From a virus: DNA of 40,733 nucleotides. Both the position numbers and the translations under genes were made by a program. Below the pieces are notes generated by a model. That model was not told the origin of the DNA, searched no databases, and saw only the letters and a list, made by a program, of their open reading frames with translations. This document shows, piece by piece, positions 1 through 40,733 of this stretch. The first letter of the stretch is position 1, and each line of letters begins with the position of its first letter. The stretch spans positions 1 through 40,733 of the IMG/VR virus record IMGVR_UViG_3300042433_000143; one strand, given 5' to 3'.

Positions 1-219
1 GGCGTCACAGACGTGCCGCTCACCCTGGGCATTGATGTTGTTCCAGCCAGGGATGTCGAAGGCCACAGCCGGGTACTCGGTTTGGCTCGGAGCCAGCCGC
101 CCTGCATAGATCGCCGGGGCCGAACTGTTCGGCATATTGGCAACCAGGCCCACCAGCGTGGCGTCTTCGGACAGGGTGGAATAAACCCACCGTTCAATTG
201 CTTGGTGTTCACTTGCCAC
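1..219 (-). CDS. Tail terminator/completion-like protein, 3' end cut by the window
   Basis: Reading leftward from a GTG at 219 there are 73 open codons and then the window ends, so the C-terminus is missing. The product begins VASEHQAIERWVYSTLSED and continues through IYAGRLAPSQ and YPAVAFDI. That layout (short N-terminal helix, then an 'IYxGxAPxxxxYPAVxF' strand) fits DUF3168-type tail completion proteins, which cap the tail tube in siphoviruses. Families of this kind usually run to 120-140 residues, so roughly half is visible. The GTG lies 11 bp inside the preceding gp10-like gene, which is the usual gene order. Seen: open frame and motif order. Inferred: function. Confidence 0.6.
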   Translation of the reverse strand, partial: MASEHQAIERWVYSTLSEDATLVGLVANMPNSSAPAIYAGRLAPSQTEYPAVAFDIPGWNNINAQGERHVCDA

Positions 220-664
220 GTTTCATCGCCCTCTTGATCGCTCGGTCCACTTCCTGCGGGAAGATACGCTTTTCCAGTTGCTTTGCCGCCCGCTTCATGT
301 AGAACCGCCCAGGGATATGAAGCGTGCCTCCGTCCTTTAGCTCGCGGGTGGTGCCGTACTCCACATGAGCGGCATACTCGGTGCCCGTGGCCGTGATGGC
401 CTCGTACGGGTCGCGGGGTCGCTCAGAAGTCACCATGGTGGCCGTGGGACGGAACGCCGCGCCGCTCACGAATGAGCCGCGCCCGAAGATGTAGGTGATG
501 ATCGAGTTTCGCAGAAGGCCAGTATCCACCGGCGCCGCCATCTTGGCAATCGTCTCGGTGCGAAAGGCCGCCTGACGAACCGCAGTGCGCAGCTCTTCGT
601 CCAGATGCTCCACCAGGCCATCAAGCTCAGGAATCTTCACTTCCACCATGTATTCAGGAATCAC
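209..664 (-). CDS. HK97 gp10-like head-tail joining protein
   Basis: A 151-residue protein of the HK97 gp10 type (tail completion, neck). Visible hallmarks are an N-terminal helix (ELDGLVEHLDEEL), the 'APVDTGLLRNSI' motif that marks this family, and a central 'YAAHVEYGTTRE' segment. I place the start at the GTG at 664. It overlaps the upstream stop as GTGA and has a good GGAGG ribosome site 6-7 bases upstream. The frame also has an ATG at 703, but that start would overlap the upstream gene by 43 bp. It sits between a head-closure-like gene and a tail-terminator-like gene, as in many siphoviruses. The family call is fairly secure; the exact structural position is inferred. Confidence 0.75.
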   Translation of the reverse strand: MIPEYMVEVKIPELDGLVEHLDEELRTAVRQAAFRTETIAKMAAPVDTGLLRNSIITYIFGRGSFVSGAAFRPTATMVTSERPRDPYEAITATGTEYAAHVEYGTTRELKDGGTLHIPGRFYMKRAAKQLEKRIFPQEVDRAIKRAMKRGK

Positions 665-969
665 GAAAGCCTCCGAATGATGGCGCGGCCGGCCGTTTGC
701 CATTCTTGCGGATCCTCAACCGAATCCACTTCGTACTCATCCCCGTTCACCTTCACCCGGCTTGCGGGTGTGATCGTCAGGGCCTTGGGGTACGTCAGGT
801 GATACCGAGAGCGGGCCATCGGCACCGGTTGAATGTCGGAGACCTCATCCCCCTCACGGAACATGATCAGGTGGCAAGGTTGGGCCGTGCCCCATGTTTC
901 CACCGTCGAAACGTGCCCCTCCGCCGTGGCCGTGTTGGTGCGCGTAAGAAGCTGCAAGGAATCCGGCAT
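661..969 (-). CDS. Head closure/minor capsid-like protein
   Basis: A 102-residue protein (MPDSLQLLTRTNTATAEG) rich in short beta strands, ending DPQEWQTAGRAIIRRLS. Its size, beta-rich character and place between the connector and the gp10-like gene fit head-closure proteins of the SPP1 gp16 / HK97 type that plug the portal ring after packaging. The start is set at ATG 969 because AGGAA lies at a good distance before it. An in-frame ATG at 993 has no clear ribosome site. The stop overlaps the next GTG as GTGA. No catalytic motif is present or expected. The role rests mainly on gene order. Confidence 0.55.
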   Translation of the reverse strand: MPDSLQLLTRTNTATAEGHVSTVETWGTAQPCHLIMFREGDEVSDIQPVPMARSRYHLTYPKALTITPASRVKVNGDEYEVDSVEDPQEWQTAGRAIIRRLS

Positions 970-1003
970 GGCCGTTTCCTGGGTCTCGGTCATCCAGGCT
1001 ACG

Positions 1004-1372
1004 TCACTCGATGACAACAAGGGACTGATCCTCCAAGCTCAGATCGAGCGGAATGCCGAACGTGCGGCGCGCGCGGGCCTTTGCGGCCATCTCTCGGTAG
1101 CCCTGCACCCGGTCGGTGAGGTCGAACTTGGAGCCGTCGCGCTCGAAGGTGACCTGCTGAGAGATGAGAGCCGCTTTGCGCTCGTAAATCAGGGCCTCGG
1201 CATGATCGAGGTCCCACGTCGGCACCCACGCAGAATCAGTTGGTGCACGTTTTGCACTATCTGCCAGTTTGCAGTAGCCCAGGAACGTCTCAACCTGCGC
1301 GTTCGTCACCACCGGCTCGGTATCGGCGGAAGTCTTGAGAACCAACAGGTCACGCGCTTCGGTGAGGGTCAC
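1004..1372 (-). CDS. Head-tail connector (adaptor)-like protein
   Basis: A 122-residue, mostly alpha-helical protein starting at a GTG (MTLTEARDLLVLKTSADTEP). Helical proteins of this length, first in the neck-gene series, usually form the adaptor ring on the portal (gp6/gp15 type). Residues such as 'TNAQVETFLGYCKLADS' and 'AEALIYERKAALIS' look like the helix pairs of that family. It is the first gene after a strong terminator-like hairpin (1423-1446), so it may be transcribed less than the capsid genes, or by read-through. The family is inferred from helix pattern, length and order; no signature residue proves it. Confidence 0.5.
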   Translation of the reverse strand: MTLTEARDLLVLKTSADTEPVVTNAQVETFLGYCKLADSAKRAPTDSAWVPTWDLDHAEALIYERKAALISQQVTFERDGSKFDLTDRVQGYREMAAKARARRTFGIPLDLSLEDQSLVVIE

Positions 1373-1406
1373 GGACGCAGATGGCGAAACCAGGCCGGGA
1401 AGGCAA

Positions 1407-1446
1407 CCTGAGAAACAAGCAAGCCTCCCCGGACCAGTGGGGAGGC
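1407..1446 (-). terminator. Rho-independent terminator-like hairpin between head and neck genes
   Basis: On the minus strand GCCTCCCC (1446-1439) and GGGGAGGC (1430-1423) form a perfect 8-bp stem with an 8-base loop, followed by TTGCTTGTTTCTC. It lies in one of the few sizeable gaps of the leftward operon (1373-1474), just after the gene ending at 1475. It would end or weaken transcription after the decoration-type genes and before the connector. The tail is T-rich but not pure T, so partial termination is likely. Confidence 0.65.
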
Positions 1447-1474
1447 TATGGAGATGATCACGCGCAGAGAGGTG

Positions 1475-1795
1475 TTATTGCGGGGGTTCCCCCTCGCCGT
1501 CTGCCTCGGCAAGCGTTGCATTGTCCTTGGCGAGCTTCAGCAAAGCCTCTTTGCCCAGGCCCTTGAGATCAGCAGCGGGGATACCAGCCGCTTCAAGGTG
1601 GGCCGCGAGATCAGCCTTTGTCATCCCGTCGAACGGGCTGAGAACCGGCTCAGTCGCTTCTTCTGCCTCTGCGGGCTCGGGTGCATCCGGGAGCATGACC
1701 CAGCGATCCGCAAGCAGAATCTTCGCTTGCTTTTGGTCCTGGGGGGAATCCCCCAGAACCTTTGTCACACGTCCATCTTCGCTCTGCAGTCGCAT
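1475..1795 (-). CDS. Small head-region protein with C-terminal SAP/HeH-like motif
   Basis: A 106-residue acidic protein. The N-terminal half (MRLQSEDGRVTKVLGDSPQD) has no family I recognise. The middle is Glu/Ala/Pro-rich. Residues about 58-92 (MTKADLAAHLEAAGIPAADL and following KGLGKEALLKLA) look like a SAP/HeH/Rho-N helix-extended-loop-helix, a small nucleic-acid-binding fold often found in phage head-region proteins that also hold packaged DNA or capsid. It starts 2 bp after the decoration-like gene's stop and ends before the hairpin at 1423-1446, so it is the last gene of the capsid transcription block. Function unknown. Confidence 0.6.
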   Translation of the reverse strand: MRLQSEDGRVTKVLGDSPQDQKQAKILLADRWVMLPDAPEPAEAEEATEPVLSPFDGMTKADLAAHLEAAGIPAADLKGLGKEALLKLAKDNATLAEADGEGEPPQ

Positions 1796-1797
1796 GG

Positions 1798-2178
1798 TTA
1801 GCTGATCGGCTTAGCGTAGATGTCCACCGTGCCCGTCAGGCCCGTAGGCGTGCCGGACGCAGTGATGGTGAGGAATTGCCCCACCGGCCAGTAGGCGCGA
1901 GCCCGACCGTTGGTGCCAGCGTTGAGCGCGTTGCTCAAGCGACCCGCCGAAGCGATGCTCGCACCGTCGATGAGACCGTCAGCCGAGGCCGCCGTAGCAG
2001 CAATCCCAGCGTCGATGGTTTGGCCAGAGACCACCCCCACCACCTTGACGATCAGGTCTTCGACCACGAGATCAACGTCGCCATCGTTGCGGATGGAGAG
2101 AACCCCAGCCGCACCGGCCGCCGCGCCGAGGGTCGCCTTCAGACGGCCTTCGTCGTAGAAGTTAGCCAGCAGTGCCAT
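1798..2178 (-). CDS. Putative head decoration/stabilisation protein
   Basis: A 126-residue protein whose ATG at 2178 overlaps the capsid stop codon as TAATG. It is small, Gly/Ala-rich, has no cysteine in the mature frame, and appears all-beta in its C-terminal half (TITASGTPTG, TGTVDIYAKPIS). A short beta-rich protein immediately behind the major capsid gene is commonly a decoration protein (gpD/Soc-like analog) or a DUF2190-type protein. The N-terminus (MALLANFYDEGRLKATLGAA) is not a recognisable signature. The assignment is from position and composition only. Confidence 0.45.
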   Translation of the reverse strand: MALLANFYDEGRLKATLGAAAGAAGVLSIRNDGDVDLVVEDLIVKVVGVVSGQTIDAGIAATAASADGLIDGASIASAGRLSNALNAGTNGRARAYWPVGQFLTITASGTPTGLTGTVDIYAKPIS

Positions 2179-3131
2179 TAGGCCACCAGCACCCCGAACG
2201 GACAGCGAGTCGCGGCAGTCGGGTTCACCCGGCTGGCAGGGTTCGGCAAGGCCCAACCGAGGCGCATCACGACCCGAAGGGCCACCATGTCCTGCTGAGC
2301 GAGGTTGTATTTGATCGAGCCGTCATTGTTCTGAATCACGGCCTGGTCAAGCAGCTTGAAGGTCATGTCCTGGCGGATGCTGTAAACCACTCGGTTCCAG
2401 TCACCCGCGATCAGCAGGGCCGTGGCTTCGGCTTCGCTGATGTTGCGCAGGAAGTTGATCGGCACACCGTCAAGCTCGTAGGAGGTGCCACCTTGGACGC
2501 CACCCTGGCCATGAACGGTCTTGAAGATCGGGTTACCTTGCGAGTCACGGAGACCGCGCAGGCGACCACGCATGGAGAGGGTCGATACCGCGCCGGTTAC
2601 GGCGTAGCCATCGTTCTCGATGTCGGCCCACACGCCGGTTTCACCAAGGAGAGCATCGTAGATGTCATCCCCGGCGCCGACTGTGGCGCTGAGGTCCACG
2701 TCGTTGCCAGCCGCCACCGCCTGAGTGACAATGCCGGTCGGCCAGTTGGTCGGTCGGTTGGTACCGAAGTAAACCGCCATGTCGATCGCGCGGCCAAAGG
2801 CTTCCTCGATCTGCGGGCGAGCTTCGGCCCAGATGTCGTAGTCAGCGTCATCAAGCACGGCTTCGGGAATCGGCACGATGACGGCGATTTCCTCTGCGTT
2901 GATGTAGACGTTGCTCCACTCCATCTCCGTGGTCTGCTTGAGACCCGTGTCGCCATTCACGAAGTAGGCGTCAGGGAGCGAGCTGAGAACCGGGATGCGG
3001 TGCTGATTCCGGCTCATGTTGGGGAGTCGCCGCGCCAGCTGCATGAAGGTGCTGCGGACGGCTACGTTTTGGGCGATTTCTCTCGATACCTCTTCGGGGA
3101 TGAGAGCTTGGGCTTGAGTTCGGGTAATCAC
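2178..3131 (-). CDS. Major capsid protein, HK97 fold
   Basis: A 317-residue phage capsid family protein. Typical features in order: N-terminal arm and early helix (ITRTQAQALIPEEVSREI), the 'RIPVLSSLPDAYFVNGDTG' stretch, an E-loop-like segment around KQTTEMEWSNVYINAEEIAV, the spine helix (PQIEEAFGRAIDMAVYFGT), and the C-terminal A-domain strands (DWNRVVYSIRQDMTF, LRVVMRLGWALPNPA). No N-terminal delta domain of about 100 residues is present; a separate scaffold gene lies just upstream, which explains this. The start is GTG 3131, and upstream I see only an A-run rather than a good Shine-Dalgarno, odd for the most abundant virion protein. Confidence 0.88.
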   Translation of the reverse strand: MITRTQAQALIPEEVSREIAQNVAVRSTFMQLARRLPNMSRNQHRIPVLSSLPDAYFVNGDTGLKQTTEMEWSNVYINAEEIAVIVPIPEAVLDDADYDIWAEARPQIEEAFGRAIDMAVYFGTNRPTNWPTGIVTQAVAAGNDVDLSATVGAGDDIYDALLGETGVWADIENDGYAVTGAVSTLSMRGRLRGLRDSQGNPIFKTVHGQGGVQGGTSYELDGVPINFLRNISEAEATALLIAGDWNRVVYSIRQDMTFKLLDQAVIQNNDGSIKYNLAQQDMVALRVVMRLGWALPNPASRVNPTAATRCPFGVLVA

Positions 3132-3143
3132 TTTTTTGAGGTG

Positions 3144-3725
3144 TTAGGTGCGCCCAGCCGACTGCCGAATGAACGAGTTCATGTCGTTGGTCTTGGGCGT
3201 TTGTTGAGTCCCGCGTCCCGCGTCGCCGCTCCCTCCCGGAGCAGGCTTTTGAGTGGTGAATAGGTTCGGATGAGCCGCTTTGAGGGCGTCCCAGTTCGGC
3301 TTTCCGTTGGCGTCGAGGTGGCCCCCTTCCCGGGCGGCCAACCATGCAAGGCGAGAGTCCGTGCAACCAGCGGCCTGCGCTCCTTCGAGGAATGCCGCGC
3401 GTTGTTCCGACTCGGTGAGTTGGGCTTGCAACTGTCCCAGTTGCGCTTTGAGTTCAGAACCTTCCGTCGCCGCTTTGGCCATATCGGCCAGTTGCTTCTT
3501 CATCTGGCTTTGGGAAGACCGCTCGGAGTCGAGGGCAGACTTCAGCCCCTTGATGTGGCCATCCACGAGCCCCTTTTGGGTGTCATCGAGGCTGGCAAAC
3601 CAAGCGTCGTAAGTCAGCCCGTCCGTGGGCGGGTTCTGAGCCGGATCAGCCGCAGGGGCCGGAGGTGTCCCACCGCCAGGCGCGCCATCGGCGTTCCGAT
3701 ATTTCCGAAGTGCATCTCGCAACAT
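3144..3725 (-). CDS. Capsid scaffolding protein
   Basis: A 193-residue protein with a Pro/Ala-rich N-terminus (DGAPGGGTPPAPAADPAQ), a central coiled coil (about residues 60-115: KGLKSALDSERSSQSQMKKQ, ELKAQLGQLQAQLTESEQRA), and a basic, disordered C-terminus. This is the architecture of phage scaffolds (GP20/SPP1 gp11 type) that drive procapsid assembly and leave before or during packaging. It sits directly upstream of the capsid gene, the standard position. No serine-protease motif is seen, so this is not a fused protease-scaffold. Confidence 0.75.
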   Translation of the reverse strand: MLRDALRKYRNADGAPGGGTPPAPAADPAQNPPTDGLTYDAWFASLDDTQKGLVDGHIKGLKSALDSERSSQSQMKKQLADMAKAATEGSELKAQLGQLQAQLTESEQRAAFLEGAQAAGCTDSRLAWLAAREGGHLDANGKPNWDALKAAHPNLFTTQKPAPGGSGDAGRGTQQTPKTNDMNSFIRQSAGRT

Positions 3726-3756
3726 CGGAGTCCGGTGGGCGGCCTTGCGCTGGGCG

Positions 3757-4803
3757 TCAACGGCTCACGAGAGAGCGCAGGGAGCGTTCCCGCACGGATG
3801 GCCCCCATCTGGGGTCATCAAACTCGGCCACCACGTCAGGGAGAGCGAGCCGCCCGGCACGGTACGCCTCGTACTTGCCAGGGCCAAGGATGCTCAGTTG
3901 GTCACCCTGGTTCAGCCGTGCGAAGCGATCGGGCCCGAGACCGATACCATCCTCATCCTCCATGCGAAACACCACAGCGGCGGCGCATCGGCATTGCGGA
4001 TGGCGATAGAACGGTTGGTTCACGGAGTAGAGCCGCCCATGCAAGGCCCAGCACACCGGGCAGGTGCGGATGTCGAGCGCAGAGATACGCCGGTACCCCA
4101 CGGCCCCAAAGGGCTCCGCGTTCACTTGGTAGTTCAGCAGGGCCGCATCCCTGTGAGCACTCACGACCTCAGTCCGGGCGATGATGTCAGAGCGTTGCTT
4201 GATCTCGCGGGTGGCGTTCACCACGTCGGAGCCCACTCCCGGCTCTTCCACGGCCGTGCGAATCCTGCGGCGGATGGCGGCGGCCACCTTGCGCGGGTTC
4301 TGGCCCTGCCCCACGCCTTGCAAAAGGCTGTCTTGCACCGCGTCACGGAGAACCTGGGGGTAGCGAGAGAACACCTCAGCCAGCGGGCTCCCGTCGCTCA
4401 TGCGGCCCACCATGTTCTCGAAGGCGGCAACCGGGAGACGGTTCCACTCTGCGGACACTCTCAGCCGGTCGGGATGAGCCTGATACGCGAAGTCATAAGC
4501 GGCGGCACTCGCCATGGCAACGGCCTCGGCCTGGGCGTTCGTGATGAGGGCCGTCTGCAGGTCCGAAACCTCGCCCATTTGCACAGCCACTTGGTCAAGG
4601 AGCCGCTGGAGCCGTTCGGAGCGAAGGAGCCACGAAACCGGAGCGTCACCGGCCTCTTCGGCCATATCATCCAGCAGGGCCAGCAGCGCAATCAGCAGGG
4701 CTTCTTCGAGGTCCTTGTACGCCGCCTGCATCCCGGCGAGGGCTACCGCCTCACGCTCAATGATGCGCTGGCGATAGTGGGCCGCGATCTCTTGAATCGT
4801 CAC
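3757..4803 (-). CDS. SPP1 gp7/Mu gpF-like minor head morphogenesis protein
   Basis: A 348-residue protein. The N-terminal two thirds are helical. The C-terminal region carries the family hallmark: 'RTEVVSAHRDAALLNY', then 'DIRTCPVCWALHGRLYS' and 'YRHPQCRCAAAV', giving a CxxC...H..CxC zinc-type cluster. Proteins of this family sit inside the head near the portal and aid DNA ejection and head assembly. The start is GTG 4803, overlapping the portal stop by 4 bp (GTGA), consistent with the usual portal-gp7 coupling. Confidence in the family is high from the Cys/His cluster. Confidence 0.85.
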   Translation of the reverse strand: MTIQEIAAHYRQRIIEREAVALAGMQAAYKDLEEALLIALLALLDDMAEEAGDAPVSWLLRSERLQRLLDQVAVQMGEVSDLQTALITNAQAEAVAMASAAAYDFAYQAHPDRLRVSAEWNRLPVAAFENMVGRMSDGSPLAEVFSRYPQVLRDAVQDSLLQGVGQGQNPRKVAAAIRRRIRTAVEEPGVGSDVVNATREIKQRSDIIARTEVVSAHRDAALLNYQVNAEPFGAVGYRRISALDIRTCPVCWALHGRLYSVNQPFYRHPQCRCAAAVVFRMEDEDGIGLGPDRFARLNQGDQLSILGPGKYEAYRAGRLALPDVVAEFDDPRWGPSVRERSLRSLVSR

Positions 4804-6176
4804 GGTAGCTCAGGCGCGCGGAACATCCGGGCCGCCGCACGTTCCTCACGTTGCAGGCTTGCTTCTTCGGCTTGCTGAGCGAGTTCTTGAGCTTGCTCTT
4901 GGTCCACGTCCAAAGCCCGCTGGAACACGAACTCCTTGGGCACCCCGAGGCGATCCAGCACCGCGCCAAGCTCGGCCTTTTCCATCTCGGTGACGGGGGA
5001 AGTATCACGCCAGACCGCATCAACCTGTTGGCCGGTGGCCGTGCGCACGAGGTCTTCCCAGACGTTTCCAAAGGCGACCTGGCGAGATTCCACCTTGGTC
5101 TGCAAGGGGCTCTCGGTGACTCGGAGGGCCGCGCCGCTGGGTACCTGGCCTTGCTGGCCAAAGAAGTAGGTAGGCACGCTCGAAACGCGGGCAATCTGAA
5201 GCCGTGTGCTCTCTGCTACGGCCAGATTCCCCTGGAACTCGCCGCCCGGGAGTTGGCCAAACTTCGCGTCCGGGTTGCCGGATGTCCAGAGCTTGCTCGG
5301 AGCCCAGTCCATGATAGGCTTCCCTGTTGCGGGGTCGATCTGCACCTCAATCCCCGTGGCGAACCGCTGAGGGTACGCGCTGGCCTCCATGCCAACCACG
5401 AGATCATAGAGCGCCTTGTTCAGCATGTCTTGGAGCGGGATGACCGCCATTAGTTCCGACCACCCGAACTCACCGAGGCCCGCACCGTTCGCCCAGTGGA
5501 AGACCGGCACGCGCCCGAACTCATGGGGCTGAACCGCATCCTCGCCATCTTCCTCGAACGGGATGAGGCTCGATGTGGCGATGCTACTGAGCGCATCCAC
5601 TTTGGCTTGCGTGATGTACCGCTCCACCCGGTCTTCGTAGTAGATGGTGATGCGTCGCCGCTTTTCGTTTGCGGTGCCCACCTCCCAAGTCTTCACAGCC
5701 GCGATCATGCGCTCACTGTCGCTGTCATCGTAGATGGGGGCAATCTGCCAGGGTCGCTGGCGATAGAGGCGCGGGCCGTCGCCAGCATCCCACAGGATTG
5801 CGTAGGCGTCCCCGTAGTGAACCGCGTCCCGGTGAATCTGGCGTTGCTTGGCGTCGAACCGCGATTCCCGCAGGAACCTGTCCACCTCAGTGCCCGAAGG
5901 CGTGAAACCGCTCACGATGAGCCGCCCGGAGATCGTGTCCACCACCAGCGGGCAGAGGTTATCGGCCAGGTCATCCAGCGCGCCCGCGAACCGCTCTCTG
6001 AACTGCGCCGAGACGTAGTTCATCGGGTGTTCCCCGGCGTAATACTTGCCCAGCTTCGTGTAAGTCAGAAGCCGGTTGGCCAGGCCGTCCACGCCGTCCT
6101 TTAGCTGAGCGCCGATTCCAGGCACCGAGGCGAGAGTCTGAGGGAGCACGGTGCGGAATGGCGAAACCGGGGGCAA
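4800..6176 (-). CDS. Portal protein, SPP1 gp6-like
   Basis: A 458-residue portal protein, the dodecameric ring through which DNA enters and leaves the capsid. Family features: N-terminal YYAGEHPMNYVSAQFRERF, 'CPLVVDTISGRLIVSGF', 'IHRDAVHYGDAYAILWD', 'IPLQDMLNKALYDLVVGMEA' and, near the end, 'VSSVPTYFFGQQGQVPSGAAL' followed by the long crown helix. This matches the SPP1_Gp6-like branch rather than the HK97 gp3 branch. The frame opens with TTG 6176, 3 bp after the terminase stop and without a clear ribosome site; later in-frame GTGs are possible starts but lack one too. The C-terminus overlaps the next gene by 4 bp. Confidence 0.88.
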   Translation of the reverse strand: MPPVSPFRTVLPQTLASVPGIGAQLKDGVDGLANRLLTYTKLGKYYAGEHPMNYVSAQFRERFAGALDDLADNLCPLVVDTISGRLIVSGFTPSGTEVDRFLRESRFDAKQRQIHRDAVHYGDAYAILWDAGDGPRLYRQRPWQIAPIYDDSDSERMIAAVKTWEVGTANEKRRRITIYYEDRVERYITQAKVDALSSIATSSLIPFEEDGEDAVQPHEFGRVPVFHWANGAGLGEFGWSELMAVIPLQDMLNKALYDLVVGMEASAYPQRFATGIEVQIDPATGKPIMDWAPSKLWTSGNPDAKFGQLPGGEFQGNLAVAESTRLQIARVSSVPTYFFGQQGQVPSGAALRVTESPLQTKVESRQVAFGNVWEDLVRTATGQQVDAVWRDTSPVTEMEKAELGAVLDRLGVPKEFVFQRALDVDQEQAQELAQQAEEASLQREERAAARMFRAPELP

Positions 6177-6179
6177 TCG

Positions 6180-7481
6180 TCAATAGTTGCCCGCGAGCAC
6201 GCCCACCAAGCGATCTGGGAAGAGATGCGTGAAGCCCCAAACGTAGGCGTCGAGCCGGTCTGGGCTCTTCATGCCCTTGCCAGGCTCCCACTCGCATAGC
6301 TGATCTTCGAGGTACGCGAAAACCCCCATGTGGTGAATCTTGCCTTGCTCCGACATCGAGCTAATGGGCTCGGCTCTCGCCTCCTTCGCCTTGCTGGCAC
6401 GCACCAAGGTGACGGGCACTGATGGATCGATAGAGTGAATCGTGTGCTTGACCATCGCGCCGCCCTGGTTCTCTTCAGCCACGATCACGTTGGCTTTGTG
6501 CTTGTAGTAAGCAGTTACGGCCGCACTACCCCATGCCTGCGGCGTGCCTTTGAGCGTCACATCTTCCAGCAGAATCCCGCGTCCCTTCGAGGTGCGAGCG
6601 CACACCATGATGCCGTGCTCAGCTACATCGTCCGACTTCTTATCCGAGGCCCCGGGGTCCACGGCCACCACAATGCGGCTGATGGGGTCGTTCGGGAAGG
6701 GCCGAGTGATGCGGCAATCATCAATCCACGAGCGTTTCCAGAGGGCGCCGGGGTTATCGTCCAGCAGCTCTCCCTCAAGCTCTTGGCGACCAAGGCGAGT
6801 GCCGGCGTAGCGTTCTTCCAGGGCCGTGATGAACGTGCCCGCCAGGTTCGCTTTGTTATCGTAGGTCGCGCCCCGGGTGATGTGCAGGTTGGGGAGCTTC
6901 AGCACGTCCTTGAATGTGGGCGTGGGCTTCGGGGTGCTCGCTATGGCAATCTGCGGATTCGTGCCGAGGCGGCAACCGAAGACCAAGTTACTCAGGGCCT
7001 CGGGGTACTGCCAAGCGGCCACTTCATCCGCGATGGCCTTATGACACTGCGGGCCGCGAAGTTGGTCCGGCTCTGCAGCGGAAAAGCAGAGGGCCGTGGA
7101 TCCGTTTGGCCAGGTGAGCCGCCTGTCGTTGGCGTTCCACTTGGGGCGGAACCAGGGGGGCGAACACGCGAGAATCCCCGCAGGACCACGCACGATGACA
7201 TCCCGGTAGTCCGCAGACGTTCGAGCGACGATGTGAATGATCGTGTCCGGCTTCTTCGCCCACTCAATCACCAGTTCGGCAATCGTGCGGGTCTTGCCCC
7301 AACCACGGCCCGCCTGGATGACCCAAGCGAACCACTCACCGCTAGGGGCTTGCTGATCCGCACGGCCCCAGAACCGCCAGTCGTACTTGAGAACATCAAG
7401 CTCTTCCTCGGTGAAGGTGCCGAGGATGCGCCCCCGTTCATCCGCCGTCAGCGAGGCGAGCGAGGCGCTCGTGAATTTCAA
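6180..7481 (-). CDS. terL: Terminase large subunit
   Basis: A 433-residue packaging motor. Seen: Walker A QAGRGWGKTRT (residues about 56-66), Walker B-like 'KAIADEVAAW', coupling-type 'IAIASTPKPTPTF', and the nuclease domain with 'IVVAVDPGASD', 'VIVAEENQGG' and 'DRLDAYVWG' supplying acidic metal ligands. It is of the Terminase_6 / GTA-like type. The start is an unusual TTG at 7481, but GGAGG lies 8 bases upstream and there is no better in-frame start, so I trust it. It overlaps the small subunit gene by 44 bp. It packages concatemeric DNA through the portal encoded just downstream. Confidence 0.92.
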   Translation of the reverse strand: MKFTSASLASLTADERGRILGTFTEEELDVLKYDWRFWGRADQQAPSGEWFAWVIQAGRGWGKTRTIAELVIEWAKKPDTIIHIVARTSADYRDVIVRGPAGILACSPPWFRPKWNANDRRLTWPNGSTALCFSAAEPDQLRGPQCHKAIADEVAAWQYPEALSNLVFGCRLGTNPQIAIASTPKPTPTFKDVLKLPNLHITRGATYDNKANLAGTFITALEERYAGTRLGRQELEGELLDDNPGALWKRSWIDDCRITRPFPNDPISRIVVAVDPGASDKKSDDVAEHGIMVCARTSKGRGILLEDVTLKGTPQAWGSAAVTAYYKHKANVIVAEENQGGAMVKHTIHSIDPSVPVTLVRASKAKEARAEPISSMSEQGKIHHMGVFAYLEDQLCEWEPGKGMKSPDRLDAYVWGFTHLFPDRLVGVLAGNY

Positions 7482-8016
7482 CCCTTAGAGCCTCCGCCTT
7501 GCTGGCGTTCATCCCTTCCTCAATGTCGGAAATGCCGTAGCTCGCCCGCTCAAGCCGAATGATCCGCTCGATGGTTGTGGACAAGCTGTTCAAATGGCCG
7601 GTCAAACTGTCGCCACTCCCGAGCTTCAGGACCACCATCGCCGCGTTGCGCTCTTCTTCGTCGCCATGGAGATACTGGTGAACCAGATCGAGAATCCGCT
7701 CCACGTTGCCTCGAAGTCGCGCCGTCAGACGCCGGTGGCTGGCAATAACATCGACTTGCCGCTCAGCGGCGGCGTCCGCCACGGGCCGACGTACATTGTC
7801 CACAGCCTGTTCACTTGCGTCCAATTGAGCGAGCTTTGCGCTGCGGAGTCGCCGCACTTCACCGGACGGGTCCTGCGTCCACCCATCCCGCTTGATGCGC
7901 TGGTGGATGGTCGTATGTTTGACCCCGTGTCGCTCAGCGAGAGCCCGGAGCGTGTAAGCCCCGGTTTCATACTCAGCGCGGATGCGGGGCCAATCGAGGT
8001 CGGCCCGCCTGCCCAT
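7438..8016 (-). CDS. terS: Terminase small subunit
   Basis: A 192-residue protein with an N-terminal helix-turn-helix (about residues 17-46: TGAYTLRALAERHGVKHTTI, then HQRIKRDGW). The central region is helical and would form the oligomeric ring; the C-terminus (SKAEALRVEIHERLARLADG) probably contacts the large subunit. The 'TLRALAERHGVKHTTIHQRI..DGW' pattern is common in small terminases that recognise the packaging site. Its gene lies immediately upstream of terL with a 44-bp overlap. The start ATG overlaps the preceding stop as TGATG. The pac/cos site is usually in or near this gene; I could not identify it. Confidence 0.82.
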   Translation of the reverse strand: MGRRADLDWPRIRAEYETGAYTLRALAERHGVKHTTIHQRIKRDGWTQDPSGEVRRLRSAKLAQLDASEQAVDNVRRPVADAAAERQVDVIASHRRLTARLRGNVERILDLVHQYLHGDEEERNAAMVVLKLGSGDSLTGHLNSLSTTIERIIRLERASYGISDIEEGMNASKAEALRVEIHERLARLADGG

Positions 8017-8381
8017 CAGAGCTTGAACTCAATCGCGCCGTGGAAGTGGTTGCCGTTGCGCAGATCGTTCACTGCCACCGGGACGGAGGTCTTCACGTCA
8101 ATCTCCTTGGCCCACTCGAAGACCTTGAAGCCGCGCTGGCCATCCAGATGCACTGCGGCGCGGGCGAACGGCTTGCCGCCTTCAAACTCCGACTCGCTGA
8201 ACGACACTTCGACATCGAACGGGCCGGGAATCGGAAGGGTCTTGGTGAAGTGGCCGCCCGCAGGGAGGTCAAACTCTCGGTCCACGGTGCCCGTCTTGGC
8301 GTAGGCGATCTTGAAGACGATCAGATTGATAAACGTGCGGAATCGGTAGTCGCCACGAATGCGGATGCTGGGCATGGTCAC
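8016..8381 (-). CDS. Hypothetical beta-rich protein upstream of terminase
   Basis: A 121-residue protein (starting at GTG 8381, or ATG 8375) that I do not recognise. It has alternating hydrophobic strands (PSIRIRGDYRFRTFINLIVF, GPFDVEVSFSESEF, RAAVHLDGQRGFKVFEWA) and ends in AIEFKL, suggesting a single beta-sandwich. It has no signal peptide and no cysteine. It is coupled on both sides (GTGA upstream, TGATG to terS) inside the lysis-packaging block, so it is expressed late. It could be a virion or packaging accessory. No function is claimed. Confidence 0.6.
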   Translation of the reverse strand: MTMPSIRIRGDYRFRTFINLIVFKIAYAKTGTVDREFDLPAGGHFTKTLPIPGPFDVEVSFSESEFEGGKPFARAAVHLDGQRGFKVFEWAKEIDVKTSVPVAVNDLRNGNHFHGAIEFKL

Positions 8382-8716
8382 TCTTGGGCTATCGTTTCGG
8401 CGGGGTCAACGGGCTGGCGAATCGGCCTCGCGTGGGGCTCCAGCTTGCACAGCACGCCATCCACGAAGGCGAAATGCCTGTTCACCTGAGCCACGTCCAT
8501 GAGAATCGCTGAACCTGGGGGGCAAGCAGGGGATTCGATGACTTCGTGAGGGGGGCTTGCGGGCACCGGAATCGGGCATCGGCCAATCACCCACTGCGCA
8601 AACTCTTCGGCTTGCCGGTCGCGCTCTTCCTCCATGCGCTTGAGTAGGTTCTTACTGCATCGCTCGTAGAAGTCGCCGCTCAGCTCATCAAACGTGACGG
8701 CCATGCCGGGATTCAT
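8378..8716 (-). CDS. Hypothetical protein after the holin
   Basis: A 112-residue soluble protein beginning at ATG 8716, which overlaps the holin stop as ATGA. The N-terminal half is a charged helix (YERCSKNLLKRMEEERDRQA). The C-terminal half is Pro-rich (CPIPVPASPPHEVIESPACP). In many phages the gene behind holin is a spanin, but this frame has no N-terminal membrane segment and no lipobox, so I do not call it one. The Pro-rich tract and cysteines are notable. Its place in the lysis cassette is the only hint to function. Confidence 0.55.
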   Translation of the reverse strand: MNPGMAVTFDELSGDFYERCSKNLLKRMEEERDRQAEEFAQWVIGRCPIPVPASPPHEVIESPACPPGSAILMDVAQVNRHFAFVDGVLCKLEPHARPIRQPVDPAETIAQE

Positions 8717-9219
8717 CCCACTTTCACCTCTTCGAGCGACTTCACAGCCTTGCCTTCGGCCTTCTTGAGCCACTTGCCAAGCTGGCCAAGTACCGGGAGG
8801 TCCATCTGAGCCGAGTTGATGAGCACAGAGCGCGCTTCGTGGAGGATCAGGATGGAGAGCACCGTGAGCATGGCACCGGCCACGCCGTCACGCTTGAGAC
8901 TGGGAGTGAGCGCCGCTGCTTGACTGATTCCCCAGATCACGGCGTACACCGCGACAATGGAGCACGAGTAGCCCACCATCTTGGCCACCGTGCGGCGGAA
9001 GAGCACGTTTCCATCGAACTTGCCCGCGTACCAGGCCGATGCGGCGCCGGTCACCAGATCGAGCAACAGAAGCACCGCCATCACAATGCCACCGATGACC
9101 ACACTCTCTGCGGGCATGAGCGAGGCGAGGCCACCAAGGGTCACTGCGGCCACGATCTCAACCGGACCAGCCACCAGGGCCTTCTTGGCCGCCATGGTTA
9201 CAGAGTGGGCGGTGATCAT
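8713..9219 (-). CDS. Holin, family 4-like
   Basis: A 168-residue membrane protein with at least three hydrophobic segments: about residues 20-32 (VEIVAAVTLGGLASLM), 37-60 (ESVVIGGIVMAVLLLLDLVT) and 85-105 (YSCSIVAVYAVIWGI), plus a weaker one near GAMLTVLSILILH. The pattern 'LLLDLVTGAASAWYAGKFDG' followed by 'KMVGYSCSIVAVY' is the signature of the phage holin family 4 / toxin-secretion holin group. It forms the inner-membrane lesion that releases the amidase encoded immediately upstream. The start ATG overlaps the amidase stop (ATGA). A basic, Lys-rich C-terminus is typical. Confidence 0.82.
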   Translation of the reverse strand: MITAHSVTMAAKKALVAGPVEIVAAVTLGGLASLMPAESVVIGGIVMAVLLLLDLVTGAASAWYAGKFDGNVLFRRTVAKMVGYSCSIVAVYAVIWGISQAAALTPSLKRDGVAGAMLTVLSILILHEARSVLINSAQMDLPVLGQLGKWLKKAEGKAVKSLEEVKVG

Positions 9220-9752
9220 CCGTTCCACTCCCAATTCGTGCTGGGGCGGTATCGCTTGAGGCCACGAGTGAAGTCTACGAAGAACCGATCGAATGACCAC
9301 CCTCTCGGGTCGCTCTTGCGCCCAGGGGACACCAGCCGGTGGGTCGAGATGAACTGAAGTGTGGGGATCGCGTGTTGCAATTCCTTGATGAGCCAAGCGC
9401 ACGCTTCTTCCTGCGCCTTAGTCACACGCTCATGGCCGTCGTTCATGTTGGCGAACGCAATGCCGATGGTGTAATCGTTGCAGTTGGGGCCATCCCACCC
9501 GCGAGATACACCGGCGTGCCACGCCCGCTTGGAGGTCGCCACGCACTTGAAGATCGTGCCGTCTCTCTCGATGATGTAGTGGTAGCTGGGCTTGGCGGGG
9601 GAACGTCGCAACCAGTCGATTGTGGAAGTGGCTGACGCCCCGGCTGTGCTGTGCAGGATGATCCCACTGATAGCCTTCTTGCGCCGGTTGGAGTTCAACT
9701 CCTTGGTGAGCGGGATGATGGTAGGCATCTCCCTTCGCGTGGGGGCTGGCAT
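9216..9752 (-). CDS. Endolysin, N-acetylmuramoyl-L-alanine amidase (Amidase_2)
   Basis: A 178-residue single-domain zinc amidase that cuts the bond between N-acetylmuramic acid and the stem peptide. Visible residues: first ligand in 'GIILHSTAGAS' (His about 34), 'YHYIIERDGTIFKC', 'AWHAGVS', second ligand in 'FISTHRL' (His about 138), and the 'GRKSDPRGWSFDRF' motif giving the third ligand Asp about 148 and the catalytic Lys. I use ATG 9752; TTG 9764 and ATG 9728 are also possible, and none has a well-spaced ribosome site. There is no cell-wall-binding domain and no signal peptide, so export depends on the adjacent holin. Confidence 0.88.
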   Translation of the reverse strand: MPAPTRREMPTIIPLTKELNSNRRKKAISGIILHSTAGASATSTIDWLRRSPAKPSYHYIIERDGTIFKCVATSKRAWHAGVSRGWDGPNCNDYTIGIAFANMNDGHERVTKAQEEACAWLIKELQHAIPTLQFISTHRLVSPGRKSDPRGWSFDRFFVDFTRGLKRYRPSTNWEWNG

Positions 9753-9767
9753 CGCGGGCGTCAACCT

Positions 9768-10778
9768 TTAGGCGAACACCGTGTCGATACTGTTCACGTA
9801 GTAGTCCAGCACAACCGCCGCTGCCGTGCCACCGTTGTTGGCGTAGTGGTGCCATGCCAGCAGGGCCGTACTCGCAGGCATGTCCGTGGTGATCACGCCC
9901 GAGGCCGTCGCTCCACTGACGATGTTGGTCACACGCCAGCCGATACGGTCGCTGTTAGGGGCAGCGAACAGCTCGAAGTCGTAGATCGCAGTGATGGAGT
10001 TCGCCGGGAAGGACGCGCCAAGGTTAATCTTCGTGCAGGTGCCCGCCCCGTCGTTATGCATGATCTGCATGTTCGTGTCCCCAGAGTCATTCCCCATGAG
10101 GATGCAGTTCGTGAGCGCTGACGGGCTTTGCGTGGTTGCAGTGGCACCAGTGGAGTTCCAGAGGCCCACAGCGGTGCGCTGGTTGGCTACGGCCGTATTC
10201 ATGCCCCAACGGGTGCGCATGTAGAAACCGCCGAAGCCCGGAGCATCCCCCCGGTAGCAGTTGAACACGGATGAACGAAGCTCAGAGGCAGAGTTTGCGG
10301 TGGCCGCTGAGGTGATGATCGCCCGGACCATGCCGGTCTTGCGGTCCACAGTCGCACTGATCGCCGGGTGAGACACCGTGCCCACCGCGGTCGGGGCCAA
10401 GGTGCCGATCATCGAGAACCCCGTGGTCCCAGACGGAAGGGTGATCTGCGTGCCACCAAGAGCCAGGCTTGACTGGAGCGGGAAGTCTGTCCCTTCCGGC
10501 CCTTGCACGTAAGGCAGACGCCGCCCCGCCCCAACTCTCGTGAAGAGCTGCGCGCCGGACGCAGGGGCTGAAGGCTTGGAGGCTTGGTCCACCAGCGAGA
10601 GAACCGGTACCGTGGGCGAGAACTCACGGTAAGGGAGCGAGTTCCATGCCGCCGTACCGTTGCCGATCTTCATCAGCTGTGTGTCGGTCTCGAAACCGAT
10701 CTCACCCGCGCCTAGAACCGGGTTATTGGCCGTCCAATTTGCCGCAGTGTCGCGGCGTTGTTGCATCCGAATGGGCAT
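9768..10778 (-). CDS. Tail fibre/receptor-binding protein with hub-type N-terminus
   Basis: A 336-residue virion protein. The N-terminus (MPIRMQQRRDTAANWTANNP, then VLGAGEIGFETDTQLMKIGN) is the well-known head of phage hyaluronidase/tail-fibre proteins that joins a fibre to the virion. The rest is Ser/Thr/Ala/Gly-rich with many beta strands and ends in a jelly-roll-like region (GWRVTNIVSGATASGVITT). It follows the collagen-like gene by one base, so both are probably parts of one fibre apparatus. A role in host recognition is inferred from the N-terminal module. Confidence 0.72.
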   Translation of the reverse strand: MPIRMQQRRDTAANWTANNPVLGAGEIGFETDTQLMKIGNGTAAWNSLPYREFSPTVPVLSLVDQASKPSAPASGAQLFTRVGAGRRLPYVQGPEGTDFPLQSSLALGGTQITLPSGTTGFSMIGTLAPTAVGTVSHPAISATVDRKTGMVRAIITSAATANSASELRSSVFNCYRGDAPGFGGFYMRTRWGMNTAVANQRTAVGLWNSTGATATTQSPSALTNCILMGNDSGDTNMQIMHNDGAGTCTKINLGASFPANSITAIYDFELFAAPNSDRIGWRVTNIVSGATASGVITTDMPASTALLAWHHYANNGGTAAAVVLDYYVNSIDTVFA

Positions 10779-10779
10779 G

Positions 10780-11379
10780 TTATGAAGTTCCTCCGTCGAT
10801 CACGTCATCCGGGGTGTAGACCGACGATGCCGTACCCCCGTCGAATTGGCCCACACTGGCCAGAGAATCAAGCCACTCGGCCTCGGTGCCAACGAAGCCG
10901 TTAGCCACCGCCACCTCGTAAGCTGAGAGCCCTTGCTCGCCCTGCGGCCCTTCGGGGCCAGTCGCACCCGTTGGACCCGTGGGGCCAGCCGCACCTGTTG
11001 CACCTGCCGGACCTTGCGGGCCTGTCGCGCCCGTGGGGCCGGGGTCGCCTTGCAAGCCTCGCTCGCCTTGAGGGCCTTGCGGACCAGTGGCCCCTGTTGG
11101 ACCAGCCGGGCCAGCGGCACCTGTCGCACCCGTTGCGCCGGTCGCACCCGTGGGGCCTGCGGGGCCGGTATCACCCTGGGGGCCAGCCGGGCCAGCCGGG
11201 CCGGTGGATCCGGCCGGACCTGCGGGACCCGTAGCACCAGCAGGGCCAGTTGCGCCCGTGTCGCCTTTGGGGCCTCTCGGGCCAACCAGGGAGTTCAGCT
11301 GCACGTCCCGCGTCGGAATGGTGATTTCGACGTTGTAAACCGGCGCGTCAGCCGTTAGCTCTACGGTGATCTCGCTCAT
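10780..11379 (-). CDS. Collagen-like tail fibre protein
   Basis: A 199-residue protein in three parts. Residues about 1-33 form a beta-rich head ([19 protein letters not shown]). There follow 40 uninterrupted Gly-X-Y triplets starting [16 protein letters not shown] and ending [12 protein letters not shown]. Last comes the C-terminal '[20 protein letters not shown]' module found at the end of many phage collagen-like fibres. The triplets should form a trimeric triple helix of some 120 residues per chain. The coding DNA is a highly repetitive GGNCCN tract, prone to slippage. Start ATG 11379 overlaps the previous stop as ATGA. Confidence 0.88.
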
Positions 11380-11714
11380 GCCTGATCGCTGTTCACTCCC
11401 CGAATCACCGTGAGCTTGCCGGAGCCGATGACGGTCTCTGTATCGCCGTCCCAAAGCTCGATTTCGTACTGATACTGCGGGCCGGGAGTGAATCCGCGCG
11501 TGGTCGCTACGGGAATCGTGAGCACCGCAAGTCCCTGGGCGGCGTTCGTGATCTCGAAGCCTGAATCTACGTCCGCAGTCGAGATGTGGAAGTCCGGCTC
11601 AACATCCGAAGAGAACACCAGCGTTTTCCCCGTGAGGTTCACGGCGGTGCCTTCTGACGTTTTCACGGAGGCATTCATCGTGAAGGTGGTGCCTTGGTGG
11701 ATGGTGAGCGACAT
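11376..11714 (-). CDS. Ig-like/BppU-type small tail-region protein
   Basis: A 112-residue all-beta protein ([55 protein letters not shown]). The pattern 'QGTTF...VNLTGKT' followed by a ladder of strands is seen in the N-terminal domain of phage baseplate upper proteins and in stand-alone Ig-like virion proteins. It is the first gene of the three-gene fibre block and probably anchors or decorates the fibre. No enzymatic motif is visible. Confidence 0.6.
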
Positions 11715-11750
11715 CTCAGCCCCGCTGGCGACTCACGCGCCGTTCGTCAA

Positions 11751-12377
11751 TCATCGGCCCAACCTCTCCAGCGCATACTCCAGCTTCCAGTCTTCCTCCA
11801 TCGGCCCGATGAACCTACGGCCGGCAATCGCGTCAGGCACCGATGTCGCATGAGCCTTGCCGATGAGCTTTTGAGCCGACTTCCAACCCTTGTTGATCGC
11901 CTGCTTGGTGATTCCATCCAGGTGAGCGGCCGTCGCGTGCTCCGTCTGCATCAGCACCACCACCACGCCCCGGCGTTCGGCCTCGGTGAGCCAGTGCCAA
12001 ACCTCACGGATGATGCTCGCGTCCATGTCCGGCTCATCGGTGGCCGGGGGCTGGGCCGCAGCGACTTCGATCAGCTCTTCGGCTAAGGGCTCCGCATGGC
12101 GCCGGGTGGCCGAATCCTTTACATGGCCAAGGTGCCGAGGCACACACACCCGCACGAAGGCTTCCACCGATGAGCCGCGCTCGGGGTCGAACTGACGGAT
12201 AGCCGCCAAGGCCGCGATACGAGCTTCTTGCAGGATGTCACCTTGCTCCATGCCGGGGATGTGCCACTCGTTCGCAATCGCTTCGAGGATGGTGCCAAGC
12301 TCTTTGAGAGCCCGCGCCTCCGCATCCCGATCACCGCGAGCGGCACGTTCCACCAAGACACGGAGCAAGGGGTTCAT
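11751..12377 (-). CDS. Sigma-70-like transcription regulator
   Basis: A 208-residue protein with two sigma-like segments. Residues about 45-90 (EQGDILQEARIAALAAIRQF, DPERGSSVEAFVRVCVPRHL) match region 2, including the DxxQEA...A...FDP.RG..F pattern. Residues about 125-172 (WHWLTEAERRGVVVVLMQTE, then a helix-turn-helix near LDGITKQAINKGWKSAQKLI) resemble region 4. It starts at ATG 12377, overlapping the methylase stop (TGATG). It sits between replication genes and fibre, lysis and head genes, where ArpU/RinA-type late activators are found. Role as late-gene switch is inferred. Confidence 0.68.
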   Translation of the reverse strand: MNPLLRVLVERAARGDRDAEARALKELGTILEAIANEWHIPGMEQGDILQEARIAALAAIRQFDPERGSSVEAFVRVCVPRHLGHVKDSATRRHAEPLAEELIEVAAAQPPATDEPDMDASIIREVWHWLTEAERRGVVVVLMQTEHATAAHLDGITKQAINKGWKSAQKLIGKAHATSVPDAIAGRRFIGPMEEDWKLEYALERLGR

Positions 12378-13210
12378 CAGACCACCATCCCGCCAGGGCA
12401 CGAGCCCGAAAAGAGCGAAGCCTGCTGGCTCGCCTTGGCGTTCAGCCAGAGCACTTCCACCCGGTCTCTCGCGCCATCGGCCAAGGCCGCACGGGTCGCC
12501 TTAGTCCAGCCCGGCAAGGCTTCGTCGTACATCTGCGACTGGTAGCCGCTGAGCACCACTGCCCCCGAGAGCGAACCAAGGAAACCTAGAAGCTCCAGGT
12601 GCTCGGCCTCGGTCATCTCATGTTTGTAATCGCCGCCTTTGTTGCGCGTTTCAGGCAGGTACGGCGGGTCCACATAATGCAGGGCTTGCGGCCCATCATG
12701 GGCGTCCATCACCTGCATGGCATCGCGGTTTTCGATGACCACGCCGCGCAAGCGTTCGATGATCGCCGGGAGTTCCTTCGGGTAGTTCGCCCAGTCGTGC
12801 GCCGGCGTCGTGCCAGATTTGTTCGAGTTCGCCCTGAATCCGGTGTTGTAGCCCGTGGCCCCATTGGATCCGAAGCCCATGAAGGACCGGATAATCGTGC
12901 GCCGCGCTTGCTCTACGGGGTCATCAGATTCGGTGTAGGACATCTCGAACTCAGTCCGCGCAAACGGGGTCAGATGCAGGGCACTGGCCAGCTTCGCACC
13001 GTCATCCCGAAGCACTCGGAACACGTTCACGATCTCGCCGTCTAGGTCGTTGTAAACCTCTGCGTAGCACCGAGGCTTGCGAAGCAGCACCGAGCCCCCG
13101 CCGCCAAACGGCTCGACGTACACCCGATGAGCCGGGAAGTGGCTGATGATCCACGGGGCCAGGTTCCACTTGCCGCCGTGGTAGCGAACTGCGGGGCGTT
13201 TCGGTTGCAT
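12377..13210 (-). CDS. DNA adenine N6-methyltransferase, D12/Dam class
   Basis: A 277-residue orphan methylase. Motif order is that of the D12 class: 'VRYHGGKWNLAPWII', SAM-binding 'VEPFGGGGSVLL' (residues about 33-43), the Dam-type 'EVYNDLDGEIVNVFRVLRD', and catalytic DPPY at residues 181-184 (HYVDPPYLPETRNKG). It transfers a methyl group from SAM to adenine N6 in phage DNA. There is no partner restriction gene, so it likely protects phage DNA or tunes regulation. Start ATG 13210 overlaps the preceding stop as TGATG. The target site cannot be read from the sequence. Confidence 0.9.
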   Translation of the reverse strand: MQPKRPAVRYHGGKWNLAPWIISHFPAHRVYVEPFGGGGSVLLRKPRCYAEVYNDLDGEIVNVFRVLRDDGAKLASALHLTPFARTEFEMSYTESDDPVEQARRTIIRSFMGFGSNGATGYNTGFRANSNKSGTTPAHDWANYPKELPAIIERLRGVVIENRDAMQVMDAHDGPQALHYVDPPYLPETRNKGGDYKHEMTEAEHLELLGFLGSLSGAVVLSGYQSQMYDEALPGWTKATRAALADGARDRVEVLWLNAKASQQASLFSGSCPGGMVV

Positions 13211-13704
13211 CAGTCTCCCTCGGCCCTCACCACCGTGGCCCCCAGCCCGATGCACTTCAGCGAGCGCAGACGGTTGATTTGCTCATCCGTGGCCGTTCGC
13301 TCCTTCATCGGCAAGGCTTCGGGAGTTCTGGCGAAGAGTTCCTTTCGGGCCTCGTTTGCTCGCTCCGGCGGGCACTTGATGAACGTAATCACGCCCGCTT
13401 TGCCGTCCTCGGAATCATCCAAGACCCGCGATACCGTCACCCAGTTTTTGGTGCGGTTGCGCTCGATCTGGGCGCGGAATTCGCCCGCCGTGGGGAACCA
13501 CGGGGAATCGCTCCGCAGGAAGTGATCCACCGCCCCTTTGAGTTCATCCGGGGTGAGCGGGTATCGCTGCGCCCGCAGAGGCGCAAGCACCGTCACCCAG
13601 GCATCCACGAACTCGCCAAGTTGGTCCTGAGAGGGGCCGCCCTTGAGGGAGTTCAGACGCCGGATGCAGGACGTGACCGCCTTGCGAAAAGCCGCCGTCG
13701 CCAT
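13210..13704 (-). CDS. Putative helicase loader-like replication protein
   Basis: A 164-residue protein. Residues about 25-85 (LGEFVDAWVTVLAPLRAQRY, LTPDELKGAVDHFLRSDSPW, FPTAGEFRAQIER) follow the helical pattern of phage helicase-loader N-domains (G39P/lambda P-like: a 'W...L..Y....L..A...f..... wFPt..EfR' arrangement). The C-terminus is unrelated to AAA+ ATPases; no Walker motif is present. It lies directly after the initiator gene with a TGATG overlap, the O-P order of lambda. With no helicase gene in the window, it would recruit a host DnaB. The role is inferred from order and pattern. Confidence 0.5.
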   Translation of the reverse strand: MATAAFRKAVTSCIRRLNSLKGGPSQDQLGEFVDAWVTVLAPLRAQRYPLTPDELKGAVDHFLRSDSPWFPTAGEFRAQIERNRTKNWVTVSRVLDDSEDGKAGVITFIKCPPERANEARKELFARTPEALPMKERTATDEQINRLRSLKCIGLGATVVRAEGD

Positions 13705-14696
13705 CACCAGTTCTCCCGGATGTAACGATCCTCTTCGGCCCGAGCGGCCAGCAGCTTGTCGTGCTCGCTGAGCATCCGGTCCACGTCATCGGCGGGATCA
13801 CCCCACTTGGGCTTGCCCTTGCTGGGTGGGTGGCCCCAGCAGGCGCGTTTCGCCTCCGCAAGCAAGGTCTGAGCGTTGCTCCACACCGCGCCGTAGCCGA
13901 GGTCTGGTTTGTGGAGAGCGCACCAAACCAGCAGCATCGTGGCCTCGCGCTCGCCGCAGAACTCCACCAGCCGGAGGATCGAGCTCGACTTGCCGATGTT
14001 CCGGCGAATCATGGGCGCAGTGGGGGGCGGTTGGCCTGTTGCCCCTGAGATGGCCGTCATGATGCGCTCGACGGTCGGGAACGGGTTCGTATCCAGAACC
14101 TCGGGCTCGATGACCTGTGGCTCCAAAGCCTCTCTGGGTTCTGAGCTGATGATCTCAAGCTCGATGACCTCGCAAGGTTCGGCCATGGCCGCCGCGCCAT
14201 TTACGTTAGTAAATGTATTCCCTGTCTCTGTCTCTGACTCTGACTCTGGTTCTGACTCTGTCTTAGAAAGGGTCACTTTTTTGTCACGCGTGACATTTGC
14301 GTGACATGGGTCACTAGTCACGCAGTTGTCACTAGTTCCACCCACTTGTTGAGACTTCGCCCGGTCGCGTGACCGTGCCTTGCGTTCGGCCGCGGCCCGC
14401 TTGGAGTCGTTCACCTGGGAGGCCGTAGTCTGGAACTCCGCCCACCGATCAGAGCCAACGGTCCACCCGCCATCGGTTTCAACCCAGAGCCCTTGCTTCA
14501 CTAGGCCAGCCACCACGCAATGCGCGTCATCCATGCCGAGGGCGAGGATGGGCAGAGCGTTAGCGGGGATGAAACCGTCAAGCAGGTGGTCTTTGGAGTA
14601 GAGCAACCCCTTGACGTAGAGCGCAAAGGCCAGAGGCCCCGCCGCCAAGAGCTTCCCGTTGGTCAGGGCCTTCGTGTCAAGCCGGACGTAAATCAT
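13704..14696 (-). CDS. Replication initiator with internal origin (lambda O-like organisation)
   Basis: A 330-residue protein. Residues 1-90 (MIYVRLDTKALTNGKLLAAG ... WTVGSDRWAEF) form a winged-helix-like domain similar to that of the neighbouring 14693-15226 product. Residues about 95-180 are a disordered linker: basic (KRAAAERKARSRDRAK), then VTSD/VTRD repeats, then acidic (SEPESESETETG). The C-terminal 110 residues are helical (SILRLVEFCGEREATMLLVW). The linker DNA holds eight GTCAC/GTGAC copies and an AT-rich dyad, so the gene probably contains the origin that its product binds. Start ATG 14696 overlaps the previous stop (ATGA). It precedes a loader-like gene. Confidence 0.65.
   Translation of the reverse strand: MIYVRLDTKALTNGKLLAAGPLAFALYVKGLLYSKDHLLDGFIPANALPILALGMDDAHCVVAGLVKQGLWVETDGGWTVGSDRWAEFQTTASQVNDSKRAAAERKARSRDRAKSQQVGGTSDNCVTSDPCHANVTRDKKVTLSKTESEPESESETETGNTFTNVNGAAAMAEPCEVIELEIISSEPREALEPQVIEPEVLDTNPFPTVERIMTAISGATGQPPPTAPMIRRNIGKSSSILRLVEFCGEREATMLLVWCALHKPDLGYGAVWSNAQTLLAEAKRACWGHPPSKGKPKWGDPADDVDRMLSEHDKLLAARAEEDRYIRENW
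14198..14373. other. Putative replication origin: GTCAC iterons plus AT-rich dyad
   Basis: Seven copies of GTCAC or its complement GTGAC lie within 61 bp (starting at 14272, 14283, 14290, 14301, 14310, 14317 and 14328); an eighth starts at 14369. Several are paired head to head (GTCACGCGTGAC at 14283-14294). Beside them lie a pyrimidine-rich TCTCTG/ACTCTG repeat tract (about 14221-14262) and an AT-rich dyad, CATTTAC-GTTA-GTAAATG (14198-14215). Iterons plus AT-rich unwinding region inside a linker of the initiator gene is the lambda ori design. Function is inferred. Confidence 0.6.
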
Positions 14697-15226
14697 TCGT
14701 CCCCACCCCACTTATCGCACTTGGCTGAGTTGCAAGGCTTGCACAGAACTTGCAGGTTTTCAACGTCGTGAGTCCCGCCTTTGGAGATAGGCCTTATGTG
14801 GTCAATAGTCAGCGAGGTTGTTGCCCCGCAGAACTGGCACGTGAAGTTGTCTCGGTGTAGAACGTACTGCCTATGAGTTGGCGGGATCTGGTAGCCCCCC
14901 GCAGCTTTCATTCGTAAGGCGCGTCGGTAGTAGGGAGTTGAGTCGTAAAGCTCAGCCCAGTTTGTAACGCTCCATTCCGCGCCTTCGGCAAGGGCTCCAT
15001 CTTCACGCGCCGCCGTGAGCATGGCCCGAATGTCACTCTCAGGAATGCCCCACTTCTTCGATGCCACTGGGACACTGAGGGCCTTGGCCGTTCCCTTGAC
15101 CCCCTCGGTCTTGACGTGAAGCAAGAGCCGAATCCAGGCAAGCTGGGCGAGGGGATCAAGCAGGTACACCCACTCGGAATCGAAGATGCCCGTATCCAGG
15201 CGCATCCACCGCTGAGACTTAGCCAC
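14693..15226 (-). CDS. Winged-helix initiator-like domain fused to HNH nuclease
   Basis: A 177-residue protein in two parts. Residues 8-95 (MRLDTGIFDSEWVYLLDPLA ... WSVTNWAELYDS) align by eye with the first 90 residues of the initiator encoded next (shared RLDT, ..LA...L, WxVxxxxWAEf), so the two are paralogs. Residues 118-170 form an HNH nuclease: CQFC (130-133), TIDHIRPISKGG (His143), NLQVLCKPCN (Asn157, Cys162, Cys165). The start is GTG 15226, supported by AGGAGG upstream. It overlaps its neighbours by 8 and 4 bp. It may be a nicking or homing enzyme tethered near the origin. Confidence 0.75.
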   Translation of the reverse strand: MAKSQRWMRLDTGIFDSEWVYLLDPLAQLAWIRLLLHVKTEGVKGTAKALSVPVASKKWGIPESDIRAMLTAAREDGALAEGAEWSVTNWAELYDSTPYYRRALRMKAAGGYQIPPTHRQYVLHRDNFTCQFCGATTSLTIDHIRPISKGGTHDVENLQVLCKPCNSAKCDKWGGDE

Positions 15227-15455
15227 CGAACATTCCCTCCTGCTTCACGGACTTCTTGCCCCTCACGGCTTGCCGCAGGGCGTGGAGATGTTTGGCCTCA
15301 TCCGCGCGCACCTGTTGGCGCTCACGGGGAGCCATGATCTTCCTTGCGGAGAGGTCCATAGCATCCGACGCCCGGACGTAATCCACAGCGGCTTGCACGA
15401 TGTCCGCAGCTTCGGGGAATTGGAGCCGCAGTTCTGCGATTCGATCAGGACTCAT
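15219..15455 (-). CDS. Hypothetical small helical protein
   Basis: A 78-residue basic protein (MSPDRIAELRLQFPEAADIV ... GKKSVKQEGMFGG), predicted mostly helical, with a Lys/Arg-rich second half (RKIMAPRERQQVRADEAKHL). I recognise no family. Basic helical proteins of this size in replication operons are often DNA-binding, but nothing here proves it. It overlaps the gene upstream by 11 bp and the winged-helix-HNH gene by 8 bp, so it is translated as part of the replication operon. Confidence 0.55.
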   Translation of the reverse strand: MSPDRIAELRLQFPEAADIVQAAVDYVRASDAMDLSARKIMAPRERQQVRADEAKHLHALRQAVRGKKSVKQEGMFGG

Positions 15456-16029
15456 CGACCATCACCTTCAGCACTTGGAGCTTGTAGACAACCCCTGTAC
15501 CCCTTGTCATGAAGCTAATCACTTCGAGGTCGTAAGCCCAGCCTTGCTTAATTTCGTTTCCGTAGTAACCTCGGTCACTCATCACGAAGCGAACCTTCTG
15601 GCCTTTCTTCAGAGCGGGCATGTCGTAGCCCCCCCACATGATTTCCTCACCGATTTCGACGTAACGGCTAATACCATCGGTGACAATTTCTTGCAAGCCT
15701 TCATCAACCATAGCAGGGAGTTCTTTCACGGACACCGAAGCCACGGCATACGATGAGAGTTCACACTTCCCTAGGCGGGATGGCTCTATGGTGAAGAAAA
15801 GATGATTCCCGTGAACGTCACTCAGTGAAACATCACCATCTCCACATAGAGCCGGGTTGCCCTTGAACTTGCCATCCCTGGCAAGATTGAAGACCTCTTC
15901 CATCGAATAGACCTTCTCCCCGGCAAGGTTGAAGAAGCCGCCAATGCCGTGGCACGAAAGGCCGCCGCCAGTCTTGCGATACAGATGCGGCCCCGAAGTG
16001 CCGTAGCGAATGACCAGATACTCTCCCAT
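15445..16029 (-). CDS. Hypothetical protein in the replication operon
   Basis: A 194-residue protein (MGEYLVIRYGTSGPHLYRKT) that I do not recognise. It is mixed alpha/beta, with a Gly/aromatic-rich C-terminal half (MWGGYDMPALKKGQKVRFVM, DRGYYGNEIKQGWAYDLEVI) that reads like a small beta barrel. The coding DNA is visibly less GC-rich than its neighbours, which could mean recent acquisition. It starts at ATG 16029 in a TGATG overlap with the resolvase-like gene. No catalytic motif was found. Confidence 0.6.
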   Translation of the reverse strand: MGEYLVIRYGTSGPHLYRKTGGGLSCHGIGGFFNLAGEKVYSMEEVFNLARDGKFKGNPALCGDGDVSLSDVHGNHLFFTIEPSRLGKCELSSYAVASVSVKELPAMVDEGLQEIVTDGISRYVEIGEEIMWGGYDMPALKKGQKVRFVMSDRGYYGNEIKQGWAYDLEVISFMTRGTGVVYKLQVLKVMVDES

Positions 16030-16472
16030 CAGTCCTCCACCACCGGGATGATCACGATCTCAAGGAACCCCATGCCCGTTTGCGGCTTAGGGAGCCATTC
16101 GACGTTATCCGTGAGCACGTTCTTGGCACGGTCATCCGCAATCAGGCCAGCATCACGAAGGCCATCAATGGCAGGCTTCGCGGCGGCGCGTGCGTTATCT
16201 CGGTCCACGGGACAGTACGGTTTATCGTTCTGCTTCGTGAGCTTGCCCACTGAACTACTCCAAGACTGCGAGGGCGGGCAGTAGCGGTAAACGATATGGA
16301 ATCGCTCGTAGTTCATGCCTTTGCCTTCGCTCTTTAGGCCCAGTACGCTCCAATCTTTCCGCATGGCCGCCGTAGCGTTGCGACGTGGCCAAGGAGAGGC
16401 ACCTACAGCGGGCTTCACTGCCTGCTTAGGCAGAGCACCACGGATGACGATGGGTTCGAGTGTCTTAGGCAC
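16029..16472 (-). CDS. RusA-like Holliday junction resolvase
   Basis: A 147-residue protein whose C-terminal two thirds follow RusA: 'FHIVYRYCPPSQSW', then 'CPVDRDNARAAAKPAIDGLR' with acidic residues Asp90, Asp92 and Asp103 and conserved Lys99, then 'DAGLIADDRAKNV' (Asp113-Asp114). RusA-type enzymes are dimeric and cut four-way junctions left by replication and recombination, here probably clearing DNA before packaging. The first 40 residues are a basic extension not typical of RusA. Start GTG 16472 is supported by GGAGG 8-9 bases upstream, and lies within the end of a 30-codon membrane-protein gene. Confidence 0.7.
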   Translation of the reverse strand: MPKTLEPIVIRGALPKQAVKPAVGASPWPRRNATAAMRKDWSVLGLKSEGKGMNYERFHIVYRYCPPSQSWSSSVGKLTKQNDKPYCPVDRDNARAAAKPAIDGLRDAGLIADDRAKNVLTDNVEWLPKPQTGMGFLEIVIIPVVED

Positions 16473-16557
16473 AGTCCGGGTCCTCCGCTACCCATCGGTA
16501 GATGAACACCAGCGTGACGATGAGCCACAGAGCGCAGAGAACGATGAGGCCTTTCAC
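16465..16557 (-). CDS. Thirty-residue single-span membrane protein
   Basis: A very short frame reading VKGLIVLCALWLIVTLVFIY followed by RWVAEDPDCA, then TAA. Residues 3-20 form one clean transmembrane helix, and the rest is a short acidic tail with a terminal cysteine. The GTG at 16557 overlaps the upstream stop as GTGA and its end overlaps the GTG of the resolvase-like gene, so without it the operon would have an 80-bp hole. Position and coupling support it as real. Function unknown; small helper of a membrane complex is possible. Confidence 0.6.
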   Translation of the reverse strand: MKGLIVLCALWLIVTLVFIYRWVAEDPDCA

Positions 16558-16808
16558 TTGCCACCTCGCAGATACTCTTTGAAGAGCTGGTCGAGGTCAG
16601 GCAGTACGGACCAAGTGATGACTTCGGGGTCTCGCTTGGCGGCTTCCGCTACAGCGTGACACCACAGTTCCACATCATCCTTCAGAGTCGGGAAGTCGTG
16701 CCCGACAACCATGCTTACGTCCTTCCCTTCAAACTGAATCACATAGCCTTTGGCATTAGGTCGAATCCAGGCCGTGTCAAACGTGCAAGGGACTTGGCTC
16801 CACCTCAC
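16554..16808 (-). CDS. Hypothetical protein
   Basis: An 84-residue protein (MRWSQVPCTFDTAWIRPNAK, QFEGKDVSMVVGHDFPTLKD, ITWSVLPDLDQLFKEYLRGGK) with an N-terminal beta part and a C-terminal amphipathic helix. I recognise no family. It starts at GTG 16808, overlapping the ParB-like stop by GTGA, and its stop overlaps the GTG of the membrane micro-protein. It is therefore locked in the leftward early operon. Confidence 0.55.
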   Translation of the reverse strand: MRWSQVPCTFDTAWIRPNAKGYVIQFEGKDVSMVVGHDFPTLKDDVELWCHAVAEAAKRDPEVITWSVLPDLDQLFKEYLRGGK

Positions 16809-18223
16809 GCTCCAACCTCCTTAGCCTGCAATCGTTCCCAGGCTTCCTCGAAGTCAGCCCGATATTCGGCATAGTTCATGTTCAGGGCGTCGTAAGCCTC
16901 GAACAGCGCGGGGCAGTTCTGCGGAGCATCACCGGGCTTTGGCCAGTCCTTCTGTGCCAACTCTTCATGGCAAGCTCGCCAGATGAGGAAGGCGAGAAGT
17001 GCGCGTTTGGAGACGTATTCCTGAGAGCCGGGGATGAACGGAGTGACCATCGCCTTCTCCATGAACTGCGAGTAGTGAGATACCGCAGAATCCTTCGACG
17101 GCGGCCCCGCTGTCTTGGTGGCCCGGTGGAGGATGTAACGAAGGCTTGAGATGCAGTGCCCCGCATCAAGCTCATCCATCGTGCTGATATTCGTCGCCAG
17201 AAGATTCAGCATCTCCGCGCGGATCCAGTTCTCCTTCTTGCACGCGGCAAGGTACGCCTTTCGCTCTTCGGTCTCGACCGGCTCCGGCCTCTTGGCCGTG
17301 CGCAGGTATCGAACTTCACCGGGCAGGCCGTAATCCGACGCGGCGGCGACCACGATCTTCTGGAATTGGTCGGCCTCTTCGGGGCTCGGCTCTCGCTCAA
17401 TCGGAAGCACGCTGTCGGTGTAGGTGATGCGTGCCAGAGGCAAGCCCGTGAACTTCGCCACTCGCTGAGCGTGGTAACTGGCCTTTTCATCGAAGCAGGC
17501 CCGGTTCTGGCACCGCGCAGGCTCATCAGCGCCAAAGAGGTCGGACTGCGTGGCCGTGTTGCGCGGGCAGGCCGTGCAAGCCGGTCGCTGGCCCATTGGT
17601 ACCGTCGTATCAAACGGCGCCTTTTCCAGCAGGTGACCATGACGACCGATGTAGGCCCGGAGCTTCACGGCCGTGTCAATGCCGTTGTAGCCCCTGGCCA
17701 GTTCGAGCACTCGCTCTTGGTCAATCGGCTCCAGGCGGCACGCAAGCTCGTACCAGCTCAGCGGGAACTCCTTGCGGCCCAGCGACTCCATGAGCGCGGG
17801 CGTGAGTTCCAGCAGCTTGCGCCGGCGCGAAACCCAGTCCACGCCGCGCGAGAGACGATCTGCAACGGCCTGGTCAGTGTCATAGAACCGAGAGAGGCCC
17901 ACGATCGCGGCCACCTCTTCCAGCGGCTCCACGTCCACACGCTCCATGTTCTCGGTGAGAGCGGCTTCAATAGCCTCTTGGTCGCTCATCTCGCGCACGG
18001 AGCACGGAATACCGGAGAGGCCCGCCAGGATGGCCGCACGGGTGCGACGGGAACCGCACACCACCTCGTAGTGTCCGTCCACCTCCCGCACCAGCACGGG
18101 CTGAAGGAGCCCCTGCTTCTTGATGGACTCCGCAAGCTGGGCAAGGCCCTCATCACTGACCGACTTGCGCGGGTTGTAGGGCGCGAGCACCAACTCGGCC
18201 GGGTTGAACATGGAGAGGCTCAC
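16805..18223 (-). CDS. ParB/Noc-like DNA-binding protein without a ParA partner
   Basis: A 472-residue protein. The N-terminal ParB/Srx nuclease-like domain is clear: YNPRK (residues 16-20), 'LAESIKKQGLLQPVLVR', 'CGSRRTRAAILAGL' (residues 56-69, the CTP-binding GxRR box), and 'TENMERVDVEPLEE'. A helix-turn-helix follows (TDQAVADRLSRGVDWVSRRR). After it comes a cysteine cluster (CTACPRNTATQSDLFG, CQNRACF) that could bind zinc. The start is GTG 18223 with GGAAGG 7 bases upstream. No parA or parS was found, so plasmid-style partition is unlikely; silencing, replication or host DNA effects are possible. Confidence 0.82.
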   Translation of the reverse strand: MSLSMFNPAELVLAPYNPRKSVSDEGLAQLAESIKKQGLLQPVLVREVDGHYEVVCGSRRTRAAILAGLSGIPCSVREMSDQEAIEAALTENMERVDVEPLEEVAAIVGLSRFYDTDQAVADRLSRGVDWVSRRRKLLELTPALMESLGRKEFPLSWYELACRLEPIDQERVLELARGYNGIDTAVKLRAYIGRHGHLLEKAPFDTTVPMGQRPACTACPRNTATQSDLFGADEPARCQNRACFDEKASYHAQRVAKFTGLPLARITYTDSVLPIEREPSPEEADQFQKIVVAAASDYGLPGEVRYLRTAKRPEPVETEERKAYLAACKKENWIRAEMLNLLATNISTMDELDAGHCISSLRYILHRATKTAGPPSKDSAVSHYSQFMEKAMVTPFIPGSQEYVSKRALLAFLIWRACHEELAQKDWPKPGDAPQNCPALFEAYDALNMNYAEYRADFEEAWERLQAKEVGA

Positions 18224-18315
18224 TTTCGAGCCTTCCGGCGCGCGGCCATTTCACTGATTAGCAGGACTGATACCAGAAGGTTCGAGCACAACAGGATGAT
18301 CTCGGGAGTGCTCAC
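18220..18315 (-). CDS. Thirty-one-residue single-span membrane protein
   Basis: A short frame reading VSTPEIILLCSNLLVSVLLI followed by SEMAARRKARK and TGA. Residues 5-20 are a transmembrane helix and the last ten residues are strongly basic, giving an N-out/C-in topology by the positive-inside rule. It is GTGA-coupled to the gene upstream and its stop overlaps the GTG of the ParB-like gene (AAGTGAGC), filling exactly the only gap there. A second such micro-gene lies at 16465-16557. Function unknown. Confidence 0.6.
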   Translation of the reverse strand: MSTPEIILLCSNLLVSVLLISEMAARRKARK

Positions 18316-18587
18316 TTCGCCACCTCGCTCTCTTCACCCGCCTCTTGTTGCGGGATGCCGCGCAGGGAATCCACGCTCACCTTTGCCGCCGCCCAGAGGT
18401 ACTTGGCGGCCATGAACGCGATCTCGAATAGCACCAGGAAAAGGAACCCTGGCAACGAAGCGACCCACATGGCATGACGCCGCCACGCCGGACGAATCTC
18501 GGCAACCTGCTTGCCTTCGGCCCAGCGGAAGATGGCGGCCAAGCTCATGCCCGCCCAAACAAGCAGGACACATTCAAGAAGACTCAC
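18312..18587 (-). CDS. Small two-span membrane protein
   Basis: A 91-residue protein with two hydrophobic stretches, residues 2-20 (SLLECVLLVWAGMSLAAIF) and 42-68 (VASLPGFLFLVLFEIAFMAA), joined by a charged loop, and an acidic C-terminus (EAGEESEVAK). I recognise no family. Together with the adjacent 31-residue protein it forms a tiny membrane pair expressed early from PL. Superinfection exclusion or host-envelope modification are possible roles, but there is no direct evidence. The GTG start overlaps the upstream stop as GTGA. Confidence 0.6.
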   Translation of the reverse strand: MSLLECVLLVWAGMSLAAIFRWAEGKQVAEIRPAWRRHAMWVASLPGFLFLVLFEIAFMAAKYLWAAAKVSVDSLRGIPQQEAGEESEVAK

Positions 18588-18817
18588 GCCGCCACCTCGC
18601 TCACGAGCTTCAGCCCCATAAGTTGCCGGATGATGCGTCGGTGCGTCCGGTAGGCACGGATGGCCTTTTCACACCGGTCCTTGCTCCACTCCTTGTTCTC
18701 ACGGAGTTCTGAGATAAGGCCACCCATCTCATGCCGTCCGACATCGGCAAGCGGTTTCCAATCGAGAAGGACGCCCACAATCGTGGCGTCTCGCTTTTCG
18801 CGTTGTAGCGTGTTCAT
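18584..18817 (-). CDS. Hypothetical small helical protein
   Basis: A 77-residue basic helical protein (MNTLQREKRDATIVGVLLDW, ENKEWSKDRCEKAIRAYRTH, RRIIRQLMGLKLVSEVAA). It is the second gene of the leftward early operon, directly behind the double helix-turn-helix regulator; their ends overlap by one base (TGATG type). The arginine-rich helices could contact nucleic acid. I recognise no family. Confidence 0.55.
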   Translation of the reverse strand: MNTLQREKRDATIVGVLLDWKPLADVGRHEMGGLISELRENKEWSKDRCEKAIRAYRTHRRIIRQLMGLKLVSEVAA

Positions 18818-19344
18818 CAGCTTTGGTTGGCCGCATTTTCAGCGGCTTCCTGTTGCCCAGGTTCGGATTCAGGTACAACCGGGGATGCGTGCGCTCCGAT
18901 TGTCTCTGAGAGGGGTTGCATAACGGCCTCGTTGCGCTTCACCGCACGGGGCCTTAGTTCTTCTGGGAGGTGCAGATATACGTTCTGCCGAGCAATCCCA
19001 ATTTCGCGGGCAATCTGAGTAGGATTCAGCCCTTTCCGCGCAAGCTCAATCACCCGGTCGCGATTTGCAACCCCGCCACCAGGTACCATGAGTTCCGCAT
19101 GTGCTCCAACCGTCTCTGAGAGGGGCGCACCGCAGGCCCCGTCGCTGTTCGAGAGCGCGGGGCCATTTCTTCGAGGGCGAGGGAAACTGATTCCAGCCTC
19201 TTCCAACACTGTGTAAATCGTGGGGCGACTTACGCCAAAAGCCCTCGCAAGGGAGACCACAGTCGGGGCACACCCCTTAGCCTCGCCACGCACGAACTCG
19301 GCAACGATTCCCGCTTTCTTGTCGTTGGTCAATCTTCGGACCAT
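18817..19344 (-). CDS. Double helix-turn-helix regulator, first gene of the leftward operon
   Basis: A 175-residue protein built from two units. Each has a recombinase-type helix-turn-helix (residues about 28-51, VVSLARAFGVSRPTIYTVLE; and 97-126, VIELARKGLNPTQIAREIGI) followed by a linker containing PLSET(V/I)GAHA (74-83 and 144-153). It has no catalytic domain, so it is a DNA-binding protein, not a recombinase. The start is ATG 19344, placed only 6 bases after the inferred -10 CATAAT, so the mRNA would be leaderless; upstream in-frame codons lie inside the promoter. By position it could be the Cro-like or delayed-early regulator that opposes CI. Confidence 0.72.
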   Translation of the reverse strand: MVRRLTNDKKAGIVAEFVRGEAKGCAPTVVSLARAFGVSRPTIYTVLEEAGISFPRPRRNGPALSNSDGACGAPLSETVGAHAELMVPGGGVANRDRVIELARKGLNPTQIAREIGIARQNVYLHLPEELRPRAVKRNEAVMQPLSETIGAHASPVVPESEPGQQEAAENAANQS

Positions 19345-19350
19345 GCCCGT

Positions 19351-19379
19351 ATTATGACCAGTCTTTTTTGACATGTCAA
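19351..19379 (-). promoter_or_regulatory. Leftward early promoter PL with operator
   Basis: On the minus strand a consensus -35 TTGACA (19379-19374), a 17-bp spacer and -10 CATAAT (19356-19351) precede the double helix-turn-helix gene. The -35 is half of the palindrome TTGACATGTCAA (19368-19379), so a dimer bound there would block it. The architecture CTTGACATGTCAA-11 bp-CATAAT is repeated at PR. The inferred start falls on the A of the ATG at 19344. Confidence 0.8.
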
Positions 19380-19380
19380 G
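19367..19380. promoter_or_regulatory. Operator OL, 12-bp palindrome
   Basis: Perfect palindrome TTGACATGTCAA, centre at 19373/19374. It overlaps the -35 of PL and lies about 40 bp upstream of the inferred cI transcription start, the position from which lambda CI activates PRM. An identical copy is at 20446-20457. Binding by CI is inferred, not shown. Confidence 0.75.
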
Positions 19381-19401
19381 AATTGGAGAGAAAAAAGGCC
19401 A

Positions 19402-19413
19402 TACTTTATTGCA
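19402..19413 (+). promoter_or_regulatory. Weak cI promoter (PRM-like), leaderless
   Basis: A -10-like TACTTT (19402-19407) is followed by exactly six bases and then the cI ATG at 19414, the same spacing as in PL. No good -35 exists at 16-18 bp upstream, so the promoter would need an activator. The operator centre lies at about -40. No Shine-Dalgarno precedes the ATG. This supports an autoactivated, leaderless cI transcript, but it is inference. Confidence 0.45.
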
Positions 19414-20076
19414 ATGCTGGCCCTGATGGCTCAGGACCCGAGGGTGGACACAATCAACCGGCTACTCGCCATGAGCGGGCTGTCGTTGCGGTGGTTGTCG
19501 CGCCAGGTCGGGGCCGAGCCCGCGACCGTCAGCAACATCCTCAACGGGAACACGCGGGTTCCGAGGGACCCGGGACTCATTGACCGGATGATGGACGCGC
19601 TGGATGCTGCTCGCCCGGACCTGAACAAGATCAAGCTCAGTCACCGAGGCATGGTGGTGATTCCCGTCTATCCCGGCCTCTCAGCCGGAGAGCCCGCCTA
19701 CACGATTGCGGACGTGTCCGAGGAACTGATACCGGAGCCTTCGGACGGGATCGAGCGATATGGCCGAATTGTGGCCGGTGACTCTATGACGCCGGTTTTT
19801 GAGCCAGGGGACGTGGCGATAATGAAGCCGACCGGCTCCGGCGTGGGGTTCGTGGTTCATGCCTACCGGGACGGGGAGGATGTCCTAAAGTGCGCCCGCG
19901 ACGTGAACGGACGATGCTCGCTCTACTCGTTCAATTCTGACTACCTACCGCTCGATGGCGAGGGGTGGAAGGTCAAGGCCGTCTGCGTGGGGATCATCCG
20001 CTACATGGGGCGCGGGCGCAAGCAGTTCATAGATGCGCCGAACGGATTCACTTGGGCCGACCGTGAAGGGATTTAG
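19414..20076 (+). CDS. cI: CI-like repressor, helix-turn-helix plus LexA/S24 domain
   Basis: A 220-residue repressor that keeps the prophage silent. The N-terminal helix-turn-helix spans residues about 22-62 (LSLRWLSRQVGAEPATVSNI). A linker with an Ala91-Gly92 cleavage pair (PGLSAGEPAY) precedes the S24 peptidase fold: Ser124 in 'VAGDSMTPVFEPGD' and Lys159 in 'RDGEDVLKCA'. So it should self-cleave on RecA activation, making the phage SOS-inducible. It reads rightward between two operators of identical sequence. A strong terminator follows at 20123-20145. The start is ATG 19414; ATG 19426 is the alternative. Confidence 0.9.
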   Translation: MLALMAQDPRVDTINRLLAMSGLSLRWLSRQVGAEPATVSNILNGNTRVPRDPGLIDRMMDALDAARPDLNKIKLSHRGMVVIPVYPGLSAGEPAYTIADVSEELIPEPSDGIERYGRIVAGDSMTPVFEPGDVAIMKPTGSGVGFVVHAYRDGEDVLKCARDVNGRCSLYSFNSDYLPLDGEGWKVKAVCVGIIRYMGRGRKQFIDAPNGFTWADREGI

Positions 20077-20122
20077 CGGGTAATATCCCGCTGCGACTTG
20101 CCCAGCCTACGGGGTGGGTTCG

Positions 20123-20145
20123 GGCTCCCTCCGGGGAGCCTTTTT
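20123..20145 (+). terminator. Rho-independent terminator of cI
   Basis: GGCTCCC (20123-20129), loop TCCG, GGGAGCC (20134-20140), then TTTTT: a perfect 7-bp stem with a T tract. It ends cI transcription before the convergent zinc-ribbon gene and before PR, which isolates the immunity region. Confidence 0.88.
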
Positions 20146-20148
20146 CGT

Positions 20149-20385
20149 TTACGGGGTCGGGCGTGAGTTGTTGCAGCTGATGACGATGAACAGGAATAGG
20201 CCAAGGCCGATGATCAGCGGGCCGAAGATGCTGATGCCAACGAACCAATTTGCGCACGCCCACTTGTTAGCCTGCCTGCCCGGGTGGTGGCCGCAGTTAG
20301 CACACCGCCAAAGGTAGGCACGCCCAATCTGGAATTGCTCCCAGTCTCGGAGCCCACACACCTGACACTTCTCAATCGGTTTCAT
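20149..20385 (-). CDS. Zinc-ribbon membrane protein in the immunity region
   Basis: A 78-residue protein from ATG 20385. The N-terminal zinc ribbon has two CxxC knuckles (CQVC at 7-10, CANC at 28-31). One transmembrane helix follows at residues about 46-70 (WFVGISIFGPLIIGLGLFLF) with a short tail. The gene points away from PR and converges on cI. A TATCAT -10-like box 10 bases before the ATG would again give an almost leaderless message; there is no Shine-Dalgarno. The frame extends upstream to 20457, across the operator, which is less likely to be translated. Its place suggests superinfection exclusion or sensing, unproven. Confidence 0.62.
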   Translation of the reverse strand: MKPIEKCQVCGLRDWEQFQIGRAYLWRCANCGHHPGRQANKWACANWFVGISIFGPLIIGLGLFLFIVISCNNSRPTP

Positions 20386-20444
20386 AAGTAGGCCAATGAT
20401 ACAGGCCTGCTCATGGACTTTTTTTGAGTATTTTCTCGGGAGTT

Positions 20445-20474
20445 CTTGACATGTCAAGCAAGTGATGGCATAAT
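20445..20474 (+). promoter_or_regulatory. Rightward early promoter PR with operator
   Basis: -35 TTGACA (20446-20451), 17-bp spacer, -10 CATAAT (20469-20474) with a TG extended -10. The -35 lies within the palindrome CTTGACATGTCAAG (20445-20458), identical in its 12-bp core to the one at PL. The start should be near 20481. It drives the recombination-integration operon. Confidence 0.82.
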
Positions 20475-20480
20475 ATCAAT

Positions 20481-20499
20481 ACCGGGCTCGAACCCCGGT
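20481..20499 (+). other. Stem-loop at the 5' end of the PR transcript
   Basis: ACCGGG (20481-20486) and CCCGGT (20494-20499) form a 6-bp stem with a 7-base loop, starting at or within a base or two of the inferred PR transcription start. The Shine-Dalgarno GGTGGAG of the first gene begins inside the 3' arm. It could protect the 5' end of the mRNA or limit translation of the leader gene. Confidence 0.5.
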
Positions 20500-20511
20500 G
20501 GAGATAACTAA

Positions 20512-20679
20512 GTGAACCAAATCGCCAACGGACTGCTGACCGGCCTCGGTGCCGCAGTGGCCGCTCTCTACTTCGGCTGGTGCCTCAGCACTGGCATCAA
20601 GGCAGACCAGGAATACCTGGAAGCCAATGACGCGCGAATCGAGCGCGAGATTCAAGCCCGCGCGGGGTGGTCCAAGTGA
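20512..20679 (+). CDS. Fifty-five-residue membrane leader-gene product
   Basis: A short frame from GTG 20512, preceded by GGTGGAGATAACTAA, the best ribosome site of the region. The product starts VNQIANGLLTGLGAAVAALY, with one transmembrane or amphipathic helix at residues 8-25, then a charged helix (DQEYLEANDARIEREIQARA). It is the first gene after PR and is GTGA-coupled to the next gene. I recognise no family. First-gene position means it is made immediately after infection or induction, so a host-directed or antitermination role is possible. Confidence 0.65.
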   Translation: MNQIANGLLTGLGAAVAALYFGWCLSTGIKADQEYLEANDARIEREIQARAGWSK

Positions 20680-20915
20680 ACCGGTGCCCCGAAGGTTGCG
20701 GAGTCGCCTTGGTCGAGGACGTGATGGAGATCGTGAACAACGGCAAGTGCCCGCACGACCCGGACGCCACCTTTGACGAAGTGGACTCTCTCCGATGCCC
20801 CTCCTGCGGCTATGAGGTCGAAGCTGAAGCAATGCTCCCGGCCTTTGTTCGGGAAGATGGCCGCGAGGCACCGAGCGAGCAGGAGTTCGACGTGTTTGCG
20901 GGGGTGGGGCGATGA
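20676..20915 (+). CDS. Small cysteine-rich, zinc-ribbon-like protein
   Basis: A 79-residue protein from GTG 20676 (VNRCPEGCGVALVEDVMEIV). Cysteines come in clusters: CPEGC near the start, a lone Cys in 'NNGKCPHDPD', and CPSCGYEVEAE at about 55. This is the pattern of a treble-clef or zinc ribbon. The C-terminus is acidic. It could also start at ATG 20667, but GTG 20676 has GGGGTGG upstream and overlaps the previous stop. No family recognised; such proteins often bind nucleic acid or RNA polymerase. Confidence 0.6.
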   Translation: MNRCPEGCGVALVEDVMEIVNNGKCPHDPDATFDEVDSLRCPSCGYEVEAEAMLPAFVREDGREAPSEQEFDVFAGVGR

Positions 20916-21163
20916 GCCCCGCCGCCGAGCAGGTCACCTTCGACGGCATCCTGGCTTCCATCAAGCGGGAGACGAACATCAACCTGCTTCGCCGCCAAAT
21001 CGAGTGCTTGGTGCCTGAGCACCTGACCTTCGACGCCCCCACGCGGGACGATGAGGTCCGTGCCCTGAAGGCCCTGCAAGGTGAGCTTGAGCACGTTGCG
21101 AGCCGGGTTCAGGAGCTTCTGGACGACGCCAAGGTGGCCGATGACGATGAGGAGGTGGCCTGA
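20912..21163 (+). CDS. Hypothetical small helical protein before the exonuclease
   Basis: An 83-residue helical, acidic protein (MSPAAEQVTFDGILASIKRE, LRRQIECLVPEHLTFDAPTR, VQELLDDAKVADDDEEVA). The C-terminal acidic tail may interact with DNA-binding partners. It overlaps genes on both sides (ATGA upstream, TGATGG into the YqaJ gene), so it belongs to the recombination block. No family recognised. Confidence 0.55.
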   Translation: MSPAAEQVTFDGILASIKRETNINLLRRQIECLVPEHLTFDAPTRDDEVRALKALQGELEHVASRVQELLDDAKVADDDEEVA

Positions 21164-22116
21164 TGGCCGCCCCTTCCATCTCAACGCGCACCGCTCGCAC
21201 GGAGACGAAGGCCAAACAAGCCTGGCTCGAAGAGCGACGCACCTACCTGGGCGCCACGGACATCAGCGCGATTATGGGGATCAACCCCTACCAGTCGCCG
21301 CATGATGTTTGGCTTGCCAAGAAGGGCCTCAAGGAGGATGAGTCGAAGATCGCGATGCGCGTCGGTACCTACCTGGAGCCGTTCATCGCCAAGGAGTTCG
21401 AGCACCAGCACAGCGTGAAGGTTCGCCGCTCGCGCCTGTACCGCCACAGCCGCGTTGGCTTCCTGGCCTGCAACCCAGACCGCGAGTTCACGCTCGACGT
21501 GGACGGGGTGAAAGTGCCGGCCCTGCTTGAGTGCAAGTCGGTCGGTTACTTTGCCAGCGCGAACTTCGGCCAAGACGGTTCGGACCAGATCCCCGAGCAC
21601 TACATGATGCAAATCCTGTGGCAGATGATCATCACCGGCCGCAAGGTTGTAGCCCTGGCCGCGCTCGTGGACAATCGTGAGCTGCGGGTGTTCTACTACA
21701 CCCTTGACCCGAACTACTCGGGCTGGGCTCACGTGTTCGATGAGGTCACCGCGAAGCGCGTGTTCAACTTCGCTATTCGCTGGTGGGCTGAGCACATCGA
21801 AGGCGACAAGGAGCCCGAGATGACCGGCCACGAGTCGGATCACACCTACCTGCAGAAGGTTCGGCCCTCCTACGAGAACGGGCTTCTGACCAACGCCGAT
21901 GAGGCCACAGACGCCCTGTGTGTCCGGCTTGGCAAGGCCAAGACCCGTGCCGACCGGGCTCAGTACGTCGCCTCTGAGCTTGCCAACCGCATCAAGGCTT
22001 ACATGGCCAAGGAGCGAGTGAGCGAGCTTGAGACGACAGTCGGCACCTTCACATGGAAGACCAACGTGCGCGGAGTCGCCACGTTCAAGACCCCCTTTAA
22101 GAGCAACAAGGCATGA
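21163..22116 (+). CDS. YqaJ/lambda-exonuclease family recombination nuclease
   Basis: A 317-residue nuclease of the PD-(D/E)XK fold that resects double-stranded ends to give 3' single strands for annealing. Hallmarks: 'YLGATDISAIMGINPYQSPH' and 'DVWLAKKG' near residues 28-54, 'VGTYLEPFIAKEFE', 'CNPDREFTLD' and 'LLECKSVGYF' (the D...E-x-K catalytic site), and 'EHYMMQILWQMIIT' (the conserved Gln helix). It is followed with a 4-bp overlap by recT, making the usual exonuclease-annealase pair. It substitutes for RecBCD-type processing during phage replication. Confidence 0.9.
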   Translation: MAAPSISTRTARTETKAKQAWLEERRTYLGATDISAIMGINPYQSPHDVWLAKKGLKEDESKIAMRVGTYLEPFIAKEFEHQHSVKVRRSRLYRHSRVGFLACNPDREFTLDVDGVKVPALLECKSVGYFASANFGQDGSDQIPEHYMMQILWQMIITGRKVVALAALVDNRELRVFYYTLDPNYSGWAHVFDEVTAKRVFNFAIRWWAEHIEGDKEPEMTGHESDHTYLQKVRPSYENGLLTNADEATDALCVRLGKAKTRADRAQYVASELANRIKAYMAKERVSELETTVGTFTWKTNVRGVATFKTPFKSNKA

Positions 22117-22958
22117 ACAACGCCAATAAGATCAAGACACTTCAGGACCAGCTGAACAAGTCAGCCGGGACTCTCTCCAAGGTGGCCGCATCGAAGGTCA
22201 CCGCATCCCAACTCATCAAGATCGCGCTGAACGCGGCCATGCGGAACAGCACTCTCTTGCAGTGCGACGCTCGGTCCATCGTGCGGGCTGTGATGCAGGG
22301 CGCGGAGCTTGGCCTTGTGCCCGGCTCCGCCCTGAACCAAGCCTATCTGGTGCCATTCAAGAACAAGACGAACGGAACGTGGGAAGCGCAGTTGATCATC
22401 TCGGCGCAGGGCCTCGCTGAACTGGCGTACCGCTCTGGCATGGTCACGAGCATCACGGTCGAGTGCGTCTACCGAGGCGACGTGTTTGAGTTCGAGCAAG
22501 GTCTGAACCCCAAGCTGCGGCACATCCCTGCTGGCGAAACCGATGACCCCAGGGACATCACTCACGCCTACACGGTTGTGACCCTGAAGGACGGTGCTCA
22601 GGTGTTCAAGGTGATGACTCGCTCCCAGATCGACCGGATCATGAAGAAGAGCCCCAGCGTCAAATCTGGCTCCATGAGCCCGTGGTCTACGGACTACGAA
22701 GAGATGGCCCGCAAGACGGTGGCCAAGAACGCCTTCAAGTACGTGCCGAAGAGCATCGAAGTGGCAAAAGCGGCCGCGCTCGACTCCGCCCAGCAATCAG
22801 AGGACTGGTCGGACGTGGAGTTCGAGATTCCCGAAGCCATGCCGGATCTGCCCGAGGAAACCTCAAGCGCCGTCCAGGCCCTTGAGTCGAAGATTGCAGA
22901 GCGAACTGGTGACGTGGCAGACGAAGAAGACTTCGAGCCGAGTGGTGACGACGAATGA
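22113..22958 (+). CDS. recT: RecT single-strand annealing protein
   Basis: A 281-residue RecT/RecT-Redbeta superfamily protein that anneals complementary single strands. Family signature: 'SQLIKIALNAAMRNSTLLQC', 'SIVRAVMQGAELGLVPGSAL', 'NQAYLVPFKNK', 'QLIISAQGLAELAYRSGMVT', 'VKSGSMSPWSTDYEEMARKT'. The acidic C-terminal tail (residues about 230-281) is typical. The start ATG overlaps the exonuclease stop (ATGA), consistent with a working pair. With the SSB gene downstream this gives a complete recombination set. Confidence 0.92.
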   Translation: MNNANKIKTLQDQLNKSAGTLSKVAASKVTASQLIKIALNAAMRNSTLLQCDARSIVRAVMQGAELGLVPGSALNQAYLVPFKNKTNGTWEAQLIISAQGLAELAYRSGMVTSITVECVYRGDVFEFEQGLNPKLRHIPAGETDDPRDITHAYTVVTLKDGAQVFKVMTRSQIDRIMKKSPSVKSGSMSPWSTDYEEMARKTVAKNAFKYVPKSIEVAKAAALDSAQQSEDWSDVEFEIPEAMPDLPEETSSAVQALESKIAERTGDVADEEDFEPSGDDE

Positions 22959-23593
22959 AGAGCTTTATCGCTCTCGACTTCGAGGGGTCCGGCAAGGACC
23001 CCCGCCGCCACGCGCCCACGCAGATCGGCCTGGCCCTGTTCGAGGAGGACACGGTAGTGGCCACGCTGGAGACCCTGATCGGCCCGCCGAGGCACTACAA
23101 GACGAAGGCCATCACGCGCGAGTACGACGCCACGGCCCTCGAACTGACCGGCTTCACGATGAAGCAGCTTCTTGCGGCCCCGGAGCCCGCCGAGGTGTGT
23201 TCGATGGTCCGGTCCTGGGTGCGAGAGCACGCCATCGGGAACCTGCCGCTGGTGGCCTACAACGCTGGTGGCTACGACTGGCCGATGATGCGAGAACTCG
23301 CGTACTTGGGCGGCTACTATGACCAAAGGGCGCGGCGGCGTGAGCCTGCAAGCCTGGGCCTCTCTCATCGTTGGGTGTGCGCTCAAGAGCTTGCGAGAGC
23401 CAAGATCGAGCCCGAGGAAGTGGAGGCGTACTCGCTTGACCAAGTGGCCAAAGTGCTTGGCCTTGATGGTCGCACTACAGAGCTTCACGGAGCCCTTGAG
23501 GATGCCATTCTGGCCGGGCGCGTCCTGCGTGCGCTCAGCAAACCCAGGGAACTCTCTGGCACGTTGCTGGAAGAGGCTGAGGTGGTGGCGTGA
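22955..23593 (+). CDS. DnaQ-like DEDDh 3'-5' exonuclease
   Basis: A 212-residue exonuclease of the RNase H/DnaQ fold. Exo I: 'FIALDFEGSGKDP' (Asp8, Glu10). Exo II: 'LVAYNAGGYDWPMM' (Asp108). Exo III: 'LHGALEDAILAGRV' (His178, Asp183), which makes it the DEDDh subtype. It may proofread, trim recombination intermediates or degrade host DNA. Downstream of RecT it probably serves recombination or nucleotide recycling. It starts at ATG 22955 (ATGA overlap with recT). Confidence 0.87.
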   Translation: MKSFIALDFEGSGKDPRRHAPTQIGLALFEEDTVVATLETLIGPPRHYKTKAITREYDATALELTGFTMKQLLAAPEPAEVCSMVRSWVREHAIGNLPLVAYNAGGYDWPMMRELAYLGGYYDQRARRREPASLGLSHRWVCAQELARAKIEPEEVEAYSLDQVAKVLGLDGRTTELHGALEDAILAGRVLRALSKPRELSGTLLEEAEVVA

Positions 23594-24303
23594 AGGTGCG
23601 CCCCATCCTGTTCAACGGGGAGATGGTGCGGGCCATCCTCGAAGGTCGCAAGACGCAGACCAGGCGTGTTATCAAAGACTTCCCCGAATATCACAAAGGG
23701 ACTGAGGCTCCGCAAGCAAAGCGAGGAGAGCCGCCGCGTCACCCATCCTCGTACTTCGACTGTTATTGCAACAAGCCAAGGACAGAAGCCAACCCAAGGG
23801 GAATGTCTGACCGATGGTGCTGGTGGGATGAATACGACAGGATGGGAAACGGCTGGCTCAAATGCCCCTTCGGTGTCCCTGGCGACCGCCTTTGGGTGCG
23901 CGAGACGTGGGGTGACGGGGAAGAAAACAACTGCGAACCGGGCGTTTACTACCGAGCCACCGACCCCGCATGGGATAAGGAAGAAACCGGGTTCCGGTGG
24001 AAGCCCTCCATCCATATGCCCCGCTGGGCTTCACGCATCTCGCTGGAAGTCACGGGCGTTCGCGTGGAGCGGTTGAATGACATCAGCGAGGCAGACGCCG
24101 AGGCGGAAGGTGCCTCGAAAGTGCTCTGGTTTTGCCCTGCGGGAAAACCCGAATGCCGCATGAATCTAGGCAAGGACGTCTTTGACATCTCCTACATCAA
24201 CGGCTTTGCAAATGTCTGGGAGTCCATCAACGGCCCCGGCTCGTGGGCAGAGAACCCGTGGGTCTGGGTGCTGGAGTTCAAGCGGATTGAGGTCCCCGCA
24301 TGA
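23590..24303 (+). CDS. ASCH/PUA-like phage protein
   Basis: A 237-residue protein of a widespread phage family that begins 'KVRPILFNGEMVRAILEGRK' and 'TQTRRVIK' and continues with 'GDRLWVRETWG', 'GVYYRATDP', 'KPSIHMPRWASRISLEVTGV' and a C-terminal 'VWESINGPGSW...NPWVWVLEFKRI'. The layout is that of ASCH (PUA-like) domains, thought to bind RNA or modified nucleotides. Homologs are sometimes labelled morphogenetic proteins, a label I would not trust. It starts at a GTG overlapping the exonuclease stop. The exact role is unknown. Confidence 0.75.
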   Translation: MKVRPILFNGEMVRAILEGRKTQTRRVIKDFPEYHKGTEAPQAKRGEPPRHPSSYFDCYCNKPRTEANPRGMSDRWCWWDEYDRMGNGWLKCPFGVPGDRLWVRETWGDGEENNCEPGVYYRATDPAWDKEETGFRWKPSIHMPRWASRISLEVTGVRVERLNDISEADAEAEGASKVLWFCPAGKPECRMNLGKDVFDISYINGFANVWESINGPGSWAENPWVWVLEFKRIEVPA

Positions 24304-24500
24304 AACGCCGCCACATCCACCTCGACAAAGTGACCGCGCTAGGCACCTGCCCGGCCTCTGGGAAGATGAAGTACGGCACTCGCGCTGAAGCCTCTGTGAA
24401 GCGGCGCAAGCAACTCACCGACCAAGGCAAGGTTTACCGTTGCCCCGACTGCCACTGCTGGCACATTTCCTCTGAACGGAGGTCCAAAACACATGACTGA
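24300..24500 (+). CDS. Small zinc-finger-like phage protein
   Basis: A 66-residue basic protein (MKRRHIHLDKVTALGTCPAS) with one Cys in 'GTCPASGKMKYGT' and a second cluster 'YRCPDCHCWHISSERRS' (CxxCxCxH). This 'Y.C..C..WH.S' ending is common in small phage proteins encoded near recombination genes. A zinc-bound fold that touches nucleic acid is likely. It is ATGA-coupled to the ASCH gene. Specific function unknown. Confidence 0.6.
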   Translation: MKRRHIHLDKVTALGTCPASGKMKYGTRAEASVKRRKQLTDQGKVYRCPDCHCWHISSERRSKTHD

Positions 24501-24678
24501 AACCGCAATCGTTGCTCAGGCCCGCTATGTGCGGGAACTTCAGAAATCCTACTACAAGGGCGAGAAGCATCTGCTTTGGGAGTGCAAGACCCAAGAGAAG
24601 AAGCTCGATGAGATGATCGAAGAGCTTGACCGTGGCCAAGTATCCATCATGGACATGGCCTCCGAGGTGACCGCGTGA
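24493..24678 (+). CDS. Hypothetical small helical protein
   Basis: A 61-residue protein (MTETAIVAQARYVRELQKSY, KGEKHLLWECKTQEKKLDEM) predicted to be a helical hairpin or coiled coil. Its ATG overlaps the preceding stop and its stop overlaps the ssb GTG. No family recognised. The direct coupling to ssb suggests a role in the same replication-recombination step. Confidence 0.55.
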   Translation: MTETAIVAQARYVRELQKSYYKGEKHLLWECKTQEKKLDEMIEELDRGQVSIMDMASEVTA

Positions 24679-25058
24679 ACACGAACGTCGTTGTTATCTC
24701 CGGCCGCGTCGGCAAGAAGCCCGAGCAACGCCTCACCACGGGCGGAACGGAGGTCACTGAGTTCTCCATCGCCGTGGACAAACGCAAGAAGGAGGATCCG
24801 CCGATGTGGTTCCGCATCACGGCCTTCGGCAAACAGGCTGAGTTCGCGAATCAGTTTCTCGACAAAGGCCGCCAGGTCATCATCTCGGGCCGCTTAGAGC
24901 AGCGCAAGTACGAAGATCGTGACGGCAAGAGCCGGGAGTCCATCTCGATTGTCGCAGAGCAAATCGAGGCCGTGGGTTCTCGGACTGATGGCGTGAAGCA
25001 GGTGCAAGGCACCCAAGACATTCATGGAGAGGAAGATGACTTTGACCCATTCTCATAG
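24675..25058 (+). CDS. ssb: Single-stranded DNA-binding protein
   Basis: A 127-residue SSB. The OB fold covers residues 1-105 (VVVISGRVGKKPEQRLTTGG, EFSIAVDKRKKEDPPMWFRI, FLDKGRQVIISGRLEQRKYE). The short linker ends in the acidic tip EEDDFDPFS, which binds partner proteins (one extra Ser after the usual terminal Phe). It coats single strands made by the exonuclease and replication fork. The start is GTG 24675, overlapping the previous stop as GTGA; the 3' end is overlapped by the HNH-AP2 gene for 23 bp. Confidence 0.93.
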   Translation: MNTNVVVISGRVGKKPEQRLTTGGTEVTEFSIAVDKRKKEDPPMWFRITAFGKQAEFANQFLDKGRQVIISGRLEQRKYEDRDGKSRESISIVAEQIEAVGSRTDGVKQVQGTQDIHGEEDDFDPFS

Positions 25059-25614
25059 CCATAAGCTCTCGATGGCTAGACGCAAGCTAGGATCGCAAAT
25101 CAGGCTCATTGGCGACGGTGCCGCAGAAGTGGAACTCACCCAGGGTCTTGTAGCAATCATCGATCAAGAAGACATTCCCCTAGTCGCACCGCACAAATGG
25201 CATGTGGCAAGAGGAAACAAGGACCTCTGCTATGCCAGGTGCAACGGAGACAGAAAGGCTGTGCCCATGCACCGCCTCTTGTTTGGAGACATTCCTGCTG
25301 ATGTTCAGGTGGACCATATCGACCGGAACGGGCTCAACAACCGCAGAAGCAACTTGCGGCTATCTAATGCCACATTCCAGAAGCTAAACCAATCGGTGCG
25401 CCGAGACTGCACCAGCGGGTGCACTGGAGTCCATTTGCGGCCAGACGGCAAGTGGCAGGCCAGAATCTCGGTGAACGGCAGGCGCGTAAGCCTTGGCCAC
25501 TTTGCCACATTCAATGACGCACAGTTCTGCATGGAGTCGGTGCGTTCAATCGTGGATGAGCTTATGCTCCAGCTTCCAACTGTAGCCAAAGTGCTTGAGA
25601 GGGAAGCGTCGTGA
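25036..25614 (+). CDS. HNH homing-type endonuclease with AP2 DNA-binding domain
   Basis: A 192-residue nuclease. Residues about 45-110 form the HNH part: 'PLVAPHKWHVARG', 'VPMHRLLFG', 'QVDHIDRNGLNNRRSNLRLS'. Residues about 128-170 (GCTGVHLRPDGKWQARISVN, GRRVSLGHFATFNDA) are an AP2 domain. This pair is characteristic of free-standing homing endonucleases. The start is ATG 25036, with GGAGAGG upstream, inside the ssb end. The DNA is poorer in GC than nearby genes, which fits a mobile gene that settled beside ssb, though without breaking it. Confidence 0.85.
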   Translation: MTLTHSHSHKLSMARRKLGSQIRLIGDGAAEVELTQGLVAIIDQEDIPLVAPHKWHVARGNKDLCYARCNGDRKAVPMHRLLFGDIPADVQVDHIDRNGLNNRRSNLRLSNATFQKLNQSVRRDCTSGCTGVHLRPDGKWQARISVNGRRVSLGHFATFNDAQFCMESVRSIVDELMLQLPTVAKVLEREAS

Positions 25615-25949
25615 CAGGCAACCCCACCCTCACCCCTGAACCCACTCTCTCCCTCGGCCACGGCTGGGGAGAGGCCCTGTGCGTGATCACCTTCCCTGGC
25701 GGCGTCTACGCGGCAAATCAGGCCACTCCGCACGGGCCTGACTCCTTCGAGGTTCACGGCCTGGCCGTGCATCTGGATGAGGCGTCTGCGCAGGATTACC
25801 TCACCTTCCACCGTGAGAGCCTGCCACCGGGCGGGGAGATTGTAAGCAAGAGCTACGAGGCCGCGCGAGAGATCGCAGTTGGCAAGGGGCTCGGCGCGCT
25901 GTTGCTCTTTCGCGGGGCTGTGATCGTGGATGTGGAGTACCTGAAATGA
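25611..25949 (+). CDS. Hypothetical protein
   Basis: A 112-residue protein starting at GTG 25611 (MTGNPTLTPEPTLSLGHGWG). The first 15 residues are Pro/Thr-rich. The rest looks like a compact alpha/beta domain (ALCVITFPGGVYAANQATPH, EAAREIAVGKGLGALLLFRG, AVIVDVEYLK). I recognise no family. GTGA and ATGA overlaps lock it into the rightward operon. Confidence 0.55.
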   Translation: MTGNPTLTPEPTLSLGHGWGEALCVITFPGGVYAANQATPHGPDSFEVHGLAVHLDEASAQDYLTFHRESLPPGGEIVSKSYEAAREIAVGKGLGALLLFRGAVIVDVEYLK

Positions 25950-26338
25950 CGGACAAAGAAAAGCTGAAGGCGATTAAGGATGCGATAGGCTCACCGCTCA
26001 ACAACGGACTCTGCTTTGATGAAATCATCCGTGTTCTAAACGATGAACCCGACCCCCACCCCCTCGGCTCGGTGCGCTTTGACGAGGCGACGGAGGAACA
26101 GTTTGCGGAGTTCTGGGAAGCGGCTGGGTTCGTGATTGGGGGCAATACCCATGTTGGCATTTGGGCTGATAAGTTGGTCAATGGATTCCCGGATGAACTA
26201 ACGGTATCAAAAAATGGTGCGATTGATATGTATGCGGGGGCTACAAGCATACATCTCGGACGGCTCCCCACCTTCCAAGAAGCCCTGGACGCGCTCAACG
26301 AACTGGCCGCGACCAAGATCATGGGAGGGTGGGAATGA
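25946..26338 (+). CDS. Hypothetical protein
   Basis: A 130-residue acidic protein (MTDKEKLKAIKDAIGSPLNN, RFDEATEEQFAEFWEAAGFV, LPTFQEALDALNELAATKIM). The part coding residues about 60-100 is distinctly richer in A and T than the flanks. I recognise no family. Its ends overlap both neighbours by 4 bp (ATGA). Confidence 0.55.
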   Translation: MTDKEKLKAIKDAIGSPLNNGLCFDEIIRVLNDEPDPHPLGSVRFDEATEEQFAEFWEAAGFVIGGNTHVGIWADKLVNGFPDELTVSKNGAIDMYAGATSIHLGRLPTFQEALDALNELAATKIMGGWE

Positions 26339-26535
26339 GCCGCTACGCCAAGCAGCGACTCACCCTGCTTCAGTACGGGTGGGATGACTACACGAACTGG
26401 AAACGTGGCGGCGGGCCGGAGCCTGAGAACCCGTATCAGTGCCTCGGCTTTGCGAAGCGGGCGTGGCTCGAAGGCTACATGATGGCCAAGAGGGGAGAAC
26501 CGAGGCCGGAAAAGTTGGGGGAGGTGGTGCGCTGA
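26335..26535 (+). CDS. Small protein with Rmf/CrpP-like motif
   Basis: A 66-residue basic protein from ATG 26335. The segment 'ENPYQCLGFAKRAWLEGYMM' followed by AKRGEP resembles the 'NPY....xxxxxWxxGWxxA' motif of ribosome modulation factor and CrpP-like small proteins, common as phage accessory genes. A role in binding ribosomes or in drug or nucleotide modification cannot be shown from this. Coupled by ATGA to the gene upstream and by TGATG to the next. Confidence 0.5.
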   Translation: MSRYAKQRLTLLQYGWDDYTNWKRGGGPEPENPYQCLGFAKRAWLEGYMMAKRGEPRPEKLGEVVR

Positions 26536-27047
26536 TGAGCCTGAAGAACAAGGCCATGAAGGCGGCTCGTATCCTTGCCGGGAATGCCGTTTCGCCCGAG
26601 CATCACGCGAACGTGGCGAGCATGATTGCCCGCGAAGCTCAGGCACTCTCCATGGCCGATGGGATGCACTACACGCCTACCCATATCAGCAACAAGTTCA
26701 CGAAGGATGAGCTTCGGGTTATGCCAGACACCGTGGTTCCTTGGTGCCGGTTGCGGATTGGAGACACGGTGGTTCTCATGGGGCTCTCTCACGCGAACAA
26801 GGACATGATGGCCTCTGAGGGGCAAGATGTTGAGTTCGACTTCAGAGGGCCAGACGCCCCCAATGCAGTCATTCTTGCTTACTACGAGGATGGCTCGTAT
26901 TTCCCTAGCTCCGACGATGTGATGATCGTGGCCACCGATGCCGCGCCCAACACTCTGCTCGACCAAAGGGGAATGGAGTCGGCTATGAGAGGTGGCCTTC
27001 TTGATCAGTTGGTGCGACTGTTGATCAAGCACGGGCGAATGGAGTAA
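26535..27047 (+). CDS. Hypothetical protein
   Basis: A 170-residue protein from ATG 26535. It has an N-terminal helical part (NKAMKAARILAGNAVSPEHH) and a central beta barrel-like part (CRLRIGDTVVLMGLSHANKD, DVEFDFRGPDAPNAVILAYY), then a helical C-terminus (LLDQLVRLLIKHGRME). No family recognised. It is the last gene before the excisionase-integrase pair and is TAATG-coupled to it. Confidence 0.55.
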   Translation: MSLKNKAMKAARILAGNAVSPEHHANVASMIAREAQALSMADGMHYTPTHISNKFTKDELRVMPDTVVPWCRLRIGDTVVLMGLSHANKDMMASEGQDVEFDFRGPDAPNAVILAYYEDGSYFPSSDDVMIVATDAAPNTLLDQRGMESAMRGGLLDQLVRLLIKHGRME

Positions 27048-27433
27048 TGCCCTCCACCCCGCTCCCTCGACTCGCCGTCACCGCCGCCAACGCGGCCACC
27101 ATCCTGGGGGTCCCCAAGGGGACCTTCCAGGGGCTCGTAGATGCGGGGCTCATCACCCCGCTCCCTTATCTCGGAACCTACGCGATGTCCGATTTGAAGG
27201 GCTTGATTCAGGCACTTAGAACACAGCAAAACAGCACGAATGGAACGGATTTACAGGGGAATCAAGATCACAGGGAGAGTTCAGACGAAGGGCAAGATCG
27301 AGGCCCGCTGGACCTTCGACAAGAAGCGGAGCTCTTGCTACGGCGCAACATGGGAGGAAGCAGTCGAGAAAGCGATTCTGCGCCTGAAGCCGAGCCTCGC
27401 CGCCCGCGACGCGGAAAGCCTTCAGCGGCGTAG
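27047..27433 (+). CDS. xis: Excisionase-like small helix-turn-helix protein
   Basis: A 128-residue frame. Only the first 65 residues look like a folded protein: 'LAVTAANAATILGVPKGTFQ' and 'GLVDAGLITPLPYLGTYAMS' form a MerR/AlpA-type winged helix-turn-helix, the fold of excisionases. Residues after about 64 are Gln/Asn/Arg-rich and simply follow from overlap with the integrase gene (194 bp). The gene lies directly before int, the usual xis-int order. It likely binds attP arms to favour excision. The long overlap could couple translation of the two. Confidence 0.6.
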   Translation: MPSTPLPRLAVTAANAATILGVPKGTFQGLVDAGLITPLPYLGTYAMSDLKGLIQALRTQQNSTNGTDLQGNQDHRESSDEGQDRGPLDLRQEAELLLRRNMGGSSRESDSAPEAEPRRPRRGKPSAA

Positions 27434-28328
27434 CCGTTCCGTCATTATCTGGTTCGCTGGCGAGCTGAGCCAGCTCTACGCCGACCGTTCACCCGCCACC
27501 CGCGAGCAAGCCGCCTGGGCCATTCAAACGCTCTGCGATTGCACGCCGGACGCTCTTCTGCTTGATGACCTCACCCTTGGGGCCGTGCTGGGAATCTGGC
27601 GCGAAGCCTGCGCGCGCTACCCGAAGCCCAACACCCGGAGAACGCTGCGGAAGTTCTTGGTGAGAGCGTGCGGGCTGTGGGCCAGGTCAGGAATCACACC
27701 CTACGATTACACGCGGGAGATCAAGGCGCCGGCCGCCACGCGAAAGGAGATCGTCCCCACCGCCGATGAAGCCATGCGGCTGTGGCTCGCTCACCGGGAG
27801 CACTACCTTGGCCCCCTGCTGTTCTGTGAGTTCGTCCTTGGGATGCGATCAAGCGAAGCCCGCGCCATCACGCTCGATATGCTGGGCGAGGATACGCTTC
27901 TGGTGCCAGGCACCAAGACGAAGGCCGCACACCGCACGCTGGCCCTCTCTCCGGCCATCAGCGCCGTCTTGCACCACTACGCCGCTGGCCAGCGCAGATA
28001 CCTCTGCGGCAACTCTCAGGGCGGATTCCTGCGGGACAACATCACGAGAGACCTGCGGCCCCTCTACGCCGCCGCTGGGGTGCCTTACGCGGCTCAGCAC
28101 GGCCTTCGCCATGCCTTTGCGACCGGTGCCGAGCTTTTGGGGATGCCTCGCTCCGTGCGCATGGCCATCATGGGGCAGTCGGTGACTCACGAAATCGGAG
28201 ACCTCTATGTTCATCCGGCCCCGGTAAATGTACGGGATTGGCTCACGATTTGGGAGAACTCGCTTGGCCTCGAAGCGCGAAATCTGTGGGGTACCGCTGG
28301 GGTACCGGAAATCAGGTTGCCGAAGTAA
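27240..28328 (+). CDS. int: Tyrosine integrase
   Basis: A 362-residue site-specific recombinase that joins attP to the host tRNA gene. The N-terminal 55 residues (GIKITGRVQTKGKIEARWTF, YGATWEEAVEKAI) resemble the three-strand-plus-helix arm-binding domain. The core-binding domain follows at about 70-165. The catalytic domain has Arg203 (GMRSSEAR), Lys226 or Lys228 (GTKTKAAHRTL), His287-x-x-Arg290 (HGLRHAFATG), His317 and nucleophile Tyr323 (HEIGDLYVHP). All active-site residues are present. The 3' end of the gene contains two arm-type repeats TGGGGTACC. Start ATG 27240 lies inside xis. Confidence 0.9.
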   Translation: MERIYRGIKITGRVQTKGKIEARWTFDKKRSSCYGATWEEAVEKAILRLKPSLAARDAESLQRRSRSVIIWFAGELSQLYADRSPATREQAAWAIQTLCDCTPDALLLDDLTLGAVLGIWREACARYPKPNTRRTLRKFLVRACGLWARSGITPYDYTREIKAPAATRKEIVPTADEAMRLWLAHREHYLGPLLFCEFVLGMRSSEARAITLDMLGEDTLLVPGTKTKAAHRTLALSPAISAVLHHYAAGQRRYLCGNSQGGFLRDNITRDLRPLYAAAGVPYAAQHGLRHAFATGAELLGMPRSVRMAIMGQSVTHEIGDLYVHPAPVNVRDWLTIWENSLGLEARNLWGTAGVPEIRLPK

Positions 28329-28512
28329 ATGGGCGATTTTGAACCTGAAATCTGGTCGGAGCGCCGGGATTTGAACCCGGGACCTCTTCCCCCCCAGGGA
28401 GTCGGCATTTGCTCATTTGAACCTGAGCCTGTGGCCGATTCTGCCACTTGCGCCCGGTTTAGCCTCGCAAAAGTGCGGGTGGTACCCCACGCGGCCTGGG
28501 GTACTGGGGTAC
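28287..28512. other. attP: Phage attachment site attP with arm repeats
   Basis: Five copies of TGGGGTAC flank a tRNA-derived core. On the left they are at 28287-28295 and 28298-28306, direct and 11 bp apart, inside the end of int. On the right they are at 28481-28489 (inverted, GGTACCCCA), 28497-28504 and 28505-28512. The core is at 28353-28397. An 11-bp direct repeat TTTGAACCTGA brackets the core (28338-28348 and 28416-28426), and a GTGGC/GCCAC inverted repeat lies at about 28429-28446. This is the arm-core-arm design of lambda-type integrases. Confidence 0.8.
28353..28397 (-). tRNA. 3' half of a tRNA-Pro(GGG) gene, att core (not a complete tRNA)
   Basis: Minus-strand reading from 28397 gives an anticodon loop CTGGGGG (anticodon GGG), the 3' stem GGAAG, a 5-base variable loop AGGTC, a T stem-loop CCGGG-TTCAAAT-CCCGG, the acceptor strand CGCTCCG, discriminator A and CCA. 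The 5' half (acceptor, D arm, first anticodon strand) is missing: the bases before the loop only partly match the needed CTTCC, and no CGGAGCG is found. So this fragment would restore the 3' end of a host tRNA-Pro gene after integration. Confidence 0.75.
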
Positions 28513-28537
28513 GAATGATGTGGGTAGGATTACAGGC

Positions 28538-29122
28538 ATGACGGCACTTCTTTTGATGGCTTCGATGGCGCAAGTGACTGGCCCCACGTCAGCGAGCGTG
28601 TTCGTGACCTCCTTCCCGCGTGAGCTTCGAGAGCCAAGCACTCTGGAAGCTGGTCGGCTACCCCGAGGATTCGGTGAGCACCGGCGATACGAGATTCTGG
28701 AATATCGAATGGTCGAGCAAGGCGGCCTGCGAGTGGTGACCTACACCGTGCGCAACACGCGCGAGCGAGAGCAACACGACATCTTCCAGGTGAAGGTGAC
28801 GTTCCTCTCCGACAATGGGACGCCGCCCGAGCGCATGCTCCCCACTAAGGGCCTCCCGGCTTACGTTCAGGACGGCCAGGGAGCGAAGCAGTGGATCCAT
28901 ATCGAAACGTCCGGCGCTGATAAGTACGAGAGCCGCTTCAAGCTGGCCACGCCGCACTATGCGCCCACCACGGCCACGGAGATGATCGAGGCCGAAGGCG
29001 TCGGCAAGGCCCGCGTGTCACTCACCCGGGACAACAAATACATGGTCACCCTGACCACCTACCTGTTCCACAAAGGCAACCGGCGCGATTACTTCATGAT
29101 CGCGGGCACGCTGAAGCCGTAA
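28538..29122 (+). CDS. Exported protein candidate beside attP (possible lysogenic-conversion gene)
   Basis: A 194-residue protein from ATG 28538. The first 20 residues (MTALLLMASMAQVTGPTSAS) look like a short signal peptide ending at a small-residue site. The remainder is cysteine-free and rich in beta strands (EILEYRMVEQGGLRVVTYTV, KVTFLSDNGTPPERMLPTKG, RVSLTRDNKYMVTLTTYLFH). I recognise no family. It is alone on the plus strand between attP and the convergent late operon, so after integration it sits at the prophage edge far from int, where moron genes are typically found. I see no clear promoter for it. Confidence 0.6.
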   Translation: MTALLLMASMAQVTGPTSASVFVTSFPRELREPSTLEAGRLPRGFGEHRRYEILEYRMVEQGGLRVVTYTVRNTREREQHDIFQVKVTFLSDNGTPPERMLPTKGLPAYVQDGQGAKQWIHIETSGADKYESRFKLATPHYAPTTATEMIEAEGVGKARVSLTRDNKYMVTLTTYLFHKGNRRDYFMIAGTLKP

Positions 29123-29128
29123 GGAAAG

Positions 29129-29143
29129 GGACGGAAACCGTCC
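29129..29143. terminator. Hairpin between convergent genes
   Basis: GGACGG-AAA-CCGTCC forms a 6-bp stem with a 3-base loop between the stop of the plus-strand gene (29122) and the stop of the minus-strand late operon (29162). There is no T tract on either side (CTTTCC on the minus strand), so it is at best a weak bidirectional terminator. Confidence 0.4.
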
Positions 29144-29161
29144 ACCATCGGTACACTTCGA

Positions 29162-30208
29162 CTAAGCCTTCGAGCGCAAATAGGTGAGATAGTCGGCCCC
29201 GCGCTGCAGGTCCCAGAACACCTGAACAAAGCCGACCTCGCCTTCCTCTCGCGGATCCACCACGGCCATGCACGAAGGCGAGATCGTATCTTCGTGGAAC
29301 CCGTTGGCATCGGCGTATTCATCGGCCTCCTTATACGAGCCCACGCGAATGGCGTGCCCCATGTGGCCAGAGACCCCGTTCCTGAGCACGGTGTACGCTG
29401 ATACGTGGGTATGGGCGCCCACGATGATGTGCGCGTCCGACCCCCGGTAGTTCTGCTTCGCCTGGGCGAATGACGGGTTGTATTGGCTGTGGCCTCGGTG
29501 GGTGTGCCGAGCGTCGATCTTCAGCACCGAATCACCCGCATGGACTCTGAACATCGAGCCGTGAGAGACGTAGGCCACGTTCATCTCTTTGCAGAGGGTC
29601 GCGGCCGTCTTGCTCCATTGGTCATGGTTACCGAGGATGACCGCGAGCCAGTCATGCTTGAGAAGCCAACGCATCATCTCGGTCTCTTCATCCACCGTGA
29701 TCTCTTGGCCGCCGTAGAGCCGCTGAAGGAAGCCAACCCAGTTATTCGTGAGGTCCCCCATGTTGATGGCGTGAAGGCCATCCGTTTGGTTCACGATCTC
29801 CAGGTCTCGCATGATGGCCGAGATGTTGCACCCCGGGTCGCCAAGGTGCGGGTCCCCGAGGAACGCAATGGCGTAGGGCGCGTCATTCGGCATGGTGACG
29901 GTAATGCCGCTCTTCTTGGCGTCGTGCTCGGTGAGTTTGCGCCGGTGGGAGTCCATCTGCGCGGCCAGCAGCTCTTCGATGCTCCGGGAGCCGGACTCCC
30001 TGAAGCTCATGTCCACGAACGGTTTGGCCTTGGCCGTACTCGCGTTGGTCTTCAGGTGTTGCGCCATCTTGATGATGGAGTCCGTGCTTCGCTGGTTGCC
30101 AGTCAGCGCCATGAGCTTGGCGGCGATCTCAGCAGAGGAAAGGTTCTGCTGCCGGCCTTCGATGACAAGGGCCTTTTCAGCGTCGGTCCAAGGGATTGAG
30201 CGGGGCAT
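29162..30208 (-). CDS. Metallophosphoesterase with N-terminal Myb/GcrA-like helix-turn-helix
   Basis: A 348-residue two-domain protein. Residues about 5-52 (PWTDAEKALVIEGRQQNLSS, AEIAAKLMALTGNQRSTDSI) form a SANT/GcrA-like helix-turn-helix. Residues 112-300 carry the calcineurin-like motifs: GDPHLGD (Asp119, His121), GDLTNNW (Asp152), GNHDQW (Asn194-His195-Asp196), 'DARHTHRGHS' and GAHTH (His266, His268). It should hydrolyse a phosphodiester or phosphomonoester with two metal ions. It is the last gene of the late leftward operon. The DNA-binding domain suggests it acts on nucleic acid. Confidence 0.85.
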   Translation of the reverse strand: MPRSIPWTDAEKALVIEGRQQNLSSAEIAAKLMALTGNQRSTDSIIKMAQHLKTNASTAKAKPFVDMSFRESGSRSIEELLAAQMDSHRRKLTEHDAKKSGITVTMPNDAPYAIAFLGDPHLGDPGCNISAIMRDLEIVNQTDGLHAINMGDLTNNWVGFLQRLYGGQEITVDEETEMMRWLLKHDWLAVILGNHDQWSKTAATLCKEMNVAYVSHGSMFRVHAGDSVLKIDARHTHRGHSQYNPSFAQAKQNYRGSDAHIIVGAHTHVSAYTVLRNGVSGHMGHAIRVGSYKEADEYADANGFHEDTISPSCMAVVDPREEGEVGFVQVFWDLQRGADYLTYLRSKA

Positions 30209-30468
30209 TATTCACCCTTCCTGATCTTTTCCCAGCACCCGGCGTAGCCCGCGATGTCCATCATGGAATCACGGTGGTCCGGCGAGTTGCACATCCTCGC
30301 CACCTTCAGCTGAATCATGCAGAGCACAACGTGCTCCGGCGTGATGGTCTGGCCAAGCACCACGGACCAAAGCTCCGCAATGCGTTTGAAGTTCTCGGAA
30401 GCAGGGCCGTAGTCTTTGGCCCGCTCCCCGTTGATAATCTCATCAGCTTCTTGAAGGATGGTTTTCAT
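30208..30468 (-). CDS. DUF6378 family protein
   Basis: An 86-residue protein that follows the DUF6378 pattern closely: 'ADEIINGERAKDYGPASENF', 'KRIAELWSVVLGQTITPEHV', 'VLCMIQLKVARMCNSPDHRD', 'SMMDIAGYAGCWEKI'. The family is common in phages, is all-helical with conserved acidic residues and resembles all-alpha NTP-pyrophosphohydrolase-like proteins, but its activity is not established. It is TAATG-coupled to the metallophosphoesterase, so the two may act together on nucleotides. Confidence 0.75.
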   Translation of the reverse strand: MKTILQEADEIINGERAKDYGPASENFKRIAELWSVVLGQTITPEHVVLCMIQLKVARMCNSPDHRDSMMDIAGYAGCWEKIRKGE

Positions 30469-30507
30469 GCTTAGCTCGCAGGGGTGGGGAGGTAAGGACT
30501 TAGGGCG

Positions 30508-31929
30508 TCAAATCCAGGGGTCCATCAGATACAGTTCGTTGCGCTGGAGCGTGATGACCGAGGAACTGTTCCCGGCGTTCTGCATCTGGAATCGGTTGGC
30601 TGGGAACCCAGCAGGCACCGAAAACAGAACCGCAAACTCAAGATTCGCAGGGATTTCCACCGAGTCAATCCGCATCTGCCATGCGTGGGAGGCCGCCACG
30701 CTGGCCGGGTCGCGGAACCCGAAGTAGCTGGAAGCGTTGGGAACGCCGCCGCTCGACTGGATGCCCCCGACCCATAGGTAAGTGGAGCCCGCCGCCGCAA
30801 TGGCCGAGGTGGTGTGCGCCAGCGCGTTTGCCGAGCCGCGAGTATGGGCAAACGTGTTGCCCACAGTGCCCGAATTGACCGCAGAACTCGCACCCGTGCC
30901 GCTCGTGGTCCAGCTTGTTGGGGTGACCGCGCCGGAGTTGAGATTGAAGATCGGGTTGGGGAAGAGCCCAGCTTTGCCCGCAGCGTTGGAGAACGGCAAG
31001 AGCGAGGCCGGGATTCTCGGGAACTCCGCTAGAATCAGGTCCGCAATCCGCTGACCGCGCGCCCGGTTGGCATCGTGGGTGAGGTGGGTGTTATCTCGGA
31101 ACAGGCCCGCCGTGCCGAGGCCATCCACGCCCACGCACGGCCCCCAAGTGTCCTCAAAGGGGATTCGGTACTCGACCGCAAGGCGTCGGTACGCTTCGTT
31201 CAGATTGTCGTAGGCCGCGCCTGTAGTGACTCGGTTGGGCAGTACCCCGCTAATGATCGGAGTGGTGCCGACTTCGAGCAACCCTTCGATCATGCGCCGG
31301 GTGTTGGCGATGGTCACCGAGGTGGCAATCGCGGCCCCAATGTCGTTGGTGCCCGCGTCAATCACGCAGAACGTAGCCCGCCGCGCACGCGCCGTGGCCA
31401 GGTGATTCGCCAGCACTTGAGCTGATGTAAGCCCCGCTTCACCCGCGACCCCTGCATAAGCAAGGCGAGCCCGCGAGTAACCAGACGCCCAGAAGATGAC
31501 GTTGTGCTGGTTCACCGTGCCATGGCGGCCCGTGGCCAGGTTCTGTTGATCGTTGCCCGCCGAAGTGGTCACGCCGCTTGCGAGTTGCGAGTTGCCCAGC
31601 CCGATGATCGTCGCAATGCGGCTCAAAGGGCGGGCCGAATCAAAAGGGGAGACGTCGATATTCACCGCCGCGCCCACAAAGCGGATTTCCTCGAAGGAGC
31701 GAACGTCCATCGTGATGATGCGTCCTGCGTTGAAGTAAAGCCGCCCGCTGGAATCCTCGGCGGGTCGGTCGCTCGTAATCCGGTCGTGAATCTTGTCGAA
31801 CTGGCTACTCCCAAGAGAGCCCTCAATCGTGATTGGGCCGACGCCCGCGTTGAAGCGGATGCTGACCTGCTGAGACGTAATGACCGAAAGAGCTTGACCG
31901 TCCGTGAGGGCGTGAGTGGTCGCGGGCAT
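30508..31929 (-). CDS. SGNH/GDSL-type esterase with C-terminal beta domain (tail-associated)
   Basis: A 473-residue protein. The SGNH blocks are readable: nucleophile Ser114 in 'IIGLGNSQLASG' (GNS instead of GDS), block II-like Gly in 'YAGVAGEAGLTS', block III 'DAGTNDIG' (Asn195), and block V 'RDNTHLTHDANRARG' (Asp279, His282). Residues about 320-473 form a beta-rich module (TPTSWTTSGTGASSAVNSGT) like a carbohydrate-binding domain. It lies among fibre and baseplate genes, so it probably deacetylates surface glycans during adsorption. The start is ATG 31929; GTG 31947 is an alternative. Confidence 0.82.
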   Translation of the reverse strand: MPATTHALTDGQALSVITSQQVSIRFNAGVGPITIEGSLGSSQFDKIHDRITSDRPAEDSSGRLYFNAGRIITMDVRSFEEIRFVGAAVNIDVSPFDSARPLSRIATIIGLGNSQLASGVTTSAGNDQQNLATGRHGTVNQHNVIFWASGYSRARLAYAGVAGEAGLTSAQVLANHLATARARRATFCVIDAGTNDIGAAIATSVTIANTRRMIEGLLEVGTTPIISGVLPNRVTTGAAYDNLNEAYRRLAVEYRIPFEDTWGPCVGVDGLGTAGLFRDNTHLTHDANRARGQRIADLILAEFPRIPASLLPFSNAAGKAGLFPNPIFNLNSGAVTPTSWTTSGTGASSAVNSGTVGNTFAHTRGSANALAHTTSAIAAAGSTYLWVGGIQSSGGVPNASSYFGFRDPASVAASHAWQMRIDSVEIPANLEFAVLFSVPAGFPANRFQMQNAGNSSSVITLQRNELYLMDPWI

Positions 31930-31954
31930 GACCGCCTCTGCCCTCACGTTCAGC

Positions 31955-32698
31955 TCATGTCAACCGAACCCAGGCCGAGCCAGTGCTCTGAATGGTCACC
32001 GTCTGCTGGTTCGTGGAGATGGCCACCGTGCCGGTTCCATCAATCGTATCTGCGCCATCTGCGACCACGTTCACCGTGTTGGCGCCTTGGCGCTTGATGT
32101 TCAAGACACGCCCGGGAAGAGCCGACGCCGCAGGGAGAGTAATCGTGCGCACGCCCGCCGATGAGTTCACCACCAGGGTGTAATCCTCAGCCCCCACCGT
32201 GATGTCACTGGAAACGGAGCGCAAGGGGAGCTGCGCCGAACCTTGCAGGCTGATGGCCCGCGTCAGAAGGTTCACCGTCACGATGTCGCCACCCAGCGAG
32301 TACGTCCGTAGGGAGTCGAACCGTCCGAGGTCCACCCGGCCCGTATCGTTCACGCTCGTAATCGAGCCGCCCGAGGTCACCACCTGGCCAAGACACACCG
32401 CCTCGCCGCCGATGTCGGTGCTGGTGGCCGTGAACGTCACCAGACCTTCCGAGTCAATCCAGACGTAGTTCGTGGCATTGTTCGGGCAAGTGGCCGTGTC
32501 CGCATCGAGAGCCACCAGGCCATTGGCCCAGATGGTTCCCGCAGCGATATTGAGCGTCAGCCCGCTCCCGGCCGTAATCGCAAGGCCAGAGAGCACGCCC
32601 CGGCCCACCACGCGGGCCAGCACGCCTTCGAGGGCGTCCATTAGCCCATTCCATGAGGCGACCGAGAATGTGGAGGGAGTAATGCGGGGAAGGCTCAC
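31955..32698 (-). CDS. Tail fibre-like structural protein
   Basis: A 247-residue protein starting at GTG 32698 (VSLPRITPSTFSVASWNGLM). After an N-terminal helix it is Thr/Val/Gly-rich and beta-stranded. The C-terminus, 'YTLVVNSSAGVRTITLPAAS', 'LPGRVLNIKRQGANTVNVVA' and 'TIQSTGSAWVRL', is the repeat-like end found in many phage fibres and neck appendages. It is GTGA-coupled to the 1107-residue protein and precedes the esterase, so it may link the esterase to the tail tip. Confidence 0.7.
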   Translation of the reverse strand: MSLPRITPSTFSVASWNGLMDALEGVLARVVGRGVLSGLAITAGSGLTLNIAAGTIWANGLVALDADTATCPNNATNYVWIDSEGLVTFTATSTDIGGEAVCLGQVVTSGGSITSVNDTGRVDLGRFDSLRTYSLGGDIVTVNLLTRAISLQGSAQLPLRSVSSDITVGAEDYTLVVNSSAGVRTITLPAASALPGRVLNIKRQGANTVNVVADGADTIDGTGTVAISTNQQTVTIQSTGSAWVRLT

Positions 32699-35600
32699 GA
32701 AATCTCCACCCACGTTTCGGCCAGGTCGGTGCTCTCGAATCGGCGCACGCCGTCAATCACAAAGACCAAGGTCTCGTGGGCGTCGCCTGCGAACTCAAGG
32801 CCCCCTCGCACTTCATCCGCCGTCACGATCACGCCCATGTCTTCGTAGCTCGCCGCTTTGTGCATCCGCCGATAGGCACGAAAATCGCCGGAGTCCCACA
32901 CCACGTTGATTTCGTAGCCCATCGAAGGATGAGTGGCAATCGCAATCACGCTTCCGCCCATCAGCACGGTTGCATCCCCCCATGAGCGGCCATGATCGCC
33001 GGAGCGGTGCTCTTGCACGGTGCCATCCAGGCACAGGGCCACCCGGAGCGTTCCATCAGGGTGCCAGGCCACCTGAGCATCAGTGACGCCCTCAGCGTCA
33101 ACCACAGTCGCTTCATAGCTCGTGCCCTTGGCGTCAAAGACCCAAGATGTCACCTGCGTCTCTCGCACAAAGACCGCGCACACCTGCCCGAGCGGCATCC
33201 GGCATAGATGGACGCCCGCACCGAGCACCGCCGCGATCTCTTCAAGCTGGGCGTAGAAGCCATGCCAGGGCCGCCCGCTTGCCCACGTCCGCGCCCCGGT
33301 CTTGAGCCGCCATGCGAGCGTTTCTGAGCCGTCCATGGGCTCGCTGTGCTCAGTGGCGAACCATGACGAAGGGGCAACGATGTCCGCTGTCACCTTGGTG
33401 CCGATGGAATTGTGCAGATCGAGCTTCGAACCGCTGGAGATGTACCGGCGTGGCTCTTGCACCCAGCTGATGACTTCCATCCCGTAGGTGCCGGTCTCGG
33501 CAAAGGTCGAGAGGTTGCGGGTCCTCGCGGGGAACGTCGGCACCGGGGGCACTTCGGCCAAGGTGTTCACCAGGGCCACCGGGAGCGTTCTGGCCGTCAC
33601 AGGGGGCAAGGGGAATGCAATCGTCCCGCGATCAATCGCGCCCACGCTCTGCCCTTCCTGAGCATCGAACCGGGCCACCAGCTCTGCGGCCTCGCCATCG
33701 GTATAGAACAGCCCTTCCGCCATCATCCGCATGGTGCGCATGGCGTCGATGATCGTGCTCTTATAGCCGAGCGCGCGCACCTCCGGGTGAAAGATGTTCC
33801 CGCGCCCCGTCTCGTACCAGTCGAGGTTGGCCCACCGGGGGCCAGGGCCGTCCGCATAGAGCCAGGCCCCATGCGCCGCCGTGGTCCAAAAGAGCTGCGG
33901 CACTTCCGGCGACGTGAGCAAAGTGATGTGAGGCAGGATGACCGTCGCCTCATCGTCAATGATGTCGAACTCACACCGGAGCTTGCGGGGAGTGCGTCCG
34001 GTGAGCAAGCTAAACAGCGTGGCCCGCTCCGGGTCGCCCATCATGAACGTGGAGATTCCAGTCGGCTGCATATCCGCGCCTTGGTCGCTGATGTAGAGAG
34101 CGCCGTTATCCTGCGCCCAGTCCCCCGCATACTTGCTCTGAGGGCCAATGGGGAGCCGGTAATCCTCGCCCTCGGTGGTGAAGCCGTCGCCGGGCGTTAG
34201 CTCGATGAGTTCCCGCTCATCGTCCCGCCCCACGGTGTACCAGCGAGCCGCAGATACGTTGGTGGTGGTCCAGCGGGCTTCGATGCGATCAGCAAAAGCC
34301 GCGAGCAGATACGGGTAATGGTCGAAGTCGGCAAGGTTCAGCTCAAAGGCGATGGTGGTGGCGTCCGGGTCCGGCGTGAGTTCGATTCCCGTGGAGCCTA
34401 CGTCAATGGTGCAATCTTCCCCCACGCCGTAGAGCGTTTCTGAGCGTTCATCAAAGGTGATCTCTTCAGGCAGGACGGATTCCCGCACCTGGAACCGAGA
34501 GACGCCCACCCAGTCGAGGCCGTCACGTTCCCGGCCGGTGCCCGCGCCAAAGAAGTTATCCAGGAACGGGGTGTGCCCGCTCTCTTCCAGTGGACATGAG
34601 ATCATGTGGTTCTTGGTGCGAACGTCTTCCTCTTCGGGGAGCGAGCCATGCTGGAGGTGCTGCATCCGCACGAGCCGGTGATAGTCTTCGTAAGGCGCCG
34701 GCCCGCCATCAATCAGCCAGTCGAAGCGGGCATAAGCCAGCGACCAGAACGGGCTGGCGATATAGTTCACATAGCGAACCAGCGGCTCCAGGTGGTGGAT
34801 GTAGCCCGCAAGCTGGGCGTTCTGGGAAAGACTCTCAACCGTGTGAGGGAAGTAGACGCCGATGGACTCCACGTCGCTATCCGTGTAGGCCGGGTCATCG
34901 TCACACGCCGTCGCAGGGCTCGACGAGATGCCCCGCGCCCGAGTGGCCACCATCGGCGCATAGACCGGGGTACTCCACGGGTCTTCGATGACGTGAGGGG
35001 CCGAGCGCACCACCGAGAGCAACTGAGTAAAGCTCGGATGCACTTCCTCGATGACCGTCAGATTCCCGCCCGGTTTCGGCGGGGTGTTCGGCCCCAGCTC
35101 CCAGAACCGATTGGAGCGGGCTTCAGTCTTAGGGAATCCAAACCGGAGCCACATGGCCGCGTAATCGTCAGGGATGAGCCGCCGCACTTCCCGGGAGAGG
35201 TCAGGCACCAGCATCACCCGCCCGTTGCAGGACTGGCCATCAAGCTCAGCCGGAGCCGCTGCAGTGCCCGGAGGAATCGGACACCCGGCCCGCAAAGAAG
35301 CCGCGCTGGAATCGAGGTTCAGAAGATCGCCCCATGTCCGGTCTGCCACCACAATGCCGGCTGTGCTCAGGCCGAAGGGAGACGTGCTCACCGCGGGCTC
35401 AGTGATCGTGGGGAGAGTCACCGGGAGGTCTTCCCAGCCTGAGCCCTCATCGAATCGCCAGCCGCCCCGCACTTCGTGGGTCATCGTGGCCGTGTGGTTG
35501 TAGTCACCAGGCACGCCGCCCGCGCCAGCCAGAGCGTTGCCGAACACGTCAGCCGGGATACCAAAGACGGGAATCCACGAAGGGCCGAGGCCGGTGCCGT

Positions 35601-36018
35601 TGAATGTCGCGCCGCCCAGCGAGACCTGGAAGGAACCGTTCGTCCAAATCTCGATGTCATCCACCGTCATGCGCCAGGTGGCCGCCACCGATGGGTCCAG
35701 CGCATAGAGCCGCACGCCCACAAAGACCACAGAGATGGACAAAAGCCAGCCCCCGGCGCCCACAGCCCCCGTCTGACTCCATCCACCAAAGGGAGCGTTC
35801 GGACCATCGTAGAAAAGCTGATAAACCCCGGTGCTCGTGCCCGCCTCGATCGAGAGGAACACTCCGGCATTGACTACAAGCTGATTCGGAGTCGCGCCCG
35901 TGATGAGAGTGGCCGTGCTACTGGCGTTCGCAGTGGAGCCCGAGAGCGTGCATGACACGTCGCTCACCAGGCCCAGTTCGAGCTTCGGCCAATACTTGAT
36001 CTTGCCCGCAATCGGCAT
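32695..36018 (-). CDS. Large tail-tip/baseplate protein with Asp-box-like motifs
   Basis: An 1107-residue virion protein, the largest in the window. Residues 1-150 read as a beta sandwich (PIAGKIKYWPKLELGLVSDV, GATPNQLVVNAGVFLSIEAG). The middle is long and mixed, with aromatic-rich parts. The C-terminal 150 residues contain two Asp-box-like motifs (SGDHGRSWGDA and STDLAETWVEIS), which mark beta-propeller blades in sialidase-type folds. Its place behind the tape measure and the 877-residue protein suggests tail tip or host-binding. No standard baseplate hub family is obvious, so the specific role is inferred. Confidence 0.6.
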   Translation of the reverse strand: MPIAGKIKYWPKLELGLVSDVSCTLSGSTANASSTATLITGATPNQLVVNAGVFLSIEAGTSTGVYQLFYDGPNAPFGGWSQTGAVGAGGWLLSISVVFVGVRLYALDPSVAATWRMTVDDIEIWTNGSFQVSLGGATFNGTGLGPSWIPVFGIPADVFGNALAGAGGVPGDYNHTATMTHEVRGGWRFDEGSGWEDLPVTLPTITEPAVSTSPFGLSTAGIVVADRTWGDLLNLDSSAASLRAGCPIPPGTAAAPAELDGQSCNGRVMLVPDLSREVRRLIPDDYAAMWLRFGFPKTEARSNRFWELGPNTPPKPGGNLTVIEEVHPSFTQLLSVVRSAPHVIEDPWSTPVYAPMVATRARGISSSPATACDDDPAYTDSDVESIGVYFPHTVESLSQNAQLAGYIHHLEPLVRYVNYIASPFWSLAYARFDWLIDGGPAPYEDYHRLVRMQHLQHGSLPEEEDVRTKNHMISCPLEESGHTPFLDNFFGAGTGRERDGLDWVGVSRFQVRESVLPEEITFDERSETLYGVGEDCTIDVGSTGIELTPDPDATTIAFELNLADFDHYPYLLAAFADRIEARWTTTNVSAARWYTVGRDDERELIELTPGDGFTTEGEDYRLPIGPQSKYAGDWAQDNGALYISDQGADMQPTGISTFMMGDPERATLFSLLTGRTPRKLRCEFDIIDDEATVILPHITLLTSPEVPQLFWTTAAHGAWLYADGPGPRWANLDWYETGRGNIFHPEVRALGYKSTIIDAMRTMRMMAEGLFYTDGEAAELVARFDAQEGQSVGAIDRGTIAFPLPPVTARTLPVALVNTLAEVPPVPTFPARTRNLSTFAETGTYGMEVISWVQEPRRYISSGSKLDLHNSIGTKVTADIVAPSSWFATEHSEPMDGSETLAWRLKTGARTWASGRPWHGFYAQLEEIAAVLGAGVHLCRMPLGQVCAVFVRETQVTSWVFDAKGTSYEATVVDAEGVTDAQVAWHPDGTLRVALCLDGTVQEHRSGDHGRSWGDATVLMGGSVIAIATHPSMGYEINVVWDSGDFRAYRRMHKAASYEDMGVIVTADEVRGGLEFAGDAHETLVFVIDGVRRFESTDLAETWVEIS

Positions 36019-36285
36019 TTACGGCCTCACGATGTCCGGGCCACCGATGCGGCTGTACCCTGGCACGAACCAGAACTTCCCCACATCCTCAGAAACGACA
36101 TTCACGCCGTCCACATCCGTCGCAAGCACCCGAAGCTGAATAGATTCCCGCGTGGCCAGTTGCGAGGCGTCTACGGAGCCCGAAACCCGCTGGCGAGAGA
36201 GCACGCCGTAGGGGCTGTTGTGCATCCGGCCAAACCGCTGGCCCGCCCGCTGATAATCTCGAAGTTGCCTCTGTTCAGGTGTCAT
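36019..36285 (-). CDS. Small tail-region protein
   Basis: An 88-residue protein (MTPEQRQLRDYQRAGQRFGR). It has a charged N-terminal helix, then beta strands (ESIQLRVLATDVDGVNVVSE, DVGKFWFVPGYSR). It lies between two large tail proteins with an ATGA overlap upstream and a directly adjacent TAA-ATG downstream, so it is probably a virion or assembly part. No family recognised. Confidence 0.55.
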   Translation of the reverse strand: MTPEQRQLRDYQRAGQRFGRMHNSPYGVLSRQRVSGSVDASQLATRESIQLRVLATDVDGVNVVSEDVGKFWFVPGYSRIGGPDIVRP

Positions 36286-38915
36286 TGTGCCTCCGGCAAG
36301 AACTCATCCGCCGTCCACATCGGAGCCTCTTCAAAGTCCGTGGTGCCGACGTATTCCAGCGTGTAGAGAGCCGACCATGTGTAGTCCCTGCGCTCGGTGC
36401 CGCCAAAGTCATCCGCGCCGGGGGTCTCGGGGTTATCGTGCTCGAGCTCTGGGGGGCAAGAGACGATGCGCCAAGCCCCGTAGCTCACGGGGTCGCCTAC
36501 TTCGATGCCCCGGTCCACATCGTCAGCCGGTGCCGGGCCAACGATGGCCACAAGGTCATCAGGCCAGATGTCCGGCCCCCATTCGCCTTCCATTGCGAGA
36601 GAAACCCGCATCCTGCCTTGCTCATCGAAGAGTCGCCGGGCGTACCGCGCCAGGCCATCCAGCGTGCTCGCCATGGCCGTATCGCTGGCCGTGGTTCTGC
36701 GCATCCGCGCCCGCACTTCATGGGCGGGAAACTCAGGGTCCCAGGCCCGTGGGTCCGGCGCAATGAACGCCGCAATCGCATCAGCGCCATCACCTGTGCG
36801 AGTGCTGGAGTAGCAAGCGAGGGCATTGAAGGAGCCCCGCTCAATGACGGGCTCCATTTGATCAAAGAGTCGGTAGCGATGATCGGCCCAGCGTTCCTCA
36901 TCGGTGGTGAGTTCCGTGGGCTCCGTGCTCATGGAGAGATGGAACACATGGTCCAAATCTTCCACCGAGGTGTAGAGCTTCGAGAACCGGCACACCCACA
37001 TCCCGTCTTGGCGCATGACGTGAAGGTAAGGCTGGCCCTGGCGGCCGTAGTTCGAGCGCAGAGCCCGGAAGAGGTCACCAACGGTCGCATCATCGTTCAC
37101 CAGCTTCCAGTCATCCCCGCCTGAATCGCTCACCCCGTCCACGGTCACCGTGTCGAGTTCGGGATCAATGCTCAGTTCAGCGTCCGGGAACCCCGCCCGC
37201 TTGAAGCCTTCCCGGAGAATCGCGCCGATGGTCTGACGGCTCAGGGATTCGATACCAGCCGCGCTCGTGTCATCAAGCTCGTGCCAGAGGTCTTCGATTA
37301 GAAGGTCATCACTCACGATGAGCGAGCGGCGCGGGGAGCGCACCATCATGTCATCCTCTTGCACTTTGACCCCGCCTTCTACAACGGGGCGGCGCCGGCG
37401 CACGACTCCTTCAAAGACCACCGTCTCATCCACCGTGAGCTTGATGGTTCCGCCCATGGTCAGCAGCTTCTTGTAATCCTCCTTCAGCGTGGGCGGGTCT
37501 GTGGCCGTATCCAGCGACTCCACGCTCACAAGAGCCTCAAGCACCGAACCCGCCATCTCACTCGTGGCCTGCCATGAGAGCTTGCGCCAGTGCGCGGAGA
37601 GGTCGATTTCCTCCGTCGTTGGCGTCACAATCTCGGGCGGCACTTCAAACTGCATCGCCCAAAGCTCAGGGGTGTAAATCCCCGAGTGACTGGGCCGGAG
37701 CCATGTGCGCAGCGACACTTGCCGGTCGGTGGCCGCATCCCAGGAAACCGCGACGCTCGCTAACGCTCCGTTCTCATCCGTGTAGCCCGTGCCGACCGTG
37801 GTGAGATCGCCCGTCTTGCACAGCGTGGCCGGGAGTCCGACCCCTTCGGTTTGCCCCACAATGCCGAACGACGTAGCCTTCGGCGCAAGGGCCGATACCG
37901 CGTGCGTCATCACTTCGGGCAAGGGTTCAGGGAGCGTGCGCACGCCCGTGGCCACATACCGCACCGCCGCCAGACCAAAGGCCACCTGATACTCGGTGCT
38001 TCGGACGCCCACGAAGATGGAGGTGCCTTCCGTCTTGCGCGTCACGCCGATGGAAGGGTCCGTGGGGCAAGGAATCCCCCACCGCTTGCACTCAATGAGG
38101 AAGGCCGAGCGAACCCCTGTGTCTGTGTTGCTGGCATTCGTCTCACCGCCCCCGCCCGCTTGGCTGAAGACGATGCTGATATTGTCCGGCCCCCAGGGCA
38201 CTACCGTGAGTTGGAAGGGGCTCCCGTGGTCAATGCCACCGGCCGCAAACTCCAACCGCTGAACGTGCGCCCACTCGGTTGCAGAGCGGCGCGTCCACAG
38301 CCAGGCGTAGCCCGAGGCGTGAAGGCTCAGGAAGAAACGGCCCCCGAAGGCCACCCCCATGTAAACATCTGCCCGGTCGCTCATCGTGCCGAGCGGCTGA
38401 ATGAGCATCGAGAATCCCTCGTTGGGGCGCATCGTGCGGGCCGTCTTGGCCACCCAGGAAAGATCGAACGTGGCCCCTGCATCGAGCGGGGTGAGCCAAG
38501 CATCCACCGAGGCCAAAGCGGCAATCGGCGCGAGCGGGTCAGGCCGGAGCGTGGCCCAGAGAATCGGAGAGGCCCCGAGGTCATCCCGCACTTGTTCAGC
38601 GAGGGCACCAGCGGCCACCGTGAGCTGATTCGGCCTTGCGCCGGATCCAAACCAGTCATCCGACCAATACTCATCCTCCATGAACGTGGACCATAGCGGG
38701 CCAGGTTGGAGCATGATGACGCCCGTATTGGGCTCCATCCAGAGGCCGTTATCCACCGGTTCCCCGGCTGTATCCATAGCGAGCGGCCCGGGCTCGAGCT
38801 TCGTAGGGCCAGGCGCGGCCCCTCGGAGGGCCTTGGCACGCCGGTAGAACGCAAAGGCGTTGCGGCGCATCGAAGGGCGAGCATAGTTCGCCGTGAGCGT
38901 GACTCTGGGCGGCAC
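36282..38915 (-). CDS. Large tail protein, possible baseplate hub
   Basis: An 877-residue protein starting at GTG 38915 directly after the tape-measure stop. Residues about 1-350 look like one or two lectin-like beta sandwiches, with the segment GARPNQLTVAAG matching GATPNQLVVNAG in the 1107-residue protein. Residues about 420-780 (LSAHWRKLSWQATSEMAGSV, TIKLTVDETVVFEGVVRRRR, TIGAILREGFKRAGFPDAEL, GQPYLHVMRQDGMWVCRFSK) resemble the barrel-plus-hub layout of gpD/gp27-type hub proteins. In siphoviruses the genes right behind the tape measure encode distal tail and hub proteins. The family is uncertain. Confidence 0.6.
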   Translation of the reverse strand: MPPRVTLTANYARPSMRRNAFAFYRRAKALRGAAPGPTKLEPGPLAMDTAGEPVDNGLWMEPNTGVIMLQPGPLWSTFMEDEYWSDDWFGSGARPNQLTVAAGALAEQVRDDLGASPILWATLRPDPLAPIAALASVDAWLTPLDAGATFDLSWVAKTARTMRPNEGFSMLIQPLGTMSDRADVYMGVAFGGRFFLSLHASGYAWLWTRRSATEWAHVQRLEFAAGGIDHGSPFQLTVVPWGPDNISIVFSQAGGGGETNASNTDTGVRSAFLIECKRWGIPCPTDPSIGVTRKTEGTSIFVGVRSTEYQVAFGLAAVRYVATGVRTLPEPLPEVMTHAVSALAPKATSFGIVGQTEGVGLPATLCKTGDLTTVGTGYTDENGALASVAVSWDAATDRQVSLRTWLRPSHSGIYTPELWAMQFEVPPEIVTPTTEEIDLSAHWRKLSWQATSEMAGSVLEALVSVESLDTATDPPTLKEDYKKLLTMGGTIKLTVDETVVFEGVVRRRRPVVEGGVKVQEDDMMVRSPRRSLIVSDDLLIEDLWHELDDTSAAGIESLSRQTIGAILREGFKRAGFPDAELSIDPELDTVTVDGVSDSGGDDWKLVNDDATVGDLFRALRSNYGRQGQPYLHVMRQDGMWVCRFSKLYTSVEDLDHVFHLSMSTEPTELTTDEERWADHRYRLFDQMEPVIERGSFNALACYSSTRTGDGADAIAAFIAPDPRAWDPEFPAHEVRARMRRTTASDTAMASTLDGLARYARRLFDEQGRMRVSLAMEGEWGPDIWPDDLVAIVGPAPADDVDRGIEVGDPVSYGAWRIVSCPPELEHDNPETPGADDFGGTERRDYTWSALYTLEYVGTTDFEEAPMWTADEFLPEAQ

Positions 38916-40697
38916 TTAGAAGCCCGCTCCGTAGTTCAGTCGAGCGTTCGCTTCAGCGTTGGCCCGGTCAATACTGGCGCGGCGCGGAGACGTGCCCCCA
39001 CGGCGGCCCTGGGCGTCCCAGTTGCGCTGACGGTTGCGCTCTTGGCTATCGAGCCGTTCTGCTTCACTCCGTTGCCGCTGGGCTTGCATCTCCGCCCGGC
39101 GTGACTCAGTGGCGAAGATTTGATCATCACCCGTGGCCATGAAGTATTCAGTGCGGCTCATGCGGCGACCTGCCCGGTACTTTTCGTAAGCCGCCTTGCG
39201 CATCTCGGCTTCCCGCACCGGCTTGAAGGTTCGTTCGGCCTCTTGGTCAATCTCTTGCCGAAGCTGAGAGCCCGACTTGAAGCCCCGCCCGGCCAGGCCG
39301 TTCTCGATCTGGCCAAAGAGCGTGTCATCGTAGCTCATGCCAGCGAGCCGCCCGACGCCTTCCACGATTCCAGCGAGGGCCAGGGCACCAGCGACGAAAA
39401 CGCCGCCCGCACCCGCCGCAGTGCCGAGGGCTCCCATGCCTGCACCAGCAGACCCCGCACCAGGCACGATGCTACCGACGCCCGCTTGCCCGAGCGTGTC
39501 TTTGAACACGGACGCGCCCGCTGTCTTGGGAATCTTCGACCCACGTCGCCAGCCACCACCACCAAGGAGGCCACCACCCTGAGAAGCAGCGGCGGCGTTG
39601 CCAGACGCGGCAACCAAAGCCAAAGCCTTGGCTGCGCGAAGGGACTGAATGGTGAGGGCAATGCTTGTGCCCTTCATCACGGCCCAAACAGTGACCATGC
39701 CTCCGCCGATGGCTTCCCAGTTGTTGATGAGTAATCGACCGGCCCACACGAGGCGCGGCATCTCACGGGCCAGGTCCTTGACCACGGGAGTGAACTCCTT
39801 GCCGAGTGCAGGGAGCAAGTCTTGAGTAATCGCGTTCTGCATCTGAGTGAGCGCGACGGAGCCTTGCTGGCTGACTTCACCCAGCATCTTCACGGCATCC
39901 CCCGATTCACCGAAGGCTAGGAGCGCGGTGTTCACTTCCTCGAAGGTGAGCGGGTTGGTTTGGCTACCGATGCGATCGGAAAGGCCGGCGTTCTGCAGCA
40001 CCCGCACGAGGTTCACGCCTTGCTCTTGCATGATGCGGAGTTCGTCACCCTGGAGGCGTCCGTAGTTTGCGATCTGGGTGTATTGCACGAGCGCACGCGC
40101 CATCCCTTCCGTGTCAGCACCAGTGATGAAGCCCGTGGCGATGAACGCCTTCATGGTGCGCATCAGCATCTCTGGATCCAGATTGTTCGAGAGTTGCCGG
40201 AGCGAGGTCGAGACTTCCTTCAGGGGCAAGCCAAGAGTGTCCGAAAGTGCCCGCGTCTGATTGAATACGCTCTGGCCGTCCTGCGCTCCGTACCGGTAGC
40301 GGAAGGAACGCGCGAGGCCCTGCTGATTGTCATAAGCCCGCACCCCGCTGGCAATGAGCGAGGCACCACCCGCCACACCGAGCGCACCGGCACCCGCACG
40401 CATGTAGCCACTCACGCCCGCCTGATTGGCCATCCCGGCCATCTCTCGCTTCAGGTCACGAATGGCCCGCTGAGCATCACGCGCGGCCTGCGCTTGTTGC
40501 TTGGCAGCTTCTTTGGCCGCCTTGCCTGTGAGAGCGTAGGAATCCGCGACGGCCTTGTTTGCGCTCGTGGTGACCCGGGCCGATGTTCGGGCTTCGAGGC
40601 CCTGACTGCGAAACAGGTTTCGGAGCGTGGTGATTTCCCGGATGACGGTCGCCGCCTGGGCCAACCGCGCACGGATTACGACTTGGTTCTCGCTCAC
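38916..40697 (-). CDS. Tape-measure protein
   Basis: A 593-residue protein. The N-terminal part is a long helical coiled coil (TSANKAVADSYALTGKAAKE, AAKQQAQAARDAQRAIRDLK). A Gly/Ala-rich hydrophobic stretch follows (AGAGALGVAGGASLIASGV). Then comes the tape-measure domain with 'TQIANYGRLQGDELRIMQEQ' and 'GVNLVRVL', the marker of the TIGR02675 group. Further hydrophobic segments (LLINNWEAIGGGMVTVWAVM; AGGVFVAGALALAGIVEGVG) fit membrane insertion on DNA entry. It sets tail length; 593 residues implies a tail of roughly 90 nm at 0.15 nm per residue. The start is GTG 40697. Confidence 0.85.
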   Translation of the reverse strand: MSENQVVIRARLAQAATVIREITTLRNLFRSQGLEARTSARVTTSANKAVADSYALTGKAAKEAAKQQAQAARDAQRAIRDLKREMAGMANQAGVSGYMRAGAGALGVAGGASLIASGVRAYDNQQGLARSFRYRYGAQDGQSVFNQTRALSDTLGLPLKEVSTSLRQLSNNLDPEMLMRTMKAFIATGFITGADTEGMARALVQYTQIANYGRLQGDELRIMQEQGVNLVRVLQNAGLSDRIGSQTNPLTFEEVNTALLAFGESGDAVKMLGEVSQQGSVALTQMQNAITQDLLPALGKEFTPVVKDLAREMPRLVWAGRLLINNWEAIGGGMVTVWAVMKGTSIALTIQSLRAAKALALVAASGNAAAASQGGGLLGGGGWRRGSKIPKTAGASVFKDTLGQAGVGSIVPGAGSAGAGMGALGTAAGAGGVFVAGALALAGIVEGVGRLAGMSYDDTLFGQIENGLAGRGFKSGSQLRQEIDQEAERTFKPVREAEMRKAAYEKYRAGRRMSRTEYFMATGDDQIFATESRRAEMQAQRQRSEAERLDSQERNRQRNWDAQGRRGGTSPRRASIDRANAEANARLNYGAGF

Positions 40698-40733
40698 CTT
40701 CGCCGCTGGCGACTGGAACGCTGAGTGTCAGCC
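40694..40733 (-). CDS. C-terminal end of the gene upstream of the tape measure (partial)
   Basis: Entering from the right window edge, one frame reads ADTQRSSRQRRR and stops at TGA 40696-40694, overlapping the tape-measure GTG as GTGA. Most neighbouring genes are joined by such overlaps, which makes this the likely end of the preceding gene, expected to be a tail-assembly chaperone. Only 12 codons are visible, so the identity is open. Confidence 0.35.
   Translation of the reverse strand, partial: ADTQRSSRQRRR

Follow-up and report, generated by a model that had tools for sequence, protein, structure and literature searches.

Paired palindromes within two outward promoters flank the repressor gene of an uncultivated phage: a probable immunity region with the lambda layout in mirror image

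Does a short palindrome that stands once on either side of a repressor gene, each time within an outward-facing promoter, mark the operators of that repressor, and what kind of lysogeny switch would have a single such site per promoter? This question is raised by a virus record of 40,733 bases, the whole of which we analysed and which we will call the window. Judging from sequence comparison, we consider it very likely that the locus serves a temperate phage as its immunity region, in which a dimer of the repressor P0001 on each copy of TTGACATGTCAA would occlude the leftward and rightward early promoters (P_L and P_R), and in which cleavage of P0001 upon damage would open both of them.

The record holds exactly two copies of TTGACATGTCAA, at 19368-19379 and 20446-20457. 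The left putative operator (19368..19379, no strand assigned) is an exact 12-bp palindrome between P_L and the repressor gene, whereas on the right the symmetry extends to an exact 14-bp palindrome, CTTGACATGTCAAG (20445..20458, no strand assigned); they are the positional counterparts of the lambda OR and OL, respectively, and their centres are 1078 bp apart. Both palindromes provide the -35 box of a promoter that points away from the repressor gene, as CTTGACATGTCAA followed by 11 bp and CATAAT is located at 19380-19351 on the minus strand and at 20445-20474 on the plus strand. In P_L (19351..19379, minus strand), the -35 box TTGACA (19379-19374) is separated by a 17-bp spacer from the -10 box CATAAT (19356-19351), and in P_R (20446..20474, plus strand) the same TTGACA and 17-bp spacer precede a TGG extended -10 and CATAAT. 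The initial annotation had described these two sites, and its positions, its 17-bp spacer and its consensus -35 box were all reproduced. Each promoter agrees with 11 of the 12 positions of a sigma-70-type consensus, which may not be that of the host, and the two are the top promoter-like sites within 18.3-22.2 kb. When up to 3 mismatches are allowed, the operator has 7 matches in the record against 9.7 expected, two of them exact and five with 3 mismatches, which is the chance level. Thus, with two sites and no excess of degenerate copies in the record, tandem operators at each promoter were not found.

The arrangement is rare by chance, but not in all of its parts. TTGACA-N17-CATAAT was absent from all 500 dinucleotide shuffles of the window, and the relaxed pattern TTGACA-N16-18-[TC]A[TA][AG]AT, observed 2 times, has a mean of 0.028 per dinucleotide shuffle. 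The repeat of a palindrome is in itself less special, since some repeated 12-bp palindrome was present in 29 of the 500 shuffles, so that the weight rests on the joint occurrence of palindrome and promoter at these positions and in this orientation. The two promoters also resemble each other beyond the palindrome: TTTTCTC-N5-TTCTTGACATGTCAA...CATAATA can be aligned in both, including TGG(n)CATAATA, the motif TTTTCTC-N5-TTCTTGACA has 2 occurrences against 0.08 expected, and an alignment of the flanks in opposite orientation scores higher than any of 1000 shuffles. This extension into TTTTCTC and the -10 box would also suit a strong early promoter that is present twice, through duplication or selection, with an incidental palindrome and a repressor that acts elsewhere. 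Indeed, the -35 consensus makes up either half of the palindrome, so that selection on the promoter could by itself account for part of the repeat, and TTGACATGTCAA-N12-ATAAT is found in 29 other viral contigs, with one copy each in the fetched stretch and the flanking pair in none; these contigs were chosen by the promoter pattern, which makes them uninformative on conservation. We nevertheless hold such an explanation to be very unlikely, because no other repeated palindrome was seen flanking this repressor and because, in the close relative discussed below, both palindromes have been swapped for another pair together with the repressor, while the flanks were kept.

The gene enclosed by the two sites encodes P0001 (19414..20076, plus strand, 220 aa), which has an N-terminal HTH and an S24 domain. 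Its profile matches are to the transcriptional repressor family phrog_4 (3e-17) and to PF00717 (3.9e-6), and its structural model, of moderate confidence (mean pLDDT 75), is matched by Foldseek to LexA bound to DNA (3jso, 2.6e-7) and to the lambda repressor (3bdn, 3.0e-6). By alignment, Ala91-Gly92, Ser124 and Lys159 fall in the LexA pattern, so that P0001 displays the cleavage site, the Ser, the Lys and the fold of the self-cleaving S24 repressors of the LexA/CI type, and looks self-cleavable. The cI gene that the initial annotation had placed between the sites is therefore confirmed as CI/LexA-type, by the S24 peptidase and HTH domains and by a model resembling LexA and the lambda repressor. 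At the level of sequence, tblastn against phages gave weak matches only, of 25-35%, to LexA/CI-like repressors, and a sequence search of solved structures with P0001 returned none, the structural matches having come from the fold search.

From these elements we propose the following mechanism. P0001 (19414-20076) would bind as a dimer to TTGACATGTCAA at either end of the cassette and, as the palindromes overlap the -35 boxes of the two early promoters, a single dimer bound at each site would exclude RNA polymerase from P_L and P_R. Silencing P_L on the replication side and P_R on the recombination and integration side would bring about lysogeny and superinfection immunity; upon DNA damage, the RecA-stimulated cleavage that the Ala-Gly site, Ser and Lys of P0001 suggest would open both promoters together.

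The evidence that bears most directly on this proposal comes from the single close relative found, L040, a record of 42,558 bases from another metagenome. L040 and the window share many long blocks of 81-99% identity on both sides of the cassette, the flanks being up to 96-100% identical, and their identity drops to background only over ~19064-20500, a stretch that begins within the first gene on the left and ends in the leader of the first gene on the right. The L040 repressor is 21% identical to P0001, and the palindrome TTGACACnnGTGTCA is present there in exactly two copies, on either side of this repressor, each of them containing the -35 box of an outward promoter. The left operator of the window is swapped for TTGACACGGGTGTCA at the same place, and the right one for TTGACACTTGTGTCA. 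The window holds 0 copies of the L040 operator, the fetched parts of the L040 record hold 0 copies of the window operator and, of the 13 viral contigs that carry the L040 operator, L040 alone has two copies in the fetched stretches. L040 thus has a new repressor and a new operator pair between conserved flanks, and the repressor and its putative operators swap together, like the lambdoid imm regions. Of all the evidence gathered, this joint replacement speaks most strongly for assigning the palindromes to the enclosed repressor as its operators, a reading to which L040 lends strong and independent support. The search of related phages for a conserved pair, which the initial annotation had suggested, hence recovers the arrangement in one close relative only, where the sequence of the pair is different. 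As relatives were found by protein patterns, further cassettes may exist beyond those seen.

The L040 exchange also bears on the identity of the binding protein. A short palindrome over a -35 box is a LexA-like arrangement and the model of the phage repressor is itself LexA-like, which would fit sites bound by the host LexA instead of the phage repressor, so that the SOS response would act directly on early transcription. The host LexA would, however, be superfluous in a phage that encodes an S24 repressor of its own, and L040, which is mostly the same DNA and presumably has an allied host, carries a different pair that changed along with its repressor. We have rejected the host LexA as the binder because operator and phage repressor change together, and the chance that it is involved appears minimal.

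P0001 being the preferred binder, the boundaries of the exchange give some indication of how the cassette moves. An intrinsic terminator follows the repressor gene (20122..20146, plus strand, 8-bp stem and T tail), and in this region 66 bp are 97% identical in L040 though both adjoining genes differ, which suggests that cassettes recombine there too. As for the L040 repressor (9288-9902, minus strand), it has an Ala in place of the S24 nucleophile Ser, and neither the Lys nor the Ala-Gly site is present. This repressor probably does not cleave itself and, if so, two related phages would differ in induction.

More distant relatives are less telling. The repressor of L003 is ~38% identical to P0001 and has outward promoters on both sides (TTGTAA-17-TACAAT and TTGTAT-17-TAAGAT); its flanks have a common word, which is weak (p about 0.005) and placed differently relative to the two promoters, so that L003 is only suggestive as a second sequence test of paired operators. 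In L044, only the left side is visible, the right one lying beyond the contig end. A search at the DNA level gave no relatives in the annotated phage collection, the RecT relatives have different repressor regions and, over the stretch fetched, are without such a palindrome, and a search of the genome collection gave one partial and irrelevant match, and no host. As to the 29 contigs mentioned above, about a dozen of them (L005, L006, L015, L016, L021, L022, L024, L027-L031 and L033) form one unrelated group of about 53% GC, in which the promoter directly precedes a small Cys-rich gene (zinc/HTH; an HTH protein in those read), with one copy per fetched locus.

The left operator may have a second role, in the expression of the repressor itself. 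A candidate repressor promoter lies at 19394..19414 (plus strand), with CATACT (19400-19405) or TACTTT (19402-19407) as its -10 box and without a good -35 box. The candidate start is at the repressor ATG or within 2 nt of it, which puts the centre of the left operator at about -39 to -41, and the lambda CI activates PRM from close to that spacing (~39-41 bp upstream). An operator ~40 bp upstream of a probable start devoid of a -35 box would probably autoregulate cI as well, either through activation, as at the lambda PRM, or through repression; positive autoregulation is plausible by this analogy, and negative autoregulation may also apply.

The two promoters point towards distinct gene sets, which substantiates the two early operons of the initial annotation: the replication initiator, RusA, ParB-like and HNH genes lie to the left, and the RecE, RecT, SSB and integrase genes to the right. 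In order, the leftward genes encode the HTH protein P0002, a ParB-like protein, RusA, an HNH protein, a replication initiation protein and a methyltransferase, before the packaging and head genes. The rightward operon (20512..28328, plus strand) comprises small genes, then RecE-like, RecT-like, exonuclease, SSB, HNH and integrase genes. P0002 (18817..19344, minus strand, 175 aa) occupies the cro position, and its ATG starts 6 nt past the -10 box of P_L. As the transcript would start at ~19344 if the start distance is normal, its mRNA is probably leaderless. Exactly 6 nt separate the leftward -10 box from the start codon of the gene that follows it in all four phages considered, namely the window (CATAAT-ACGGGC-ATG), L003 (TACAAT-CCTGGT-ATG), L040 and L044 (TACTGT-GCTGTT-GTG), which predicts a conserved leaderless early mRNA across these four related phages.

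P0002 is made of two HTH units, through an internal repeat of two copies of an HTH-PLSETxGAHA unit. Its versions in L040, L044 and L003 are shorter, with a single HTH, and its N-terminal HTH copy lies inside the block replaced in L040, as if the cassette exchange had joined an incoming HTH copy in frame to the resident one. Encoded at the cro position, first under P_L and divergent from cI, the HTH protein P0002 might be a Cro-like counter-repressor for which the palindromes are (also) the target, CI and P0002 competing for both sites as CI and Cro do in lambda. That the block replaced in L040 takes in its N-terminal HTH half, as cro lies within the lambdoid imm regions, is in keeping with this. 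However, the families that P0002 matches are of the resolvase and winged-HTH types and not Cro, no Cro homologue being found as the first gene divergent from cI, and the L040 homologue retains only the conserved second HTH despite a different operator. We find such a competition unlikely, and P0002 is the positional analogue of cro only.

With P0001 retained as the protein that would bind both sites, does their full repression require that they be joined in a loop of ~1.08 kb? Identical single sites flank cI, and the CI proteins of lambda and HK022 loop between OL and OR, single lambda operators looping detectably (PMC8053113). Yet this single-operator looping is weak in lambda: it is 5-fold below the two-operator form, itself 2-fold below the full sites, hence about tenfold overall (PMC8053113). 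Moreover, the spacing is not kept, as it is 1078 bp in the window and ~1.67 kb in L040. A required loop is therefore possible, if rather doubtful.

On the right side, a small accessory gene (20149..20385, minus strand, 78 aa) is the only one between the terminator and the right operator. It is convergent with cI, its product is zinc-ribbon-like with a hydrophobic stretch, and a family search with this product gave no match. The other arm of the right palindrome supplies a possible inward promoter (20430..20457, minus strand) directed towards this gene, with TTGACA, 16 bp and GAAAAT (10 of 12 consensus positions), so that the right operator may govern a divergent pair made of P_R and this inward promoter. 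Downstream of P_R, the 5' leader of the rightward mRNA contains a 7-bp hairpin (20480..20500, plus strand), where the replaced block ends; its fold (-10.5 kcal/mol, z -1.25) is not significant. We considered this hairpin as a tRNA or att remnant and rejected it, there being no tRNA, no Rfam match and no significant fold.

The layout can be compared with that of lambda, whose gene order is general knowledge. As in lambda and the lambdoid phages (HK022, N15/phiKO2), a repressor gene, here of the HTH and S24 type, is flanked by two operator regions, each overlapping an outward early promoter; the putative operators here are identical palindromes that give both -35 boxes. The replication operon is on the cI-divergent side, behind a small HTH gene, and the recombination and integrase operon is on the other side, beyond the far operator. 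An accessory gene sits between cI and the far operator (the rex position), the CI is of the S24 type with the self-cleavage pattern, and the whole cassette is exchanged between relatives. The differences are that lambda has three operators per promoter against one here, that the map is mirrored, that no Cro homologue occupies the cro position, and that the accessory gene is convergent with cI instead of co-transcribed with it. N15/phiKO2 likewise differ, with three plus two operators (PMC4997575) against one per promoter here. The initial annotation, which had called the region simpler than the triple operators of lambda, was right about the number of operators and overlooked an otherwise mirror-image lambda layout. 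The region is a minimal, mirror-image variant of the lambda-type immunity region, neither a strict member of it nor a new kind of system.

Simple operators are in themselves not new, as they are present in BPs, TP901-1 and PY54. In the mycobacteriophage BPs and its relatives, gp33 is the repressor and CGACATATGTCG the operator, and the target of this repressor includes a 12-bp palindrome located at the early lytic promoter (PMC4557955). There, unlike here, the divergent Prep and PR share one intergenic region, the full sites are two palindrome-like halves, several further sites exist in the genome and immunity depends on integration, while the window has two sites only, one on each side of cI. 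The BPs type, with attP within the repressor gene and no S24, does not correspond either to what we found, namely an S24 domain and an integrase gene 7 kb away, at the far end of the rightward operon. The CI-Mor switch of TP901-1/phi13 also has single palindromic CI operators at early promoters, and its cro position is taken by a small partner gene. However, the OR, OL and OD of TP901-1 are all on one side of cI, around the divergent PR/PL and in mor (PMC7250872), and its CI is without a peptidase domain, whereas P0001 has S24. PY54 has, as here, one operator located between cI and the divergent gene on the lytic side (PMC4997575), but it is a telomere phage in which a true Cro acts at that operator, and the available part of its description reports no identical second site flanking cI.

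We would give not quite an even chance to the fuller picture, that of a lambda-type switch cut down to one dimer per early promoter, without tandem cooperativity, whose sharpness would come from autoregulation at the left site, from ~1.1-kb looping or from a non-Cro, two-HTH counter-regulator, and which would move as an exchangeable cassette within a lineage of uncultivated phages. The principle is ordinary, being the logic of lambda. For a temperate lineage to which the phage collection searched offered no close relatives, the locus makes the immunity code legible, from the repressor and its operator to the two early promoters, and L040 provides a ready heteroimmune partner, as read from sequence, with nearly unchanged flanks. 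This pair of phages constitutes a natural test of a lysogeny switch with one operator per promoter, in which the adjacent-site cooperativity of lambda is unavailable, and of how a repressor and its operators change together.

The content of the accessory position also varies with the cassette. In L040, a gene for a GDSL lipase/acylhydrolase with a borderline PEP-CTERM motif (8395-9198, plus strand) lies between the repressor and the right operator, where it takes the place and orientation of the 78-aa accessory gene of the window. A second GDSL-lipase-type protein is encoded in the window itself, at 30508-31947 (minus strand), among the tail-side genes.
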